Below are positions 1-64,000 of a stretch of 64,000 nucleotides of DNA, piece by piece; the first letter of the stretch is position 1, and every line of letters starts with the position of its first letter. The notes beneath the pieces were generated by a model. The model was given only the letters and a program-made list of their open reading frames with translations, had not been told where the DNA came from and made no database searches. The DNA is from Lachnospiraceae bacterium. Lineage in GTDB: Bacteria > Bacillota > Clostridia > Lachnospirales > Lachnospiraceae. The DNA lies in the NCBI GenBank assembly GCA_017624235.1, contig JAGANL010000002.1:1-64000 (forward strand), written 5' to 3'. Both the position numbers and the translations under genes were made by a program.

Positions 1-92
1 GATGATTCTTTTTCTTTTGTTATTGACTCACATATTTCTAAATTTGATGAGAAATCACAATAATCACAGAAAACAAGTGTACCCAATCTCAT
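1..92. other. AT-rich segment abutting the 23S rRNA 3' end
   Basis: The sequence immediately 5' of the recognisable 23S tail does not resemble the conserved 23S region that should precede it: there is no sarcin-ricin loop and no 'TTACCGCTGGTGTACC' block. It is AT-rich and has no convincing ORF. It could be an intervening sequence inside the rRNA gene, the flank of a truncated rRNA remnant, or an assembly artefact at a repeated rRNA operon. The sequence alone does not decide. Confidence 0.5.
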
Positions 93-277
93 GGCAGAGT
101 AGCCAAGTCCGGCAGGGATAAACGCTGAAGGCATCTAAGCGTGAAGCCCCCCTCAAGATGAGATATCCCTCCGCAAGGTTAAGACCCCTTAGAGAGTATG
201 AGGTAGATAGGGCAGGGGTGTAAGCACAGTAATGTGTTCAGCTGACTGTCACTAATCGGTCGAGGGCTTATCCTAGA
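93..277 (+). rRNA. 23S ribosomal RNA, 3' end only (partial)
   Basis: The stretch matches the conserved last ~180 nt of bacterial 23S rRNA. It has the GGGATAAACGCTGAAGGCAT block, the CCTCAAGATGAGAT block, and the ending 'CTAATCGGTCGAGGGCTTA'. The 5' limit is approximate because similarity stops around 78-95. No 5S rRNA follows in the next 300 nt (no CGAACACGGAAGTTAAG-like block), so 5S is either elsewhere in the operon or this is a fragment. Identification of the rRNA tail is firm; whether it belongs to an intact gene is open. Confidence 0.9.
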
Positions 278-420
278 GACTGTTCGGAAGGAAGAGAGAG
301 CTCAGGAGAGATCCTGGGAGGATGGAAAGACATTTGGAAAGATAGAGAGAGGACGAAAGTTCATCTGTGTTCGGTTTTGAAGGTACGGAATTGGAAAATG
401 AAATAGTGTTTGGATTATGG

Positions 421-447
421 GCTGTAGCATTTGTTACAGCTTTTTTC
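421..447 (+). terminator. Rho-independent terminator of the rRNA operon
   Basis: Arms GCTGTAGC and GTTACAGC form an 8-bp stem (one G-U pair) with a short loop, followed directly by six T. It lies about 145 nt after the 23S end and before the cheV promoter. The 278-420 interval holds no gene that I can see. Confidence 0.75.
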
Positions 448-479
448 TATTTATGCTGTAACTTTTTGTATAAAAAGTC

Positions 480-508
480 TGTATTTTTAAAAAAATGTAT
501 GGTATAAT
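480..508 (+). promoter_or_regulatory. Putative sigma-A promoter for cheV
   Basis: A perfect TATAAT lies at 503-508 in an AT-rich stretch, about 64 nt before the cheV start. The -35 region at the right spacing (TGTATT at 480-485) is weak. Only the -10 is convincing. Confidence 0.45.
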
Positions 509-571
509 CAAAATAATTAGGAAACGATTCAGGGAACAGGCCTGTGAAAATAAAATAGAGAGGTGGATATA

Positions 572-1471
572 ATGGATACGAATATTCTGTTGGAAAGTGG
601 AACAAACGAACTTGAGGTATTAGAGTTTACGGTAGCGGGAAACTCTTATGGTATCAATGTTGCTAAGATTAAGGAAATTATTCAGTATCAGGAGGTAACT
701 CCGGTACCAAATGCACACCCCAGTATCGAAGGTATTTTTATGCCGCGTGATACCATGATTACGGCAATTGATTTAAGAAATTGTCTGCAGAGGGGCGAAT
801 CCAAAGCAGGCGGACTTTTCATCATTACGAATTTCAACAAGCTGGATATTGCTTTCCATGTAGATTCGGTAATCGGAATCCACAGAGTTTCCTGGAGAGA
901 TATTATTAAACCGGATTCTACAGTTTCCAGTGCAGAGGATGGCGTATCAACCGGTATTATTAAGTATGAGAATAAACTGATTATTATTCTGGATTTTGAA
1001 AAAATTGTAACAGATATTAATCCTGAGACCGGTTTAAAAGTTACAGAAATTGATGAGATTGGCAAAAATGTCAGCCGCGAAGATGTGGGTATTCTCATTG
1101 CGGAAGATTCTCCGTTGTTAAATAAGTTAATTGTGGATTCTTTGAAAAGAGCAGGTTATATTAATCTGATACATACAGAAAACGGGCAAGAAGCATGGAA
1201 CGTGCTTTGTGAATGTAAGAAGGATGGTACGTTAGCAGAACATGTGAATTGTGTGATTACAGATATTGAGATGCCGGAGATGGATGGTCATCGTCTGACC
1301 AAGCTGATTAAATCGGATGATGCTTTCAAAGGTATACCGGTTGTCATTTTCTCATCTCTTGTAAATGAAGAAATGCGTAGGAAGGGTGAGACTCTGGGAG
1401 CTGATGCACAGCTTTCCAAGCCCGAGATTGGTGATTTGGTGCGGGAAATTGATAAGCTGGTTCTTGTGTAA
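572..1471 (+). CDS. cheV: Chemotaxis coupling protein CheV (CheW-REC)
   Basis: CheV couples chemoreceptors to the CheA kinase and damps signalling when its receiver domain is phosphorylated. The 299-aa protein has a CheW-like domain (about residues 12-150) and a C-terminal receiver domain (about 175-297). The receiver has the acidic pair in 'ILIAEDS', phosphoacceptor Asp231 in 'TDIEMPEMDG' and the conserved Lys in 'LSKPE'. I chose ATG 572 because AGGTGG sits 5 nt before it; an in-frame GTG at 563 overlaps that ribosome binding site. It is a single-gene unit with its own -10 box and terminator. A separate cheR lies at 18.1 kb, so chemotaxis genes are dispersed here. Confidence 0.93.
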   Translation: MDTNILLESGTNELEVLEFTVAGNSYGINVAKIKEIIQYQEVTPVPNAHPSIEGIFMPRDTMITAIDLRNCLQRGESKAGGLFIITNFNKLDIAFHVDSVIGIHRVSWRDIIKPDSTVSSAEDGVSTGIIKYENKLIIILDFEKIVTDINPETGLKVTEIDEIGKNVSREDVGILIAEDSPLLNKLIVDSLKRAGYINLIHTENGQEAWNVLCECKKDGTLAEHVNCVITDIEMPEMDGHRLTKLIKSDDAFKGIPVVIFSSLVNEEMRRKGETLGADAQLSKPEIGDLVREIDKLVLV

Positions 1472-1481
1472 GGAAAAGAAG

Positions 1482-1507
1482 AGAGTCTGTAACAGGACTC
1501 TTTTTTT
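1482..1507 (+). terminator. Terminator after cheV
   Basis: AGAGTC and GACTCT arms form a stem that extends by a G-U pair around an 8-nt loop and is followed by a run of T. It separates cheV from the next gene. Confidence 0.8.
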
Positions 1508-1551
1508 CGTATATTGGATGGGACAGCAGGAAAGGAAAACGGAGAGCGATA

Positions 1552-2334
1552 GTGGAGACAGTCGAAGATTTGAAGAAGAGTATAGCGGACGCAGAGATGG
1601 TATTGGTCGGTATAGGAGAGGAATTTGAGACAGATTGGGAAAAAATGAAAGGTATACAGCCCTATGCAGAATGGCTGGCAGAAATAGCCCAAAAGGAGGA
1701 TGCGAAATGGCTGATTCCTTATATCCGGGCACATTATCTGGAGCAGATGGATGATGAGAGGTTGAGAGAAGCATATAGCAGTCTGAATAGACTTCTCGAA
1801 AAGAAAAATTATTTTCTGGTATCTCTTTGTACGGATGGAAGAATGGAAAAGCTGAAGTGGAAAGAAGACCGGCTGGTATTTCCGTGCGGGGGATATACAA
1901 AGCTGCAATGTGAAAATTGTAAAGCAGAACTGACAGATGCCGGACAGACGGTCGATGCGGTGATACAGAAATGTCAGCAGCAGGTGGGAAGCCTGGAAAG
2001 GATAGAACGCCCTGTATGTCGCCATTGTGGAGCAAAATTGGAATTTAACAATATTTATTTTGCAGAAGAGTATGATGAAACTGGATATTTACCGGCATGG
2101 GATATTTATATGAAATGGCTGCAGGGAACGATTAACAGGAAATTGTGTGTCATAGAGCTTGGAGTAGGCTTAAAGTTTCCATCAGTCATCCGCTGGCCAT
2201 TTGAAAAGGCTGCATTTTTTAATCAGAAGGCATCCTTTTTCCGTGTACACAGCAGACTGTATCAGATGAGTGAGGAATTGGCAGATAGAGGAGTGTCCAT
2301 TGCACAGAATCCGATAGACTTTTTACGGAATTAG
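1552..2334 (+). CDS. Degenerate sirtuin-like (Sir2/SirTM-related) protein
   Basis: The 260-aa protein follows the layout of macrodomain-linked sirtuins: an N-terminal 'ADAEMVLVGIG' strand-loop, a 'NYFLVS' strand, two zinc-binding pairs (CENC, CRHC), then an 'IELGV...FPSVIRWPFE' block like the 'LELGVG..TPGIIKYPF' signature. The NAD-binding and catalytic motifs look lost: the expected GAGAGLS reads GIGEEFE, TTNVDH reads SLCTDG, and QGDYG reads CGGYT. I infer a structural or regulatory Zn protein without deacetylase or ADP-ribosyltransferase activity. The start is GTG 1552 with GGAG 8 nt upstream; no ATG start lies nearby. It stands alone between cheV and a membrane protein. Family is moderately sure; function is unknown. 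Confidence 0.65.
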   Translation: METVEDLKKSIADAEMVLVGIGEEFETDWEKMKGIQPYAEWLAEIAQKEDAKWLIPYIRAHYLEQMDDERLREAYSSLNRLLEKKNYFLVSLCTDGRMEKLKWKEDRLVFPCGGYTKLQCENCKAELTDAGQTVDAVIQKCQQQVGSLERIERPVCRHCGAKLEFNNIYFAEEYDETGYLPAWDIYMKWLQGTINRKLCVIELGVGLKFPSVIRWPFEKAAFFNQKASFFRVHSRLYQMSEELADRGVSIAQNPIDFLRN

Positions 2335-2354
2335 TTTGTCTCATATAGCCAAAT

Positions 2355-2493
2355 ATGATATAATGAGCCTTGCGACGATGTGCGCTTGCGGACATCGGCA
2401 TAAGGCGAAAAAACGCATCGAGCCGTCAGGCGAGATGATATAATGAGGCTTGCGGCGATGTGCGCTTGCGGACATCGACATAAGGCGAAAAAA
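2355..2493. repeat. Two direct copies of a 59-bp intergenic repeat
   Basis: Copies at 2355-2413 and 2435-2493 differ at three positions and are separated by 21 bp, an 80-bp period. Each begins with a TATAAT-containing segment and holds an inverted repeat, CGATGT...ACATCG, around a GC-rich centre. The second copy ends directly before the ribosome binding site of the next gene. It looks like a small palindromic repeat family, or a local duplication of a promoter/leader. Confidence 0.85.
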
Positions 2494-2509
2494 ACTTGGA
2501 GGAAATCCA

Positions 2510-4180
2510 ATGGGTTCAAATGAGGATTATTTAGATAACCTGCTTCAGTCCATGCTGGCGGAAGAAGGGGAGGCAGAAGCACAGAAGAGTCTGATTGATT
2601 CCGGTGAAACGGACAATGCCCAGGAAAATGAGGAAGTGGATCTGGATGCGCTGCTCAATAGTCTGGAAGGCATTGAAGACATTGTGCAGGAGAATGCCCA
2701 AGAGAAAGAGCAGGAAGAGACGGAAGAAGCGGAAAAAGATATCTGGGCGGTGGAAGAAGACGCAGCAGCTGAAGAGCAGCCGGAGAAAGAGCAGGATGAA
2801 ACCGGTGAGGATCAGGCAGAAACCAAAATGCTCAGTCCGGAAGAAATAGAAGCGATGTTTGCACAGATGGATGCGGAAGAGGCTTTGGAAGCCGGGCAGG
2901 AATCGGATGAGAAAATGTATTCGGATGAGGAGCTGCAGGAAGACGACGCGGAGAGTGGTGAATCGGAGGATGATCTGTTGGCGATGCTGGAGGGGATGGA
3001 AGAGCAGGATCCCGATTTAAATGAGATTAACAGTTTGTTAGAAAAGTCCGACCATCATGAAGCGGTTGACGATGATGTAATGGCTCTTCTGGATGAGGAC
3101 GAAGAAGCACAGGTATATCCTGCTTTTGAAATGGATGAAGCAGAACAGACTGATAGCGTGGATGATTCAGAGGCTTCGGAGAAACCGGAGAAATCTCGTC
3201 GAAAAAGAAAGGAACGGAAAAAGAGGGAAAAGGTGAAGGCTCCGAAAGAAAAGGCGGTCAAGGAAAAAAAGGAGGGGTTCTTTTCCAGATTATTTAAGGC
3301 CCTGACGGAAGAAGAGGAAAAAGTAAATACAGCAGATACCTATGATATGAATGCGGAGAATGAGGCAATTCTGCAGGAAATGGAACAGGAGGATGCCGCA
3401 ACCATTCCGGAGAAAAAGGGAAAGAAACCAAAAAAGGAGAAGAAAAAGAAAGAAAAGGAGCCCAAAAAGGAGAAGGCGAAAAAAGAGAAAAAACCAAAGA
3501 AGGAGAAGGTGAAAAAGGAAAAAGTACCGAAAGCACCTGCTCCGAAGGGAAAACCGCTGCCGAAAAAGAAGACGGCTGTTGTAGTTCTGTTTGCAGCGAC
3601 TGTTTTTGCAGCAGTTATGCTGTTTAGTGACTTTGTTCCGGGAATCATGGAGATACGGAAAGCCAGAGAAGCATTTGAGCAGGCAGATTACGAGACGACA
3701 TTTGCACTGCTGGCTGGCAGGGAACACAGGGAAGAAGAGGAAAACATATATCAGGCATCGTTGCTTGTAGCACAGATGCAGCGTTCGATGGATTCCTATT
3801 TGAATTACCAGAGGATGGGCATGGATATTCAGGCTTTGGATGCGTTGATCAAGGGTATCGGAAAATATGAAGAGGTATCAGCCGAGGCAGGTGAATTAGG
3901 TATACAGTCCAGAGTAGACGAAATATATACTGCAATCTTATCTGCATTAGATAGTGCTTACGGAATTTCAGAGGACGAGGCAAAAGAGATTTTTGCAGAA
4001 AAGGAGGATGATGTATATTATACGATTGCACTGAAGCGGGTACTGGGAATGGAGATTCCGGCAATAGGACATCAGGGAACGGAGTCTGCGGACGGCATGA
4101 TACAGGAAGTTGTTTCGGAGGAAGATGTTCCACAGGAAGATATGTTGGATGCAGAGAATGATTTTCTGAATGATTATTAG
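2510..4180 (+). CDS. Large highly charged single-pass membrane protein, function unknown
   Basis: The 556-aa protein has three parts. Residues 1-230 are very acidic (Glu/Asp/Gln-rich, low complexity). Residues about 235-350 are Lys/Glu-rich with repeated KKEKKPKKEK-type blocks. One hydrophobic helix follows at about 356-376 ('VVVLFAATVFAAVMLF'). The last ~180 residues are helical and TPR-like ('AREAFEQADYETTFALLAG') and probably lie outside the membrane. I chose ATG 2510 because TGGAGG lies 7 nt upstream; the longer frame runs into the upstream repeat. I recognise no family. The polarity suggests a cytoplasmic charged region tethered to an extracellular helical domain. Confidence 0.8.
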   Translation: MGSNEDYLDNLLQSMLAEEGEAEAQKSLIDSGETDNAQENEEVDLDALLNSLEGIEDIVQENAQEKEQEETEEAEKDIWAVEEDAAAEEQPEKEQDETGEDQAETKMLSPEEIEAMFAQMDAEEALEAGQESDEKMYSDEELQEDDAESGESEDDLLAMLEGMEEQDPDLNEINSLLEKSDHHEAVDDDVMALLDEDEEAQVYPAFEMDEAEQTDSVDDSEASEKPEKSRRKRKERKKREKVKAPKEKAVKEKKEGFFSRLFKALTEEEEKVNTADTYDMNAENEAILQEMEQEDAATIPEKKGKKPKKEKKKKEKEPKKEKAKKEKKPKKEKVKKEKVPKAPAPKGKPLPKKKTAVVVLFAATVFAAVMLFSDFVPGIMEIRKAREAFEQADYETTFALLAGREHREEEENIYQASLLVAQMQRSMDSYLNYQRMGMDIQALDALIKGIGKYEEVSAEAGELGIQSRVDEIYTAILSALDSAYGISEDEAKEIFAEKEDDVYYTIALKRVLGMEIPAIGHQGTESADGMIQEVVSEEDVPQEDMLDAENDFLNDY

Positions 4181-4218
4181 GATTTGCTCAGCAGCTCATT
4201 AGGAGGGAAGAAATTTTC

Positions 4219-4248
4219 TTGACAGATTTCAGACAATTGTAGTATGAT
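4219..4248 (+). promoter_or_regulatory. Strong sigma-A promoter of the structured RNA
   Basis: A perfect TTGACA (4219-4224) and TATGAT (4243-4248) are spaced by 18 bp. Transcription should begin near 4255, more than 440 nt ahead of the speA start codon. Confidence 0.75.
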
Positions 4249-4254
4249 TGTTCA

Positions 4255-4515
4255 TGTATTTGAGACAAAAGAGTAGGGTACTATTTTATCCTAAGGTCTT
4301 AAAAGCGATTATTACGGACCACTCCTTCGGGAGTTAAGGCCATACGGATAGCCGGGTCCACTGCCGACAGGCGAGCATTCGCCTTATTGATTGAGTTAAA
4401 AGCTCAGTTTTATAGGTTGGTTACTTTATAACCGAAATGCGTAATTACGCAAACTTGTGAAATGGTCAATAAAGAGTGGTAAAAGTATTATTGCTACATA
4501 GACTCTAAGTACCCG
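4255..4515 (+). ncRNA. Structured RNA of uncertain family before speA (raiA-like candidate)
   Basis: A non-coding stretch of about 260 nt is rich in hairpins. GGACC 4316-4320 pairs with GGTCC 4355-4359 and encloses ACTCC-TTCG-GGAGT. Further hairpins are AGGCGA/TCGCCT (4369-4384), TGAGTT/AGCTCA (4392-4406), GGTTA/TAACC (4419-4433) and the palindrome TGCGTAATTACGCA (4438-4451). GGGTACT (4276-4282) can close the whole by pairing with AGTACCC (4508-4514), or alternatively with AGTATT (4484-4489). It is not 6S (found elsewhere here), RNase P, tmRNA or SRP by their conserved blocks. Size and clade fit the clostridial raiA motif, but I cannot confirm this. It may be a stand-alone RNA or a long leader. 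Confidence 0.6.
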
Positions 4516-4619
4516 ATATCGAATCTGATCAAATTGTCAACAGAGATAGAAGACGAAGCTCTTGGTTTAAGGTTATCGTTTTTCTGTTTTTGTAGGCAGG
4601 CCATAAGAGGATGATAGAA

Positions 4620-4650
4620 AGCAGGTTGTTGTAATGCAGCCTGCTTTTTT
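4620..4650 (+). terminator. Terminator between the structured RNA and speA
   Basis: AGCAGG (4620-4625) and CCTGCT (4640-4645) pair and are followed by a T run, 50 nt before the speA start. It ends the upstream RNA or works as an attenuator for the polyamine operon. I see no clear promoter between it and speA, so read-through is plausible. Confidence 0.8.
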
Positions 4651-4700
4651 GCTTTGCAAGGGCGCTTGGAGCATGTTATCTGAGGAGAGGAAAAGGGAGT

Positions 4701-6158
4701 ATGGAAAAAGACGTAAAAATGGACCAGAATCGTGCACCAATCTATGAGGCCCTTCAGACATTCCGTCATATGCGTGTGGTACCTTTTGATGTTCCGGGAC
4801 ATAAGCATGGGCGCGGTAATCCGGAGCTTGCGGAATTTTTGGGTGAACAGTGTGTTAGCGTGGATGTGAACAGTATGAAGCCTCTGGATAATCTGTGCCA
4901 TCCAATCTCTGTAATCCGTGAAGCAGAGGAATTGACAGCAGAAGCCTTTGGAGCGGCACATGCCTTTCTGATGGTTGGAGGAACGACAAGCTCTGTACAA
5001 ACTATGGTGTTATCTGTATGTAAACGCGGCGACAAGATTATTCTGCCCAGAAATGTTCATCGGAGTGTCATCAATGCATTGGTTCTTTGTGGTGCAGTTC
5101 CGGTATATGTAAACCCGGAAGTAGACATCAGACTTGGTATTTCACTTGGTATGCGGAGAGAGCAGGTGGCGAAAGCAATCGAAAAGCATCCGGATGCAGT
5201 TGCAGTTCTTGTCAATAATCCTACTTATTACGGTATTTGCAGTGATTTAAAGGCAATTGTCAAAATGGCACATGATGCGGGAATGTATTGTCTAGCAGAT
5301 GAAGCGCATGGTACACACTTTTATTTTGGAGAACATATGCCGGCTTCGGCGATGGCCGCGGGTGCTGATTTGGCTGCCGTATCGATGCATAAGAGTGGAG
5401 GAAGTCTGACGCAGTCGAGTCTTCTTTTGACGGGACCCAATATCAATCCGGGACATGTCAGACAGATTATTAACCTGACGCAAACGACATCCGGCAGTTA
5501 TCTTTTGATGTCCAGTTTGGATATCAGCAGACGGAATCTTGCCCTCCGGGGGAAAGAGGTGTTTGCGAAGGTGGTGTCTATGGCACAGTATGCAAGAGAA
5601 GAGATCAATGCGATTGGTGGATATTATGCGTTTGGAAGAGAATTGATTAATGGAAATTCTGTTTTTGACTTTGATCCGACCAAGTTGAGTGTACACACCA
5701 GAGATATTGGTCTGGCAGGAATTGAAGTATATGATATTTTACGTGATGAATATGATATCCAGATTGAATTTGGTGATATTGGAAATATTCTTGCCTATCT
5801 GTCAATAGGAGATCGGCCGCAGGATCTGGAGCGGCTGGTAAGCGCGCTTGCGGAAATCCACCGTAGATATCAGACAGACAGCAGCGGACTTCTCAGTCAG
5901 GAGTATATTGATCCGGAGGTCGTAATCAGTCCGCAGGAGGCTTTTTACGCAAATAAGAAAAGTATTCCGCTGGAGGAAAGCGTTGGTTGCGTTTGTAGTG
6001 AATTTGTCATGTGTTATCCACCGGGTATACCGATTTTGGCGCCGGGAGAACGTATAACAAAAGAGATACTGGATTATATTCAATATGCAAAGATTAAGGG
6101 GTGCTCCATGACCGGACCAGAGGATTCGGAGATATTGAATATCAATGTATTGCGGTAA
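4701..6158 (+). CDS. speA: Orn/Lys/Arg decarboxylase family, probably arginine decarboxylase
   Basis: This PLP enzyme removes CO2 from a basic amino acid. The 485-aa size and fold-type I layout match the short Bacillus/Clostridia SpeA-type decarboxylases. The PLP aldimine motif 'SMHKSGG' gives Lys231, and the preceding 'ADEAHGTH' supplies the cofactor Asp and His. Substrate choice between arginine and lysine cannot be read from motifs alone. The neighbouring agmatinase gene argues strongly for arginine, making agmatine. ATG 4701 has AGGAGAGG about 10 nt upstream. It is the first gene of a five-gene polyamine operon, with an RNA element and terminator upstream. Confidence 0.88.
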   Translation: MEKDVKMDQNRAPIYEALQTFRHMRVVPFDVPGHKHGRGNPELAEFLGEQCVSVDVNSMKPLDNLCHPISVIREAEELTAEAFGAAHAFLMVGGTTSSVQTMVLSVCKRGDKIILPRNVHRSVINALVLCGAVPVYVNPEVDIRLGISLGMRREQVAKAIEKHPDAVAVLVNNPTYYGICSDLKAIVKMAHDAGMYCLADEAHGTHFYFGEHMPASAMAAGADLAAVSMHKSGGSLTQSSLLLTGPNINPGHVRQIINLTQTTSGSYLLMSSLDISRRNLALRGKEVFAKVVSMAQYAREEINAIGGYYAFGRELINGNSVFDFDPTKLSVHTRDIGLAGIEVYDILRDEYDIQIEFGDIGNILAYLSIGDRPQDLERLVSALAEIHRRYQTDSSGLLSQEYIDPEVVISPQEAFYANKKSIPLEESVGCVCSEFVMCYPPGIPILAPGERITKEILDYIQYAKIKGCSMTGPEDSEILNINVLR

Positions 6159-6170
6159 GGAGGGAAAGCG

Positions 6171-7022
6171 TTGGAATTATGGTTTAGTGAATTTCATGCA
6201 CCGGATGTAAAGCACAGCATACGGGTAGACAGACATTTATATTCACATAAGAGTGATTATCAGCAGATTGATATTTTTGACACACCGGAATTTGGACGTA
6301 TGCTGACGTTGGATGGAAATGTCATGCTGACAGAGAGAGATGAATTTATCTATGATGAAATGATTACACATGTTCCGATGGCAGTTCATCCGAATGTCAG
6401 GGATGTGTTGGTAATTGGTGCCGGTGACGGAGGCGTTGTCAAAGAGCTTACCAGATATAGCAGTATTCAGAAAATTGATCTTGTGGAAATGGATGAGCAG
6501 GTAATTGAGGCGTGCAGAACCTATCTTCCGGAAAATGCCTGCAGGTTGGATGATCCAAGGGTGCACATTTATTTTGATAATGCACTTCGATTTATCAGAC
6601 GCTGTAAGGAGGAATATGACCTGATTATTGTGGATTCCACGGATCCGTTTGGACCGTCGGAAGGATTTTTTACGAGGGAATTTTACGGTATATGTTATAA
6701 TGCGCTTCGCGAAGATGGCATTATGGTCAATCAGCAGGGCAGTCCTTTTTATAAGCACGATGCAGAGGAAATCAAACGCTGCCATAAACGGATCGTCACT
6801 ACATTTCCGGTCAGCAGAGTATATCAGGCCCATATTCCGACGTATGCAGCCGGCTATTGGCTCTTTGGATTTGCAAGCAAAAAATATCATCCCATTGATG
6901 ATTTTGATGCAGACAGATGGAAGCAGCTGGATCTGGAGACTCAGTATTACACGACCAGATTGCACATAGGGGCGTTTTACCTGCCTGCTTTTCTGGAAAA
7001 AATGCTTGAGGAGGTAGAGTAA
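6171..7022 (+). CDS. speE: Spermidine synthase family (polyamine aminopropyltransferase)
   Basis: SpeE proteins transfer an aminopropyl group from decarboxylated S-adenosylmethionine to putrescine. The 283-aa protein has the SAM-binding 'GAGDGG' (residues 83-88), the acidic 'VEMDEQV' strand end and 'DSTDPFGPSEGFF', which holds the catalytic Asp region. The start is TTG 6171, with AAGGAGGGA 7 nt upstream and no nearby ATG. It lies 12 nt after speA. No S-adenosylmethionine decarboxylase (speD) is in the window, and the same operon also carries the carboxyspermidine route, so its exact substrate is uncertain. Confidence 0.9.
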   Translation: MELWFSEFHAPDVKHSIRVDRHLYSHKSDYQQIDIFDTPEFGRMLTLDGNVMLTERDEFIYDEMITHVPMAVHPNVRDVLVIGAGDGGVVKELTRYSSIQKIDLVEMDEQVIEACRTYLPENACRLDDPRVHIYFDNALRFIRRCKEEYDLIIVDSTDPFGPSEGFFTREFYGICYNALREDGIMVNQQGSPFYKHDAEEIKRCHKRIVTTFPVSRVYQAHIPTYAAGYWLFGFASKKYHPIDDFDADRWKQLDLETQYYTTRLHIGAFYLPAFLEKMLEEVE

Positions 7023-7023
7023 G

Positions 7024-7878
7024 GTGAAGAAAAATGTGGAAACCTTTATCGGTTGTGAGGCGGAATATGAGGATGCGAAAATGGTTTTGTTCGGAGCGCC
7101 CTTTGACTCCACTACGAGCTTTCGTCCTGGAGCCAGATTCGGACCATCGGCAATCCGTCATGAAAGCTTCGGACTAGAGATGTACAGCATCTATCAGGAT
7201 AAGGATCTGAAGGATATACCGGTCTTTGACAGCGGGGATTTGGAGCTGTGCTTTGGAAGCAGTGAGTCGGCACTTTCGGATATTGAAGCGCATACGGGAC
7301 AGATTTTGAAAGACCGGAAGCTGCCGATTATGATCGGTGGAGAACATTTGGTGACGTTGGGGGCAGTCAGGGCTGTATGGAAAAATTATCCGGATCTGCA
7401 TATAATTCATTTTGATGCACATGCGGATCTGCGGGATGATTATCTAGGGGCAACCCTGAGTCATGCCTGTGTACTGCGGCGGTGTCATGAGTTAGTGGGA
7501 GATGGTAGGATCCATCAGTTTTGTATTCGAAGTGGTGAAAAAAATGAATTTGAATTTGCAGGAGGACATACAGACCTGCACCCGTTTCATTTTGAGGGAT
7601 TGAAGGAAGTCGTTGAATGGCTGATAGAAGCCAAAGCTCCGGTGTATTTTACCATAGATTTGGATTGCCTAGATCCGGCAGCATTTCCGGGAACCGGAAC
7701 ACCGGAGGCGGGCGGGGTTACCTTTCTGCAGCTGTTTGATGCTATCTGCGAGGTTTGCAGGACCAATGTGGTAGGTGCGGATATCAATGAGCTGGCACCG
7801 ATGCTGGATGCCAGCGGCGTTTCTACAGCGACTGCCTGTAAAGTGCTTCGGGAGCTTTTATTGGCTCTCGGCGAATGA
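7024..7878 (+). CDS. speB: Agmatinase (ureohydrolase family)
   Basis: Agmatinase hydrolyses agmatine to putrescine and urea with two Mn2+ ions. The 284-aa protein shows the ureohydrolase metal motifs: GGEH (105-108), DAHAD (131-135) and 'DLDCLDPAAFPG' (from Asp212). The start is GTG 7024, one base after the speE stop, with GAGGAGG in the end of speE. Together with the decarboxylase upstream this gives arginine to agmatine to putrescine. Formiminoglutamase or arginase are less likely given the neighbours. Confidence 0.93.
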   Translation: MKKNVETFIGCEAEYEDAKMVLFGAPFDSTTSFRPGARFGPSAIRHESFGLEMYSIYQDKDLKDIPVFDSGDLELCFGSSESALSDIEAHTGQILKDRKLPIMIGGEHLVTLGAVRAVWKNYPDLHIIHFDAHADLRDDYLGATLSHACVLRRCHELVGDGRIHQFCIRSGEKNEFEFAGGHTDLHPFHFEGLKEVVEWLIEAKAPVYFTIDLDCLDPAAFPGTGTPEAGGVTFLQLFDAICEVCRTNVVGADINELAPMLDASGVSTATACKVLRELLLALGE

Positions 7879-7944
7879 TATTGGATAAAGAATCAAGGGA
7901 ATATCCTTTCTTTACAGATTACAAGAAAAAGGAGATGTGAAATA

Positions 7945-9204
7945 ATGAGTAGAGTATTGGTAATCGGATGCGGTGGTGTGGCCAGTGTTGCAATTAGAAA
8001 ATGCTGCCAGGTCAGTGAAGTATTTACGGAACTTTGCATCGCCAGCAGAACCAAGAAAAAATGTGATGAGCTGGCAGAAAAATTGATAGGACAAACTGCT
8101 ACCCGGATTACGACTGCCCAGGTAGATGCGGATGATGTACAGCAGGTGATTGATTTAATCAAAGCGTATCAGCCTGAACTGGTCATGAATATAGCATTGC
8201 CGTATCAGGATCTTACAATCATGGACGCATGTCTGGCTTGTGGTGTCAATTATATGGATACTGCCAATTATGAGCCGGAGGATACAGATGATCCGACATG
8301 GCGTGAAATCTATGAGAAACGCTGCAAGGAACAGGGATTTTCAGCATATTTTGACTACAGCTGGCAATGGGCCTACCGTGAAAAATTCGAAAAGGCAGGA
8401 CTGACAGCCCTTCTGGGATGTGGCTTTGATCCGGGTGTGACACAGGCTTATTGTGCATATGCGAAAAAGCATGAATTTGATACGATTGATACGATTGATA
8501 TTCTGGATTGCAACGGTGGAGACCATGGGTATGCGTTTGCGACGAATTTTAATCCGGAGGTGAATCTGCGCGAGGTTTCTGCTCCCGGCAGCTATTGGGA
8601 GGATGGGCATTGGGTGGAAATCCCTGCAATGAGCATAAAGCGGGAATATGAATTTGACTGTGTTGGTCAGAAGGATATGTATCTGCTTCACCATGAGGAA
8701 ATAGAATCTCTGGCAGTCAACATTCCGGAGGTAAAACGAATCCGTTTCTTTATGACGTTTGGACAGAGCTATTTGACATATATGAAGTGCTTGGAAAATG
8801 TCGGAATGCTTTCTACCGCACCGGTCAGCTTTGAGGGGCAGGAGATTGTGCCGATTAAGCTTTTAAAGGCACTTTTACCGGATCCTGCGAGTCTTGGACC
8901 GCGTACGCATGGAAAAACAAATATTGGCTGTATTTTTACAGGAGAGAAGGCGGGAGAGAGAAAAAGCTATTATCTCTACAATGTATGTGATCATCAGGAG
9001 TGCTACAAGGAAGTGGAAAGTCAGGCAATCAGCTATACCACGGGTGTTCCGGCAATGTGCGGAGCACTAATGCTGCTGACAGGAAAGTGGGACAAGAAGG
9101 GGGTTCATACAGTAGAAGAGTTTGATCCCGATCCGTTCCTGGAGGCATTGGAGCAATATGGACTTCCGAGACGCGAAAGCCATAATCCGGTACTGGTGGA
9201 TTAG
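7945..9204 (+). CDS. Carboxynorspermidine/carboxyspermidine dehydrogenase (saccharopine dehydrogenase family)
   Basis: This enzyme condenses putrescine (or diaminopropane) with aspartate semialdehyde and reduces the product with NADPH to carboxyspermidine. The 419-aa protein starts with a Rossmann motif ('VIGCGGVASVAIRK') and follows the saccharopine dehydrogenase fold, including 'ALLGCGFDPGVTQAYCAYA'. Genuine saccharopine dehydrogenase is unlikely because the next gene is the matching decarboxylase. ATG 7945 has AAAAAGGAG upstream. Length and gene order match the alternative spermidine pathway described in Vibrio, Campylobacter and many gut Firmicutes. Confidence 0.9.
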   Translation: MSRVLVIGCGGVASVAIRKCCQVSEVFTELCIASRTKKKCDELAEKLIGQTATRITTAQVDADDVQQVIDLIKAYQPELVMNIALPYQDLTIMDACLACGVNYMDTANYEPEDTDDPTWREIYEKRCKEQGFSAYFDYSWQWAYREKFEKAGLTALLGCGFDPGVTQAYCAYAKKHEFDTIDTIDILDCNGGDHGYAFATNFNPEVNLREVSAPGSYWEDGHWVEIPAMSIKREYEFDCVGQKDMYLLHHEEIESLAVNIPEVKRIRFFMTFGQSYLTYMKCLENVGMLSTAPVSFEGQEIVPIKLLKALLPDPASLGPRTHGKTNIGCIFTGEKAGERKSYYLYNVCDHQECYKEVESQAISYTTGVPAMCGALMLLTGKWDKKGVHTVEEFDPDPFLEALEQYGLPRRESHNPVLVD

Positions 9205-9206
9205 TG

Positions 9207-10439
9207 ATGAACAGGATAGAAAACCGCCCGTCATTTTGTCTGTTAAATGGGAAACTCCCGCAAGAGATTTTTTCAGTATTGCCGACGCCCTGTTATATCA
9301 TAGAGGAAGCAGGGCTGCAAAAAAATGGAGAGATTCTTTCTTCGATTATAAGGAATACCGGATGTAAAATACTTCTTGCACAGAAAGCATTTTCAAATTA
9401 TGATTTTTATCCGTTATTATCCGATTATCTTTCCGGTACAGAAGCCAGCGGACTTTTTGAGGCGAGACTCGGAGCAGAAAAAATGCCGAAAAAGGAAGTA
9501 CATGTGTTTTGCGCGGCATACCGTGAGAAGGAATTTGATGAGCTGTTAACTTATGCAGATCATATTGTATTCAATTCACCGGGACAGCTGAAAAGATTTG
9601 GACCAAAGGCAAAGGAAATCGGAAAAAGTATTGGACTTCGTATCAATCCACAATGCTCCACACAGGAGGGACATGCCATTTACGACCCTTGTGCACCGAC
9701 AAGCCGTCTGGGCACCACACGAGAAATATGGGATATGCAAATGACGGAGGAATTGGTGGAGCTTCTGGATGGTCTTCATTTTCACACACTTTGCGAACAG
9801 GATGCGGATGCACTGCAATTGACTTTGCATGCTGTGGAAGAGCAATTTGCCGATATTTTGCCCCGGATGAAGTGGCTTAATATGGGGGGCGGACATCATA
9901 TTACGCGTGAAGGCTATGATATTCCGCTTCTGGAAAAACTGATTATCGGAGTACAAAATCAGTGGAATGTAGAAGTCTATTTGGAGCCGGGCGAGGCGGT
10001 GGCGCTGAATGCGGGGTATCTGGCAGCCAGGGTTCTGGATATCGTACAAAATCACGATACGAAGATTGCAATCCTGGATGTCAGTGCTGCCTGCCATATG
10101 CCGGATGTCATAGAAATGCCGTATACACCACCTCTTTATGGAGAAATCTCAGAAAAGGAAGGAGCATATTCTTATATTCTGGCAGGACCGACTTGTCTTG
10201 CCGGAGATGTGATTGGGCGCTACTGCTTCGAGCAGCCGCTTCAAATCGGGGATATGATTCTTTTTGGGGATATGGCAATTTATTCTACATGTAAAAACAA
10301 CACGTTCAACGGAATGTCGCTGCCAAATATATGGAAAAGAGGGACGGATGGGAAACTCGAACAGCTTACGGATTTTGGGTATCAGGATTTTTCGATGAGG
10401 CTGGGAAGAAGGAAAAGTGATATTTCCAAAAAGAATTGA
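9207..10439 (+). CDS. nspC: Carboxynorspermidine/carboxyspermidine decarboxylase
   Basis: NspC removes CO2 from carboxyspermidine to give spermidine. It is a PLP-dependent alanine racemase-fold (fold type III) enzyme. The 410-aa protein has the N-terminal PLP lysine in 'LLAQKAF' (Lys60), the phosphate-binding 'MGGGHHITREGYD', 'EPGEAVALNAGY' and the C-terminal catalytic-site 'GPTCLAGDVIG'. ATG 9207 directly follows the previous stop; a GTG at 9204 overlaps it by one base. It is the last gene of the polyamine operon. Confidence 0.93.
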   Translation: MNRIENRPSFCLLNGKLPQEIFSVLPTPCYIIEEAGLQKNGEILSSIIRNTGCKILLAQKAFSNYDFYPLLSDYLSGTEASGLFEARLGAEKMPKKEVHVFCAAYREKEFDELLTYADHIVFNSPGQLKRFGPKAKEIGKSIGLRINPQCSTQEGHAIYDPCAPTSRLGTTREIWDMQMTEELVELLDGLHFHTLCEQDADALQLTLHAVEEQFADILPRMKWLNMGGGHHITREGYDIPLLEKLIIGVQNQWNVEVYLEPGEAVALNAGYLAARVLDIVQNHDTKIAILDVSAACHMPDVIEMPYTPPLYGEISEKEGAYSYILAGPTCLAGDVIGRYCFEQPLQIGDMILFGDMAIYSTCKNNTFNGMSLPNIWKRGTDGKLEQLTDFGYQDFSMRLGRRKSDISKKN

Positions 10440-10486
10440 ACAATTAGATAACCGATACCGGGTATTTAGTGAGCCAATATCGAATA

Positions 10487-10515
10487 TCGACAAGGGGCCT
10501 TGGGTGTGGTATGAT
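10487..10515 (+). promoter_or_regulatory. Putative promoter for hisH-hisF
   Basis: TCGACA (10487-10492) and TATGAT (10510-10515) are spaced by 17 bp, with a TG just upstream of the -10. It lies about 70 nt before hisH and suggests hisHF is transcribed separately from the polyamine operon. Confidence 0.55.
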
Positions 10516-10585
10516 AATGATATGCGCATTCGAGGTCTTTTTATATGCAGCGCTGGAAAAGAATGAGCATTGGAGATGATAGTAT

Positions 10586-11218
10586 ATGGTAGCAATTATT
10601 GATTATGATGCAGGAAATATTAAGAGTGTGGAAAAGGCCATACAGGCACTTTCTGAGGAAGTGGTGATAACGCGGAACAGAGAGGAGATTCTGAACGCAG
10701 GACATGTAATCCTTCCGGGAGTTGGCGCTTTTGGAGATGCGATGCAGAAGCTTCAGGATTATGGTCTGGTAGATGTCATTCATGAGGTGGTGAATCAGGG
10801 AACGCCGTTTCTTGGCATTTGTCTGGGACTTCAGCTTTTGTTTGAACGAAGCGATGAAAGCGCAGGAGTGGAGGGACTTGGTATCTTAAAGGGAGAAATT
10901 CTTCGTATTCCCGATGCGCCCGGATTAAAGGTACCACATATAGGATGGAATTCCTTAACCTATCCCAATTCCGGAAGATTGTTTCAGGGTATTCCGGAAG
11001 AGTCTTATGTATATTTTGTACACTCTTATTATTTGCATGCAGCTGATGAAGCAATCGTAACTGCTGCAACAGAATATGGCACATGGATTCATGCTTCGGT
11101 AGAGAAGGATAATGTGTTTGCCTGTCAGTTCCACCCGGAAAAGAGTTCCAGGACAGGACTGGCTATTTTGAAAAATTTTCTTTCAATTGCTCCGGTTATG
11201 AAAGACAGGGAGGGATGA
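10586..11218 (+). CDS. hisH: Imidazole glycerol phosphate synthase glutaminase subunit
   Basis: HisH releases ammonia from glutamine and passes it to HisF for imidazole ring closure in histidine synthesis. The 210-aa class I amidotransferase has the 'LPGVGAFGDAM' loop, nucleophile Cys79 in 'LGICLGLQ' and the catalytic His/Glu in 'CQFHPEKS'. It sits 3 nt before hisF. The other his genes (hisG, D, B, A, IE) are absent from this window, so the pair is detached from any complete histidine operon. Confidence 0.95.
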   Translation: MVAIIDYDAGNIKSVEKAIQALSEEVVITRNREEILNAGHVILPGVGAFGDAMQKLQDYGLVDVIHEVVNQGTPFLGICLGLQLLFERSDESAGVEGLGILKGEILRIPDAPGLKVPHIGWNSLTYPNSGRLFQGIPEESYVYFVHSYYLHAADEAIVTAATEYGTWIHASVEKDNVFACQFHPEKSSRTGLAILKNFLSIAPVMKDREG

Positions 11219-11221
11219 TAC

Positions 11222-11983
11222 ATGCATACAAAACGGATTATTCCCTGTTTGGATGTTAATAACGGCAGGGTCGTAAAGGGTGTTAATTTTGTGAATTTGA
11301 TTGATGCAGGAGATCCGGTTGCCATTGCGGAAGCCTATGATCAGGCTGGAGCTGATGAATTGGTTTTTCTGGATATTACAGCATCCTCGGATGCGCGCAG
11401 TACGGTAGTTGATATGGTGCGCAGAGTGGCAGAAAAGGTCTTTATTCCGTTTACCGTTGGAGGCGGCATCCGAACGGTAGAGGATTTTAAGGCCATTCTC
11501 AGGGAGGGAGCGGATAAGATTTCCGTAAATTCGGCGGCTATTATGAATCCGAATCTGATCCATGAGGCGGCGGAAAAATTTGGAAGCCAGTGTGTGGTCG
11601 TAGCTATTGATGCTAAGAGAAGGGCAGATGGAAGCGGCTGGAATATTTATAAAAATGGCGGCAGAGTCGATATGGGAATCGATGCGATAGAATGGGCCAG
11701 AAGGGTGGAAAAGCTGGGTGCGGGAGAAATACTTCTGACGAGTATGGATTGTGACGGAACGAAAGCCGGATACGATATAGAATTGACAAGAAGTATTGCA
11801 GAGAGCGTTTCCATTCCGGTCATTGCATCGGGCGGAGCCGGAACCTTAGAGCATTTTTATGATGCTCTGACCGAGGGAAAGGCAGAAGCGGCGCTTGCAG
11901 CCTCCTTATTTCATTTTAAGGAACTGGAAATCCAGCAGGTAAAAGAGTATCTGCAGCAAAGAAAGGTATCGGTGAGACTGTAA
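11222..11983 (+). CDS. hisF: Imidazole glycerol phosphate synthase cyclase subunit
   Basis: HisF uses ammonia from HisH to convert PRFAR to imidazole glycerol phosphate and AICAR. The 253-aa TIM barrel begins with the signature '[16 protein letters not shown]' carrying the first catalytic Asp; the second is in 'VVAIDAKR'. Phosphate-binding loops 'VGGGIRT' and 'ASGGAGT' are present. ATG 11222 is translationally close to hisH, whose last codons carry GGGAGG. Confidence 0.96.
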
Positions 11984-12043
11984 GCCTCTGGCTTGCAGTT
12001 TTCCCTTTCTAAAGACAAATGTCAGTTTGGAAGGAGTCAGAAA

Positions 12044-12469
12044 ATGAATATCATACCATATGAAAGAAAAGTGTTTTATTATGAAACAGATCGGATGGGA
12101 ATCGTACATCATTCCAATTACATTCGTTGGATGGAGGAAGCCAGAATTGATTTCTTAAAGCAGATTGGTCTGCCCTATGATGGGATAGAGCGGGAAGGAA
12201 TCCTGATTCCGGTACTGGCAGTCGCAGCGGAGTATAAGAAGCCGTTTCGGTTTGGGGACAGCTTTCGCATTGAACTCAGGCTGGTAGAATTTAGTGGGAT
12301 CAAGTTTACGATAAAATATGAAATATACAAAAGAGAGACAGAGGAGCTTTGTGCAACTGGTCAGAGCCAGCATGCCTTTGTAGATGAGAGAATGATGCCT
12401 GTCCGTCTGCGTAAAGAATATCCAAGAATATATGAAGGGCTTATGAATCGTTTGGAAAAGAAAGAGTGA
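12044..12469 (+). CDS. YbgC-like acyl-CoA thioesterase (4HBT hotdog fold)
   Basis: The 141-aa protein has the 4-hydroxybenzoyl-CoA thioesterase signature 'ETDRMGIVHHSNYIRWMEEAR', with the catalytic Asp at about residue 16. Members cleave short acyl-CoA or acyl-ACP thioesters. ATG 12044 was chosen because AAGGAG lies 8-9 nt upstream; an upstream in-frame start has no such site. Natural substrate unknown. It ends just before the TetR promoter. Confidence 0.85.
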   Translation: MNIIPYERKVFYYETDRMGIVHHSNYIRWMEEARIDFLKQIGLPYDGIEREGILIPVLAVAAEYKKPFRFGDSFRIELRLVEFSGIKFTIKYEIYKRETEELCATGQSQHAFVDERMMPVRLRKEYPRIYEGLMNRLEKKE

Positions 12470-12471
12470 CC

Positions 12472-12513
12472 TTGACAAACATACCGGTATCTATTACAAT
12501 AACATTTGTTATT
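12472..12513 (+). promoter_or_regulatory. TetR-gene promoter with two embedded palindromes
   Basis: TTGACA (12472-12477) and TACAAT (12495-12500) are spaced by 17 bp. A perfect palindrome ATACCGGTAT fills part of the spacer (12481-12490). A second, AATAACA-TT-TGTTATT (12498-12513), overlaps the -10 and start region. Their placement is right for an autoregulatory repressor operator; which one the TetR protein binds is not known. Confidence 0.7.
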
Positions 12514-12573
12514 AGCAGTTGTGAGAAAGCATTTTACAGAGGATGCGACGGCAGGATGGAAAGGGGTTACGCG

Positions 12574-13119
12574 ATGGCAAGAAAAGAATCCATAACGATG
12601 GAAGATATTTTAAGTGCCGCACTGGAAATGACAAGAGAGGAAGGCATAGAAAATGTTACGGCAAGGAAGCTGGCGGCCAAAGCCGGCTGTTCTACACAGC
12701 CGATTTTCCGAATTTATCAGAATATGGAAGAGATGTCAAAGGATCTGTTTGAACGGGCAGCCAATTTTTTTGCTTCCTATTATGAGAATTATCCGAAGAA
12801 GGATGTATTTGCATTTGTAGACCTGGGTATGGCATATATACAGTTTGCCATGCAGGAGAGGAATCTGTTCCGGTTGCTTTTCTTATCGGATCAGAGGCAT
12901 GGAAAGAGCCTGTATGAGCTGCTCAATGGGAAAAGCGGAGCGGTCAAGCAGGAGATTGCCAGAGCAAAAGCCGCCGGCTGTAATGATCCGGGAGAGCTGT
13001 TCATGAAGATGTGGATTTGTATTCATGGTGCGGCTTGTATGGCAATTACCGGAGATTATGATTTAAATGAGGCAGAGACCAGACAGCTGTTGGAGGAATC
13101 CTATAGGGCATTTGTGTAA
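12574..13119 (+). CDS. TetR/AcrR family transcriptional regulator
   Basis: The 181-aa protein has an N-terminal TetR helix-turn-helix ('ITMEDILSAALEMTREEG...VTARKLAAKAGCSTQPIFRIY') and a divergent ligand-binding region. ATG 12574 was chosen because AAGGGG lies about 8 nt upstream and the DNA-binding domain starts directly after it; the longer frame would run through the promoter and palindromes. It probably regulates itself, and perhaps the RpiR-type gene 24 nt downstream. Ligand unknown. Confidence 0.88.
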   Translation: MARKESITMEDILSAALEMTREEGIENVTARKLAAKAGCSTQPIFRIYQNMEEMSKDLFERAANFFASYYENYPKKDVFAFVDLGMAYIQFAMQERNLFRLLFLSDQRHGKSLYELLNGKSGAVKQEIARAKAAGCNDPGELFMKMWICIHGAACMAITGDYDLNEAETRQLLEESYRAFV

Positions 13120-13143
13120 CGACGGGAATACAAGGGGTTACAG

Positions 13144-14100
13144 ATGGAGAACAGGAACGACATTATTACAAGAATGAATGAGGCCTATCCCAAAATGAGC
13201 AAAGGGCATAAGGCTATTGCTGCCTATATTTCGGATCATTATGAGGAAGCCGTGTTTATGACAGCGGCCAGGCTGGGAGAAACGGTTGGAGTCAGTGAAT
13301 CCACAGTAGTGCGGTTTGCGGCCGGTATAGGATATGAAGGCTATCCGCAGCTACAGGCGGCGCTTGAGGAATGGGTCCGGAGCCAGTTTAATGCGGTACA
13401 GCGTATCGGAGTGAAATATGGTAAGAGCAGCCAGTCGGAAATACTCAATTCCGTAATGAGTTCGGATATAGAAAAGATTCAGGATACGATGCAGAATCTG
13501 GACCCGGTTGCATTTGAGACCGCAGTGGATATTATACTGAAGGCCAGAACAATCTATATTCTGGGAATACGCAGCTGTGAACCGTTGGCAGAGTTTTTAA
13601 GTTTTTATCTGAACATGATAAGGCCGAATATCGTATTGCTCCGCACTACCAGCGTGAGTGAAATCTTTGAACAGATGATACGGATAGGAGAGGAGGATGC
13701 TATCATAGGAATCAGCTTTCCTCGTTATTCCATGCGGACGCTTAAGGCAATGGAATTTGCCAATGACCGGAATGCAAAGGTCATTACCATGACAGACAGC
13801 GTACATTCACCGATGAATCTTTATTCTTCCTGTAATCTTCTGGCAAGAAGTGATATGGTATCCATTGTGGATTCTTTGGTAGCCCCACTGAGTATGATCA
13901 ATGCACTGGTGGTTGCACTTTGTCTGAAATGTCCGGAGGAAGTGAAGAGCAATCTGGAAAATCTGGAACAGGCATGGATGAACTATCAGGTTTATTTGAA
14001 TGATGAAATTAATTTTATTGATGAAGATAAAATGTTAAATGAAGATTTAATTATAAAAGAAACACCTGTCATGGAACGGGGAAGGGGACGGAATGAGTAA
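13144..14100 (+). CDS. MurR/RpiR family regulator (HTH + SIS domain)
   Basis: The 318-aa protein has an N-terminal RpiR-type HTH (about 1-77; 'LGETVGVSESTVVRFAAGIGYEGYP') and a sugar-phosphate isomerase (SIS) domain (about 120-250; 'ILGIRSCEPLAEFL', 'DAIIGISFPRYS'). Such regulators sense phosphosugars. No sugar operon adjoins it. Its 3' end overlaps the next gene by 8 bp, so it is co-transcribed with a flavoprotein. Effector unknown. Confidence 0.88.
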   Translation: MENRNDIITRMNEAYPKMSKGHKAIAAYISDHYEEAVFMTAARLGETVGVSESTVVRFAAGIGYEGYPQLQAALEEWVRSQFNAVQRIGVKYGKSSQSEILNSVMSSDIEKIQDTMQNLDPVAFETAVDIILKARTIYILGIRSCEPLAEFLSFYLNMIRPNIVLLRTTSVSEIFEQMIRIGEEDAIIGISFPRYSMRTLKAMEFANDRNAKVITMTDSVHSPMNLYSSCNLLARSDMVSIVDSLVAPLSMINALVVALCLKCPEEVKSNLENLEQAWMNYQVYLNDEINFIDEDKMLNEDLIIKETPVMERGRGRNE

Positions 14101-15322
14101 AGTAATCGTGATTGGTGGCGGCGCAGCAGGCTGTATGGCGGCTGTGGCGGCTTCTGCACAAGGGCATCAGGTGATCCTGTATGAAAAAAATGAGAAAATT
14201 GGCAGAAAGCTGTTCATTACCGGAAAAGGGAGATGTAATGTCACCAATGGCTGTCCGACAGAAGAGCTGTTTCAAAACGTGGTGAGTAATGCTAAATTTC
14301 TGTATAGCGCTTTTTATAGCTTTGATAACAATAGCGTATGTGATTTTTTTGAAAAGGCAGGATGTCCTTTGAAGTGTGAACGCGGTGAAAGAATGTTTCC
14401 TGTTTCGGATCATTCCTCCGATGTCATACGGGCATTGGAACGGAGGATGAAGGAAAACGGCGTAAAAGTCTGTCTCAGAACCCCTATTAGGGATGTGGCA
14501 GTGGAAAATGATAAAATATCTGGTGTTATTTTGAGAAATGGACAAAGAGAGAGGGCAGATGCGGTTGTCATTGCAACAGGAGGTGTGTCCTATCCTTTGA
14601 CCGGTTCTACCGGAGACGGTTATCATTTTGCAGAAACGTGCGGCATGTCCGTTACACGTGTGAGACCTGCCTTAGTGCCGCTTGAAACGGAAGGAGAGCT
14701 TTGCAGACAGCTGCAGGGGTTGTCTTTAAAAAATGTGTCGGTTCGTCTTTTGTACCGTGGAAAAGAACTTTTTCAGGGATTTGGTGAAATGCTGTTTACG
14801 CATTTTGGAGTAAGCGGGCCGCTGATACTGACTGCGAGCAGCTTTTATGCAAAGGCAGGAGTGGATGGACCGTGTGAATTGGAGCTGGATTTGAAGCCTG
14901 CGCTTACCATGGAGCAGTTGGATAGGAGACTGCTCCGGGATTTTGAGGAAAACCGGAAAAAGCAGTTTAAAAATGCTTTGGGAGGTCTGTTCCCGGCGAA
15001 ATTGATTCCGGTGATGCTGTCTTATTCCGGCATCGATCCGGAAAAGAAGGTGCAGGATATCACCAGGGAGGAGAGAAAGCATTTTGCAGGTCTGATGAAA
15101 TGCTTTCCGCTTACGGTAACAGGGGCAAGGGATATGAAGGAAGCCATCATCACCCAGGGAGGTGTAAGCGTAAAAGAAGTCAATCCGTCTACCATGGAAT
15201 CGAAAAAGGTGAAAGGGTTGTATCTGGCCGGAGAGGTTTTGGATCTGGATGCGCTGACAGGGGGGTTCAACCTTCAGATTGCCTGGTCAACCGGGTATCT
15301 GGCCGGAAGCAGTATCCCATAA
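14093..15322 (+). CDS. NAD(P)/FAD-dependent oxidoreductase, BaiN/HI0933-like
   Basis: The 409-aa flavoprotein starts with the dinucleotide-binding 'VIGGGAAGCMAAVAA' and carries 'GRKLFITGKGRCNVTNG' and the C-terminal 'LYLAGEVLDLDALTGGFNLQ', all typical of the YhiN/HI0933 family. In gut Clostridia this family includes BaiN-type enzymes, but most members have no assigned substrate. It overlaps the RpiR regulator and precedes cmk. No membrane or signal segment is apparent. Confidence 0.85.
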   Translation: MSKVIVIGGGAAGCMAAVAASAQGHQVILYEKNEKIGRKLFITGKGRCNVTNGCPTEELFQNVVSNAKFLYSAFYSFDNNSVCDFFEKAGCPLKCERGERMFPVSDHSSDVIRALERRMKENGVKVCLRTPIRDVAVENDKISGVILRNGQRERADAVVIATGGVSYPLTGSTGDGYHFAETCGMSVTRVRPALVPLETEGELCRQLQGLSLKNVSVRLLYRGKELFQGFGEMLFTHFGVSGPLILTASSFYAKAGVDGPCELELDLKPALTMEQLDRRLLRDFEENRKKQFKNALGGLFPAKLIPVMLSYSGIDPEKKVQDITREERKHFAGLMKCFPLTVTGARDMKEAIITQGGVSVKEVNPSTMESKKVKGLYLAGEVLDLDALTGGFNLQIAWSTGYLAGSSIP

Positions 15323-15363
15323 AAAAATAGAATGCAGATGACTGAAAGGTGAGGTTTAAGAAT

Positions 15364-16023
15364 ATGGGTTATAATATTGCCATTGATGGGCCGGCAGGGG
15401 CCGGTAAGAGTACGATTGCAAAAAAAATTGCAGCGAAGCTGAACTTTATTTATGTGGATACCGGAGCGATGTACCGTGCGATGGCGCTTTATATGCTGCG
15501 CAATCAGGTGGATCCGGCAGATGCAGAGCAGATCAGTGCGGTATGCGGGGATGCGGATATCACGATACGCTATGAAAACGGAGAACAGGTTGTGCTTTTG
15601 AACGGAGAAAATGTCAATGGGCTGATCCGTACGGAGGAAGTGGGAAATATGGCTTCTTCCAGTTCTGTGAACGGAGACGTTCGGAAAAAGCTGGTAGAGC
15701 TGCAGCAGAAGCTGGCATGTACTGCTGATGTCGTTATGGATGGCCGGGATATCGGAACCTGTGTGCTTCCGGATGCAGATGTGAAGGTCTATCTGACAGC
15801 CAGTACGGCCGTCAGGGCAAGGAGGCGTTATGAGGAGCTTTGCGCCAGAGGAGAGGAATGTAATCTGAAACAGATCGAGGCTGATATTCAGGAAAGAGAT
15901 CACCGTGATATGACAAGGGAACTTTCGCCGCTTCGTCAGGCAGAGGATGCAGTGTTAGTGGATTCTTCGGATATGACCATCGATGAGGTTGTAGATACGA
16001 TTGTCTCGATGTGCAGGAAATGA
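15364..16023 (+). CDS. cmk: Cytidylate kinase
   Basis: Cmk phosphorylates CMP and dCMP with ATP. The 219-aa protein opens with the P-loop 'GPAGAGKST' and has the CMP-binding 'DTGAMYRAMA', 'GRDIGTCVLPDA' and the Arg-rich lid. I chose ATG 15364, with AAAGGTGAGG about 9 nt upstream; an in-frame GTG at 15349 overlaps that site. The order cmk-ispH-S1 is conserved in Clostridia. Confidence 0.95.
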   Translation: MGYNIAIDGPAGAGKSTIAKKIAAKLNFIYVDTGAMYRAMALYMLRNQVDPADAEQISAVCGDADITIRYENGEQVVLLNGENVNGLIRTEEVGNMASSSSVNGDVRKKLVELQQKLACTADVVMDGRDIGTCVLPDADVKVYLTASTAVRARRRYEELCARGEECNLKQIEADIQERDHRDMTRELSPLRQAEDAVLVDSSDMTIDEVVDTIVSMCRK

Positions 16024-16070
16024 AGGATACAGAAACTATAGAATACTTAAAATAAAAAGGTGGACACAGT

Positions 16071-16919
16071 ATGGAAGTAAGGCTTGCCAAAAGCGCCGGC
16101 TTCTGCTTTGGTGTGAAGCGGGCAGTAGAAAAGGTCTATGAGCAGACCGGAAGCGGAAAGAAAATCTATACCTATGGGCCGATTATTCATAATGAAGAGG
16201 TAGTAAAGGATCTGGAGAAAAAGGGAGTTACCGTGTTAAACTCTGAGGACGAGTTAAAAGAACTGTCTGAGGGTACGGTGGTCATCCGCTCCCATGGAGT
16301 GCCCAGACGAATCTATACGCTGATTGAAGAGCGCGGACTTGAATGCGTGGATGCGACCTGTCCTTTTGTGAAGAGAATCCACAACATTGTGGAAAAGGAA
16401 AGTCATGCAGGAGCCAGAGTTGTTATCATTGGAAATGCAGGGCACCCGGAGGTGGAAGGCATCATGGGGTGGTCCGAGACTCCGGCCATGGTCATTGAGT
16501 CAGTAGAAGAAGCGGAGAAATTTGAAGAAAAGGAAGGCCGGAAAATCTGTCTGGTATCTCAGACGACATTTAACTACAATAAATTTCAAGAATTAGTTGA
16601 AATATTTCAAAAAAAAGGTTACAATATGAGTGTTGTGAACACTATTTGCAACGCGACAGAGGAGCGACAGACCGAAGCAAGGGAAATCGCGCGCGATGTG
16701 GATGCTATGATAGTAATAGGGGGGACTCACAGTTCTAACACCCGTAAACTTTACGAGATATGCTGCAAAGAGTGTGAGCGTACCTATTTTATACAGACAC
16801 TGGATGACTTGCAATTAGACTTACCTAATTCTGTCCGCCTGGTGGGTATTACTGCAGGGGCTTCTACCCCGAATAATATTATTGAGGAGGTTCAAAATTA
16901 TGTCAGAATTAACTTTTGA
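16071..16919 (+). CDS. ispH: 4-hydroxy-3-methylbut-2-enyl diphosphate reductase
   Basis: IspH carries out the last step of the MEP isoprenoid pathway, reducing HMBPP to IPP and DMAPP with an Fe-S cluster. The 282-aa protein keeps the three cluster cysteines: Cys12 ('GFCFG'), Cys97 ('ATCPFV') and Cys193 ('NTICNA'). The proton-donor Glu lies in the 'HPEVEG' region. Its end overlaps the S1-like gene by 20 bp. In many Clostridia these two are fused into one protein; here they are separate but overlapping. Confidence 0.95.
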   Translation: MEVRLAKSAGFCFGVKRAVEKVYEQTGSGKKIYTYGPIIHNEEVVKDLEKKGVTVLNSEDELKELSEGTVVIRSHGVPRRIYTLIEERGLECVDATCPFVKRIHNIVEKESHAGARVVIIGNAGHPEVEGIMGWSETPAMVIESVEEAEKFEEKEGRKICLVSQTTFNYNKFQELVEIFQKKGYNMSVVNTICNATEERQTEAREIARDVDAMIVIGGTHSSNTRKLYEICCKECERTYFIQTLDDLQLDLPNSVRLVGITAGASTPNNIIEEVQNYVRINF

Positions 16920-18051
16920 ACAAATGTTAGAAGAATCATTTAAGACAATACATGCGGGAGAGGTAGTCGAAGGTACAGTCATCGATGTGAAGCCGGATGA
17001 GATCATCCTGAACATCGGATACAAATCAGACGGTATCCTGACCAGAAACGAATATACCAATGAGCCGAATGTAGATCTTACCACAGTCGCAAAACCGGGC
17101 GACAAGATGGAAGTCAAGGTATTTAAGGTAAATGATGGAGAAGGACAGGTTCTGTTGACCTATAAGAGACTTGCAGCAGACAGAGGCAACAAGAGAATCG
17201 AAGAAGCTTTCAACAATCATGAAGTTTTAACGGCAAAGGTTGCACAGGTACTGGATGGCGGATTAAGTGTTGTAGTGGAAGAGGTAAGAATTTTCATTCC
17301 GGCAAGTCTGGTATCGGATGTATATGAGAAGGACTTAAACAAATATGCAGGTCAGGAAATCGAATTTGTAATCAGTGAATACAATCCGAAGAGAAGAAGA
17401 TATATCGGTGACCGCAAGCAGCTGATCGTTGCTAAGAAGGCAGAGATGCAGAAAGAGCTGTTTGAAAGAATCCAGGAAGGCGATATTGTAGAAGGAACTG
17501 TTAAGAATGTAACGGATTTCGGTGCATTTATCGATCTTGGCGGTGCAGACGGACTGCTTCATATTTCTGAGATGTCCTGGGGCAGAGTGGAAAATCCGAA
17601 GAAGGTATTTAAGGTTGGTGAAACCCTGAAGGTTCTCATCAAGGAAATTTCCGGTAGCAAGATTGCTCTCAGCCTGAAATTTGATGATGCAAATCCATGG
17701 AAGGATGCAGCCTCCAAGTATGCGGCAGGCAATGTAGTAACCGGTGTGGTAGCAAGAATGACTGACTTCGGTGCATTTGTAGAGCTGGAGCCGGGTGTGG
17801 ATGCGTTACTGCACGTTTCTCAGATTTCCAAGGAGCATATCGAGAAGCCTTCCGATGTACTGAAGGTTGGCGAAGAGGTAACTGCAAAGGTTGTTGACTT
17901 CAATGAAGAGGATAAGAAAATCAGCCTGAGCATGAAGGCGCTGCTTGCTCCGGAACCGAAGGAAGAGGTTGAAGAGGAAGAGTCCGATGCAGATGTTGTT
18001 TCCGTAGATATTGATGCTGTGATTGCAAATCAGAAGGATGAAGAAGAATAA
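16900..18051 (+). CDS. rpsA: S1 RNA-binding domain protein (ribosomal protein S1 homologue)
   Basis: The 383-aa protein carries four S1 (OB-fold) repeats, beginning near 'EGTVIDVKPDEIILNIGY', 'TAKVAQVLDGGLSVVVE', 'EGTVKNVTDFGAFIDLGG' and 'TGVVARMTDFGAFVELEP', with a Glu-rich tail. E. coli S1 has six, so this is the shorter Firmicutes form. It probably binds mRNA at the ribosome. ATG 16900 has GAGGAGG 9 nt upstream, inside ispH; a longer frame from 16882 would start within that site. Codon use is even and looks highly expressed. Confidence 0.92.
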   Translation: MSELTFEQMLEESFKTIHAGEVVEGTVIDVKPDEIILNIGYKSDGILTRNEYTNEPNVDLTTVAKPGDKMEVKVFKVNDGEGQVLLTYKRLAADRGNKRIEEAFNNHEVLTAKVAQVLDGGLSVVVEEVRIFIPASLVSDVYEKDLNKYAGQEIEFVISEYNPKRRRYIGDRKQLIVAKKAEMQKELFERIQEGDIVEGTVKNVTDFGAFIDLGGADGLLHISEMSWGRVENPKKVFKVGETLKVLIKEISGSKIALSLKFDDANPWKDAASKYAAGNVVTGVVARMTDFGAFVELEPGVDALLHVSQISKEHIEKPSDVLKVGEEVTAKVVDFNEEDKKISLSMKALLAPEPKEEVEEEESDADVVSVDIDAVIANQKDEEE

Positions 18052-18062
18052 GTAAAGGAATG

Positions 18063-18092
18063 AAAGGCAGGAAAATTTATTTTCCTGCCTTT
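18063..18092 (+). terminator. Hairpin after the S1 gene
   Basis: AAAGGCAGGAAAA and TTTTCCTGCCTTT form a perfect 13-bp stem with a 4-nt loop. The T run after it is short, so it may terminate inefficiently or protect the 3' end. It ends only 17 nt before the cheR start. Confidence 0.7.
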
Positions 18093-18108
18093 GACAGAGG
18101 CATACGTT

Positions 18109-18888
18109 ATGGCATATGATTATGAGTACTTTAAAAAGGCGGTTTTTGACCTGACGAAAATTGACTTGAATGCTTATAAAGAAAAGCAGATGAAGCGCCG
18201 TATCGACACCTTAATAGCCAAGCATCGTATTGTTGGCTATGATAAATATATCGAGCTGATTAAGAATGATAAGGAACGGTTCGAGGAGTTTGTGAATTAT
18301 CTGACCATCAATGTGTCAGAATTCTATCGGAATCCGGATCAGTGGGAGGTTATGGACAAACAGATTATTCCGGAGCTGATTCAGAAATTCGGAAAAAATC
18401 TGAAGATTTGGAGCGCGGCATGTTCCACAGGGGATGAACCTTATTCTCTGGTTATGGCATTGTCGAGACATATTCCGTTAAACCAGATTAAAATATATGC
18501 GACAGATCTCGACAAACAGGTCATTGCCAAAGCCAAGGTAGGTCTGTATGCGGAGAAGAGCGTTGCCTCGGTTCCGGCAGATTTGAAGCAGAAGTATTTT
18601 ACCAAGGTCGGGCCATCTTACCAGATTTCCAATGAGATCAAGGCCAGGGTGGAGTTTAAGGAACACAATCTGTTGAAGGATACCTACCCCACAAATTACA
18701 ATATGATTGTATGCAGAAATGTATTGATTTATTTTACAGAAGAGGCTAAGGATGCCGTATTCCGTAAATTTTATCAATCATTGGCTCCGGGTGGTGTGTT
18801 GTTTATTGGAAGTACAGAGCAGATTATCAACCATCGTGAGATGGGATACGCCAGAAAGAATTCATTTTATTATGAAAAGCCCCAATAG
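18109..18888 (+). CDS. cheR: Chemotaxis protein methyltransferase CheR
   Basis: CheR methylates glutamates on chemoreceptors with S-adenosylmethionine. The 259-aa protein has the helical N-domain (about 1-75) and a SAM methyltransferase domain with 'WSAACSTGDEPYSL', 'IYATDLDKQVIAKA' and 'MIVCRNVLIYF'. I chose ATG 18109, with AGAGG 9 nt upstream; a TTG at 18091 lies inside the preceding terminator stem. It is far from cheV, so chemotaxis genes are scattered. Confidence 0.94.
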   Translation: MAYDYEYFKKAVFDLTKIDLNAYKEKQMKRRIDTLIAKHRIVGYDKYIELIKNDKERFEEFVNYLTINVSEFYRNPDQWEVMDKQIIPELIQKFGKNLKIWSAACSTGDEPYSLVMALSRHIPLNQIKIYATDLDKQVIAKAKVGLYAEKSVASVPADLKQKYFTKVGPSYQISNEIKARVEFKEHNLLKDTYPTNYNMIVCRNVLIYFTEEAKDAVFRKFYQSLAPGGVLFIGSTEQIINHREMGYARKNSFYYEKPQ

Positions 18889-18918
18889 ACATATGCCTGT
18901 GAATGGAGGAAGTTGTAT

Positions 18919-19302
18919 ATGGTAGTAGACCTTTTTCCAAAGTATGTCTGGAGAAAGAAGGAAGAAGAGCAATATATTCTTTCCTGTTTCCCAGAATGCA
19001 GGATGAAGCTGGATGAGGGAGAGTATAGACTGATGGCTGATCTGATGGAAAAGGTAGGTGTGGTGATTCCAATCGTAGAGCGGACAGAAACGGAAAAGGT
19101 ATCGTTTCAGGAGCCCACGGAAATGTATCAAAGACTGGAAGTGCTTTTGAAGTGGATTAATGAGTGGGAGGTGCTTCCGACACCGGAATGGGAAGAGCTT
19201 GTAAAAAATGATTCTGCCAGAAGGCGTCAGATGGTCAAGAAGACTTTGATTTCTATTTATGATTATTCCAGAAATGGTTATTATGCGGCAGTAAGGCCAT
19301 AA
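18919..19302 (+). CDS. Conserved-looking small protein, function unknown
   Basis: This 127-aa soluble protein has many charged and aromatic residues ('YILSCFPECRMKLDEGEYRLM', 'WEELVKNDSARRRQMVKK'). It has no transmembrane helix, signal peptide or recognised motif. ATG 18919 has GGAGGA 8 nt upstream. It follows cheR by 30 nt and is probably co-transcribed; a strong terminator overlaps its stop codon. I do not recognise the family. Confidence 0.75.
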   Translation: MVVDLFPKYVWRKKEEEQYILSCFPECRMKLDEGEYRLMADLMEKVGVVIPIVERTETEKVSFQEPTEMYQRLEVLLKWINEWEVLPTPEWEELVKNDSARRRQMVKKTLISIYDYSRNGYYAAVRP

Positions 19303-19325
19303 GGGAAAAACCCTTATGGCCTTTT
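19293..19325 (+). terminator. Strong terminator after the cheR unit
   Basis: AAGGCCATAAGGG and CCCTTATGGCCTT form a perfect 13-bp stem with an A5 loop, followed by T. The stop codon of the upstream gene lies within the stem. It is symmetrical enough to serve the convergent exonuclease gene too. Confidence 0.9.
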
Positions 19326-19343
19326 TGGAATACAAAAAAATAT

Positions 19344-20450
19344 TTATTTTCTATTTTGGAAGAGCATCTGCATAATATGATTAGTGTAGATGCTAAATGC
19401 GTTCCGGTCGGACTTCAGCTCTTCGGTCAATTCAAAAAACAGTTCTTTGTCTTCATAATTTCGTTTAAAGAATGGTTTGAAGAGAATATCCCACTGAGGA
19501 AGATAAGAAGAGGTTTTGCGGGTGTAGCAGTTGTAGGCATGAGCCTTTTCGCGGTGGGCCTTATCCACAAAGGATGCTACGGATTTGTGAAGGGCGGTAT
19601 CCTCTGCGGGAAGGTAATAGTAATCCTGATAGTTGGAATAAAAGTATTTCATTTCCCCCTCATAAATCGGAACCCGCAGGCTTGCCTCGGAGGCTTCCGC
19701 AGATAAATAGCAGCCCTGCGCATGGCAGGAGATTGGCAGCGGAAGCGGAGCCGTGAGACGGCACTTTAAAAGCAGCTCCTGATGAAGCCTGCCGTCTGCA
19801 GCCTTATAGTAGTTAGCCTGTGCTTTTTTGACTTTCAGGGTTCCTCTTGTCAGGTCGCTGTAGGCCAGGAACGGGAGAAGGGCAAGCATGCCACGCATAT
19901 CGTCCGCATTATGCTGCATCAGTGCATGATAAGCAATGTCGGTGGGCTCTTTTACATAATTTTGATAGACCCTGATCAGCTCACCGCCTTGAAAAGGATC
20001 GTCACGGTGCAGGCCGACAGCCTCCTCCAGCGAACGCTGCTTACAGTCAGGCAGGTTTAATAAGTCCTGAAAGGGAGCAATCCGTCTGTAAAGATCGATA
20101 CCGTCAAAAGTATCAAAGGAATACGCAAGACCGTACTGTCCGCATTTTTTTTCCAGATATGGAAGGTCAAAGGTATTGCCGTTAAAATGGATGAGCAGAT
20201 GATGGCCGGCTGCAAATTTAAAAAAGGCATGCAAAAGCTCCGGCTCATCCCTGCTGTCAGCAGCAAACCATTGAATCAGATGAAATTCTCCTGCCTCATA
20301 GTAGATACAGCCAATCAGATAAAGGGAGGAGGAAGCGGCAGAAAAGCCGGTTGTCTCGATATCCAGAAAAAGCATATCCTCCAGGGAAGCAGTTTTTTCC
20401 AGCGGATAAGAGAGTCTGTATCCGGTCAGGGGGGTTTTTAACGTTCTCAT
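19344..20450 (-). CDS. DnaQ-fold exonuclease, YprB/RNase H-like
   Basis: The 368-aa protein has a DEDD exonuclease core near its N-terminus: 'FLDIETTGF' supplies the first Asp/Glu pair, 'HFNGNTFDLPYL' the second motif, and 'HNADDMRGML' the C-terminal acidic site. The layout matches YprB-type ribonuclease-H-like exonucleases of Firmicutes, followed by a tail that I do not recognise. I chose the start at 20450, with AAGGAGA a few nt upstream, over 20489. Substrate (DNA or RNA) unknown. Confidence 0.82.
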   Translation of the reverse strand: MRTLKTPLTGYRLSYPLEKTASLEDMLFLDIETTGFSAASSSLYLIGCIYYEAGEFHLIQWFAADSRDEPELLHAFFKFAAGHHLLIHFNGNTFDLPYLEKKCGQYGLAYSFDTFDGIDLYRRIAPFQDLLNLPDCKQRSLEEAVGLHRDDPFQGGELIRVYQNYVKEPTDIAYHALMQHNADDMRGMLALLPFLAYSDLTRGTLKVKKAQANYYKAADGRLHQELLLKCRLTAPLPLPISCHAQGCYLSAEASEASLRVPIYEGEMKYFYSNYQDYYYLPAEDTALHKSVASFVDKAHREKAHAYNCYTRKTSSYLPQWDILFKPFFKRNYEDKELFFELTEELKSDRNAFSIYTNHIMQMLFQNRK

Positions 20451-20618
20451 AAGGTTCTCCTTTTGTACAAAATTCCGGTAACCGATCACATGTGAACAGC
20501 TACAGAACGGTTACTATTTTAGCATATTTTTTGAAGAAACAGTAGTATTTTGTCGAGAAAAATAGTATATTTATAGAGGATGTTTTTGAAAAAAATGTGT
20601 CAGAAAGAAGGGCAGCAA

Positions 20619-21935
20619 ATGGCAAAATTAACGTTTATAGGCGGCGTTCATCCTTACGATGGCAAGGATTTGTCCAAGGATAAGCCTATTGTGGAATTAC
20701 AGCCGAAGGGTGATCTGGTTTATCCGTTATCACAGCACATCGGTGCACCGGCAAAGGCGATTGTGGCAAAGGGAGACAGAGTGCTGGTGGGACAGAAAAT
20801 AGCGGAGGCAGGAGGCTTTGTATCTGCACATATTTATGCTTCTGTTTCCGGAACGGTAAAGGCAATCGAACCCAGGAGAGTTCCTTCGGGAGATCAGGTC
20901 ATGAGTATCGTGGTGGAGAATGATGGCCTGTACGAAGAAACAAAATATGCGGCAGTAAAGCCGTTTGAAGAACTTAACAGAGAAGAGAAAATCAAGCTCA
21001 TTCAGGAAGCCGGCATAGTAGGTATGGGTGGTGCAGGCTTTCCGAATCATGTCAAGCTTTCTCCGAAGGAGCCTGCAAAGATAGAATTTGTCATAGCGAA
21101 CTGTGCGGAGTGCGAGCCGTATCTGACTTCGGATTATCGTAGGATGTTGGAGGAACCGGAAAAGGTGATAAGCGGCATGAAGGTGGTCTTAAGCCTGTTT
21201 GAGAATGCGCGTGGCATTCTGGCAGTGGAGGATAACAAGCCGGATTGTGTGGAGCTGTTAAAGAAGCTTACCAGGGATGAGCCGAAAATTACGGTTAAGG
21301 CATTGAAGACCAAGTATCCGCAGGGGTCTGAGCGGCAGCTGATCTATGCGGTAACAGGACGTGCCATCAATTCTGCCATGCTTCCGGCAGACGCAGGCTG
21401 TGTAGTAGACAATGTAGATACACTGGTGGCAATTCACAATGCTGTCATAGAGGGCAGACCGTTGATGAAAAGGATCGTGACGGTAACGGGAGATGCCATT
21501 GGCGATCCCAAAAATTTTCTGGTCAGAATCGGGACGAATTATCAGGAACTGGTAGATGCTGCAGGAGGCTTTCGGGCAGAACCGGCGAAGCTGATTTCCG
21601 GTGGCCCGATGATGGGTATTGCACTGTTTGATCTGAATGTTCCTGTTATCAAAACCTCTTCGGCTATTCTCTGTATGACAGAGGACGATGTCCAGAAATG
21701 GGAACCAGGTGCGTGCATCAACTGCGGTAAATGTGCGGAGGTCTGTCCGGGACGTGTACTTCCCAGCAGGCTGGCAGACTTTGCAGAGCATTATGATGAA
21801 GAGCAGTTTTTGAAATACAATGGCATGGAGTGCTGTGAATGCGGCTGCTGCAGCTTTATTTGTCCGGCAAAGAGAAGATTGACACAGTCGATCAAGTCCA
21901 TGCGGAAAATCCAGCTTTCTAAGCGGAAAAAGTAG
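20619..21935 (+). CDS. rnfC: Rnf complex subunit C (NADH/ferredoxin side)
   Basis: RnfC is the peripheral subunit that exchanges electrons with NAD+ in the ferredoxin:NAD+ oxidoreductase, a Na+ or H+ pump. The 438-aa protein has the N-terminal barrel-sandwich region, a NADH/FMN-binding Rossmann region ('GIVGMGGAGFPNHVK', 'NCAECEPYLTSDYR') and two [4Fe-4S] motifs ('CINCGKCAEVCPG', 'CCECGCCSFICPA'). I chose ATG 20619; AAAGAAGGG precedes it. First gene of rnfCDGEAB. Confidence 0.95.
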   Translation: MAKLTFIGGVHPYDGKDLSKDKPIVELQPKGDLVYPLSQHIGAPAKAIVAKGDRVLVGQKIAEAGGFVSAHIYASVSGTVKAIEPRRVPSGDQVMSIVVENDGLYEETKYAAVKPFEELNREEKIKLIQEAGIVGMGGAGFPNHVKLSPKEPAKIEFVIANCAECEPYLTSDYRRMLEEPEKVISGMKVVLSLFENARGILAVEDNKPDCVELLKKLTRDEPKITVKALKTKYPQGSERQLIYAVTGRAINSAMLPADAGCVVDNVDTLVAIHNAVIEGRPLMKRIVTVTGDAIGDPKNFLVRIGTNYQELVDAAGGFRAEPAKLISGGPMMGIALFDLNVPVIKTSSAILCMTEDDVQKWEPGACINCGKCAEVCPGRVLPSRLADFAEHYDEEQFLKYNGMECCECGCCSFICPAKRRLTQSIKSMRKIQLSKRKK

Positions 21936-21945
21936 GAGGAAGAAA

Positions 21946-22878
21946 ATGAGCGATTTGAGAAATGTGTCATCTAATCCGCATATCCGATCGAAAATGACGA
22001 CGAGTAACATTATGCTGTTGGTTGTGATAGCGCTGCTTCCGGCAACGTGCTTCGGCATCTACAATTTCGGAATAGATGCGCTGATTCTGGTGCTTGTCAC
22101 GGTGGCATCCACTGTTTTGACAGAGTACCTTTATGAGAAACTGATGCATAAGAAAATAACCGTCGGAGATTTTTCTGCGGTTGTAACAGGACTTTTGCTG
22201 GCCTTGAACCTTCCATCCTCTGCACCATGGTGGATTGGTGTGGTAGGCGGTGTTTTTGCCATTCTGGTGGTCAAGATGCTGTTTGGAGGACTGGGACAGA
22301 ACTTCATGAATCCGGCACTGGGAGCAAGATGCTTCCTGTTAATATCCTTTACGTCGATTATGACCAATTTTGACTGCGATACCTATTCGGGAGCGACCCC
22401 TCTGGCAGCCTTAAAGAGCGGAGAGAGCGTCAATGTGATGGATATGATTATCGGAAGGACAGCAGGAACCATTGGCGAGACTTCCATGATTGCGATTGTC
22501 ACAGGTGCATGTATCCTGATTCTGACCGGCGTGATTGATCTGAAAATTCCGGGCGCCTATATTGTAAGCTTTGTGATTTTCATCGTGCTTTTTGGCGGAA
22601 GAGGCTTTGACAGCGCCTATATTTCTGCTCAGCTCGCAGGCGGCGGACTGATGCTCGGAGCCTTCTTTATGGCAACGGATTATGTGACCAGGCCAATTAC
22701 CAAAAACGGGCAGTATCTGTTCGGTATCTTCTTAGGAATTATGACAGGCATTTTCCGTCTGTTCGGACCTTCCGCAGAGGGTGTTTCCTATGCCATTATT
22801 TTAGGAAACCTTCTGGTGCCGTTAATAGAGAAGATTACACTTCCCAAAGCATTTGGCAAAGGAGGGGAGAGAGCATGA
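21946..22878 (+). CDS. rnfD: Rnf complex subunit D
   Basis: RnfD is a membrane flavoprotein and part of the ion channel of the Rnf pump. The 310-aa protein has about ten hydrophobic segments and the flavin attachment motif 'YSGATPLAAL', with FMN expected on Thr151. It starts 10 nt after rnfC and overlaps rnfG by 4 bp. Confidence 0.95.
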   Translation: MSDLRNVSSNPHIRSKMTTSNIMLLVVIALLPATCFGIYNFGIDALILVLVTVASTVLTEYLYEKLMHKKITVGDFSAVVTGLLLALNLPSSAPWWIGVVGGVFAILVVKMLFGGLGQNFMNPALGARCFLLISFTSIMTNFDCDTYSGATPLAALKSGESVNVMDMIIGRTAGTIGETSMIAIVTGACILILTGVIDLKIPGAYIVSFVIFIVLFGGRGFDSAYISAQLAGGGLMLGAFFMATDYVTRPITKNGQYLFGIFLGIMTGIFRLFGPSAEGVSYAIILGNLLVPLIEKITLPKAFGKGGERA

Positions 22879-23489
22879 GAAATATGTTGAAGGATGCTGC
22901 AGTCTTATTTGCGATTACACTGACCGCAGGTCTGGTCTTAGGCTTTGTATATCAGCTGACGAAGGAACCGATTGCAGCACAGGAATTAAAGGCAAAGCAG
23001 GAGGCTTATAAAGAGGTCTTCACGGATGCCACAGCTTTTGAGCCGGTAGAAGATCTGGGGCTGACACAGGCGAACGATATGCTGGCAGAGGCCGGATTTG
23101 CAGCACAGGAGCTGTCTGATCAGATTCAGAAAGCCTGTGATGCACAGGGCAGCGTACTGGGATATGTCCTGACTGTGACCACTCATGAAGGGTACGGCGG
23201 AGACATTGTCTTTACCATGGGAATTACACAGGAAGGAACTTTGAATGGAATTTCCATTTTGAGTATTTCTGAGACACCCGGACTTGGAATGAAGGCAGAG
23301 AGTGTTTTAAAACCACAGTTTGCCGGAAAAAATGCAGAGCAGTTTACTTATACGAAGACCGATGCAGTGAACGATACCCAGATTGATGCAATCAGCGGAG
23401 CGACCATTACGACGAATGCAGTTACCAATGGTGTCAATGCCGGACTTTACTATTTTCACAGTACATTGCAGGAAGGGGGTAACGACTGA
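22875..23489 (+). CDS. rnfG: Rnf complex subunit G
   Basis: RnfG carries covalent FMN outside the membrane. The 204-aa protein has one N-terminal membrane anchor ('AVLFAITLTAGLVLGFVY') and an FMN-binding domain with 'GLGMKAE' and the attachment motif 'SGATITTNAV' (threonines 177 and 179). Start and stop both overlap neighbours, so it is tightly coupled in the operon. Confidence 0.95.
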   Translation: MRNMLKDAAVLFAITLTAGLVLGFVYQLTKEPIAAQELKAKQEAYKEVFTDATAFEPVEDLGLTQANDMLAEAGFAAQELSDQIQKACDAQGSVLGYVLTVTTHEGYGGDIVFTMGITQEGTLNGISILSISETPGLGMKAESVLKPQFAGKNAEQFTYTKTDAVNDTQIDAISGATITTNAVTNGVNAGLYYFHSTLQEGGND

Positions 23490-24310
23490 TGAATAAAGCA
23501 GCTGAAAGATTATACAATGGTATCATTAAGGAGAATCCAACCTTCGTGCTGATGCTGGGTATGTGTCCGACTCTGGCCGTTACCACATCTGCCATCAATG
23601 GGCTGGGTATGGGCCTTACAACAGCGGTTGTACTGACGCTCAGCAACATGATCATTTCCCTGCTTCGGAATGTCATTCCGGATAAGGTCAGAATTCCGGC
23701 ATTTATTGTTATCATTGCTTCTTTCGTAACAATGATGCAGATGCTTCTGCAGGCATATCTGCCATTTTTGTATGATGCGCTTGGCATTTATATTCCGCTC
23801 ATTGTCGTAAACTGTATTATTCTGGGCCGTGCAGAGTCTTACGCATCCAAGAATCCGGTGATTCCGTCCATGTTTGATGGCATTGGTATGGGACTTGGAT
23901 TCTCACTGGCGCTGACCTGCATCGGTGCGGTCAGAGAGCTTCTGGGAGCCGGGGATCTGTTCGGATTTCATGTACTTCCGACAGCCGATCATCCGTGGAT
24001 GATTGGTGGAAGCAGTATTTCCTTTTATACACCGGCCAGTATTTTTGTGTTGGCGCCGGGAGCGTTTTTTGTACTGGCATTTTTGACCGCTCTGCAGAAC
24101 CGTGTGAAGAGAAACGGCGAGAAGAAGGGCAGGGATATGTCAAAGATTCAGTCCGGCTGTAGCCACGATTGTCTCTCCTGCGGTGAGACGGGATGCGAGC
24201 ACCGTTTTTATGATACGCAGGGAGCAGACGCACCGGTCGGAAAAGTACCGGCAAAAGAACAGAAAGCCGCAGAGAAAAATGCAGAAGCAAAAGAAAAGGA
24301 GGAGCAGTAA
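23489..24310 (+). CDS. rnfE: Rnf complex subunit E with Cys-rich C-terminal tail
   Basis: RnfE is a six-helix membrane subunit related to RnfA. The first ~200 residues match this ('NPTFVLMLGMCPTLAVTTSAING', 'VNCIILGRAESYASKN'). The 273-aa length exceeds the usual ~200-230. The extra tail, after 'KRNGEKKGRDMSKIQ', holds Cys in a CX3CX2CX4C pattern plus His ('CSHDCLSCGETGCEH') and ends in a Lys/Glu/Ala-rich stretch. The tail probably lies in the cytoplasm and could bind a metal or Fe-S cluster; this is inference. Confidence 0.92.
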   Translation: MNKAAERLYNGIIKENPTFVLMLGMCPTLAVTTSAINGLGMGLTTAVVLTLSNMIISLLRNVIPDKVRIPAFIVIIASFVTMMQMLLQAYLPFLYDALGIYIPLIVVNCIILGRAESYASKNPVIPSMFDGIGMGLGFSLALTCIGAVRELLGAGDLFGFHVLPTADHPWMIGGSSISFYTPASIFVLAPGAFFVLAFLTALQNRVKRNGEKKGRDMSKIQSGCSHDCLSCGETGCEHRFYDTQGADAPVGKVPAKEQKAAEKNAEAKEKEEQ

Positions 24311-24313
24311 GCC

Positions 24314-24898
24314 ATGACAGAGTTAAGAGAACTGCTGATTATTCTGGTCAGCTCATCCATTGTCAGCAATGTGGTTTTGAGCCAGTTTTTGGGACTGTGT
24401 CCGTTTCTGGGAGTGTCTAAAAAGGTGAACACGGCAGCCGGTATGGGGACTGCACTGATCTTCGTCATTACCCTGTCCTCCACAGTAGCCGGAGTCATCT
24501 ATCAATATATTCTGGTTCCGAATCATATCGAATATCTGCAGACGATTGTATTTATTCTGGTGATTGCAGCGTTGGTTCAGTTCGTGGAAATGGTATTAAA
24601 GAAGTATATGAAGGCTTTGTATGAGGCGCTTGGAGTCTATCTGCCTCTGATTACGACGAACTGTGCCGTATTGGGTGTGGCATTGACCAATGTACAGAAG
24701 GAATACGGAATCGTAACCGGAATCGTAAACGGTTTTGCAACAGCGCTTGGTTTTACCATTTCCATTGTAATTCTTGCAGGCCTGCGGGAAAAGATGGCTT
24801 ATAATGATGTGCCGGAATCCTTTCAGGGAATGCCTATCGTACTGCTGACTGCTGGGCTGATGGCGATTGCTTTTTGTGGATTTTCCGGGTTGCTGTAA
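24314..24898 (+). CDS. rnfA: Rnf complex subunit A
   Basis: RnfA is a six-helix membrane subunit that packs against RnfE and shares a membrane-embedded [2Fe-2S] cluster with it. The 194-aa protein has the family signatures 'NVVLSQFLGLCPFLGVSKK' and 'TNCAVLGVALTN', including the cluster cysteines. ATG 24314 lies just after rnfE, whose 3' end supplies GGAGGAG. Confidence 0.95.
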   Translation: MTELRELLIILVSSSIVSNVVLSQFLGLCPFLGVSKKVNTAAGMGTALIFVITLSSTVAGVIYQYILVPNHIEYLQTIVFILVIAALVQFVEMVLKKYMKALYEALGVYLPLITTNCAVLGVALTNVQKEYGIVTGIVNGFATALGFTISIVILAGLREKMAYNDVPESFQGMPIVLLTAGLMAIAFCGFSGLL

Positions 24899-24941
24899 CG
24901 TGCTTGACCCGAGGGCGGTTTAAGCAGAATGGAGGTTTGGA

Positions 24942-25733
24942 ATGAGTGTGACAGGAATTGTGACAGCAACAGCGGTCGTAGGAGCCGTTGGTCTTTTGAT
25001 CGGTCTGTTTTTAGGTGTTGCTGCCATTAAATTTAAAGTAGAAGTGGATGAAAAGGAAGAGGCTGTTTTAGGCGTGCTGCCGGGGAATAACTGCGGCGGC
25101 TGCGGCTATGCCGGCTGTTCCGGTCTGGCTGCTGCCATTGCCAAAGGGGAGGCACCGGTGAATGCCTGTCCGGTAGGTGGTGAAGCCGTCGGAGCAAAAG
25201 TGGCAGCTATTATGGGCGTGGAGGCGGAAAGCGGTGTAAAACAGGTGGCATTTGTAAAATGTCAGGGTACCTGTGACCGTACCAGAGCTGATTATGCCTA
25301 CCAGGGTGTAGAGGATTGTCAGATTATGGCATTTGTGCCGGGAGGCGGCCCGAAAAGCTGTCATTATGGATGTATGGGTTACGGAAGCTGTGTGAAAGCA
25401 TGTCCGTTTGATGCGATTCATATTGTAGATGGCGTGGCAGTCGTAGATAAGGAAAACTGCAAGGCCTGCGGAAAATGTATTGCGGCATGTCCGAAGCATC
25501 TGATTGAGCTGATTCCGTATACGGCAAAGCATATGGTAGCCTGCAGCTCCGCAGATAAGGGTCCTGTAGCTATGAAGGCATGTGATATGGCCTGCATCGG
25601 GTGTGGTATCTGTGTGAAGAACTGTCCGCAGGGTGCGGTCACCGTGGAAAATCTGCATGCACATATTGATCAGGAGAAGTGTACGGGTTGCGGTATCTGT
25701 AAGGAAAAATGTCCGAAGAAGGCAATTTTGTAG
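24942..25733 (+). CDS. rnfB: Rnf complex subunit B (ferredoxin-accepting Fe-S protein)
   Basis: RnfB takes electrons from reduced ferredoxin. The 263-aa protein has one N-terminal membrane helix (about 5-30), the four-Cys motif 'NNCGGCGYAGCSGLA', then several [4Fe-4S] ferredoxin motifs ('CMGYGSCVKACP', 'CKACGKCIAACP', 'CIGCGICVKNCP', 'CTGCGICKEKCP'). The last two are a compact dicluster. GGAGG precedes ATG 24942. It completes the six-subunit complex. Confidence 0.95.
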   Translation: MSVTGIVTATAVVGAVGLLIGLFLGVAAIKFKVEVDEKEEAVLGVLPGNNCGGCGYAGCSGLAAAIAKGEAPVNACPVGGEAVGAKVAAIMGVEAESGVKQVAFVKCQGTCDRTRADYAYQGVEDCQIMAFVPGGGPKSCHYGCMGYGSCVKACPFDAIHIVDGVAVVDKENCKACGKCIAACPKHLIELIPYTAKHMVACSSADKGPVAMKACDMACIGCGICVKNCPQGAVTVENLHAHIDQEKCTGCGICKEKCPKKAIL

Positions 25734-25761
25734 GCAGGAGAAAGAGACAAAGGAGAAAGTG

Positions 25762-26877
25762 ATGAGACTTTCCGATGATTTTGAAGACAAGAACAGCGGT
25801 GTGCCGGTGGCTTACATGGGAGTCGTTGTATTCCTGTTTCTGCTGACGGTGATTGGAGTTGTAGTTTTGTTGAATCGAAAGCCTTCCTCTTCCGGCAACA
25901 GTGAGGAACACAATACACCGGCAGCAGTGGAAACCGATGCGACGGATGAGGAAACGGAGACTACAGCTGAGACTCCGCTTCGTTTGTCAGGGGATAAGCG
26001 AAGAGCCGAGGATCTGGACTTCTGGGATATGTATCCGCTAGAGACAGAGAGCGAAGGCGAGGATGAGCCGGAGGAAGAGTCCGAAACGGAAACAGAAACG
26101 GAAACCGGGCCGGAACATGACGGCAAACATACCCGCATTGTCCATGAGAACGGGGAAGAGGAATGGGTATCCATCAATCCTTATCTGAAACTGAACCGAT
26201 ATGATTATGAAGGACTGGTTTATCAGTATCCTGTAATGAAATATTTTGAGGATAGTGTCCAGATATCCAGATTGGGAGTAGACCTTTCCAAATACAATGG
26301 AGAGGTGGACTTTAAGAAGCTGAAAAAGACCGGTGTGGAGTTTGTCATGATACGCGTCGGGGCAAGAGGCTATGGAAGCGGACAGCTGATTCAGGATGAA
26401 AAATTTGAGGAATATATGCAGGGAGCCGCTGAGGCCGGTCTGGACATAGGAGTCTATTTCTTTTCCCAGGCTATTTCGGATGCGGAGATCAAAGAAGAGG
26501 CACAGTTTGTGATCAATCTTCTGGAGCCCTATGATATCCTTTATCCGGTGGCCTATGATATGGAGCTGGTACAGAATGATACGGCACGTATCGAGAATCT
26601 GACCCGGGATGACAGGACGAATATTGCAAAGACCTTTCTGGATACCCTGCAGGCAGCAGGATACAAGACCATACTTTATGGAACGAAGGAATGGTTTTTG
26701 CTGAAGCTGGATATGACGAAGATGATGGGTTATGATGTCTGGCTGTCTCAGGAGCAGGATATTCCGGATTATCCGTATCAGTTCACGATGTGGCAGTATA
26801 CGAAGAGTGGAAAGATAGACGGCATAGACGGCAATGTGGATATGAATATCAGCTTTGTCGATTATTCGGAAAAGTAA
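25762..26877 (+). CDS. Membrane-anchored GH25 lysozyme-like protein
   Basis: GH25 enzymes cleave the glycan strand of peptidoglycan. The 371-aa protein has an N-terminal membrane helix (about 19-40), a Glu/Thr-rich linker (about 50-130), then a GH25 domain from about residue 170: 'GVDLSKYNGEVDFKKLKK', the catalytic acidic pair in 'VAYDMEL', and the terminal 'WQYTKSGKIDGIDGNVDMN'. I chose ATG 25762 with AAAGGAGA upstream. It lies 28 nt after rnfB and may be read from the rnf promoter, though its role is envelope-related. A small hairpin (CGGACA/TGTCCG) follows the stop. Confidence 0.87.
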   Translation: MRLSDDFEDKNSGVPVAYMGVVVFLFLLTVIGVVVLLNRKPSSSGNSEEHNTPAAVETDATDEETETTAETPLRLSGDKRRAEDLDFWDMYPLETESEGEDEPEEESETETETETGPEHDGKHTRIVHENGEEEWVSINPYLKLNRYDYEGLVYQYPVMKYFEDSVQISRLGVDLSKYNGEVDFKKLKKTGVEFVMIRVGARGYGSGQLIQDEKFEEYMQGAAEAGLDIGVYFFSQAISDAEIKEEAQFVINLLEPYDILYPVAYDMELVQNDTARIENLTRDDRTNIAKTFLDTLQAAGYKTILYGTKEWFLLKLDMTKMMGYDVWLSQEQDIPDYPYQFTMWQYTKSGKIDGIDGNVDMNISFVDYSEK

Positions 26878-26926
26878 AGAAGAAACGGACATCTGTCTGT
26901 CCGGGGCATATTGTGTCCGGCTGACC

Positions 26927-27727
26927 TCAATCCGGTGTATAACGCAGGATGCGTTCGGAGAGGGAAAGCCGGACATAAATTTCTGCATACTCAGAAGCAG
27001 AAACATTTTCCAGATAATTCGGGGTGAAATTTTTAGACACCCCGTTTTTTTTCAGGATATCAATGGCTTTGTTATAAGCAATCGCGGCCTCTTCGGCGGT
27101 TTCGTAGGTGCCGATCATATAATTGCCCTTTAGATGGATAAAGGCTTTGTAGAGAGTTTGTGTGCCGGTATCAACCGGCTGAACGCCATGATAGGAATTG
27201 AAGATTTCAATGTTTTCATAGCGGAAATCAGTGGAATCTCCGTTTACAAAACGGTAATCACGACCTTCTACCCCATAGTTTTTGATGCCATAGCGGTTCA
27301 GGATGTTGACCTGCATACCATAATCTGCCACAAAAAGATGACCGCCGCGCTTCATGATTTTATGTTTGGCATAATAAAACAGGTCGTCCATATCAAATTT
27401 CAGAATCAGCTCAGAAGAAAGATAGTAAAGCAGATATCCTTTTTTGATATATATGGGGGTGGACAGATAGATTCCGTTATCACGGAAATTATGCAGGATG
27501 ACCCATTTTTCAAAGGTCAGCCGTTGGGCGGCTGCATAGTCCTCCAGCGTCAGGGAAGCGCAGTGCAGTAAATGGTCTGCGTCCCGATAGGCAAGATGGG
27601 CATCGTCGGCCGTTGGATAGCTGCCAAGGCTGATGTGTCTGCCGCGATAGGTGATGGAAGAACGGTAATAAACGGTACCGTTCTTTTTTTGTGCCGGATA
27701 GACGCCGGGTAACTGCTCCTTGCTCAT
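26927..27727 (-). CDS. AP2-domain / HNH-like DNA-binding protein
   Basis: The 266-aa protein has two AP2/ERF-like three-strand repeats: 'GVYPAQKKNGTVYYRSSITY...LGSYPTADDAHLAYRDA' (about 8-55) and a shorter C-terminal copy ('YKAFIHLKGNYMIGTYETAEEAAIAYNKA'). Between them, 'VNGDSTDFRYENIEI' resembles the core of an HNH homing nuclease ('NGDKLDNRYENLEI'), but the usual leading His residues are not evident. I infer a protein derived from a homing endonuclease or phage, perhaps now only DNA-binding. Start 27727 has GGAGAG upstream. It is a lone gene with no intron or integrase nearby. Confidence 0.65.
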   Translation of the reverse strand: MSKEQLPGVYPAQKKNGTVYYRSSITYRGRHISLGSYPTADDAHLAYRDADHLLHCASLTLEDYAAAQRLTFEKWVILHNFRDNGIYLSTPIYIKKGYLLYYLSSELILKFDMDDLFYYAKHKIMKRGGHLFVADYGMQVNILNRYGIKNYGVEGRDYRFVNGDSTDFRYENIEIFNSYHGVQPVDTGTQTLYKAFIHLKGNYMIGTYETAEEAAIAYNKAIDILKKNGVSKNFTPNYLENVSASEYAEIYVRLSLSERILRYTPD

Positions 27728-27841
27728 AAGCTCTCCATTCATTTCATGCTTTTGTAATACCTTGTAATAAAAGTATAACATATTTTATGGACATGCGGAA
27801 TAAAATATGAATGGGGCAGGCAGAAAAGAAAAGGAGTGACT

Positions 27842-28459
27842 ATGTATCAATATAAAAGATTTGGAACCGGACTTTTGATTATGCAGGTATTGCTTGCGTG
27901 TTTGTTTGCAGTAAAAGGAGTGACAGTCAACCGGATTGCAGCCACACCGGCTTTTCAGCTTCGTTTTGCAGAGGATTTTGTGCCGGTGGAGAAGACGAGC
28001 CTCGGAGGAATGATTATACAGGCGGCTTCGGGACAGAGGGTCGTGGACTTTCAGGTTATGGAGCAGTCGGAGGTACTGTCTAAGGAGGACTACGAGGCAC
28101 TTCTTCGGATCGTGGAAGCGGAAGCGGGAGGAGAGGATCTGAAGGGGCGGATTCTGGTGGCCAATGTGGTGCTCAACCGTGTGGAGAATGAGATGTTTCC
28201 GGATACGGTCAATGATGTCATATTCCAGAAAGAAAATGGACGATGTCAGTTCTCTCCGATTCATGATGGGAGATACTATACGGTCAAGGTCAGTGAAGAG
28301 ACTACGGAAGCGGTGAATCGCGCATTGGCAGGGGAGGATTATTCGGAAGGGGCGCTGTATTTTGCAGCCAGAAGCCATGCAGACCCGCTCAGGATGCAGT
28401 GGTTCGATACGCATCTGACCAGACTGTTTGCCTATGGAGGGCATGAATTTTTCAGTTGA
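27842..28459 (+). CDS. SleB/CwlJ-type cell wall hydrolase
   Basis: The 205-aa protein has an N-terminal hydrophobic signal or anchor ('GLLIMQVLLACLFAVKGV') and a C-terminal Hydrolase_2 (SleB/CwlJ) domain: 'LLRIVEAEAGGEDLKGRILVANVVLNRV', 'CQFSPI', 'ALYFAARSHADP'. The Glu in 'EAEAGGE' is the expected catalytic residue. Such enzymes degrade peptidoglycan during spore germination or growth. ATG 27842 has AAAGGAG upstream; GTG 27836 overlaps it. Confidence 0.87.
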   Translation: MYQYKRFGTGLLIMQVLLACLFAVKGVTVNRIAATPAFQLRFAEDFVPVEKTSLGGMIIQAASGQRVVDFQVMEQSEVLSKEDYEALLRIVEAEAGGEDLKGRILVANVVLNRVENEMFPDTVNDVIFQKENGRCQFSPIHDGRYYTVKVSEETTEAVNRALAGEDYSEGALYFAARSHADPLRMQWFDTHLTRLFAYGGHEFFS

Positions 28460-28526
28460 AGGGGAAAGTGGGATGTGATACAATAAAGCAATAATGTCAA
28501 AAGAGAATTTTGCGGAGGAGTAAGTG

Positions 28527-30014
28527 ATGGATTTATTGTATAAGAGTACCAGAGGCAGTGGAGAGGCAGTAACAGCATCTCAGGCGATTTTAAAGGGACT
28601 GTCGGATGACGGCGGTTTATTTGTACCGGATCAGATTCCTGTTTTGGACAAGAGTCTGGATGAACTGGCAAAGATGAGCTATCAGGAGACTGCTTATGAG
28701 GTTATGAAGCTTTTTCTGACAGATTTTACGGAAGAAGAGTTAAAGAGCTGTATTGCGAAAGCATATGACTCCAAATTCGATACGGAAATCATAGCACCGC
28801 TTGCGGAGGCAGACGGAGCCTATTACCTGGAATTGTTCCATGGAGCGACCATCGCCTTTAAGGATATGGCCTTATCCATACTTCCGCATTTACTGACAAC
28901 ATCGGCGAAAAAGAATCATGTGGAAAATGAGATTGTCATCCTGACAGCCACCTCCGGTGATACCGGCAAGGCAGCTTTGGCAGGCTTCGCGGACGTAAAA
29001 GGGACAAGGATCATTGTCTTTTACCCGAAAAACGGTGTCAGCCCGATTCAGGAGAAGCAGATGGTAACCCAGAAGGGTGACAATACATATGTCGTAGGCA
29101 TCCATGGTAACTTTGATGATGCGCAGACCGGAGTAAAGAAGCTGTTTTCCGATAAGGAACTGGCAGCGGAAATGGCAGAAAAGGGCTTCCAGTTCTCGTC
29201 AGCCAACTCGATCAATATCGGACGTCTTGTTCCGCAGATTGTATATTATGTCTATGCTTATGCAAGACTTTTTGCGGAAGGTAAGGTTGCAAAGGACGAG
29301 AGGATTAATGTAGTCGTGCCGACAGGAAACTTCGGTAATATTCTGGCTGCTTTCTATGCGAAAAATATGGGACTGCCGATTGACAAGCTGATTTGTGCAT
29401 CCAATGATAACAAGGTGCTGTATGATTTCTTCCGTACTGGAGAATATGACAGGAACAGAGAGTTTGTATTAACGACCTCTCCATCCATGGATATTTTGAT
29501 TTCCAGCAACCTGGAGCGACTGATCTATCGAATTGCAGGAAATGATGCGGGAAAGAATGCACAACTGATGGCAGAGCTGGCAGGCGAGGGTAAATATCAT
29601 ATCACGGAGGACATGCAGGTTCAGCTTGCAGATTTTTATGGGAATTATGCGACAGAGGCTGAGACTACTGAAAGGATTAAAGAACTGTACGAGAAGGTGG
29701 GTTATGTCATTGATACGCATACGGCAGTAGCTTCTGTAGTATATGATAAATATAAGAAAGAAACAGGGGATGAAAAGACAACCGTAATCGCATCTACGGC
29801 AAGTCCGTATAAGTTTACAAGGAGTGTTATGGATGCCATTGACAGCAAGTATGACAGCTGTTCGGATTTTGAACTGGTAGACGAGCTTTCCAAAATTTCC
29901 AATACGGAGGTGCCGAGGGCCATCGAAGAGATCCGTACAGCACCGGTGGTACATGACCATGTATGCGAAAAGGATGAAATGAAGACAGTTGTGAAAGGTT
30001 TTTTGGGTATATAG
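28527..30014 (+). CDS. thrC: Threonine synthase
   Basis: ThrC converts O-phosphohomoserine to threonine with PLP. The 495-aa protein is the long (yeast/E. coli-like) type, with PLP-lysine motif 'HGATIAFKDMAL', phosphate-binding 'TATSGDTGKAAL' and 'SANSINIGRLVPQIVYY'. ATG 28527 follows GGAGGAG; an overlapping GTG at 28524 is the alternative. It stands alone, without hom or thrB nearby. Confidence 0.95.
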   Translation: MDLLYKSTRGSGEAVTASQAILKGLSDDGGLFVPDQIPVLDKSLDELAKMSYQETAYEVMKLFLTDFTEEELKSCIAKAYDSKFDTEIIAPLAEADGAYYLELFHGATIAFKDMALSILPHLLTTSAKKNHVENEIVILTATSGDTGKAALAGFADVKGTRIIVFYPKNGVSPIQEKQMVTQKGDNTYVVGIHGNFDDAQTGVKKLFSDKELAAEMAEKGFQFSSANSINIGRLVPQIVYYVYAYARLFAEGKVAKDERINVVVPTGNFGNILAAFYAKNMGLPIDKLICASNDNKVLYDFFRTGEYDRNREFVLTTSPSMDILISSNLERLIYRIAGNDAGKNAQLMAELAGEGKYHITEDMQVQLADFYGNYATEAETTERIKELYEKVGYVIDTHTAVASVVYDKYKKETGDEKTTVIASTASPYKFTRSVMDAIDSKYDSCSDFELVDELSKISNTEVPRAIEEIRTAPVVHDHVCEKDEMKTVVKGFLGI

Positions 30015-30058
30015 TTTCCGACAGGGGTGTATGGAAAGGATAAGGGGCGGTTAACAAA

Positions 30059-31402
30059 ATGAAACATATTCTTATGGTCGATGACAGGCCGGAAAGTTTG
30101 CAGCATATAGGGGAAATGCTGCAGGGAGAATACCGGATATCTATGTCTCAGTCCGGTGAGCAGGCAGTGTTTTTCTTAAAGAGTACGAAACCCGATTTGA
30201 TTTTACTGGATATACATATGCCGGGGATGGATGGCTACCAAACACTTCGGAATATTCAGAGCAATGAAGAAACAGCAAATATTCCCGTAGTATTTTATAC
30301 GGCGGATTCGGAATTGGAAAGCGAAATCAAAGGGTTGAACATGGGTGCCATGGATTTCTTAAGAAAGGACATGGCATCCGGGGTACTTGCAAGTCGGATT
30401 CACAGGGTATTGCAAATCGAGGAAACCAGACGAAGTCTGGAGCTGGCAGCGAATCAGGATATTCTGACGGGACTATGGAACCGGAAGTATATGGAGGAAT
30501 CCATCAACCGGCTGACAAAGGGGGAAGAGAAAAGAGGGTTCTTCCTGCTGTTGGATTTGGATAACTTTAAATGGGCAAACGATCATATGGGTCATATTGC
30601 CGGAGATCAGCTGCTCATTGATTTCGCCAAGGGAATTGAAGAAAGTATCGAGAATGGTATTGTAAGCCGTATTGGCGGAGATGAATTTGCAGTGCTTCTG
30701 CCGGATATTTATGAGATAGAGAAGGCAGAACAGGCTGCCAGCCGTATTTTGGAGGAGACGGAAAGGCGGATTTATGAGCAGGAATGCTGCAGGGATAAAG
30801 TATCCGTTTCTATCGGTATTACGGCGGTTTCCAGGGAGAATCGTGCATTTCAGAAGCTGTATAATCAGGCAGATAAGGCTCTGTACTATGTGAAACAGAA
30901 TGGAAAGCGAGGGTATCATTTTTACAGGCCGGCACCTCAGGGAGAATATCAGCATGAAGAGAGAAGCGTCGCTGTGGATTTGCAGCAGCTTGTAGAAATG
31001 GTGGAGGAGAAATTTTACAAGCAGGGTGCGTATCTTGTGGAAAGGCAGGGCTTTAAAAGTATTTATCAGTTCATCAGCAGGTATATTGACCGGACCAGTC
31101 AGAACGTACAGCTTGTCCTTCTTACGCTGTATCAGGAGTCCGGCGAGGGGCTGGATGCCATGCATATGGAGAGGGAGATGTATCTTCTCGGACAGCAGGT
31201 AACCGGACGGCTCAGAAAAGGCGATGTGTCCAACCGATTCAGCAGTTCCCAGTATGTCGTCATTTTGATGGATGCTTCTACGGAGAACGGAAGGAATGTG
31301 GCGCAGCGTATTATACAGGGCTATTTGGACATAAAGGAGTCACCGGAAGTAGCAATTCGATATGATATACGGGAAATCAAAACGAATGGAGAAAAAGGAT
31401 GA
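30059..31402 (+). CDS. Response regulator diguanylate cyclase (REC-GGDEF-degenerate GGDEF)
   Basis: The 447-aa protein has a receiver domain (1-120; phosphoacceptor in 'LLDIHMPGMDG'), then a complete GGDEF domain (about 130-290; 'LTGLWNRKYMEE', active motif 'RIGGDEFAVLLP'). It should make cyclic di-GMP when phosphorylated. The inhibitory RxxD site before GGDEF is absent ('IENGIVSRIGGDEF'). A third region (about 310-440) ends in 'GDVSNRFSSSQYVVILMDA', resembling a second GGDEF half with the active motif lost. It overlaps the next gene by 4 bp. No kinase is adjacent. Confidence 0.88.
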   Translation: MKHILMVDDRPESLQHIGEMLQGEYRISMSQSGEQAVFFLKSTKPDLILLDIHMPGMDGYQTLRNIQSNEETANIPVVFYTADSELESEIKGLNMGAMDFLRKDMASGVLASRIHRVLQIEETRRSLELAANQDILTGLWNRKYMEESINRLTKGEEKRGFFLLLDLDNFKWANDHMGHIAGDQLLIDFAKGIEESIENGIVSRIGGDEFAVLLPDIYEIEKAEQAASRILEETERRIYEQECCRDKVSVSIGITAVSRENRAFQKLYNQADKALYYVKQNGKRGYHFYRPAPQGEYQHEERSVAVDLQQLVEMVEEKFYKQGAYLVERQGFKSIYQFISRYIDRTSQNVQLVLLTLYQESGEGLDAMHMEREMYLLGQQVTGRLRKGDVSNRFSSSQYVVILMDASTENGRNVAQRIIQGYLDIKESPEVAIRYDIREIKTNGEKG

Positions 31403-31743
31403 ATATCGATATATTATTGGATGTGTTTATTTTAGGAAGCGGCATTTATCTGATTTATGCGGGCGCTGCCATGAAAAAGACCGGCAAAGTGAAAAATGTA
31501 CTGGTTAGTAAGGATGTGGATTTGAAAAAGGCTGTGGATGTACCGGGATTTATCCAGAATACCTTCTTAAAGACGATTATCATGGGTGTACTTGGAACGG
31601 CAGCCGGATGTGTGGGGCTTTACAATGATTATTATGGCGGTATCGGTAAGATACAGCTTGCCGTTATCTTGGTTTACGGCATTTGTCTGATGCTGTATGG
31701 CTATGTGACGGTGCGGGCACAGAAAAAATATTTACAGGTATAG
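31399..31743 (+). CDS. Small membrane protein, function unknown
   Basis: The 114-aa protein has about three transmembrane segments: 'VFILGSGIYLIYAGAAM', 'TIIMGVLGTAAGCVGLY' and 'IQLAVILVYGICLMLYGY'. It overlaps the diguanylate cyclase by 4 bp (ATGA), so the two are translationally coupled. That suggests, without proving, a link to the signalling protein. No family recognised. Confidence 0.75.
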   Translation: MNIDILLDVFILGSGIYLIYAGAAMKKTGKVKNVLVSKDVDLKKAVDVPGFIQNTFLKTIIMGVLGTAAGCVGLYNDYYGGIGKIQLAVILVYGICLMLYGYVTVRAQKKYLQV

Positions 31744-31768
31744 AAGCCGGAAGAGAATATTGCCTATA

Positions 31769-31809
31769 AAAAAGCTTCGGATGGAAGTAGATTCCATTCG
31801 AAGCTTTTT
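31769..31809. terminator. Bidirectional terminator between convergent genes
   Basis: AAAAAGCTTCG-ATGGAA and TTCCAT-CGAAGCTTTTT arms form an ~18-bp stem with a 5-nt loop, A-rich on one side and T-rich on the other. It serves both the cyclase unit and the convergent citrate synthase gene. Confidence 0.9.
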
Positions 31810-31836
31810 GCGGTGTCTGAATCCAAAGAGTAACGT

Positions 31837-33201
31837 TTAACGCTGATCCATATCAAGATAAGTTCTGTCCTCGCCAATCGGCTTGTAGGCCGGACGGATA
31901 ATCTTTCCGTTATTGGCAAGCTCCTCCATACGGTGCGCGCTCCAACCGACTATACGGGCAATCGCAAAAATCGGAGTGAAAAGCTCCTGCGGCAGTCCCA
32001 GCATATTGTAAACAAAACCGGAATAGAAATCGACATTGACACTGACGCCCTTATACATCTTTCTTTCCTTTTGAATCACTTCAGGAGCCAGCTCTTCCAC
32101 CAGAGAATAGAGGGCAAATTCCTTTTGAAGCCCCTTTTCTTCGGAAAGCTTTTCCACAAAGCTTTTGAATACCACAGCTCTCGGATCTGATTTGGAATAG
32201 ACTGCGTGGCCTACGCCGTAAATCAGTCCTGCGTGGTCGAAAGCATCCTTGTTCAGTAGCTTTTTCAGATATTCGGCAACCTCATCCCGATCCGTCCAGT
32301 CGGAAATTTCCTTTTTCATGGTTTCAAACATCTGAACGACCTTGATGTTGGCACCGCCGTGGCGCGGTCCCTTCAAAGATCCGATGGCAGCCGCCATGAC
32401 GGAATAGGTATCAGTCAGAGTGGAAGTGACAACATGCGTGGTAAAAGAAGAGTTGTTACCTCCGCCGTGTTCCATATGCAGTACAAGGGCGATATCCAAA
32501 AGTTTTGCTTCCAGAGGCGTATATGTACTGTCCGGCCGCAGGATATGGAGGATATTCTCCGCTGTGGAAAGCTCCGGCTGCGGTGAGTGGATGAATAGGC
32601 TGTTTCCGTCATGATAGTGGCTGTATGCCTGATAGCCGTATATGGAAAGCAACGGAAACAGGCTGATCAGCTGCAGACACTGTCGGAGCACGTTCGGAAG
32701 AGAGGTGTCATCGGCCCTGTCATCATAGGAATAAAGTGTCAGGACGCTTCTTGCCAGGGTATTCATCATATCCTTGCTTGGCGCCTTCATAATAATATCG
32801 CGCACAAAGCTGGTCGGCAGAGTACGGTAGCCGGCAAGCATGGAGGAGAAGCTTGACAGTTCCTTTTCATCAGGAAGCTTGTCAAACAATAAGAGATAGG
32901 CAACCTCTTCAAAACCAAACCGGTTTTCTCGGGTAAATCCGTTGACAAGATCCTTTACGTCATAGCCGCGGTAAAAGAGCCTGCCATGTGCAGGAACGGT
33001 TTTTCCGTCGATGACCTCACTGGCACGTACATCTGATATGTGGGTAAGACCTGCCAGAACGCCCTTGCCGTTTAAGTCACGCAGACCTCTCTTTACCTCA
33101 TATTTTGTAAAAAGTTCAGTATCAATGATGCCGGCCTGTTCACTCATTTTGGCCAGATGGATAATTTCGGGTGTAATGTCAGAATATATGTTGTGATCCA
33201 T
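31837..33201 (-). CDS. gltA: Citrate synthase
   Basis: Condenses acetyl-CoA and oxaloacetate to citrate. The 454-aa protein has the si-type catalytic set: His in 'HMEHGGGNNSSF', His in 'YGVGHAVYSKSDPRA' and Asp in 'NVDFYSGF'. The N-terminal ~35 residues are longer than in small homologues. AGGGGAG precedes the start. No other TCA-cycle gene is adjacent; it probably feeds glutamate synthesis in this anaerobe. 2-methylcitrate synthase is possible but less likely without prp genes. Confidence 0.92.
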   Translation of the reverse strand: MDHNIYSDITPEIIHLAKMSEQAGIIDTELFTKYEVKRGLRDLNGKGVLAGLTHISDVRASEVIDGKTVPAHGRLFYRGYDVKDLVNGFTRENRFGFEEVAYLLLFDKLPDEKELSSFSSMLAGYRTLPTSFVRDIIMKAPSKDMMNTLARSVLTLYSYDDRADDTSLPNVLRQCLQLISLFPLLSIYGYQAYSHYHDGNSLFIHSPQPELSTAENILHILRPDSTYTPLEAKLLDIALVLHMEHGGGNNSSFTTHVVTSTLTDTYSVMAAAIGSLKGPRHGGANIKVVQMFETMKKEISDWTDRDEVAEYLKKLLNKDAFDHAGLIYGVGHAVYSKSDPRAVVFKSFVEKLSEEKGLQKEFALYSLVEELAPEVIQKERKMYKGVSVNVDFYSGFVYNMLGLPQELFTPIFAIARIVGWSAHRMEELANNGKIIRPAYKPIGEDRTYLDMDQR

Positions 33202-33339
33202 GGAATGCTCCCCTTTCTACCAATTTATAAAGAATTAAAGAAGTAATGCGTTAAAGCGAAATGTAGTTTTATCATAGCATACGAAAAGACAGAGTGACAA
33301 GTAAAAGAATTACGTTTTATATTTTTTTTAGAAAAAGAT

Positions 33340-33367
33340 TTGCGTAAAACACGAAATGTATTAAAAT
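33340..33367 (+). promoter_or_regulatory. Putative promoter for aminopeptidase P gene
   Basis: TTGCGT (33340-33345) and TAAAAT (33362-33367) are spaced by 16 bp, about 40 nt before the start. The rest of the 33202-33407 intergenic region is AT-rich with no other element that I can identify. Confidence 0.45.
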
Positions 33368-33407
33368 AAAAGGAGAATATGAATACAGGAAAGGCAAGAA
33401 AGACGAT

Positions 33408-35210
33408 ATGGAAAATCAGATCATTCAAACAAGACTGAAAAGCATGAGGGAGCAGATGCGGTTGGCTGGAATTGATTATTATATGGTTCCGACTGCGGAT
33501 TTTCATAATTCGGAATATGTCAACGCTTATTTTAAGGTAAGGGAGTATTTGTGCGGTTTTACCGGCTCTAATGGTACGCTTGTCATAGAGCAGGACAGAG
33601 CCGGGCTCTGGACGGATGGAAGATATTTTATTCAGGCAGAGAAGGAGCTGCAGGGAACCGGAGTTACGCTGTTTCGGATGCTGGACGAAGGGGTGCCGAC
33701 GATAGAAGAGTATCTGGAGCGGAATATGAAGGAAGGAGAAGTCTTGGGCTTTGACGGACGCGTGGTGGATGCCAGAAGAGGGATTGGTCTGGAAAAGAAG
33801 CTGGCAGGAAAGAAAACAGTATTTTCCTATGGAAGGGATGTGGCGGATATCGTTTGGGAGGACAGGCCACCGCTGCCCTGTGGTGCAATCCGTGTCCTTC
33901 CTGAGAAAATCAATGGAAAGAATGCCGGAGAGAAGCTTCAGATGGTACGAAGCAGCATGAAGGAAAGAGGGACAGATGCCTTTTTCTTAAGTAAGCTGGA
34001 TGACATTATGTGGCTGTTCAATATTCGTGGCTGTGACGTGGAGTGCAATCCTGTAGCATTGTCCTATGCTTATATTACACAGACAGACGCAACCCTGTTT
34101 CTACAGACAGAGGCAGTCACACCGGAGGCAGAACAGTATCTGGCACAGTACGGTGTGGCGGTCAAGGAATATGGAAAGGTCATGGAATTTTTACAATGCG
34201 TACCAGAGAAAACCAAGATTCTTCTGGAGCTTGCAAACTGCAGCTATGCTATTTATAAGACATTGGCAGAGAGGACGGAGCTTGTGGATGCTCCGAATCC
34301 GACAGAGCATCTTAAGGCAGTGAAAAATGAGGTGGAGCTGTCCTATATGAGAGAGGTTTATGAAAAGGACAGTGCTGCAGTCTGTAAATTCATATACTGG
34401 CTGAAAAAAAATATCGGTCAAACGGAGATTACGGAGGTCAGTGCAGCAGCTTATCTGGATCATCTGCGCAGTGAAATAGACGGCTTTTTGGACCTGTCAT
34501 TCCCAACCATCAGCGGCTATGCGGAGAATGCAGCCATGATGCATTACGAGGCCACAGAGGAATGCCACAAGGTGCTGGAGCCAAAGGGGATGCTTTTGGT
34601 GGATTCCGGCGGACAATATCTGGGAGGTACGACCGATGTGACGAGAACCATCGTACTGGGTGAAATTACGGATGAAATGAAGAGACATTTCACGGCAGTT
34701 GCAAGCGGAATGCTGCAGCTTTCGGCCGCTCATTTCCTTTATGGCTGCACCGGACGGAATCTGGATATTCTGGCAAGACAGCCGCTTTGGGATCTGAACA
34801 TCGATTATAAATGTGGTACGGGGCATGGAGTCGGTTACATTTTAAATGTCCACGAAGGACCGCAGAATATCCGCTGGCGCTTTACGGACGGCATGGAGGA
34901 GGCAGTCATTGAGCCGGGTATGGATGTGACAAATGAGCCGGGTGTCTATATAGAAGGAAGCCATGGAATCCGGACGGAAAATGTCATGGTGGCAGTAAAC
35001 GGAGAAAAAAATGGGGACGGACAGTTCATGCACTTTGAGACGCTGACCTTTGTACCAATCGACAGAGAGGCGATTGATCCTGCCTGCATGAGCAGGGAAA
35101 ATCTGGAACGTCTGAATGCTTATCACAGACAGGTGAGAGAGAAGATTACGCCGTATCTGAATGAAGAAGAGGCAGCATGGCTTTACGAGGTAACGGAACC
35201 CATTGGCTGA
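33408..35210 (+). CDS. Xaa-Pro aminopeptidase (aminopeptidase P family, three-domain)
   Basis: Removes an N-terminal residue preceding proline. The 600-aa length is that of the three-domain aminopeptidase P (two creatinase-like N-domains plus pita-bread catalytic domain) rather than the ~360-aa bacterial PepQ. Dinuclear metal ligands are visible: Asp in 'LLVDSGGQY' and 'TTDVTRT', His in 'GTGHGVGY', Glu in 'NEPGVYIEG' and 'RTENVMV'. Cytoplasmic; no signal peptide. Confidence 0.92.
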   Translation: MENQIIQTRLKSMREQMRLAGIDYYMVPTADFHNSEYVNAYFKVREYLCGFTGSNGTLVIEQDRAGLWTDGRYFIQAEKELQGTGVTLFRMLDEGVPTIEEYLERNMKEGEVLGFDGRVVDARRGIGLEKKLAGKKTVFSYGRDVADIVWEDRPPLPCGAIRVLPEKINGKNAGEKLQMVRSSMKERGTDAFFLSKLDDIMWLFNIRGCDVECNPVALSYAYITQTDATLFLQTEAVTPEAEQYLAQYGVAVKEYGKVMEFLQCVPEKTKILLELANCSYAIYKTLAERTELVDAPNPTEHLKAVKNEVELSYMREVYEKDSAAVCKFIYWLKKNIGQTEITEVSAAAYLDHLRSEIDGFLDLSFPTISGYAENAAMMHYEATEECHKVLEPKGMLLVDSGGQYLGGTTDVTRTIVLGEITDEMKRHFTAVASGMLQLSAAHFLYGCTGRNLDILARQPLWDLNIDYKCGTGHGVGYILNVHEGPQNIRWRFTDGMEEAVIEPGMDVTNEPGVYIEGSHGIRTENVMVAVNGEKNGDGQFMHFETLTFVPIDREAIDPACMSRENLERLNAYHRQVREKITPYLNEEEAAWLYEVTEPIG

Positions 35211-35288
35211 CCGGGAAAGTTTAGTGTCAGGATTGTATGAAAAAAGGATAAAATTTCCGAAAAGGGTGAAATTTTGAAGCCGATATTA

Positions 35289-35381
35289 TTGACTTTTCGA
35301 CCCCGTTTTGAGATAATACTAACGGTGTACTGGCAGCGGCCGGTATACAGGCGGTAAATTACCATAGAACCGGATTTACCG
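35289..35381 (+). promoter_or_regulatory. pckA promoter and leader inverted repeat
   Basis: TTGACT (35289-35294) and GATAAT (35312-35317) are spaced by 17 bp. The ~105-nt leader holds an exact inverted repeat, CGGTAAAT (35352-35359) and ATTTACCG (35374-35381). It could be an operator or an mRNA hairpin. A second -10-like TATAAA lies close to the gene. Confidence 0.6.
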
Positions 35382-35423
35382 GAGATATGGTATAAATACA
35401 CATTATTATAAGGAGGACGTAAT

Positions 35424-37142
35424 ATGTCAACAAAAGCGTATTATCCGTTAAATGAGATCGGTGCCGGAAAACCAGGTTTTTCCAAGACCCGTTCTATCAT
35501 TGAAGCAGCTTTCTACGGAAACAATGTGGTAAAAGTAAACACATTAAAGGAAGCTTATGAATTAGCAAAGAATTCTCCGGGAACTGTTGTAACAGACATG
35601 CCGGTATACCATGGAGAAGAGTTCGGTCTTGAGAAAGACGCTAAGGTGCTCTTATTCAATGATGGTGCCGTAACAGGCCGTTATGCAGCAGCACGCCGTA
35701 TCAAAGGCGAGCCGGGTGTTGATGAAGCAAAGCTGGATAAAGTAGTTATGGATGCAATCTATGAGACACGTTGGAAAACCATGTATCATGCAGAGTGCTT
35801 CGTAGGTCTGGATCCGGAATTCATGGTAAAGGCTCACCTCTTAATTCCGGAAGGAGAAGAGAACATCCTTTACAACTGGATGATCAACTTCCAGTATATG
35901 TCTGATGAATATGTTAAGATGTACAAGAACTCCAAACCGGTTGGAGATGGCAAAGAGCCGGATATCTACATCTTCTCTGATCCGCAGTGGGCACCTCATG
36001 ATGCTCCGGATGTAGATTACAGCTGCTTAAGCGATCCGCTTACACTGTGCTACTTTGATACAAACCAGAACTGTGCAGCAATCCTTGGTATGAGATACTT
36101 CGGTGAGCACAAGAAAGGTACTCTGACCATGGCTTGGGCACTGGCTAACAGAAACGGTTATGCAGCATGCCACGGTGGACAGAAAGAGTATTCTCTGGAA
36201 GGCGGCAAGAAGTTCGTTGCTTCCGTATATGGTCTGTCCGGATCCGGTAAGTCTACTCTGACACATGCTAAGCATGGCGGAAAATATGACGCATTCGGCG
36301 GTATCAAGGTTCTTCATGATGATGCGTTCATTATCAATACAGATACCTGTGCTTCCGTAGCACTTGAGCCTACATACTTCGATAAGACAGCAGATTATCC
36401 GACAGGATGCCCGGATAATGAATATCTGCTTTCCGCTCAGAACTGCTCCTGTACACTGGACAGTGAGGGCAAGCTTCAGTTAGTAACTGAGGATATCAGA
36501 AACGGCAACGGCCGTGCAATCAAGTCTAAATTATGGTCTCCGAACCGTGTAGATAAGATTGATGCACCGGTTAATGCAATCTTCTGGATTATGAAAGACC
36601 CGACCATCCCGCCGGTAGTAAAATTAAAAGGTGCTGCACTTGCTTCCGTTATGGGTGCTACACTGGCTACTAAGACTTCTACAGCAGAGCGTGTTGCAGC
36701 AGGTACTGACTTAAATGCAATCCGTATCGTGCCTTACGCTAACCCGTTCAGAACCTATCCGCTGGTTAACGACTATGAGAAGTTCAAAAAGCTCGTTGAA
36801 GAGAAGAATGTAGACTGCTACATCGTTAATACAGGTGACTTCATGGGACACAAGTGCCAGAAGGAAGATACCTTGGGCATTCTGGAGACAATCGTTGAAG
36901 GAAAAGCTAAATTTGAGCAGTGGGGACCTTTCGAAGATATCGAAATCATGAATGACTGGTCCGGTAAGACAGGTGATTTCACACCTGACTTAAACGATGC
37001 TGAATACAAAGCTGCACTGAAGGCTGCTATGCAGACTCGTGTAGATGCTGTAAAGGGATTTGCTGAGAAGAAGGAAGGCTATGATAAGCTTCCAGATGAA
37101 GCACTTGCAGCATTACAGAAATTAGTAGATGAACTTAACTAA
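35424..37142 (+). CDS. pckA: Phosphoenolpyruvate carboxykinase (ATP)
   Basis: Interconverts oxaloacetate and PEP with ADP/ATP; in anaerobes it often runs toward oxaloacetate, saving ATP. The 572-aa protein has the kinase P-loop 'GLSGSGKST' (270-278), the metal-binding 'HDDAFII' and the substrate region upstream. It is ~40 residues longer than E. coli PckA (540). AAGGAGG precedes ATG 35424. Codon choice is restricted (GTA, AAA, CCG), as in highly expressed genes. Confidence 0.94.
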   Translation: MSTKAYYPLNEIGAGKPGFSKTRSIIEAAFYGNNVVKVNTLKEAYELAKNSPGTVVTDMPVYHGEEFGLEKDAKVLLFNDGAVTGRYAAARRIKGEPGVDEAKLDKVVMDAIYETRWKTMYHAECFVGLDPEFMVKAHLLIPEGEENILYNWMINFQYMSDEYVKMYKNSKPVGDGKEPDIYIFSDPQWAPHDAPDVDYSCLSDPLTLCYFDTNQNCAAILGMRYFGEHKKGTLTMAWALANRNGYAACHGGQKEYSLEGGKKFVASVYGLSGSGKSTLTHAKHGGKYDAFGGIKVLHDDAFIINTDTCASVALEPTYFDKTADYPTGCPDNEYLLSAQNCSCTLDSEGKLQLVTEDIRNGNGRAIKSKLWSPNRVDKIDAPVNAIFWIMKDPTIPPVVKLKGAALASVMGATLATKTSTAERVAAGTDLNAIRIVPYANPFRTYPLVNDYEKFKKLVEEKNVDCYIVNTGDFMGHKCQKEDTLGILETIVEGKAKFEQWGPFEDIEIMNDWSGKTGDFTPDLNDAEYKAALKAAMQTRVDAVKGFAEKKEGYDKLPDEALAALQKLVDELN

Positions 37143-37172
37143 TTTGAAGTCAAATCTGATGAAAAGGTTAAG

Positions 37173-37203
37173 ACGGAGAAATCGCAAGGTTTCTCCGTTT
37201 TTT
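37173..37203 (+). terminator. Terminator after pckA
   Basis: ACGGAGAAA and TTTCTCCGT arms form a 9-bp stem with an 8-nt loop, followed by six T. It separates pckA from the 6S RNA gene. Confidence 0.9.
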
Positions 37204-37207
37204 CCAG

Positions 37208-37236
37208 TTGTAAAATAGGAGAAAATCGGATATAAT
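37208..37236 (+). promoter_or_regulatory. 6S RNA promoter
   Basis: TTGTAA (37208-37213) and a perfect TATAAT (37231-37236) are spaced by 17 bp. The start would fall near 37242, exactly at the 5' end of the RNA. Confidence 0.8.
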
Positions 37237-37241
37237 AAAAG

Positions 37242-37460
37242 TAACCTGAGATGTACGATAACTCCTGCTATTTTGAACCTACATTTACTTTAAACGGGAT
37301 TCCTACATCATTGCACGGCTGTCAAGCCCCCACTTTACTGTGCTGCTATGTAAGGCAGACAGAAAAGGATTGGAGGGGAAGGCAAAAGTGTGATTGCGGT
37401 CGCCCACCTAGCTTAGCTAGGAGTCAAAGTGCAGGAAGCGGCATTTTGGGGATATACAAA
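37242..37460 (+). ncRNA. ssrS: 6S RNA
   Basis: 6S RNA binds housekeeping RNA polymerase and lowers transcription in slow growth. The 5' end 'ACCTGAGATGTACG' resembles E. coli 6S 'CTCTGAGATGTTCG', and the 3' end 'GCGGCATTTTGGGGAT' resembles 'GCGGCATCTCGGAGAT'. CCTGAGATG (37245-37253) pairs throughout with CATTTTGGG (37442-37450), giving the closing stem of the rod. The interior has 'CTATTTTGAACCTACAT', which I associate with clostridial 6S. About 219 nt, flanked by its own promoter and terminator. Confidence 0.85.
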
Positions 37461-37468
37461 AGATAAGA

Positions 37469-37491
37469 AGCAGCCAATTTGGCTGCTTTTT
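37469..37491 (+). terminator. Terminator of 6S RNA gene
   Basis: AGCAGCC and GGCTGCT arms with an AATTT loop, followed by T5. Confidence 0.85.
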
Positions 37492-37529
37492 ATCTTTTCT
37501 GCATCAGTTTCAATCAGAGAGGAGAATAC

Positions 37530-39755
37530 ATGAACCGGGAAAGTCGAATGCGATGGAAAATGGCAGGGATTGTCGGTGGAATCCTCCTTCTTGCAGTTTT
37601 ATGGGAATGCGCAGGAGCGGGAGAAAGTAAACTGCAGGAGGAAGGAAAATGTGCAGTGACGGAGAAAGAGGCAGAATATCTGGTCGGTATTCTCAAAGAG
37701 ACGGCAGTGGGAAAAGAGCAGGAAAAGGAAATCGTGCAGCAGGCGGAGCTTCTTGCAAGCGACAGGACGCAGAACAGGACGATATTTCTGGATACATATA
37801 TGGAGCTTGTAGAGCGGTATGGATTGGGAGAATATCTATATGAAAAGGAAGTATTACCGCTTGCTTTTGAAAATGACCGCATTCAATGTAACAAGGAAAG
37901 CTATCGAATCGCTGGAGTAGAAGATGGCTTTGGTGAAGAGCAATGGAAGAAAATAAGATATCGTGAAGTGAGAGCAATCATCTGGAATCAGCAGCCGGAA
38001 GCGAATCAGATGGCGGAAAGCAGTGAAGAACAGGAAGAGGAAGCATGTATTGCATGGGAGATTTTGAAAAATGATACGGTACTGGAAAATGTATGGATTA
38101 CGGATGTAAAGGAGCATACGCTGGGCTGCTTTTGGAACAATCTGGCTTTTCAGATGGAAGGAGACTGGAAGGAAGCGGAAAGAGAACAGATTGCGGATTT
38201 GCAGTTTACAGACGGACAGTGCAGTCAGGTGAAGGTGAAAAGGGACAAAGTAGCCGGAAAGCTGCTTCGAATAGGAGAAGGAGAGCTGGAGATTGAAGGA
38301 CAGGGCAGTTTTCCGGTTGCCACAGGCTTTCAGGGTTATCGTTTGTATGATGTGCTATGCAGTTATGAGATGAGAGAGCTTCCAATCGGATATGAATATG
38401 CGGATTATGTGATAGAGGATGGAAAAGTCTGTGCGGCTTTACTCAGGCAGAAGGAAAACATGGAAAATATCCGTGTTCTGCTGCATACAGATGATTATAC
38501 AGGGATTTATCATGAACAGGTCGTTATCAGCTGTGAAGGGGCCTTTCGGATAGAATGGAACAATGGACGGGATCAGCAGAGCTTTTCTGCGGGAGATCGT
38601 TTGGAGCTTCGGAAAGAAAGCCCGTATTTTCAGGAAGATGACAGGGTGAAGGTGATTCCGGAGGCATGGACAGACCGCCTGAAGGCCGAGAGTATTGTAC
38701 GCAGTCAGGGGATTCCATCCTATCATGGCAGTCTGGAGGTGGTTTTGGAGGAGCAGGGGCTTTATGTGGTGAACGAGGTACTGTTGGAGGAGTACTTATG
38801 TGCGGTCGTACCCAGTGAGATGCCGTCCGGTTATCCGATGGAGGCATTAAAGGCGCAGAGCATCTGTGCCAGGACATATGCGTATCAAAATCTGCTGCAT
38901 GCTGGTCTGCCTGACTATGGGGCTCATGTGGATGACAGTACGGCCTATCAGGTCTACAATAATATTTCGGAACAGGAGCGGTCGACCCGTGCGGTCAAAG
39001 AAACATGCGGACAGATTTTGTGGAATGGGGAAGGTCCACAAATGACTTACTATTATTCGACATCCTGCGGCTATGGAACGGATGAGGGAATCTGGGGCAA
39101 AAGCGGGACAGAGGTGAAACTTAAGGCAAGGCATATTGCACCACAGGAGGAAGAGGTGCAGGCTGTGTCGACAAACGATTTTTCAGCATGGATACTGGGA
39201 AAGGGATCCATGGATTATGAACGGGAGGAATCGTGGTATCGGTGGAGCTATGAGGTAGAGAAGCTGGATAGCAGGCTCCTGTTTGCGCATTTACAGGAGA
39301 GGCAGAAGGCGGCACCCGGACAGATTCTTACCTTACGGGACGGAACATATCAGATAGGAGAAATACAGGAGCTGGGGAAGCTTTTGGATATCCGTATTGA
39401 AAAAAGGGGCACCGGGGGAGTGGCAGAGGAGCTGGTGATAGAGGGAGAAAAGCAGACGGTAAAGGTGATTTCGGAATATAATATCCGTTACGTGCTGTGT
39501 GATGGAAAGACGGAAGTCATACGACAGGATGGCAGCAGACAGCTCCTGTCAAACTTGCTGCCCAGTGCCTTCTTTATAATCGAAGCTGGAAAAGAGAAGG
39601 GAAGTGTGGTAGGATATAGGTTAATTGGTGGTGGCTATGGACACGGTGTCGGAATGAGCCAGAACGGAGCCGCGAATATGGCAGAGTGCGGAAGGAAGGC
39701 GGAGGAGATTCTGGCATTCTTTTTTCAGGGAAGCCAGGTGAAAACAGTTTACTAA
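37530..39755 (+). CDS. SpoIID/LytB-domain protein
   Basis: The 741-aa protein has an N-terminal membrane segment ('MAGIVGGILLLAVLWECAG'), a long Glu-rich region of unknown fold (to about residue 400), then a SpoIID domain: 'VVNEVLLEEYLCAVVPSEMP', 'EALKAQSICARTYAY', 'STSCGYGTDEGIWG' and the closing 'GGGYGHGVGMSQNGA'. SpoIID is a lytic transglycosylase for engulfment during sporulation. This protein is twice the usual SpoIID length, so it is a related wall enzyme rather than SpoIID itself. I chose ATG 37530 with AGAGAGGAG upstream. Confidence 0.87.
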   Translation: MNRESRMRWKMAGIVGGILLLAVLWECAGAGESKLQEEGKCAVTEKEAEYLVGILKETAVGKEQEKEIVQQAELLASDRTQNRTIFLDTYMELVERYGLGEYLYEKEVLPLAFENDRIQCNKESYRIAGVEDGFGEEQWKKIRYREVRAIIWNQQPEANQMAESSEEQEEEACIAWEILKNDTVLENVWITDVKEHTLGCFWNNLAFQMEGDWKEAEREQIADLQFTDGQCSQVKVKRDKVAGKLLRIGEGELEIEGQGSFPVATGFQGYRLYDVLCSYEMRELPIGYEYADYVIEDGKVCAALLRQKENMENIRVLLHTDDYTGIYHEQVVISCEGAFRIEWNNGRDQQSFSAGDRLELRKESPYFQEDDRVKVIPEAWTDRLKAESIVRSQGIPSYHGSLEVVLEEQGLYVVNEVLLEEYLCAVVPSEMPSGYPMEALKAQSICARTYAYQNLLHAGLPDYGAHVDDSTAYQVYNNISEQERSTRAVKETCGQILWNGEGPQMTYYYSTSCGYGTDEGIWGKSGTEVKLKARHIAPQEEEVQAVSTNDFSAWILGKGSMDYEREESWYRWSYEVEKLDSRLLFAHLQERQKAAPGQILTLRDGTYQIGEIQELGKLLDIRIEKRGTGGVAEELVIEGEKQTVKVISEYNIRYVLCDGKTEVIRQDGSRQLLSNLLPSAFFIIEAGKEKGSVVGYRLIGGGYGHGVGMSQNGAANMAECGRKAEEILAFFFQGSQVKTVY

Positions 39756-39769
39756 GAAGGGTGAGAAGC

Positions 39770-40606
39770 ATGATCCGGAAATTATTTTGTATCGGCAGGA
39801 ATTTTGCCAGGCAGCTTGCAAGAGATAATGTAAATTCATATGCTGCAAGCATCGCTTTTTTTATCTTTCTGTCGATTATTCCTATGCTGATGCTGCTCTG
39901 CGCGGTGCTGCCGTATACCAATCTGACGGAAGCAGACCTGATGAGGGCATTGGTAGAATTTGTTCCATCCAGCATGGATAGCTTTATCGTCAACCAGGTT
40001 GCTTATGTGTACGACAAATCTCCGGGTGTACTGTCCATTTCTGCTATTGTGACCGTGTGGTCGGCAGCCAAAGGGGTGCTCGCTCTGATGCGTGGATTGA
40101 ATGCGGTAAACGGTGTAGTAGTGGAACGGGGATATGTCAGGCAAAGGCTGGAGGCCTGTGTATATACGGTCATTATGCTGGCAGCGGTAGTACTTTCGCT
40201 TGGCTTTATGGTTTTTGGAAATGTCATACGGGACTTTCTGCTACAGCATTTTCCTGCAATCGGTATTGTGTTTAAGGTATTGGCAAGGTTTCGATTTCTG
40301 ATGACATGGGCAGTGCTGACGGTGGTATTTACCTTGCTCTATACGTGGATTCCGAATAAGAAGATGCGCCTGAAAATGCAGATACCGGGAGCCGTTTTTG
40401 TGGCAGTGGCATGGAGTATTTTTTCGTATGGATTTTCGGTTTATGTAGATCATTATGAAGGGCTCAGCATGTACGGAAGCATGACCACGATTATCATTGT
40501 TATGCTGTGGCTGTACTGCTGTATGTATATCGTGATGATTGGAGCGAATATGAACCGATATTTTAAGCCGGCTTATAAAGTATTTATGGAAAAGGATGAA
40601 GCCTGA
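39770..40606 (+). CDS. YihY/virulence factor BrkB family membrane protein
   Basis: The 278-aa protein has about six transmembrane helices and the family signature: 'NSYAASIAFFIFLSIIPML', 'WSAAKGVLALMRGLNAV', 'WIPNKKMRLKMQIPGA', 'YGSMTTIIIVMLWLYCCMY'. Despite the old 'ribonuclease BN' label, the family's function is unsettled. ATG 39770 was chosen from AAGGGTGAG upstream; the longer frame overlaps the preceding gene. It follows that gene by 14 nt. Confidence 0.9.
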   Translation: MIRKLFCIGRNFARQLARDNVNSYAASIAFFIFLSIIPMLMLLCAVLPYTNLTEADLMRALVEFVPSSMDSFIVNQVAYVYDKSPGVLSISAIVTVWSAAKGVLALMRGLNAVNGVVVERGYVRQRLEACVYTVIMLAAVVLSLGFMVFGNVIRDFLLQHFPAIGIVFKVLARFRFLMTWAVLTVVFTLLYTWIPNKKMRLKMQIPGAVFVAVAWSIFSYGFSVYVDHYEGLSMYGSMTTIIIVMLWLYCCMYIVMIGANMNRYFKPAYKVFMEKDEA

Positions 40607-40657
40607 CAGAGCGTAAGAGATAGAATAGCAGACAGTAGGGAAGGAGCAGGGAATCAG

Positions 40658-41161
40658 ATGCACAATCAGTTGACACAGAAGGATATTGAGAAGATGCAGG
40701 AGGAAATTGAACATCGCAGATTAGTGGAGCGGCCGAAGCTTCTGGAGGCTGTGAAGGAAGCCAGGGCACAGGGAGACTTGAGTGAGAATTTTGAGTATTA
40801 TGCGGCAAAACGGGAAAAGAACCGGAATGAGAGCCGTATACGGTTTCTGGAACGGATGATTAAGACGGCAGAGGTGGTATCCGATGAATCCAAAGAGGAT
40901 GAGGTCGGCATGAACAATACGGTTACCGTATTATTTGAAGAGGACGGAAGCGTGGAAACCTATAAGATTGTTACAGCCATGCGCTGCAATTCCCTGGAGG
41001 GTCTGGTCAGCGTGGAGTCTCCGATTGGGAAGGCACTTTTGGGGCATAAGGCTGGAGAGCGCGTGGAGGTACAGGTCAGTCCCGATTACAGCTATTATCT
41101 GGTCATTCAGTCGATTGAGAATACGGAGGATGATGGAAGCGATAAGCTGAGAAGCTTTTAG
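40658..41161 (+). CDS. greA: Transcription elongation factor GreA
   Basis: GreA enters the RNA polymerase secondary channel and rescues backtracked complexes by stimulating transcript cleavage. The 167-aa protein has the N-terminal coiled coil with the acidic tip ('AQGDLSENFEYYAAK') and C-terminal globular domain ('SPIGKALLGHKAGERVEVQV'). It is followed by a pheS T-box leader with its own promoter. Confidence 0.94.
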   Translation: MHNQLTQKDIEKMQEEIEHRRLVERPKLLEAVKEARAQGDLSENFEYYAAKREKNRNESRIRFLERMIKTAEVVSDESKEDEVGMNNTVTVLFEEDGSVETYKIVTAMRCNSLEGLVSVESPIGKALLGHKAGERVEVQVSPDYSYYLVIQSIENTEDDGSDKLRSF

Positions 41162-41197
41162 GATATCAGCACTTTTAGGGTATCAGAGAATTATGGC

Positions 41198-41226
41198 TTG
41201 ACAGCGCGGAAAGAGAAGTTTAAAAT
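41198..41226 (+). promoter_or_regulatory. Promoter of the pheST operon
   Basis: A perfect TTGACA (41198-41203) and TAAAAT (41221-41226) are spaced by 17 bp. Transcription should start near 41233, giving a leader of about 350 nt. Confidence 0.8.
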
Positions 41227-41249
41227 AATACACAGTAATGCAATATGCA

Positions 41250-41526
41250 AAAGCAGAGAAGGTGCTGATTACCACAGGTAATCCTGTCAGTGACTGGCAG
41301 CAGTAGGCGGATATTTTCTTACAGAGAGAAGGAGTCATCGGTTGAAAGCTCCTTTAAGTTCAGATATCTGGCTGAAATTCCCACCGGAGCTTTCAGGCTG
41401 AAATGGTGCAGTAGGTCTGGACGTTTGGCACGTTACGCCAAAGAGAGCCTGTTTACAGGAATGTGGGTGGTACCGCGGAGAGATTCGTCCCTTGTATATC
41501 AAAGAGATATACAGGGGATTTTTTGT
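41250..41526 (+). promoter_or_regulatory. T-box leader (tRNA-Phe sensing) with terminator
   Basis: The T-box core 'GGGTGGTACCGCG' lies at 41464-41476. It is followed by a terminator whose arms CCCTTGTATATC (41489-41500) and GATATACAGGGG (41506-41517) precede a T-rich run. Upstream stem I-like hairpins occur (e.g. AAGGAG...CTCCTT at 41329-41355). Uncharged tRNA-Phe should favour the antiterminator and allow pheST expression. I did not map the UUC specifier with certainty. Confidence 0.92.
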
Positions 41527-41586
41527 TTCATAAGAAATTTTGAAGCCGGCAGGTACAGCCTTCTCATCAGCAGAAAGGAAAAGAGT

Positions 41587-42606
41587 ATGAAGGAAAAATT
41601 AGAGCAGATCAAACAGGAAGCGTTAAAGCAGATTGAAGTCAGCGATGCCTTGGAAAAACTCAATGAGGTCAGAGTAAACTTCCTTGGAAAGAAGGGGGAA
41701 CTGACTGCTGTATTAAAGAGCATGAAGGATGTGGCACCGGAGGACAGACCGAAGGTGGGTCAGCTTGTCAATGAGACAAGGGAAGAAATCGAGAGAGTAT
41801 TGGATGAGGCCAAAACAAAAATGGAGCGTGCTGTGCGCGAGGCAAAGATGAAGGCAGAGGTCATTGATGTAACGCTTCCGGCAAAAAAGAATAATGTAGG
41901 ACACCGTCATCCGAATACGATTGCTCTGGAGGAAGTAGAGAGAATCTTCGTTGGCATGGGCTATGAGGTCGTAGAGGGACCGGAGGTGGAGAAGGATTAT
42001 TACAACTTTGAAGCGCTCAATATTCCGGCGGATCATCCGGCAAAGGATGAACAGGACACCTTTTATATTACGGGAGATATTTTGTTAAGAACCCAGACCT
42101 CTCCGGTACAGGTACGTGAGATGGAAAAGGGTAAGCTGCCAATCCGTATGATTGCACCGGGCAGGGTATTCCGTTCCGATGAAGTGGATGCAACCCATTC
42201 CCCGTCCTTCCATCAGATTGAAGGTCTGGTCATCGATAAGAATATTACCTTTGCAGATTTGAAGGGAACGCTGGCAGAGTTTGCCAGGGAACTGTTTGGC
42301 GAGGATACGAAAGTCAAATTCAGACCGCATCATTTCCCGTTTACAGAGCCGTCTGCAGAGGTGGATGTCAGCTGCTTTAAGTGCGGCGGAAAGGGCTGCC
42401 GTTTCTGTAAGGGCAGTGGCTGGATTGAAATCCTGGGCTGCGGTATGGTACATCCGAGAGTACTGAAAATGAGCGGTATTGATCCGGAAGAATATTCCGG
42501 CTTCGCGTTTGGTGTGGGACTGGAGCGTATCGCCTTATTAAAATACGAGATTGATGACATGAGACTGCTTTACGAGAATGATATCCGTTTCCTGAAACAG
42601 TTTTAA
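41587..42606 (+). CDS. pheS: Phenylalanine-tRNA ligase alpha subunit
   Basis: PheS holds the catalytic core of the alpha2-beta2 synthetase. The 339-aa protein has an N-terminal coiled coil (about 1-90) and class II motifs: motif 2 region '[19 protein letters not shown]' and motif 3 '[16 protein letters not shown]'. I chose ATG 41587 with AAAGGA upstream; the reading frame stays open through the T-box but that part is leader RNA. Confidence 0.97.
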
Positions 42607-42643
42607 TAGAAAAAGAAAACAGAAAGAAAGGCATGGTTAAATT

Positions 42644-45073
42644 ATGAATACAGCATTATCATGGATTAAAGCATATGTGCCAGAGCTTGCATGCACGGAT
42701 CAGGAATATTGCGATGCAATGACCTTAAGCGGCACAAAGGTAGAGGGCTATGAAAGACTGGATAAGAATCTGGATAAAATCGTAGTAGGACAGGTTGAGA
42801 AGATTGAAAAGCATCCGGATGCCGATAAATTGATCGTTTGTCAGGTCAATGTGGGAAATGAGACGATTCAGATTGTTACCGGAGCACCGAATGTAAAGGA
42901 AGGTGACAAGGTTCCGGTCGTATTGGACGGAGGAAAGGTAGCAGGCGGACATGACGGAGGCCCGCTGCCGGAGGAGGGAATTAAGATCAAAGCCGGTAAG
43001 TTAAGAGGTGTTCCTTCCAACGGTATGATGTGCTCGATTGAGGAGCTTGGTTCTTCCCGTGAGATGTATCCGGATGCACCGGAGAATGGAATCTATATTC
43101 TGCCGCAGGATACTCCGGTAGGAGCAGATGCTGTAGAGGTGCTTGGACTGCGGGATACCGTATTTGAATATGAGATCACTTCCAATCGTGTAGACTGCTA
43201 CAGTATTCTGGGTATTGCAAGGGAGGCAGCAGCAACCTTCCGTAAGCCGTTTGTGCCGCCGGTGGTAGAGGTAAAGGAAAACGGTGAGAATGTCAATGAT
43301 TATGTATCGGTAGAGGTAAAGGACACCGATCTCTGCACCAGATATTGTGCAAGAGTATGTAAGAATATTAAGATTGGGCCGTCACCGGAATGGATGCAGA
43401 GAAGACTGGCAGCCAGCGGTATCCGTCCGATCAATAATCTGGTGGATATTACCAATTATGTGATGGAGGAATATGGACAGCCGATGCACGCCTTTGATCT
43501 GGATAAGGTGGCAGGGCACAAGATTATCGTACGCCGTGCCAAGGACGGCGATGAGTTTCAGACCCTCGACGGGCAGATGCGTAAGTTAGACTCGGAGGTT
43601 CTGATGATCTGCGATGCAGAAAAGGAAATCGGCATTGCCGGAATCATGGGCGGAGAGAATTCCAAGATTACGGATGACGTAAAGACCGTCTTATTTGAAG
43701 CAGCGACCTTCAATGGTGCCAATATCCGTAAATCTGCCAAGAGAATCGGATTAAGAACGGATGCTTCCGGTATCTTTGAGAAGGGACTGGATCCGTACAA
43801 TGCTCAGGCAGCCATTGACAGGGCATGTCAGCTGATTGAAGAGCTGGGCTGTGGTGAGGTGGTCGGAGGCATGGTAGATGTCTGTGAACCGCTTCCGGAG
43901 AAGAAATATCTTTCTTTCTTACCGGGGAAATACAACAAATTATTGGGAACCGATGTCAGCAGGGAGGATATGCTTGAGATTTTCAAGCGTCTTGAAATTG
44001 AGCATATCGTAAATAGCAGCGGCGAAGAATGTCTGGGTATTCCTTCTTTCCGTCAGGATCTGGAAGGGGATGCAGACATTGCGGAAGAGGTGGCAAGATT
44101 CTTTGGCTATGATAAGATTCCGACTACTTTGCCAAGCGGTGAGGCTACGACAGGAAAGCTTTCCTTTAAGATGCGTGTGGAAGCAAAGGCAAGGGATATT
44201 GCAGAGTTCTGTGGATTCTCACAGGGCATGAGCTATTCCTTTGAGAGTCCGAAGGTATTTGACAAGCTGCTGCTGCCACAGGACAGTCCGCTGCGTCAGA
44301 CTGTTACGATTTCTAACCCGCTGGGTGAGGATTTCTCCGTTATGAGAACCATATCCTTAAATGGAATGTTGACCTCTCTGGCAACCAACTATAACAGAAG
44401 AAATAAAGATGTAAGGCTTTATGAGCTCGGCAATATCTATCTGCCGCATGCCCTGCCTCTGACAGAGCTGCCGGACGAGAGAATGCAGTTTACGCTTGGA
44501 ATGTATGGAGAAGGCGATTTCTTTACCATGAAGGGCGTCATTGAAGAGTTCTTTGATGTCATCGGAATGCGTAAGAAACCGGTGTATGACCCGAAGGCAG
44601 GAAAGCCGTTCTTACATCCGGGACGTCAGGCTAACATCCTGTATGATGGTAAGGTAGTCGGCTATCTGGGTGAAGTACACCCGGAGGTGCTGGATAACTA
44701 CAATATCGGTACCAAGGCATATGTGGCTGTTCTGGATATGCCGGAGGTTCTTCCGTTCGCAACCTTTAACCGGAAATATGAAGGCATTGCAAAATACCCG
44801 GCAGTCAGCCGCGACATCAGTATGGTCGTACCGAAAGAGATTCTGGTAGGACAGATTGAAAATATGATTGCGCAGCGTGGCGGCAAGATACTGGAATCCT
44901 ATCAGTTGTTTGACATTTACGAGGGTGCTCAGATTAAGGAAGGCTTCAAGTCGGTGGCATATTCCATTACCTTCCGTGCAAAGGACAGGACACTGGAAGA
45001 GAATGATGTGGCAGCAGCTATGAAGAAGATTTTGAATGGTCTGGAAGGGCTTGGAATTGAATTGAGACAGTAG
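42644..45073 (+). CDS. pheT: Phenylalanine-tRNA ligase beta subunit
   Basis: PheT provides tRNA binding and editing. The 809-aa protein has an N-terminal tRNA-binding OB fold (about 40-150; 'KHPDADKLIVCQVNVG'), B3/B4 editing domain (about 210-400), B5 domain and the C-terminal anticodon-binding domain ('ISMVVPKEILVGQIENM'). Length is typical. It lies 37 nt after pheS and ends at a strong terminator. Confidence 0.97.
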   Translation: MNTALSWIKAYVPELACTDQEYCDAMTLSGTKVEGYERLDKNLDKIVVGQVEKIEKHPDADKLIVCQVNVGNETIQIVTGAPNVKEGDKVPVVLDGGKVAGGHDGGPLPEEGIKIKAGKLRGVPSNGMMCSIEELGSSREMYPDAPENGIYILPQDTPVGADAVEVLGLRDTVFEYEITSNRVDCYSILGIAREAAATFRKPFVPPVVEVKENGENVNDYVSVEVKDTDLCTRYCARVCKNIKIGPSPEWMQRRLAASGIRPINNLVDITNYVMEEYGQPMHAFDLDKVAGHKIIVRRAKDGDEFQTLDGQMRKLDSEVLMICDAEKEIGIAGIMGGENSKITDDVKTVLFEAATFNGANIRKSAKRIGLRTDASGIFEKGLDPYNAQAAIDRACQLIEELGCGEVVGGMVDVCEPLPEKKYLSFLPGKYNKLLGTDVSREDMLEIFKRLEIEHIVNSSGEECLGIPSFRQDLEGDADIAEEVARFFGYDKIPTTLPSGEATTGKLSFKMRVEAKARDIAEFCGFSQGMSYSFESPKVFDKLLLPQDSPLRQTVTISNPLGEDFSVMRTISLNGMLTSLATNYNRRNKDVRLYELGNIYLPHALPLTELPDERMQFTLGMYGEGDFFTMKGVIEEFFDVIGMRKKPVYDPKAGKPFLHPGRQANILYDGKVVGYLGEVHPEVLDNYNIGTKAYVAVLDMPEVLPFATFNRKYEGIAKYPAVSRDISMVVPKEILVGQIENMIAQRGGKILESYQLFDIYEGAQIKEGFKSVAYSITFRAKDRTLEENDVAAAMKKILNGLEGLGIELRQ

Positions 45074-45086
45074 AAAAGAGATTCAG

Positions 45087-45124
45087 AAAAGGTGCAGAGT
45101 ATAAAAGAGCTCTGCACCTTTTCG
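45087..45124. terminator. Bidirectional terminator between pheT and cotJC
   Basis: AAAAGGTGCAGAG and CTCTGCACCTTTT form a perfect 13-bp stem with a 10-nt loop. The A/T-flanked symmetry suits both convergent units. Confidence 0.92.
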
Positions 45125-45152
45125 GGTTTGAACCGGAGGTATTGGAAGTAGC

Positions 45153-45761
45153 TTAAGATTTACATCTGTCAAATTCCGGGTTGAATTGATAAAAGTTTTT
45201 GGAATCCAGTTTCTCCTGTGCCAGGCGAAGGGCCTCACCAAAGCGCTGATAGTGGGTGATTTCTCTTGCACGCAGGAATTTGATGGCATCATAGACATCC
45301 GGGTTATCCCAGGCAGTACGGAGGATGTTGTCATAGGTGCTTCGCGCCTTTTGTTCTGCAGCCATGTCTTCGTGAAGATCGGTGAGAATATCCCCCTTGG
45401 ACTGGAACTGGCAGGCATTGAACGGAACACCGCCTGCTGCCTGTGGCCAGAGAGCGAGAGTATGGTCAATATAATATGGACCGAAGCCGGAATTTTCGAT
45501 TTCCTCCATACTGAGATCTCTGGTCAACTGGTGGACAATGGCACCGACCATCTCAAAATGACCGAGTTCCTCTGTCCCGATATCGGTCAGCAGGCTTGCA
45601 ATTTCACGGTAGGGAATGGTGTAACGTTGGGAGAGATAGCGCATCGAAGCTCCCAATTCTCCGTCAGGCCCGCCATACTGGCTGATGATGTACTGCGCCA
45701 GCTTGGCATTCGGCTCCTTGATATTGATGGGGTATTGCAGTCTCTTTTCATAGCTCCACAT
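45153..45761 (-). CDS. cotJC: Spore coat protein CotJC / manganese catalase family
   Basis: The 202-aa protein is a ferritin-like four-helix protein with the dimanganese ligands in 'DIGTEELGHFEM' (ExxH) and 'REITHYQRF' (ExxxH). It probably disproportionates hydrogen peroxide on the spore surface or protects sporulating cells. It lies last in cotJABC, 3 nt after cotJB. Confidence 0.93.
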   Translation of the reverse strand: MWSYEKRLQYPINIKEPNAKLAQYIISQYGGPDGELGASMRYLSQRYTIPYREIASLLTDIGTEELGHFEMVGAIVHQLTRDLSMEEIENSGFGPYYIDHTLALWPQAAGGVPFNACQFQSKGDILTDLHEDMAAEQKARSTYDNILRTAWDNPDVYDAIKFLRAREITHYQRFGEALRLAQEKLDSKNFYQFNPEFDRCKS

Positions 45762-45764
45762 ACT

Positions 45765-46031
45765 CTAACACACTCCTTCCCATGGCATCGGCATGTTTGC
45801 CCATTTCCATTCACTGCTGTAGCTGTCTGCGGTAGCGAGATTCAATGGTCCGTATTTCATAGAATATTCCCGTTCCATCTGGCGCAGAAGACGTACATAA
45901 TGATTAAAATATTCCTGTGCCTGACTGTCGCAGGAATGTGTGTCCAGATACAGTGTCAGATCGACTACGGCAAAACTGACCTTGCTGATATCACAGAGCA
46001 TCCGTTCTCTGTCATTTTTACATTTCATCAT
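45765..46031 (-). CDS. cotJB: Spore coat protein CotJB
   Basis: The 88-aa protein fits the CotJB family ('MLCDISKVSFAVVDLTLYLDTH', 'FNHYVRLLRQMEREYSMKYGPL'). I chose the ATG at 46031, about 10 nt after AAGGAG; a longer start at 46040 abuts that site with no spacing. Its start overlaps the cotJA stop as ATGA, so the genes are translationally coupled. Role in the coat is not defined biochemically. Confidence 0.9.
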   Translation of the reverse strand: MMKCKNDRERMLCDISKVSFAVVDLTLYLDTHSCDSQAQEYFNHYVRLLRQMEREYSMKYGPLNLATADSYSSEWKWANMPMPWEGVC

Positions 46032-46201
46032 TTCACACATCTCCTTCCCGTAAAAGGCATATTGAGTTCAGGAAAGAGGGTTCCGTTACAAAATCCTTCT
46101 TCCAGATTTTCGTACAGAATCGGCTTTTCCTGCCATGGGACATAGGCCATTGCAATCGGAAAACGGTCACGACAATCTTCGGACTTTGGATAATCGTTCA
46201 T
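46028..46201 (-). CDS. cotJA: Spore coat associated protein CotJA (57 aa)
   Basis: This short gene translates to 57 residues. It begins 'MNDYPKSEDC', contains 'MAYVPWQEKPILYENLEEGF' and ends 'PFTGRRCVK'. The VPWQ..YE..E....GTLFPELNMPF pattern is the CotJA family signature. GGAGG precedes ATG 46201. It is the first gene of cotJABC. Upstream, on the minus strand, CATACTA (46232-46238) resembles the -10 of sporulation sigma factors, but I see no matching -35. Confidence 0.9.
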   Translation of the reverse strand: MNDYPKSEDCRDRFPIAMAYVPWQEKPILYENLEEGFCNGTLFPELNMPFTGRRCVK

Positions 46202-46315
46202 AAAATTCCTCCGAAAGGTATATTATTTTATTAGTATGGTATGCAGAAGGGGAGAAAACGGGTCCATTCAAGGCAGATTTTGCGATACAACATAGAAGAA
46301 AATGAGGAGTAAAAG

Positions 46316-46339
46316 AGGCCGCCTGGAATCAGGCGGCCT
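46316..46339 (-). terminator. Terminator of ilvE
   Basis: AGGCCGCCTG and CAGGCGGCCT form a perfect 10-bp GC-rich stem with a 4-nt loop. Read on the minus strand it is followed by CTCTTTT. It lies 29 nt after the ilvE stop. Confidence 0.8.
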
Positions 46340-46368
46340 TCAATTTCCTGTCTATATTATGATGTGTT

Positions 46369-47394
46369 TTATTTAATGACTTTGATCCATCCTTCAGGAG
46401 CCTCGATACGTCCCATCTGGATGCCTGTCAATGTTTCATATAACTTCTGGGTAATAGGACCCATCTTTTCCATACCGCTCGGCAGGCAGATTTCCTTGCC
46501 ATGATCCACGATCTTTCCAACCGGAGAGATAACGGCAGCAGTACCGCAAAGACCGCATTCTGCAAAATCCTTTACCTCATCCAGATATACTTCGCGTTCT
46601 TCTACCTCAAGTCCCAGATATTCTTTGGCAACATGCAGTAAGGAACGGCGTGTGATGGAAGGAAGGATACTGTCTGACTTCGGAGTTACGACCTTGTTGT
46701 CTTTGGTGACAAATAAGAAGTTTGCACCGCCTGTTTCCTCTACCTTGGTTCTGGTAGCAGCATCCAGATACATGTTTTCATCGTAGCCTTCTGCGTGAGC
46801 GGATACGATGGCATGTAAGCTCATTGCATAGTTGAGGCCTGCTTTGATATGGCCTGTACCATGTGGTGCGGCACGGTCAAAATCGCTGACACGGATGGTC
46901 AGAGGCTTCACACCGCCTTTAAAGTAAGGACCAACCGGTGTTGCAAAAATGCGGAACTGATATTCAGAGGCCGGCTTTACACCGATGACCGGATTGCTGC
47001 CGAACATGTACGGTCTGATATATAAAGTAGCGCCGCTGCCATAGGGAGGTACAAAAGATTCATTTGCTGCAACCGTTTCTACAACAGCCTCTACAAAGCG
47101 ATCCTCCGGGAATACCGGCATTTCCAGTCTCCTTGCGGAGTCAGCCATACGGCTTGCATTTAAGTCCGGACGGAAAACGACAATGCGGCCGTCTTCGGTC
47201 GTATAGGCTTTCATTCCTTCAAAAATAGTCTGTGCATACTGCAGAACGCCGGCACATTCATTCAATACGATGTTTGCGTCTGAAGTGAGAGTGCCTTCAT
47301 CCCATGCGCCGTCTTTATAGTTGGAGACAAATCTTTTGTCGGTCTGTACATAACCGAAACCAAGATTTGCCCAGTCGATATTTTGCTTTTCCAT
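46369..47394 (-). CDS. ilvE: Branched-chain amino acid aminotransferase
   Basis: Transfers amino groups between glutamate and branched-chain 2-oxo acids. The 341-aa length matches the longer (BCAT type II, eukaryote/Firmicutes-like) form. PLP lysine is in 'GTGHIKAGLNYA'; 'GGANFLFVTKDNKVVTP' and 'ECGLCGTAAVISPV' are family blocks. GGAGG precedes the start. Single-gene unit. Confidence 0.95.
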   Translation of the reverse strand: MEKQNIDWANLGFGYVQTDKRFVSNYKDGAWDEGTLTSDANIVLNECAGVLQYAQTIFEGMKAYTTEDGRIVVFRPDLNASRMADSARRLEMPVFPEDRFVEAVVETVAANESFVPPYGSGATLYIRPYMFGSNPVIGVKPASEYQFRIFATPVGPYFKGGVKPLTIRVSDFDRAAPHGTGHIKAGLNYAMSLHAIVSAHAEGYDENMYLDAATRTKVEETGGANFLFVTKDNKVVTPKSDSILPSITRRSLLHVAKEYLGLEVEEREVYLDEVKDFAECGLCGTAAVISPVGKIVDHGKEICLPSGMEKMGPITQKLYETLTGIQMGRIEAPEGWIKVIK

Positions 47395-47526
47395 GATTTT
47401 CCTCCATTCTGCCCGAAATATGGCAAGTACATTGATAGAAGTATATGTAAAATTTGCTTCCTTGCGTTATTATACATCAATCCTTATCGTTTTTCCATGG
47501 GATATTCAAAGAAATACAAATAAATT

Positions 47527-47555
47527 TTGACAGATATATAAAAGTATGTTAGTAT
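47527..47555 (+). promoter_or_regulatory. Promoter of the HAD-ptsHI cluster
   Basis: A perfect TTGACA (47527-47532) and TAGTAT (47550-47555) are spaced by 17 bp. Transcription starts about 25 nt before the RAT element. Confidence 0.7.
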
Positions 47556-47585
47556 ATTTTATATAAAGATTGCCCATATTATTTT

Positions 47586-47668
47586 GGATTGTTACTGGTA
47601 AAGCAGGCTAGACCTAAGTAAAGGATAAGAGTATATTTATATTCTGTATCTGGACTTAGGTTTTTTTA
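47586..47668 (+). promoter_or_regulatory. BglG/GlcT-type RAT element overlapping a terminator
   Basis: The 29-nt stretch at 47586-47614, starting GGATTGTTACTGG and ending GCAGGCTAGACC, closely fits the ribonucleic antiterminator consensus (GGATTGTTACTGC....GCAGGC...ACC). Its 3' end overlaps ACCTAAG (47612-47618), which pairs with CTTAGGT (47655-47661) before a T7 run. RAT folding and terminator folding are therefore exclusive. A BglG-family (LicT/SacY/GlcT) protein, regulated by PTS phosphorylation, should open expression of the genes downstream. Confidence 0.88.
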
Positions 47669-47720
47669 TTCTATTGAAAAAGAGGAATACACCTTTGCAG
47701 ATAGGGAGAACATAAGTGTA

Positions 47721-48539
47721 ATGCGTAAATATATTTTTTTGGACATAGACGGAACCTTACTTGGAAAAGGCGGAGCGGTGCCACCTTCCGCAGCTTCTGC
47801 AATTGCGGAGGCACAGAGGGCCGGTCATAAAGTATATTTGTGCACGGGGCGCTCGAAGGGAGAGGTGCCGAGGGTAATCTGGGAACTGGGGATGGATGGT
47901 ATCGTCGGGAGCGCCGGAGCCTATGTGGAATCGGATGGAAAGATACTGTATCACAAACCGATGCAGCAGGAACTGGTGAAGAAACTGGCAGACTATCTGG
48001 ACAGTCAGGGTTCCTATTATGCCATGGAGACCAATGGAAAGGCTTTTATAACGGAAGAAAATATGAAAAAGATGTTTCACCGTTTTCAATCCTCTGATTT
48101 CTGGACGGATGAGATAAAAGAGGAATTTTTGGAGAGTTTTCAGGTATGTGATAATGTCCGGGAAGTAGAGGGTGTTAATAAATGTATCTACCATGAATGT
48201 CAGGACTCTTTTGCCCGGATGCAGGAGAAACTGCCGGAATTTACAATTTTGCCGAGTAGCATTGAAGATAGTGGAGAGAATAATGGTGAAATCTCTGAAA
48301 AGGGCATGAGCAAGGCAAAGGGAATTGAGGTACTGCAGAAGCATTTTGGGATACGGCGGGAGGATATCATCTGTTTTGGAGATGGGCTGAATGATATGGA
48401 GATGATTGCATTGGCCGGAGCCGGAGTCGCTATGGGAAATGGTGTAGAGGAATTGAAGCAGATTGCTGATTATGTGACAGCGGATGTGGATGCAGATGGC
48501 TTGAGCAAAGGCTTTTATAAGCTGGGATTAATTGGATAA
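47721..48539 (+). CDS. HAD superfamily Cof-type phosphatase
   Basis: The 272-aa protein has HAD motif I 'FLDIDGTLLGKGG' (nucleophile Asp near residue 7), motif II 'CTGRSKG', the C2 cap typical of Cof/YbiV sugar phosphatases, and motif IV 'CFGDGLNDMEMI'. Such enzymes dephosphorylate sugar phosphates or cofactors. It is first in the RAT-controlled cluster with ptsH and ptsI, which hints at a sugar-phosphate substrate; this is inference. Confidence 0.88.
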   Translation: MRKYIFLDIDGTLLGKGGAVPPSAASAIAEAQRAGHKVYLCTGRSKGEVPRVIWELGMDGIVGSAGAYVESDGKILYHKPMQQELVKKLADYLDSQGSYYAMETNGKAFITEENMKKMFHRFQSSDFWTDEIKEEFLESFQVCDNVREVEGVNKCIYHECQDSFARMQEKLPEFTILPSSIEDSGENNGEISEKGMSKAKGIEVLQKHFGIRREDIICFGDGLNDMEMIALAGAGVAMGNGVEELKQIADYVTADVDADGLSKGFYKLGLIG

Positions 48540-48600
48540 ATAAACTGGAAAGCAGCCGCCTGTGGCGGATGACTAATAAGAAGAGAAGGAGAAAAGAGAA

Positions 48601-48858
48601 ATGAAAAGTTTTAAGTATGTAGTACAGGATGAGGTAGGTCTTCATGCAAGACCGGCAGGATTATTGGTAAAGGAGGCAGGAAAATCCGCTTCCAGCATTA
48701 CCATTGAAAGCAAGGGCAAAACGGCAGATGCCAAAAGATTGTTGGCTGTCATGGGACTTGGGGTAAAAAAAGGTGATGCAATCACGGTTACTGTAGAAGG
48801 ATCGGATGAAGAAGCTGCTGCAGCAGCACTGGAGGCATTTTGTAAAGCAAATCTGTAA
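48601..48858 (+). CDS. ptsH: HPr-like PTS phosphocarrier with Arg at position 46
   Basis: HPr passes phosphate from enzyme I to sugar-specific EIIA. The 85-aa protein has active His15 in 'GLHARPAG'. In B. subtilis HPr residue 46 is the regulatory Ser in 'NLKSIMGVM'. Here the aligned block reads 'DAKRLLAVM', with Arg46. HPr kinase could not phosphorylate this site, so classical CcpA co-repression through this copy looks impossible. Gene order with ptsI says it is the general HPr; a second HPr could exist outside the window. Confidence 0.93.
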   Translation: MKSFKYVVQDEVGLHARPAGLLVKEAGKSASSITIESKGKTADAKRLLAVMGLGVKKGDAITVTVEGSDEEAAAAALEAFCKANL

Positions 48859-48882
48859 ATGCGAAAGAGGTAGAGCAAGCTG

Positions 48883-50517
48883 ATGGTGGTATTAAAAGGG
48901 AAAAGTGTATTCCATGATGTTTGCATGGGAAAAATCGTATTTTATAAAAGAAAAGAGCGTACGATCAAGCGCTATAAGGTAGAGGATACCGAGAGTGAGT
49001 TAAAGCGTTTCAGAGAAGCAAAGGAAACGGCGCTGAAGCAGCTTCAGGAGCTGTACGATAAGGCGGTAGCTGACGTAGGCGAGGCGAATGCGGCGATCTT
49101 TGAAATTCACCAGATGATGCTGGAGGACCTGGATTATGTAGAGTCCATTGAAAATATCATTACGTCTCAGCAGGTCAATCTGGAGTATGCAGTCGGTGCA
49201 ACGTCGGATAATTTCTCGGCTATGTTTTCTGCGATGGATGATGCTTATATGCAGGGCAGGGCTGCGGATGTCAAGGATGTTTCCGAACGGCTTTTATCCG
49301 TGCTTGGAGGAGAAGAATCCAATCTGAATATGCTGACGGAGCCGTCCATTATTGCAGCGGATGATTTGGTGCCGAGTGAAACGGTACAGTTAGATAAGAG
49401 CAAGGTGCTTGGATTTATCATGCAGCATGGTTCGACCAATTCTCATACGGCGATTCTGGCCAGAAGCATGGGTATTCCGGCTATTGTCAGCCTGGGGGAG
49501 GATCTGACAGAGGAATGTAACGGTAAGACGGCCATCGTGGATGGATTTGACGGTACGGTATACATTGAACCGGATGAAAAGACCAGTGCGGAAATGAGTA
49601 AAAAGATGGAGCAGTCCAGAGCACATAAGGAGATGCTTCAGGAGTTAAAGGGCAAGGAAAATGTAACAAAGGATGGCAGAAAGGTCAAAATTTTTGCCAA
49701 CATCGGCAAAACGGCTGATCTGGCGAATGTCATGGCGAATGATGCCGGTGGCATCGGTCTGTTCCGCAGTGAATTTTTATATCTGGAAAATGAGGATTAT
49801 CCGACGGAGGAGCAGCAGTTTGCAGCGTATAAGCAGGCAGCAGAAACGATGGCGGGCAAAACGGTGGTCATCCGTACGCTGGATATTGGAGCAGACAAGC
49901 AGGCCGACTATTTCCATTTGGATAAGGAAGAGAATCCGGCGCTGGGCTACCGAGCAATCCGAATCTGTCTGACCAGGCCCGAAATTTTCAAGACACAGCT
50001 TCGGGCGCTGTATCGTGCGGCCATGTTTGGAAATATTGCAATCATGTATCCGATGATTACTTCTGTAGAGGAAGTCAGGAAAATTAAGGCAATTGAAAAA
50101 GAGGTCAAGGAAGAGCTGACCAAAGAAGGAATTCCATTTAAAGCAGATATCGAGACAGGTATTATGATTGAGACGCCTGCGGCTGCTCTGGTCAGTGATG
50201 AGCTGGCCAAGGAAGTGGATTTCTTCAGTGTAGGAACAAATGATTTGACCCAGTATACGCTGGCAATCGACAGGCAGAATCAGAAGCTGGATGAGTTTTA
50301 TAACCCGCATCATAAAGCTATTTTAAAATTGATTCGGCTGGCAGCGGACAATGCACATGCAGAGGGAAAGTGGATTGGTATCTGTGGAGAACTGGGAGCA
50401 GATACATCCCTGACGGAAGAGTTTTTACGTATGGGCATTGACGAACTGAGCGTATCGCCAAGCATGGTTCTGGAGGTTCGTAAGAAGGTGCGGGAGCTTG
50501 ACCTGTCAGGAGTTTAA
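48883..50517 (+). CDS. ptsI: PTS enzyme I (PEP-protein phosphotransferase)
   Basis: Enzyme I takes phosphate from PEP and gives it to HPr. The 544-aa protein has the HPr-binding N-domain, active His188 in 'GSTNSHTAILARSMG', and the PEP-binding barrel ('GIGLFRSEFLYL', 'FFSVGTNDLTQYT', active Cys in 'ICGELGAD'). It follows ptsH by 24 nt. Its 3' end overlaps the convergent AraC gene by 12 bp, leaving no room for a terminator. Confidence 0.96.
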   Translation: MVVLKGKSVFHDVCMGKIVFYKRKERTIKRYKVEDTESELKRFREAKETALKQLQELYDKAVADVGEANAAIFEIHQMMLEDLDYVESIENIITSQQVNLEYAVGATSDNFSAMFSAMDDAYMQGRAADVKDVSERLLSVLGGEESNLNMLTEPSIIAADDLVPSETVQLDKSKVLGFIMQHGSTNSHTAILARSMGIPAIVSLGEDLTEECNGKTAIVDGFDGTVYIEPDEKTSAEMSKKMEQSRAHKEMLQELKGKENVTKDGRKVKIFANIGKTADLANVMANDAGGIGLFRSEFLYLENEDYPTEEQQFAAYKQAAETMAGKTVVIRTLDIGADKQADYFHLDKEENPALGYRAIRICLTRPEIFKTQLRALYRAAMFGNIAIMYPMITSVEEVRKIKAIEKEVKEELTKEGIPFKADIETGIMIETPAAALVSDELAKEVDFFSVGTNDLTQYTLAIDRQNQKLDEFYNPHHKAILKLIRLAADNAHAEGKWIGICGELGADTSLTEEFLRMGIDELSVSPSMVLEVRKKVRELDLSGV

Positions 50518-51375
50518 CTGACGGTAGCCGCGGGGTGTCTGTCCGGTGTGCTTTTTGAACAGCTTAATGAAATAGCTGAAATTTTCAAATCCGCATTCAA
50601 AGCCGATTTCCATCACAGACAGGGCGGAAGCGGTCAACAGATGGCAGGCTCGTTCGATTCTAAGGCGGTTCACATAATCGATGAAGCCTGTGCCAAAGGT
50701 GGCTTTAAAGTAGGTACAGAAGTATTGGGGGGACATATGGAGCAGTCCTGCCGCCTCCTCCAGATAGATTCGTTCCTGGCAATGATTTTGCAAATACAGA
50801 AGGAGACTTCGCAGATCCTCCGATTTGGAGGAGAGAGGGGTCTCTTTTGTATTTGCAGAAAGAAACTGTCCTTCCTGATAGAGAAGGGCAATGATCTTGT
50901 ATAATGCGGCCTTGGTCTGTAGCTGGAAGCCCGGTGTTTTTGACTCGTTGATGGAGATGATCTCACGTATCTGCGCTTCGATTTCCGCGTAACAGGGCAG
51001 GGCTGCAGAAAGCTGTTCCGGGAAACGTCTATTGGTCTTCAGCGGAGTCAGACAAAGATTCTGGCTGTCATCGGGCAGCAGAAAATCCAGAGAGCTTAGC
51101 GGAAACACATAGCTGTAATAGACGGTGCCTTTCTCATGGCTGGTAACCTGATGGAGCTGACCTGAGTTAGCAAAGCAGATATCTCCTTGAGCCATATGAT
51201 ATTCCTTGCCATCCAGAAGCAGTTCTAACGTGCCGTTGATGCAGTAGATGATTTCAATTTCGGGATGCCAGTGATAGGGAATGAACAGGGTTCCGGTGAT
51301 ATTCTGATTGCGATAATGCTGAAAGGGAAAGAGTTTGGTTCCTCTTTGAAGGTCTTCACGCAGAGCTGATTTCAT
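50506..51375 (-). CDS. AraC family regulator with N-terminal cupin
   Basis: The 289-aa protein has an N-terminal cupin sensor ('IPYHWHPEIEIIYCINGTLEL') and a C-terminal AraC double helix-turn-helix ('LEEAAGLLHMSPQYFCTYFKA', 'VMEIGFECGFENFSYFIKLF'). It probably responds to a sugar. It faces ptsI tail to tail, and diverges from the MATE gene whose start is 135 nt away, so it could regulate that exporter. Ligand unknown. Confidence 0.9.
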   Translation of the reverse strand: MKSALREDLQRGTKLFPFQHYRNQNITGTLFIPYHWHPEIEIIYCINGTLELLLDGKEYHMAQGDICFANSGQLHQVTSHEKGTVYYSYVFPLSSLDFLLPDDSQNLCLTPLKTNRRFPEQLSAALPCYAEIEAQIREIISINESKTPGFQLQTKAALYKIIALLYQEGQFLSANTKETPLSSKSEDLRSLLLYLQNHCQERIYLEEAAGLLHMSPQYFCTYFKATFGTGFIDYVNRLRIERACHLLTASALSVMEIGFECGFENFSYFIKLFKKHTGQTPRGYRQLNS

Positions 51376-51509
51376 AATTTCTCCAATCTGAATATTGTGT
51401 TATTTGTTATAAAAATAGTACAAGAGTGTGGAGGATGTCAAGCATATAATAGCTAAGGTGCGAAAGAAAGCATGAGCAAGAACACGTTGGATGGAAGGAT
51501 GGAGAAGAA

Positions 51510-52862
51510 ATGGCAGGGAGTGCGACAAAAGATATGACGGTCGGGTCACCGATGAAGCTGATTCTGGGATTTTCCGTACCGCTTTTGATGGGATTTCTGT
51601 TTCAGCAGTTCTACAGTCTGGTAGATACCGTCATTGTAGGGCAGTTTCTGGGAGTGGATGCTCTGGCGGCAGTCGGCTCGACCGGTTCGATCAATTTTAT
51701 GATCATTGGATTCTGCATGGGTGTGTGTAGCGGATTTGCGATTCCGATTGCCCATATGTTTGGAGCAAAGGATTATTCCGGAATGCGCAGGTATGTGGCA
51801 AACAGTGTGTGGCTGTCTGTCCTGTTTGCAGCAGTCATGACCATTCTGGTTTGCATCCTGTGTCGGAATATTTTGGTATGGATGAAAACTCCTTCGGATA
51901 TTATTGACAGGGCATATGAATATATTTTTATTATTTTTCTGGGAATTCCGGTTACCTATCTCTATAATATGCTGTCCGGCATGATACGTTCCCTGGGAGA
52001 TTCCAAAACGCCGGTCATCTTTTTAGTCATGTCGGCTATGCTGAATATTTTTTTGGACCTGTTTCTGATTCTGGTGATTCCCATGGGAGTGGCAGGCGCT
52101 GCATGGGCAACGGTCATTTCGCAGGGAGTGTCCGGTATCTGCTGTCTGTTTTATATGATTCGGAAATTTGATATCCTTCGGATTCAGAAGGAAGAGTGGA
52201 GAGCTGATGCGCACCTGATGAAGAATCTCTGTAATATGGGTGTGCCAATGGGATTGCAGTATTCCATTACCGCCATAGGCAGTGTGATTCTTCAGTCAGC
52301 GGTGAATACACTCGGTTCTATGGCAGTGGCCAGTGTTACGGCAGGAAGTAAAATCGGGATGTTCTTCTGTTGTCCGTTTGATGCCATGGGATCGACCATG
52401 GCAACGTATGGAGGCCAGAACGTGGGAGCAAAGAAGCTGGATCGTGTGCATCAGGGATTAAAGGCATGTATTCTGTTAGGAGCGGTCTATTCTGTCATAG
52501 CGTTTGCTGTGCTGACTCTGTTTGGAAAGAATCTGGCGCTTCTGTTTGTGGATTCCGCAGAGACACAGCTGTTAGACCAGGTGGGGCAATTTCTGTTTGC
52601 CAACGTTTTATTCTACTTTCCTCTTGCGCTGGTCAATATTGTACGCTTTATGATTCAGGGACTGGGCTTTTCCAAATTTGCCATTCTGGCAGGAGTTTGT
52701 GAGATGGTGGCAAGAGCCATGGCAGGATTTTTGCTGGTTCCGAAGTTCGGGTTTATTGCGGCCTGCTATGCCAGTCCATTGGCATGGATTCTGGCGGATC
52801 TTTTTCTCATTCCGGCCTATTATCATGTGATGAGGCGGTTGAAAAAAATGTTTGCATCGTGA
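51510..52862 (+). CDS. MATE family efflux transporter
   Basis: The 450-aa protein has about twelve transmembrane helices in two homologous halves. It starts with the typical 'TVGSPMKLILGFSVPLLMGFLFQQFY' followed by 'GVDALAAVGSTGSINFMIIGF'. MATE proteins export drugs or metabolites in exchange for Na+ or H+. The upstream gap holds a TATAAT (51445-51450) without a good -35. Substrate unknown. Confidence 0.9.
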   Translation: MAGSATKDMTVGSPMKLILGFSVPLLMGFLFQQFYSLVDTVIVGQFLGVDALAAVGSTGSINFMIIGFCMGVCSGFAIPIAHMFGAKDYSGMRRYVANSVWLSVLFAAVMTILVCILCRNILVWMKTPSDIIDRAYEYIFIIFLGIPVTYLYNMLSGMIRSLGDSKTPVIFLVMSAMLNIFLDLFLILVIPMGVAGAAWATVISQGVSGICCLFYMIRKFDILRIQKEEWRADAHLMKNLCNMGVPMGLQYSITAIGSVILQSAVNTLGSMAVASVTAGSKIGMFFCCPFDAMGSTMATYGGQNVGAKKLDRVHQGLKACILLGAVYSVIAFAVLTLFGKNLALLFVDSAETQLLDQVGQFLFANVLFYFPLALVNIVRFMIQGLGFSKFAILAGVCEMVARAMAGFLLVPKFGFIAACYASPLAWILADLFLIPAYYHVMRRLKKMFAS

Positions 52863-52942
52863 TATAACGGAAAAAGTGCATAATGACAGAGGGACTCGGT
52901 CTGCGCAGTTTTCACAAATTTGATGCAGGAGGACAAAAAATA

Positions 52943-52972
52943 CTGACATTTTGAATATTATTCTGATAAAAT
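52943..52972 (+). promoter_or_regulatory. Putative promoter for the CarD-like gene
   Basis: CTGACA (52943-52948) and TAAAAT (52967-52972) are spaced by 18 bp, about 27 nt before the start codon. Confidence 0.5.
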
Positions 52973-52998
52973 AGTGTTCAGAAGGAGGTAGTTTGTCC

Positions 52999-53505
52999 AT
53001 GTTTGAGATAGGCGAATATGTAGTATGCGGAAACAACGGTGTCTGTCGTGTGGAGGGTACGGGAAATCTGAATATTTCCGGTGTGGATAAACACAGAGAA
53101 TACTATATTTTAAAGCCGGTTTATGGAGCGGGAAGCACCGTGTATGTACCGGTTGATTCGGATAAGATTTCGATACGGAGAGTGATGTCCAGAGAAGAAG
53201 CGAATCGGCTGATGGAATCGCTGGACAGGATGGAGATGATTGAGGTAGAGGATGAGAAAGCAATCGAGCGGGAATATCGTGCGACGATACAGACGAATGA
53301 CTGTCAGGAATGGGTTCGTCTGCTCAAGACCATTCATTACCGTAAGAAAAAGAGAAATGCGAAGGGCAGTAAAATTACTGCAACCGATTCCAAATATTAT
53401 AAGCTGGCGGGAGATAAACTGTATGGGGAGCTGGCTTTGGTGCTTGGTATGGAGCGGGAAGATGTGGAAAAATATGTCATGAAGCATATGGAAGTAACCG
53501 TCTAA
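52999..53505 (+). CDS. CarD/CdnL-like transcription factor
   Basis: The 168-aa protein has a CarD_TRCF RNA-polymerase-interacting domain at the N-terminus ('FEIGEYVVCGNNGVCRVEG', 'YYILKPVYGAGSTVYVPV') and a helical DNA-binding C-domain ('LALVLGMEREDVEKYV'). CarD-type proteins bind the polymerase beta subunit and stabilise open complexes. I chose ATG 52999 with AAGGAGGT 9 nt upstream. Single-gene unit. Confidence 0.88.
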   Translation: MFEIGEYVVCGNNGVCRVEGTGNLNISGVDKHREYYILKPVYGAGSTVYVPVDSDKISIRRVMSREEANRLMESLDRMEMIEVEDEKAIEREYRATIQTNDCQEWVRLLKTIHYRKKKRNAKGSKITATDSKYYKLAGDKLYGELALVLGMEREDVEKYVMKHMEVTV

Positions 53506-53545
53506 AATATTTGGTAAAAATTTTTCCGCTTTTTGGAAACTTTTT

Positions 53546-53622
53546 ATCCCACAGATACGTCTAATATATTGTAAGGTCCTTTTGAAAATGATTTTACAGC
53601 AGGCGTAGCTGTGGGATATTTT
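53546..53622 (+). terminator. Large stem-loop terminator or attenuator
   Basis: ATCCCACAG (53546-53554) and CTGTGGGAT (53609-53617) are exact complements enclosing about 54 nt, which itself can fold (TTGTAA with TTTACA). ATTTTT follows. It lies between the CarD-like gene and the response regulator. The long structured loop is unusual for a plain terminator. Confidence 0.6.
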
Positions 53623-53746
53623 TGTATCATACCATAAGATGTTATATTGCGTCAGGCGAAACAAGTGTGCATTCGTGGAAAGCACAGTGTCTGTTTGCGG
53701 ACAGGGAAGAATAAATGAAAAAGGAAGAGTGGAAAGGAGAGAGGGT

Positions 53747-54433
53747 ATGAGAAGTATATTGATTTGTGATAAGGATGATGAGACGGTGGAAACAATCAGT
53801 CATTATCTTTCCGGGGAAGGATATGAGATATATCAAGCATACGATGGGGAGGAAGCGTTGAAGCTTGCCTGGCAAAACAATATTCATCTGGTTCTGATGG
53901 AGCTTGTGCTGGAGAAGTTGGATGGGATCAGCGTAATTCAGCGGATACGGGAGAAAAAAAGCCTGCCGATTATCGTTTTGTCCGAAAAGGCAGGAGAGGT
54001 AGATAAGATCAGTGCACTTAATGCCGGAGCCGATGATTATATCACGAAGCCATGCAGTATGTCCGAGCTGGCAGCGAGGGTCAGATCCCAGCTTCGCAGA
54101 TATATACAGTTTCAAAACCGAAGTGAGGAAATACCGCACATTTATAAGGTGGATGGATTGCGTATGGACGATGACAGCAGAAAGGTGACAGTGGATGGAA
54201 GGGAGGTTAGGCTGACCCCTATCGAGTATAAGATACTGGCGCTTCTGATGAGGGAAAAGGGAAAGGTCTATTCCATCGAGCAGATTTATGAAACCATCTG
54301 GAATATGAGAGCAATCGGAGCTGACAATACGATTGCGGTACATATTCGCCATATCCGGGAGAAAATTGAGCACAATCCAAAGCAGCCCAGGTATTTAAAG
54401 GTTGTTTGGGGAACTGGCTATAAGGTGGGCTGA
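53747..54433 (+). CDS. OmpR/PhoB-type response regulator with atypical receiver
   Basis: The 228-aa protein has a receiver domain (1-115) and a winged-helix DNA-binding domain (about 130-227; 'VRLTPIEYKILALLM', 'TIAVHIRHIREKI...VWGTGYKVG'). The phosphoacceptor position reads 'LMELVLEKLDG', with Glu52 instead of Asp. The acidic pair is also altered ('ICDKDD', Lys9). Ser79 and Lys101 are kept. I infer phosphorylation-independent, possibly always-on activity. No histidine kinase is adjacent. I chose ATG 53747 with AAGGAGAG upstream. Confidence 0.88.
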   Translation: MRSILICDKDDETVETISHYLSGEGYEIYQAYDGEEALKLAWQNNIHLVLMELVLEKLDGISVIQRIREKKSLPIIVLSEKAGEVDKISALNAGADDYITKPCSMSELAARVRSQLRRYIQFQNRSEEIPHIYKVDGLRMDDDSRKVTVDGREVRLTPIEYKILALLMREKGKVYSIEQIYETIWNMRAIGADNTIAVHIRHIREKIEHNPKQPRYLKVVWGTGYKVG

Positions 54434-54539
54434 AAGTGTAAAAAAAGAACACAATCGGGCATTGTCCGTCCCGTCAGAAAGAGCTATACTGAAGAAAGAT
54501 TCAGGATGTGGAAGCAGATTTCAAAAATGGAGGAGAAAA

Positions 54540-55418
54540 ATGATTTATACGATTGAAAATGAAAGCATGACTGTACGGATTAAGGCGCGTGGTGCGGAGG
54601 TATGCTCTGTCGTAGAGAAGAAAACCGGACGAGAATATATGTGGAATGCCGATCCTGTTTATTGGGGACGGACTTCTCCGATTTTGTTCCCGTTTGTCGG
54701 GGGTCTGAAAAATGGTGGATTCTCTTATGCAGGAACGGAGTATCACATCGGCAAGCATGGCTTTGCCCGGGATATGGATTTCCAATTGGAAAAGCAGGAA
54801 GCAGAAAGCATTTGGTTTTCTCTGGAGGATACGGAGGAAACCAGAAAGTCTTATCCGTTTTCCTTCCGGCTTTTGGCCGGATATATACTGCATGGAACGC
54901 AGTTGGAGGTAAAGTGGTGCGTGGAGAATCGGAATGACAGGACCATGTACTTTGCATTGGGAGGACACCCGGCTTTTGCCTGTCCGCCGTCCTGGCAGCA
55001 GGGAAAGAGAACGGACTGCAGTATTTGGTTTGACCAGCCTAAGCAGCTGGTCAGTGAACTGATCGGAAGTGACGGACTGGTATCAGGGGAACAGAAGGTG
55101 TACGAGCTTCGGGATGGCATTCTGCCTGTGACAACGGGCTTGTTTGATCGGGATGCACTGATCATGGATCAGGGACAGGTACATGAAATTGCTCTTTGTG
55201 ATTTGGACAACAAGCCTTACGTGAGAGTGCAGTTTGATGCGGACTATGTGGGAGTCTGGTCTATGCCGGATGATAATGCGTCTTTTATCTGTATTGAACC
55301 ATGGTATGGAAGATGTGATAACTCAGATTTTCAGGGAAGTCTGGAGGAACGTAAGTGGGGCAACCGTCTGGAGGCAGGCGGGGTTTTTGAAGCCGGTTAT
55401 ACGATTTGCTTTGAATAA
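54540..55418 (+). CDS. Aldose 1-epimerase family protein (LacX-like)
   Basis: The 292-aa protein belongs to the galactose mutarotase-like fold ('LKARGAEVCSV'-type start, 'SPILFPFVGGL', 'HGFARDMDF', 'ALGGHPAFACP' with conserved His, and Glu near 'IEPWYGRCD'). Members interconvert sugar anomers. I chose ATG 54540 with GGAGGAG upstream. No sugar operon adjoins it, so its substrate is open. Confidence 0.88.
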   Translation: MIYTIENESMTVRIKARGAEVCSVVEKKTGREYMWNADPVYWGRTSPILFPFVGGLKNGGFSYAGTEYHIGKHGFARDMDFQLEKQEAESIWFSLEDTEETRKSYPFSFRLLAGYILHGTQLEVKWCVENRNDRTMYFALGGHPAFACPPSWQQGKRTDCSIWFDQPKQLVSELIGSDGLVSGEQKVYELRDGILPVTTGLFDRDALIMDQGQVHEIALCDLDNKPYVRVQFDADYVGVWSMPDDNASFICIEPWYGRCDNSDFQGSLEERKWGNRLEAGGVFEAGYTICFE

Positions 55419-55450
55419 GCAAACCAGAATTGGAAAAGGATGAAAAGGAA

Positions 55451-55485
55451 GAGGAGAAGGTTCCGAAAAAACCTTCTCCTCTTTC
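55451..55485. terminator. Bidirectional terminator
   Basis: GAGGAGAAGGTT and AACCTTCTCCTC form a perfect 12-bp stem with a 7-nt loop, flanked by A-rich and T-rich tracts. It serves the epimerase gene and the convergent transporter. Confidence 0.9.
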
Positions 55486-55489
55486 CCTT

Positions 55490-56845
55490 TTATAAAGTGA
55501 TTATACCAAAGGCATTGGCAACGGAGCTCAACAAAATCAGAACGATTAGAACAGGTGCCACATATTTGATTAGAATCGTATATAGCTTCTGGCTCTTGAA
55601 GGGCGATGACTTCTCCACTTCCTCTATGATAGAAGTCGGCTTTACGATAAAGCCAACAAAAATACAGGTAAAAAGTGCCACAAAAGGCATCAGAACGCTG
55701 TTGCTGACAAAATCAAAGAAGTCTAAGAAGGACATGCCAAGCGGAGTAATGCCGGACCAGATTCCAAACCCGAGAGAAGACGGTAAGGCAATGATAACGG
55801 ATAATAACAGTACAATCAGGCAGGTTGTCCTTCTCTTTAAATGGAACTTGTCCTGTATGATGGAAACGATGGTCTCCATCAGGGAAATGGAGGAAGTCAG
55901 TGCTGCAAACAGAACGAGTACAAAGAATACCAGTCCGATGACATTCCCGAATTTCATGCTGGCAAAAACGTTCGGCAGCGTGATGAACATCAGGCTTGGG
56001 CCGGAGGAGAGCACGCTTTCATCACCACCGGAAAAAGCAAATACCGAAGGAATGATGATCAGTCCCGCAAGAAAGGCAATTCCTGTGTCGAACAGTTCGA
56101 TGTTGCGGACAGAGGATTCCACATTTTCAGAATCCGGTACGTAAGATCCGTAGGTAATCATAATGCCCATGGCCAGGGACATGGAATAAAAGAGCTGTCC
56201 CATGGCAGCCAGAAGACCATTGAAGGAAAATCTGGAAAAATCCGGCCTTACATAATAAATGATTCCGTCCAGGGCTCCCGGCAGGGTCAGTACATAGACA
56301 GCAATTCCGATGGAGAGAAAGACCAGTACAGGCATCAGAATCTTGCTCGCTTTTTCAACGCCCTTCTGGACTCCCATCATAACGATGACTGCAGTAGCGG
56401 CAATAAAGAGAGCCAGCCAGAAGATCGGTTCTGCCGGCTTGCTGATAAAATCCGTAAAAAAGCCTGCATCGGTAGCAGCCTGTCCCTGACCGGTGAGATA
56501 GACGGTAAAATATTTGGTTACCCATCCGCCTATGACACAGTAATACGGGAAAATAATAATTGGAACCAGACATGCTAAAATTCCCAGAAATGAGAATTTT
56601 TTGTGCAGGGAGGAAAAGGCATACAGGGCGCTTTTCTTTGTCTTTCGGCCGATACAGATCTCGGTCAGCATCAGTGAGAAGCCAAAGGTAACCGCCAGAA
56701 TCAGGTACAGGAACAGGAAGGTGCCTCCGCCGTATTTAGCAGCCAGATATGGAAAACGCCAGATGTTACCCAGACCGACTGCAGAACCGGCTGCAGCCAG
56801 AACAAAGCCGATGCGGCTTGAAAAATTGTTTTTCTTTTCTTTCAT
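55490..56845 (-). CDS. Neurotransmitter:sodium symporter (NSS/LeuT family)
   Basis: The 451-aa protein has 11 predicted transmembrane helices, as in short prokaryotic NSS transporters. The first helix carries the Na+/substrate site signature 'AAAGSAVGLGNIWRFPYL'; 'YSMSLAMGIMITYGSYVP' is helix 6. It probably imports an amino acid with Na+. Single-gene unit; substrate unknown. Confidence 0.93.
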   Translation of the reverse strand: MKEKKNNFSSRIGFVLAAAGSAVGLGNIWRFPYLAAKYGGGTFLFLYLILAVTFGFSLMLTEICIGRKTKKSALYAFSSLHKKFSFLGILACLVPIIIFPYYCVIGGWVTKYFTVYLTGQGQAATDAGFFTDFISKPAEPIFWLALFIAATAVIVMMGVQKGVEKASKILMPVLVFLSIGIAVYVLTLPGALDGIIYYVRPDFSRFSFNGLLAAMGQLFYSMSLAMGIMITYGSYVPDSENVESSVRNIELFDTGIAFLAGLIIIPSVFAFSGGDESVLSSGPSLMFITLPNVFASMKFGNVIGLVFFVLVLFAALTSSISLMETIVSIIQDKFHLKRRTTCLIVLLLSVIIALPSSLGFGIWSGITPLGMSFLDFFDFVSNSVLMPFVALFTCIFVGFIVKPTSIIEEVEKSSPFKSQKLYTILIKYVAPVLIVLILLSSVANAFGIITL

Positions 56846-56954
56846 TGTAATACCCCTTATAAGTTTATTGTTTGATGTTGGAAATTTTATTCTAGCATAG
56901 AAAGGCTGTTATGGGAAGAAAAATAAATTTTCAATAATAATTGCACCATAGTGA

Positions 56955-57005
56955 TTGACAGAAGCCCAAAAAAGTATATAATGAACATATGAACAATCGT
57001 TCATA
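56955..57005 (+). promoter_or_regulatory. Promoter and ArsR/SmtB-type operator of the metal operon
   Basis: A perfect TTGACA (56955-56960) and TATAAT (56977-56982) are spaced by 16 bp. An inverted repeat TATGAAC-AATC-GTTCATA (56988-57005) lies just after the -10. It fits the TGAACA..TGTTCA-like operators of ArsR/SmtB regulators, so the first gene very likely represses its own operon until metal binds. Confidence 0.85.
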
Positions 57006-57030
57006 CAAAAAAGCAGGAAGGAGAGGGAGC

Positions 57031-57402
57031 ATGAAGATTGAGAAGGAACCAATAGAGCAGTGTGAATTTATACATGTGCATGAGGAGACGGTGGAAAAGG
57101 TCAATGCCAAAATGCCCGATGAAGAACAGCTGTATGATCTGGCTGATTTTTTTAAGGTATTTGCGGATTCCACCCGTATTAAAATCTTGTATGTGCTGCT
57201 TTGTTCGGAAATGTGCGTTTGTGATCTGGCACAGATTTTGAATATGTCCCAATCTGCAATTTCTCACCAACTGAGGACTTTAAAGCAGATGGATCTGGTA
57301 CGGAACAGACGGGAGGGCAAGACGGTCTTTTACTCCCTTTCTGATGGACATATCAAGACGATTTTAAGTCAGGGCCTAGATCATATTGAAGAAGAGGAAT
57401 AG
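57031..57402 (+). CDS. ArsR/SmtB family metal-sensing repressor (CadC/ZiaR-like)
   Basis: The 123-aa protein has the ArsR winged helix ('DSTRIKILYVLLCSEMCVCDLA', 'SQSAISHQLRTLKQ'). The thiol site pair is in 'MCVCDLA', with a Cys/His-bearing N-terminus ('CEFIHVH') as in CadC. The alpha-5 zinc site Asp-X-His ... His-X2-Glu is present in 'SDGHIKTILSQGLDHIEE'. Both site types suggest sensing of Zn, Cd or Pb. I chose ATG 57031 with AAGGAG upstream; an earlier ATG at 56989 lies in the operator. Confidence 0.92.
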   Translation: MKIEKEPIEQCEFIHVHEETVEKVNAKMPDEEQLYDLADFFKVFADSTRIKILYVLLCSEMCVCDLAQILNMSQSAISHQLRTLKQMDLVRNRREGKTVFYSLSDGHIKTILSQGLDHIEEEE

Positions 57403-57427
57403 CGGATAAAAGAAAGGAGGATGTAGC

Positions 57428-57649
57428 ATGAAAAAAACGTATATTCTGGAGGATTTGGATTGTGCACATTGTGCAGCTAAAATTGAGACGGCAGTCAGCA
57501 GGCTGGATGGAGTGGAAAAGTGTACCGTTACTTTTCTGACCCAGAAGCTGGTGATTGAAGCAGAGGAAGAGAAGATTCCTCAGATTACCAAAGAAATCAA
57601 GAGTATTGTAAAGAAAACGGAGCCGGATGTAACCGTAATCGAAAAATGA
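57428..57649 (+). CDS. Heavy-metal-associated domain protein
   Basis: The 73-aa protein is one ferredoxin-like HMA domain with the metal-binding 'DLDCAHCAAKIE'. The Asp next to CxxC is typical of zinc/cadmium-type HMA domains. The ATPase downstream lacks an HMA domain, so this is probably its detached metal-binding module or chaperone. AAAGGAGG precedes ATG 57428. Confidence 0.9.
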   Translation: MKKTYILEDLDCAHCAAKIETAVSRLDGVEKCTVTFLTQKLVIEAEEEKIPQITKEIKSIVKKTEPDVTVIEK

Positions 57650-57657
57650 TGTGCACA

Positions 57658-57693
57658 GGGAGGCGGAATATATGCTGCGGCATTCCGCTTCCC
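57658..57693 (+). other. Intercistronic hairpin
   Basis: GGGAGGCGGAAT and ATTCCGCTTCCC pair over 12 positions (one G-U) between the HMA gene and the ATPase gene. No T run follows. It could tune relative expression or mRNA stability. Confidence 0.6.
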
Positions 57694-57714
57694 TGCTTCA
57701 CAGGAGGAGAGATT

Positions 57715-59622
57715 ATGACAAAGAAATTGAAAAAGAGATTGAAAAAAATTCTGGCAGGCGCTGCGGTACTGGTTTGTGCGGTTCTTGCAGCCGGATTGCC
57801 GGGTGAATTATACAGGTATGCCTCCTTTGTCCTGTTTCTGGCAGCCTATGTGATTGTGGGCGGTGATGTGGTCAAGAATGCTATTGTAAATATCGGACAT
57901 GGGCAGGTGTTTGATGAGAACTTTCTGATGACGCTGGCGACGGTGGGGGCCTTTTTTGTGGGAGATTACCCGGAAGCGGTAGCGGTTATGCTGTTTTATC
58001 AGGTGGGAGAATGGTTTCAGTCCTATGCGGTCAATAAATCACGTAAATCCATTACCGAGCTGATGGATATCCGGCCTGATTATGCGAATGTGCTTCGGGA
58101 TGGCAGTGAAGAAACGGTGGAACCGGATGAGGTTGCCATGGGAGAGCATATTGTCGTAAAGCCGGGAGAAAGGATTCCGCTGGATGGTATCATCCGAAGG
58201 GGCAATTCTTCTCTGGATACGATGGCGCTGACCGGAGAGAGTATGCCGAGAGAGGTTTTATGTGGTGATGAGGTCATCAGCGGCTGCGTCAATCTACAGG
58301 GTGTTCTGGAAATAGAAGTAACGAAGGAATTTGGTGATTCTACAGTGTCCAAGATTCTGAATCTGGTGGAGAGCGCCAGCAGCAGAAAGGCGGAGGCGGA
58401 GAATTTTATCACGAAGTTTGCCAGATATTATACGCCGATTGTCGTGGTCTGTGCGGCATTGTTAGCGGTTCTGCCTCCACTGGTATTGAGTGTTCTGGTA
58501 GGACAGAATGCGCAGGCGGTGCCTGTTACGGGAGCTGTCTGGGCAGATTGGATCTACCGGGCGTTGACTTTCTTGGTCATTTCCTGCCCGTGTGCTCTTG
58601 TCATCAGTATTCCGCTTAGCTTCTTCGGCGGCTTGGGCGGTGCCAGCAGGGAAGGAATTCTGATCAAGGGAAGCAACTATCTGGAAGCCCTGGCAGAGGC
58701 AGAGAGTGTCGTAATGGATAAGACCGGCACACTGACCAGAGGAACCTTTGCGGTCAGCCAGATTGTGACGGCACCGGATGCAGACTGTACGAAGGAAAAG
58801 CTGTTAGAGCTTGCAGCTTATGCAGAGAGCTATTCCAATCATCCGATTTCCAAATCCCTGCTTGCAGCTTATGGGAAGGAGATTGACAGCAGCAGGATTG
58901 AGCGTGCAGAGGAGATTGCGGGGAACGGCGTCCATGTCTGCGTGGATGGAAAAGAGGTTTATGCAGGAAATACCAGGCTGATGGAAGAACAGCAGATACA
59001 GCCGCTTCCTGCCAGAGAGACGGGAACGGTAGTGCATGTGGCATGTGCTGGATGTTATCTGGGATATATTCTGATTGCAGATGAGATTAAGGAAGATGCC
59101 GCAGAGGCGGTTCAGGCTTTGAAGGCAGCCGGAATCAGACAGATCGTCATGCTGACCGGAGACCGAAAGGAAACGGCGGAGGATGTGGCAGGCAGACTGG
59201 GAATTACAGAGGTGTATGCGGAGCTTCTTCCGGGAGATAAGGTAGACCGGATGGAAGAGCTGATGCAGAAGAAATCGGCTAAAGGGAAGCTATTGTTTGT
59301 CGGGGACGGCATCAATGATGCTCCCGTGCTTGCCCGGGCGGATATCGGGATTGCGATGGGAGGACTTGGTTCAGATGCGGCAATCGAGGCGGCAGATGTG
59401 GTTATTATGACGGATGAACCGTCCAAGCTTGCGCGGGCCATGCAGATTTCACATAAGACACTTCGGATTGTGAAACAGAACATTGTTTTTGCTCTGGGAG
59501 TGAAGATTCTGGTGCTTCTGCTGGCGGCAGCCGGTATTGCTTCCATGTGGGCGGCCGTATTTGCCGATGTGGGAGTGGCTGTCATTGCTATCCTGAATGC
59601 CATGCGTGCCCTGAAGGCATAG
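57715..59622 (+). CDS. cadA: P1B-type heavy metal ATPase (Zn/Cd/Pb efflux)
   Basis: The 635-aa protein pumps divalent soft metals out of the cell. It has the membrane metal motif CPC (291-293, 'ISCPCALVISIP'), phosphorylation Asp335 in 'DKTGTLTRG', the HP motif in 'YSNHPISKS', 'MLTGDRKETA' and 'VGDGINDAPVLA'. The last helices hold Lys ('GVKILVLLL') and Asp ('FADVGVAV'), which mark the P1B-2 Zn/Cd/Pb group rather than Cu. No N-terminal HMA domain. I chose ATG 57715 with GGAGGAGA upstream. Confidence 0.93.
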   Translation: MTKKLKKRLKKILAGAAVLVCAVLAAGLPGELYRYASFVLFLAAYVIVGGDVVKNAIVNIGHGQVFDENFLMTLATVGAFFVGDYPEAVAVMLFYQVGEWFQSYAVNKSRKSITELMDIRPDYANVLRDGSEETVEPDEVAMGEHIVVKPGERIPLDGIIRRGNSSLDTMALTGESMPREVLCGDEVISGCVNLQGVLEIEVTKEFGDSTVSKILNLVESASSRKAEAENFITKFARYYTPIVVVCAALLAVLPPLVLSVLVGQNAQAVPVTGAVWADWIYRALTFLVISCPCALVISIPLSFFGGLGGASREGILIKGSNYLEALAEAESVVMDKTGTLTRGTFAVSQIVTAPDADCTKEKLLELAAYAESYSNHPISKSLLAAYGKEIDSSRIERAEEIAGNGVHVCVDGKEVYAGNTRLMEEQQIQPLPARETGTVVHVACAGCYLGYILIADEIKEDAAEAVQALKAAGIRQIVMLTGDRKETAEDVAGRLGITEVYAELLPGDKVDRMEELMQKKSAKGKLLFVGDGINDAPVLARADIGIAMGGLGSDAAIEAADVVIMTDEPSKLARAMQISHKTLRIVKQNIVFALGVKILVLLLAAAGIASMWAAVFADVGVAVIAILNAMRALKA

Positions 59623-59691
59623 CTTACGGAAGGAAAACAGCGGACAGGACTGTAAAATGGGGCGGCTTAGGCAGGAAAGAGAACGGATCAT

Positions 59692-60279
59692 ATGAAGCAT
59701 ATCAGATTAGAACCGGTGATAAACGGGAAGGATATAAAGAGAGTACAGGAACGATATCATTTTCAGGATGCTGATGTTCAAATGCTGCATAGAGTTTATG
59801 AAACACTGTGCCCGCTTTTACATACAGAAGGCTGGTATGGGGCAGGGCCGGACGGGGAAGCTTGTAATTGTATTGTGACTCTGGGGCCCTATGTGGATGA
59901 ACTGGAGGAGCTTTATGAACGTGCGGGAGCCATGTCTGAGGCATACAGTCTGGAATGTATTGCCATGGAGCTTCTTCAAAGGTCTTACGAAGCCCTTTCG
60001 GATGCAATCAGGAAGGAATACGGCAAGGGGATTGCCGGGTATGAATTTTTTGGTGAAAAGAGATCCTTTGAGGAGATGGCTGAGGTACTGCGTGTTTCCG
60101 GGCAGCAGACGGTAAGGTGTAATCGGGCAGGGATGCTTCAGCCAAAAAAAAGTGTGGTCTTTGTTGCAAGGCTGACAGCGGATAAGGCATGCAGGGTACA
60201 GAATATTTGTGCGGAATGCAGTAACCTTTTCTGTCGGAGCCGACAGCGTAGAAAGGAATCAGGAGCAGAAAGCAGTTGA
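59692..60279 (+). CDS. MetH reactivation-domain-like protein, stand-alone
   Basis: The 195-aa protein resembles the C-terminal activation domain of B12-dependent methionine synthase: 'IVTLGPYVDELEELY', a helical middle ending 'AIRKEYG', 'MLQPKKSVVFVARL' (usual M.P.KSVS) and a final Cys cluster 'CAECSNLFC', like the 'CxxC....C' tail of short MetH systems. Such domains bind SAM to re-methylate oxidised cobalamin. Function as a separate reactivation subunit is inference. It starts 69 nt after the metal ATPase; no MetH gene is in the window. Confidence 0.62.
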   Translation: MKHIRLEPVINGKDIKRVQERYHFQDADVQMLHRVYETLCPLLHTEGWYGAGPDGEACNCIVTLGPYVDELEELYERAGAMSEAYSLECIAMELLQRSYEALSDAIRKEYGKGIAGYEFFGEKRSFEEMAEVLRVSGQQTVRCNRAGMLQPKKSVVFVARLTADKACRVQNICAECSNLFCRSRQRRKESGAESS

Positions 60280-60321
60280 TTTGACATGAGGGAGTTTATA
60301 TTTTTTTAAGAAAGAAGTATA

Positions 60322-60395
60322 TTGACATTCTTCTCTGACATGTTATATTGTTATATAAAAGATAGAACAGATAAAACAGTCCTGCTTTATCTGTT
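60322..60395 (+). promoter_or_regulatory. clpB promoter and leader hairpin
   Basis: TTGACA (60322-60327) and TATATT (60344-60349) are spaced by 16 bp. The leader then has AACAGATAAA (60366-60375) and TTTATCTGTT (60386-60395), a perfect 10-bp inverted repeat with an internal CAG/CTG extension and no T run. TGACAT occurs twice around the promoter 13 bp apart, which does not match the CtsR spacing. The hairpin could be a heat-sensing or operator element. Confidence 0.6.
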
Positions 60396-60424
60396 TACAT
60401 ATAAGAGGAATGGAGGGAATGTTG

Positions 60425-63010
60425 ATGAATATATCGAAATTTACACAGAAGTCTGTGGAAGCAGTGGAACGCTGCGAAAAACTGGCTTATGAATATGGAA
60501 ATCAGGAAATTGAACAGGAACATCTGTTGTACAGTTTGCTCACCATTGATGATAGTTTGATTTTGAAGCTGGTCGAAAAGATGGAGATTCAGAAGGAACA
60601 TTTTGTCAACCGTGTAAAGAGTGCTTTGGAAAAACGTGTCAAGGTACAGGGCGGGCAGGTCTATGTGGGACAGTATCTGAATAAGGTGCTGATTTCCGCT
60701 GAGGATGAGGCTAAATCCATGGGGGATGAATATGTTTCTGTAGAGCATCTGTTCCTTTCCATGTTGAAAAATCCCAATAAGGAAATCAAGTCCATTTTCC
60801 AGGAATACGGTATTACGAGGGAACGCTTTTTACAGGCGCTTGCAACAGTGCGGGGCAATCAGAAGGTGACCAGTGATAACCCGGAAGCTACTTATGATAC
60901 TTTGGAAAAATACGGGCAGGATCTGGTGGAAAAGGCCAGGGCGCAGAAGCTTGATCCGGTCATCGGCAGAGATACGGAAATTCGGAATGTAATACGTATT
61001 CTGTCCCGTAAGACGAAGAACAATCCGGTGCTTATCGGAGAGCCGGGCGTTGGCAAAACCGCCGTTGTAGAAGGGCTGGCACAGCGTATCGTGCGGGGAG
61101 ATGTACCACAGGGGCTGAAGGATAAAAAGATTTTTTCGCTGGATATGGGTGCTCTGGTAGCCGGAGCAAAATACCGGGGTGAATTTGAGGAACGGTTAAA
61201 GGCGGTTCTGGAGGATGTGAAAAACAGCAATGGACAGATTATCCTGTTTATTGATGAACTGCATACGATTGTCGGTGCAGGTAAGACGGACGGTGCCATG
61301 GATGCCGGAAATATGTTAAAGCCCATGCTTGCACGAGGCGAGCTGCACTGTATCGGCGCGACGACATTGAATGAATACCGGCAGTATATTGAAAAGGATG
61401 CGGCACTGGAACGTCGTTTCCAGCCGGTTATGGTGGATGAACCTACAGTGGAGGATACCATTTCGATTCTGCGTGGTTTGAAGGAGCGTTATGAGGTTTA
61501 TCATGGAGTCAAGATCATGGATAATGCTCTGGTAAGCGCTGCAACCTTGTCACACCGCTATATATCAGACCGTTTCCTGCCGGATAAGGCCATTGATCTG
61601 GTGGATGAGGCCTGTGCACTGATTAAGACAGAGTTGGACTCCATGCCGACAGAACTGGATGAACTGCAGCGTAAGGTGATGCAGATGGAAATTGAAGAAG
61701 CAGCATTAAAGAAAGAGGATGACCGTTTAAGTAGGGAACGTCTGGAAAATCTGCAGAAGGAGCTGGCAGAGTTAAAGGCAGAATTTAACAACCGTAAGGC
61801 ACAGTGGGATAATGAAAAGGCTTCCGTAGAAAAGCTGTCCAGACTGCGTGAGGAAATCGAGACGATGAACAGCCAGATTCAGATTGCCCAGCGGGAAGGA
61901 GATCTGGAAAAGGCAGCAGAGCTGTCCTACGGCAAGCTGCCTGCTTTAAAGCAGCAGTTGGAAATCGAAGAGGAAAAGGTCAAGGCATCGGATCTGTCTC
62001 TGGTACATGAGAGCGTATCGGAGGAAGAAATTGCCCGGATTATTTCCAGATGGACAGGAATTCCGGTATCCAAGCTGACAGAGAGTGAACGCAATAAGAC
62101 TCTGCATCTGGATGAAGAGCTTCATAAGAGAGTCATCGGACAGGATGAAGGTGTAACAAAGGTGACGGAGGCAATCATTCGCTCCAAGGCAGGCATCAAA
62201 GACCCGACCAAGCCAATCGGTTCCTTCCTGTTCCTCGGACCTACCGGTGTCGGCAAAACAGAGCTTGCAAAAGCACTGGCCGCAGCACTGTTCGATGATG
62301 AAAACAATATGGTGCGTATCGATATGAGTGAGTACATGGAGAAGTATTCCGTGTCCCGCTTAATCGGAGCGCCTCCTGGATATGTAGGCTATGAAGAGGG
62401 AGGCCAGCTGACAGAAGCTGTCCGCAGAAAACCCTATTCGGTTGTTCTGTTTGATGAAATTGAGAAGGCCCATCCGGATGTATTCAATGTACTTTTGCAG
62501 GTATTGGATGACGGGCGGATTACCGATTCTCAGGGCCGTACGGTAGACTTTAAAAATACCATTCTGATCATGACCTCCAATATCGGCGCAGGCTATCTGC
62601 TGGAGGGTATTGATGAATCAGGCCATATCAATGCGGATGCGGAAAAGAATGTTATGGAGGAATTGAGGGCGCATTTCAGACCGGAATTTTTGAATCGGCT
62701 GGATGAGACTATTTTGTTCAAGCCGTTAACAAAATCCAACATCGGCGGTATCATTCATTTGATTATTGCAGATTTGAACAGACGTCTGGAAGACCGTGAA
62801 ATTGCCATTGAGTTGACGCAGACAGCGGAGGATTTTATTGTAGAACATGCTTATGATCCGGTTTATGGTGCAAGGCCGTTAAAGAGGTATATACAGAAAT
62901 ATGTCGAGACACTTTCGGCAAAACTGATTCTGGCAGATGCAGTCGGCCCAAAGGATGTGATTCTGATTGATGTGGCAGACGGAGAGCTTGTAGCCAGGAA
63001 AAGGGTATAA
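60425..63010 (+). CDS. clpB: ATP-dependent chaperone ClpB
   Basis: ClpB pulls polypeptides out of aggregates together with DnaK. The 861-aa protein has the N-domain (1-150), first AAA+ module (Walker A 'GEPGVGKT', 205-212), the coiled-coil middle domain (about 400-520, which distinguishes ClpB from ClpC and ClpA), and the second AAA+ module ('GPTGVGKT', 605-612). No IGF/L loop for ClpP is expected. I chose ATG 60425 with GGAGGG 7 nt upstream rather than ATG 60410. Confidence 0.96.
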
Positions 63011-63084
63011 GGAAATCAGTTTATCAAACCTCCTGTAGACGGTCAGAAATAGCTGTTTTATATTTGAACATGCAAGGTTGAGGT

Positions 63085-63150
63085 AAAAAGGATAGGAGAA
63101 ATATCATTTATGCTGGTTACAGCTGGATGTATTTCTCTTATCCTTTTTGG
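63085..63150 (+). terminator. Terminator after clpB
   Basis: AAAAAGGATA-GGAGAAATA (63085-63103) and TATTTCTCTTATCCTTTTT (63130-63148) form a long, nearly perfect stem around a 26-nt loop. It is A/T-flanked and can serve the convergent HxlR gene too. Confidence 0.85.
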
Positions 63151-63167
63151 CTTCGTCCTTTTTGTTC

Positions 63168-63488
63168 CTACATTTTTTTGTAAGCATTTCTCCATTCAAC
63201 CATGGAATCAAGGATCGGCTTAAGGGTTTTACCTAAATCACTTAATGCATATTCTACGCGGGGAGGAACTTCAGGATATACAGTTCGTGTAATGATACCA
63301 TCTTCTTCCATTGATCTGAGACTGTCTGTAAGTACCTTTTGGCTGATGCCTTCTAAATCTTTCTTGAGCTCATTAAAACGCCAAGGCCGCTGTAAAAGAT
63401 TTCTGATAATGAGTAATTTCCATTTACTACCTATAAGAGCAACTGTTGTAGCTACAGGGCATTCTGGTAATTTTTCCCTGGTTAACAT
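63168..63488 (-). CDS. HxlR family transcriptional regulator
   Basis: The 106-aa protein is a MarR-like winged helix of the HxlR/YodB type: 'CPVATTVALIGSKWKLLIIR' with the conserved redox-type Cys near residue 10, 'RFNELKKDLEGISQKVLTDSLR' and 'RVEYALSDLGKTL'. HxlR proteins often sense quinones, diamide or aldehydes through that Cys. I chose the ATG at 63488, 9 nt after AAAGGAG. It diverges from an Fe-S/macrodomain gene pair across a palindrome-rich gap and probably controls it. Confidence 0.92.
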   Translation of the reverse strand: MLTREKLPECPVATTVALIGSKWKLLIIRNLLQRPWRFNELKKDLEGISQKVLTDSLRSMEEDGIITRTVYPEVPPRVEYALSDLGKTLKPILDSMVEWRNAYKKM

Positions 63489-63569
63489 TAGTATCATCTC
63501 CTTTTATTAGATTAAAATCTGTTGTTGCATCAAATTATAATGTAACATTCATGGAGTCGTCAATTAGTT

Positions 63570-63630
63570 ACAAAAAAGTAACCTGGGTTACTTTTTTGTG
63601 CCTAAGTAATAAAAAAGTGCGTACTTTTTT
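63570..63630. promoter_or_regulatory. Two palindromes in the HxlR divergent region
   Basis: ACAAAAAAGTAACC (63570-63583) and GGTTACTTTTTTGT (63586-63599) form a perfect 14-bp inverted repeat with a 2-nt centre. A second symmetric element, AAAAAAGT-GCGT-ACTTTTTT, lies at 63611-63630. Their position between divergent genes suits a dimeric HxlR regulator with two operators. The first could also fold as a hairpin in RNA. Confidence 0.75.
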
Positions 63631-63707
63631 TTTAAGGTTGGTTTTGCTATTCTAAAGATGCAACAGGGCATAAGCCCACAAAAATTTTTATCATAGGAGA
63701 TGTTAAG

Positions 63708-63884
63708 ATTAAAGAGAAAGGGTATTTTATAACAGAAAGGTGCATCTCCTGTGGTACCTGCAGGAAAAAGTGTCCACAGAGGTGTATAGAGGAAGGCTCG
63801 CCTTTCACAATCAGACAGAAATCTTGTCTTCATTGTGGAAACTGTTATGAAAACTGTCCGGTAAAAGCCATTGAAAGAAGATGA
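63708..63884 (+). CDS. Small di-[4Fe-4S] ferredoxin-like protein (unusual start or frameshift)
   Basis: The frame encodes 58 residues with two cluster motifs, 'CISCGTCRKKCPQRC' and 'CLHCGNCYENCP', as in bacterial ferredoxins. The frame has no ATG, GTG or TTG ahead of the first cluster. AGGAG lies 8 nt before an ATT codon at 63708, which I take as the start. The ATG at 63700 reads only ten codons in another frame before a stop, so a single-base frameshift near the start is the alternative. It diverges from HxlR and is followed at once by a macrodomain gene. Confidence 0.75.
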   Translation: MKEKGYFITERCISCGTCRKKCPQRCIEEGSPFTIRQKSCLHCGNCYENCPVKAIERR

Positions 63885-63888
63885 AGAA

Positions 63889-64000
63889 ATGAACCAGAAT
63901 GAAAAACGATTGTTTCTGATTAAAAGATTATTAAAAGAACAGCCAAGATACAACAAGATACAGATTCCTGTTGATATTGAAGAACAGAAAACTATGCTCC
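63889..64000 (+). CDS. Probable macrodomain protein-ADP-ribose hydrolase, N-terminus only (partial)
   Basis: The gene runs off the window; 37 codons are visible. They read 'MNQNEKRLFLIKRLLKEQPR' then 'YNKIQIPVDIEEQKTML'. This matches the N-terminal helix of bacterial protein-ADP-ribose hydrolases, which continue with 'LRSLMNVR..' before the macrodomain. The macrodomain itself is outside the window, so the call rests on the start only. The genes are 4 nt apart, suggesting an operon with the Fe-S protein. Confidence 0.55.
   Translation, partial: MNQNEKRLFLIKRLLKEQPRYNKIQIPVDIEEQKTML

Follow-up and report, generated by a model that had tools for sequence, protein, structure and literature searches.

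Polyamines occur in large amounts, for the most part in association with RNA. The published spermidine riboswitch found in the literature (Salvail et al., 2023) is a rare variant of the SAM-I riboswitch and is unrelated to the RNA described here. According to passages of its report (PMC10853860), this variant was aligned from 13 representatives, lies ahead of polyamine genes, and acts as an OFF switch via an intrinsic terminator and an antiterminator; before it, no definitive spermidine riboswitch had come out of numerous attempts, most of them unpublished. The RNA analyzed here resembles the SAM-I variant in being a leader of polyamine genes and in the type of mechanism proposed for it, but it has helices other than those of the SAM-I fold. 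Since this architecture differs and no SAM-I match was obtained, the RNA was placed outside the SAM-I variant class. It was seen at more than 180 loci in all, compared with the 13 aligned representatives named in those passages. The odc1 element is likewise a leader element of a polyamine gene, but it is built around an upstream ORF according to part of PMC8632094, whereas a conserved ORF preceded by an evident ribosome site was not seen in the RNA described here.

A small part of the RNA belongs to the Rfam family RF02440, SpF59_sRNA (Streptococcus sRNA SpF59, ldcC RNA), whose link to the pneumococcal transcripts F59 and SN20 rests on the Rfam name and the published coordinates. F59 has 82 nt in a table of PMC3395615, and SN20 is listed as 318 nt, spanning F59 between SP0915 and SP0916 (parts of PMC2887815 and PMC3395615). 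SN20 was proposed as a possible FMN switch from a shared motif in a section of PMC2887815, and SP0916 was reported as an arginine decarboxylase in the title of PMC7531197. The existence of SN20, a short transcript from this pneumococcal region, was counted in favor of the riboswitch reading. The by-name "ldcC RNA" in Rfam suggests that the gene link had already been noticed by someone. A search of open-licence PMC returned no paper on "ldcC RNA" or the "ldcC motif" and no report of the RNA as a riboswitch. Judged from sequence analysis, the leader RNA is a candidate riboswitch that quite probably binds spermidine or a close polyamine and ends transcription before the polyamine genes.

Extent and Rfam identity of the leader RNA

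The RNA was located in the window, i.e., the whole analyzed stretch of 64,000 nucleotides of a Lachnospiraceae contig, within the tract bounded by an ORF that ends at 4180 and by the speA-like gene, which starts at 4701 in the ORF list (Table 1). The promoter has an 18-nt spacer and matches 11 of 12 consensus positions, and judging from its location, transcription should start at about 4255. Of 63 loci, 53 likewise had promoter-like sites on the 5′ side of the RNA, compared with 8 of 63 shuffled ones, and for 49 loci transcript lengths of 292-452 nt were predicted. The predicted fold of 4262-4660 had a free energy of -133.1 kcal/mol (z = -7.46), and none of 100 dinucleotide shuffles was equally stable. 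The conserved folded RNA of around 240 bases (4276-4514) alone had -79.7 kcal/mol (z = -5.63), with 0 of 200 shuffles as stable. The preliminary description of this DNA had claimed a structured RNA with its own promoter ahead of a polyamine operon, which was borne out by the promoter match and the fold z-score, and its positions were confirmed for the hairpin with the UUCG loop (4321-4334), for the palindromic one, and for the closing pair of 7 bp. The promoter at 4219 and the end of the terminator at around 4650 mark the limits of the whole feature. Elsewhere in the window, the 3′ end of a 23S rRNA gene (RF02541) lies at the left edge (1-275), and 6S RNA (RF00013) was matched at 37240-37456 with 64.7 bits (gathering cut-off 46.4).

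Table 1. Coordinates of the leader RNA elements and the downstream operon in the window
Feature	Position	Strand	Remark
Sigma-70 type promoter	4219..4248	+	-35 TTGACA 4219-4224, -10 TATGAT 4243-4248
Full structured RNA, candidate aptamer, P1 to P1	4276..4514	+	R1 match and fold z
P1 5′ strand GGGTACT	4276..4282	+	Pairs with 4508-4514
P2 5′ strand AGCGAT	4304..4309	+	Pairs with 4490-4495
Peripheral domain P3/P4, UUCG hairpin and CCATACGGAYAGCC loop	4316..4367	+	Only Rfam-known part (RF02440)
P5 hairpin AGGCGA/TCGCCT	4369..4384	+	5/5 pairs changed on both sides in A1
P6 5′ strand TTATTGAT	4384..4391	+	Pairs with GTCAATAA 4465-4472
Small hairpin GAG..CTC	4393..4405	+	3/3 pairs changed on both sides
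P7 5′ strand TTTTATAGGTT	4408..4418	+	Pairs with 4452-4462
P8 hairpin	4419..4433	+	92.2% of cells paired
P9 hairpin, perfect palindrome TGCGTAATTACGCA	4438..4451	+	77.0% of cells paired
Most conserved core ACTTGTGAAA..GTCAATAAAGAGTGGTAAAAGTA..TTGCTACATAGACTCT	4453..4506	+	R2 (core alone) and R1 agree on 25/398 phylum genomes
P10, AGAGT 4473-4477 with ACTCT 4502-4506	4473..4506	+	96.5% of cells paired
P2 3′ strand ATTGCT	4490..4495	+	Pairs with 4304-4309
P1 3′ strand AGTACCC	4508..4514	+	Pairs with 4276-4282
Intrinsic terminator	4618..4650	+	-17.5 kcal/mol; T-run
speA-like Orn/Lys/Arg decarboxylase, first gene	4701..6158	+	Best NCBIfam match LdcC family
speE, spermidine synthase	6171..7022	+	TIGR00417 above cut-off
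speB, agmatinase	7024..7878	+	TIGR01230 above cut-off
Carboxy(nor)spermidine synthase-like dehydrogenase ("lys1")	7945..9204	+	NF043000 399 bits, cut-off 800
nspC, carboxynorspermidine decarboxylase	9204..10439	+	TIGR01047 above cut-off

RF02440 was the only Rfam match in 4150-4720 at E ≤ 1, and its 67.5 bits exceeded the curated gathering cut-off of 37.2. The model comprises 54 positions, under a quarter of the full RNA, and does not describe the RNA as a whole. These positions correspond to the P3/P4 domain, so the earlier statement that the RNA was unidentified fails for 54 nt and holds for the remainder, which had no Rfam match. In the same scan, which the preliminary description had named as a check, raiA (RF03072), SAM-I, the other SAM families, and the other Rfam riboswitches gave no match in 4150-4720 at E ≤ 1, and all these identities were rejected. 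The raiA motif had been considered because of its size and clade: raiA RNAs occur in Firmicutes and RF03072 has near 210 positions, but its covariance model did not match the window RNA. A raiA search of the whole genome from which the window comes found none either, a result that is weak alone, as the control genomes also gave zero matches. RF02440 was matched in one of 14 control genomes, Lactococcus lactis.

Seven loci (L187, L189, L246, L247, L261, L262, and L263) lacked the RF02440 domain by reading and retained the remainder of the RNA, and for L187 and L189 an Rfam scan (E ≤ 0.01) reported no family at the RNA. Since speA or speD nonetheless follows the RNA in all seven, the Rfam entry, typed as "Gene; sRNA", represents a side domain that is dispensable. 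The RNA modeled here at 238 positions includes this 54-nt domain and reaches far beyond it.

Homologues and the genes downstream of them

Among 200 genomes from the family to which the window belongs, 36 matched RF02440, as did 18 of 398 genomes from its phylum. An exact 18-mer of its loop occurred in at least 118 contig stretches of a collection of named genomes; hosts among the matches listed were Paenibacillus, Bacillus, Neobacillus, Faecalibacterium, Blautia, and Acidaminococcus, and the matches listed also included a Synergistaceae MAG and a Spirochaetes MAG. A pattern search located the landmarks in 151 of the initial 165 loci. After exclusion of 11 odd loci by name and of others for length or missing ends, 117 loci were left, which became 64 once near relatives were removed. 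With 18 of these set aside by eye, the other 46 were used to train the full-length model R1 (238 positions, 52 pairs), and an alignment of 46 loci showed conservation reaching far past the Rfam domain. A second model, R2, covers only the 56-position 3′ core and was trained on 36 of 39 non-redundant core segments, taken from the 135 of 172 loci with a pattern-found core. The tests described below used 64 loci for P1, 63 for P2, 59 for the antiterminator, and 131 for the terminator count.

R1 matched 99 of 100 and 65 of 65 loci, i.e., 164 of the 165 first fetched, 46 of the 165 being its own training rows. The exception, L097 from a Hellea MAG, was rejected as a family member, its 18-mer being a chance match without an R1 match. 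In the window, R1 covered 4279-4511 at 220 bits, the window sequence itself being one of its training rows. Among the same genomes searched with RF02440, R1 found the RNA in 51 of the 200 from the family (RF02440: 36) and 25 of the 398 from the phylum (RF02440: 18), and R2 recovered the identical 25. The restriction of the RNA to 25 of 398 sampled phylum genomes was counted against the riboswitch reading.

To assess gene association, the closest downstream gene that matched one of seven query proteins and lay on the strand of the RNA was recorded. Among 172 loci, this gene was speA in 62, speD in 58, lys1 in 28, and potA in 16, giving 164 loci, 158 of them non-redundant; five loci had no room and three were without an assigned gene (L013, L149 with only 475 nt of contig, and L097). 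The distance from the core to the gene was 242-664 nt, with a median of 376. A further 20 loci had speA, speD, or lys1 in 19 cases and no room in one, so that speA, speD, lys1, or potA was nearest in 183 of the 186 loci with room. The PotA of L050 scored above two curated polyamine-transporter cut-offs. Intervening ORFs were sought in 20 loci, and one was found in L112, which was counted against the riboswitch reading; this ORF of 132 aa, PII-like by eye, separates the RNA from potA and lies about 220 nt beyond the core on its 3′ side. In the window, the operon order is speA-speE-speB-lys1-nspC. The speA-like product matched the LdcC family far under the curated cut-off, and the names of both this gene and lys1 rest on matches below the respective cut-offs.

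With this gene association and the covariation reported below, the RNA is a conserved structured leader tied to one metabolic pathway. Since one RNA precedes both synthesis and import genes of this pathway, the arrangement is typical of an end-product riboswitch. Furthermore, the RNA is constant while its neighbor varies among a decarboxylase, AdoMet decarboxylase, the carboxyspermidine route, and an importer, which argues for a shared end product and points most simply to spermidine. Gene association alone fits spermidine, putrescine, agmatine, or decarboxylated SAM alike. In the associated pathways putrescine comes before spermidine, and spermidine/putrescine is what the importer family is annotated for. 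Both points would fit a leader that uses the same terminator mechanism to sense another pathway molecule (putrescine, agmatine, arginine, SAM, or decarboxylated SAM). We consider such a ligand unlikely, as spermidine is the simplest product common to the speA-speE, speD, and lys1-nspC operons, and for SAM-type ligands the absence of any Rfam SAM family match in 4150-4720 at E ≤ 1 also counts against it.

The Rfam type of RF02440 and the short transcript reported in S. pneumoniae (parts of PMC2887815 and PMC3395615) would fit a trans-acting sRNA that ends at its own terminator, with the position before polyamine genes being mere linkage. This explanation was judged very improbable, because the neighbor alternates among four unrelated genes of one pathway with the RNA constant in cis, and because the terminator arm coevolves with an internal strand of the RNA.

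Secondary structure and covariation

In the MAFFT alignment A1, 96.2% of the cells were paired, compared with 27-43% when the partners were slid by 1-3 columns. Changes on both sides occurred in 15 of the 52 pairs, compared with 8.8 in shuffles, and 0 of 500 shuffles reached as high a value. The covariation analysis suggested in the preliminary description thus agreed with its claim of a conserved RNA, whose elements recur among homologues with covariation in several helices. In a model-fitted alignment of 99 loci, which leans to structure, 33 pairs changed on both sides compared with 14.5 in shuffles. P6 (99.1% of cells paired) was nearly invariant with zero double changes in A1, and P7 (98.9%) and P10 had one-sided changes only in this alignment. 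In L126 and L186, P10 reads GAGC/GCTC. Since P3, P6, P7, and P10 are nearly invariant in A1, they have little covariation support there. In L015 and its kin, an A-U pair of P3 is replaced by C-G and a G-C pair of the inner helix by C-G.

The long-range helices were examined by comparing each arm paired with its own partner and with partners from other loci; the resulting p values assume independent loci after removal of near relatives only. As a test of the whole P1 flanks was mixed with the conserved P2, the variable arms were tested apart. The P1 arms had -15.8 kcal/mol with their own partners and -13.0 kcal/mol with swapped ones (p = 7e-5; 64 loci, taken as independent), and the corresponding values for P2 were -9.5 and -6.9 kcal/mol (p = 1.8e-10; 63 loci, taken as independent). 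P2 crosses P10, and therefore a pseudoknot enclosed by P1 is predicted. P10 of the window has a competitor in an extension of P1 (4295-4299/4500-4504). The switch proposed earlier, in which GGGTACT would pair alternatively with AGTATT, found no support and was rejected, as GGGTACT forms the 5′ side of P1, the closing helix. Two groups of loci carry additional elements. An extra hairpin (e.g., AACCGC..GCGGTT) follows GCCGA in the potA-type loci L050, L114, L116, and L153 and in L147, and a GGC..GCC-like hairpin is inserted in the core between UUUGCU and GACUCU in L017, L019, L020, and L023.

The speF leader peptide is an example of polyamine sensing via a leader peptide. A leader read by a protein, or by a ribosome on a short upstream ORF, without direct ligand binding has a further precedent in the odc1 uORF element (part of PMC8632094), and ORFs of at least 12 codons lie inside the RNA in 64 of 64 loci. 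However, the base pairs covary, and none of the five short ORFs in the window has a clear Shine-Dalgarno sequence by eye. In addition, 3 of the 36 rows of alignment A3 have CTTGTAAAA in place of the GTG within CTTGTGAAA, and the length of the stretch that follows differs among rows, including by non-multiples of three. The leader peptide reading was consequently rejected, and reading by a protein or ribosome in general appears quite unlikely.

Terminator, antiterminator, and the proposed switch

Terminators, defined as a hairpin with ΔG ≤ -8 followed by a T-run within 260 nt 3′ of the RNA, were found in 126 of 131 loci, compared with 2 of 60 mononucleotide shuffles. In the window, the strong hairpin and T-run precede speA, as the preliminary description had held in proposing that a terminator permits attenuation of the operon. 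The 5′ arm of this terminator, GCAGGTTGTTGTAAT (from 4621; 4621-4635 with the arm in full), has gapped complementarity to 4439-4459, which includes the ACUUGUG strand at 4453-4459. Across the family, the arm is often GCAAGU-like and complementary to a near-invariant ACUUGUG strand together with the variable P9 3′ strand, both of which belong to the proposed antiterminator.

This complementarity is kept through sequence change. Own arms gave -14.0 kcal/mol and swapped arms -11.1 kcal/mol (p = 6e-7; 59 loci, taken as independent), the variable part alone gave p = 0.002, and six control segments of the RNA gave p values of 0.30-0.68. The best partner of the arm in the entire leader was the ACUUGUG/P9 3′ segment in 45 of 59 loci and lay elsewhere in 14. 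In a search for ungapped helices, 40 of 118 best helices fell on the ACUUGUG segment, compared with 73 of 2360 with shuffled arms; the longest, with G-U pairs included, had 13 bp in L026 and L161, 12 in L102, and 11 in L145. In the Bacillus/Paenibacillus loci, the best ungapped partner was mostly the P2 3′ strand or elsewhere, and the segment fitted only with internal loops. The mutually exclusive pairing suspected earlier is supported for the terminator 5′ arm and the ACUUGUG strand, and not for GGGTACT.

The terminator counts and the swap test indicate a mutually exclusive expression platform across the family, which is weak in the window itself. Here, the antiterminator ranks with the weaker members of the family (-6.9 for the short arm); a longer arm forms a duplex of -14.1 with the family segment, and other partners are better (-17.7). 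Minimum free energy folding gave -130.1 for the core plus terminator and -102.4 for the forced antiterminator. This balance favors core and terminator without ligand, and therefore kinetics or a default-off state would be needed at this locus.

We infer that the RNA binds spermidine directly and acts in the OFF direction, the latter following from the use of a core strand by the antiterminator and from pathway logic. At low ligand levels, the nascent terminator 5′ arm would capture the ACUUGUG strand, and with this antiterminator formed, the polymerase would read into the polyamine genes. Bound ligand would stabilize the core and keep ACUUGUG in P7; the terminator arm would then be freed, the terminator would form, and transcription would stop.

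Going by sequence comparison, we further predict, with somewhat better than even confidence, that this RNA represents the most widespread polyamine riboswitch class yet, a new pseudoknotted spermidine aptamer that switches off synthesis and uptake across Firmicutes and that was hidden because only its dispensable domain had been filed as a streptococcal sRNA. If so, it would explain polyamine control in many Firmicutes, given its presence in the family and phylum genomes counted above, and would provide a second fold, unrelated to the first, in which to study how RNA distinguishes a given polycation from bulk charge. An Rfam sRNA family would moreover become part of a riboswitch.

Several other features were observed around the leaders. 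In the window, the interval separating the core from the terminator is predicted to form a long A/U-rich hairpin at about 4534-4600; a T-run is present at 4587-4591, and the hairpin could act as a second pause or termination site. A c-di-GMP-I riboswitch lies at 2514-2605 of L031, on the strand opposite the polyamine leader and about 1 kb away from it. In L245 (418-1011; G196:C59:11617-12210), the RNA occurs twice in tandem ahead of speD-speA. The copies are nearly identical, both have a terminator-like hairpin after them, and this duplicated leader resembles tandem riboswitches.
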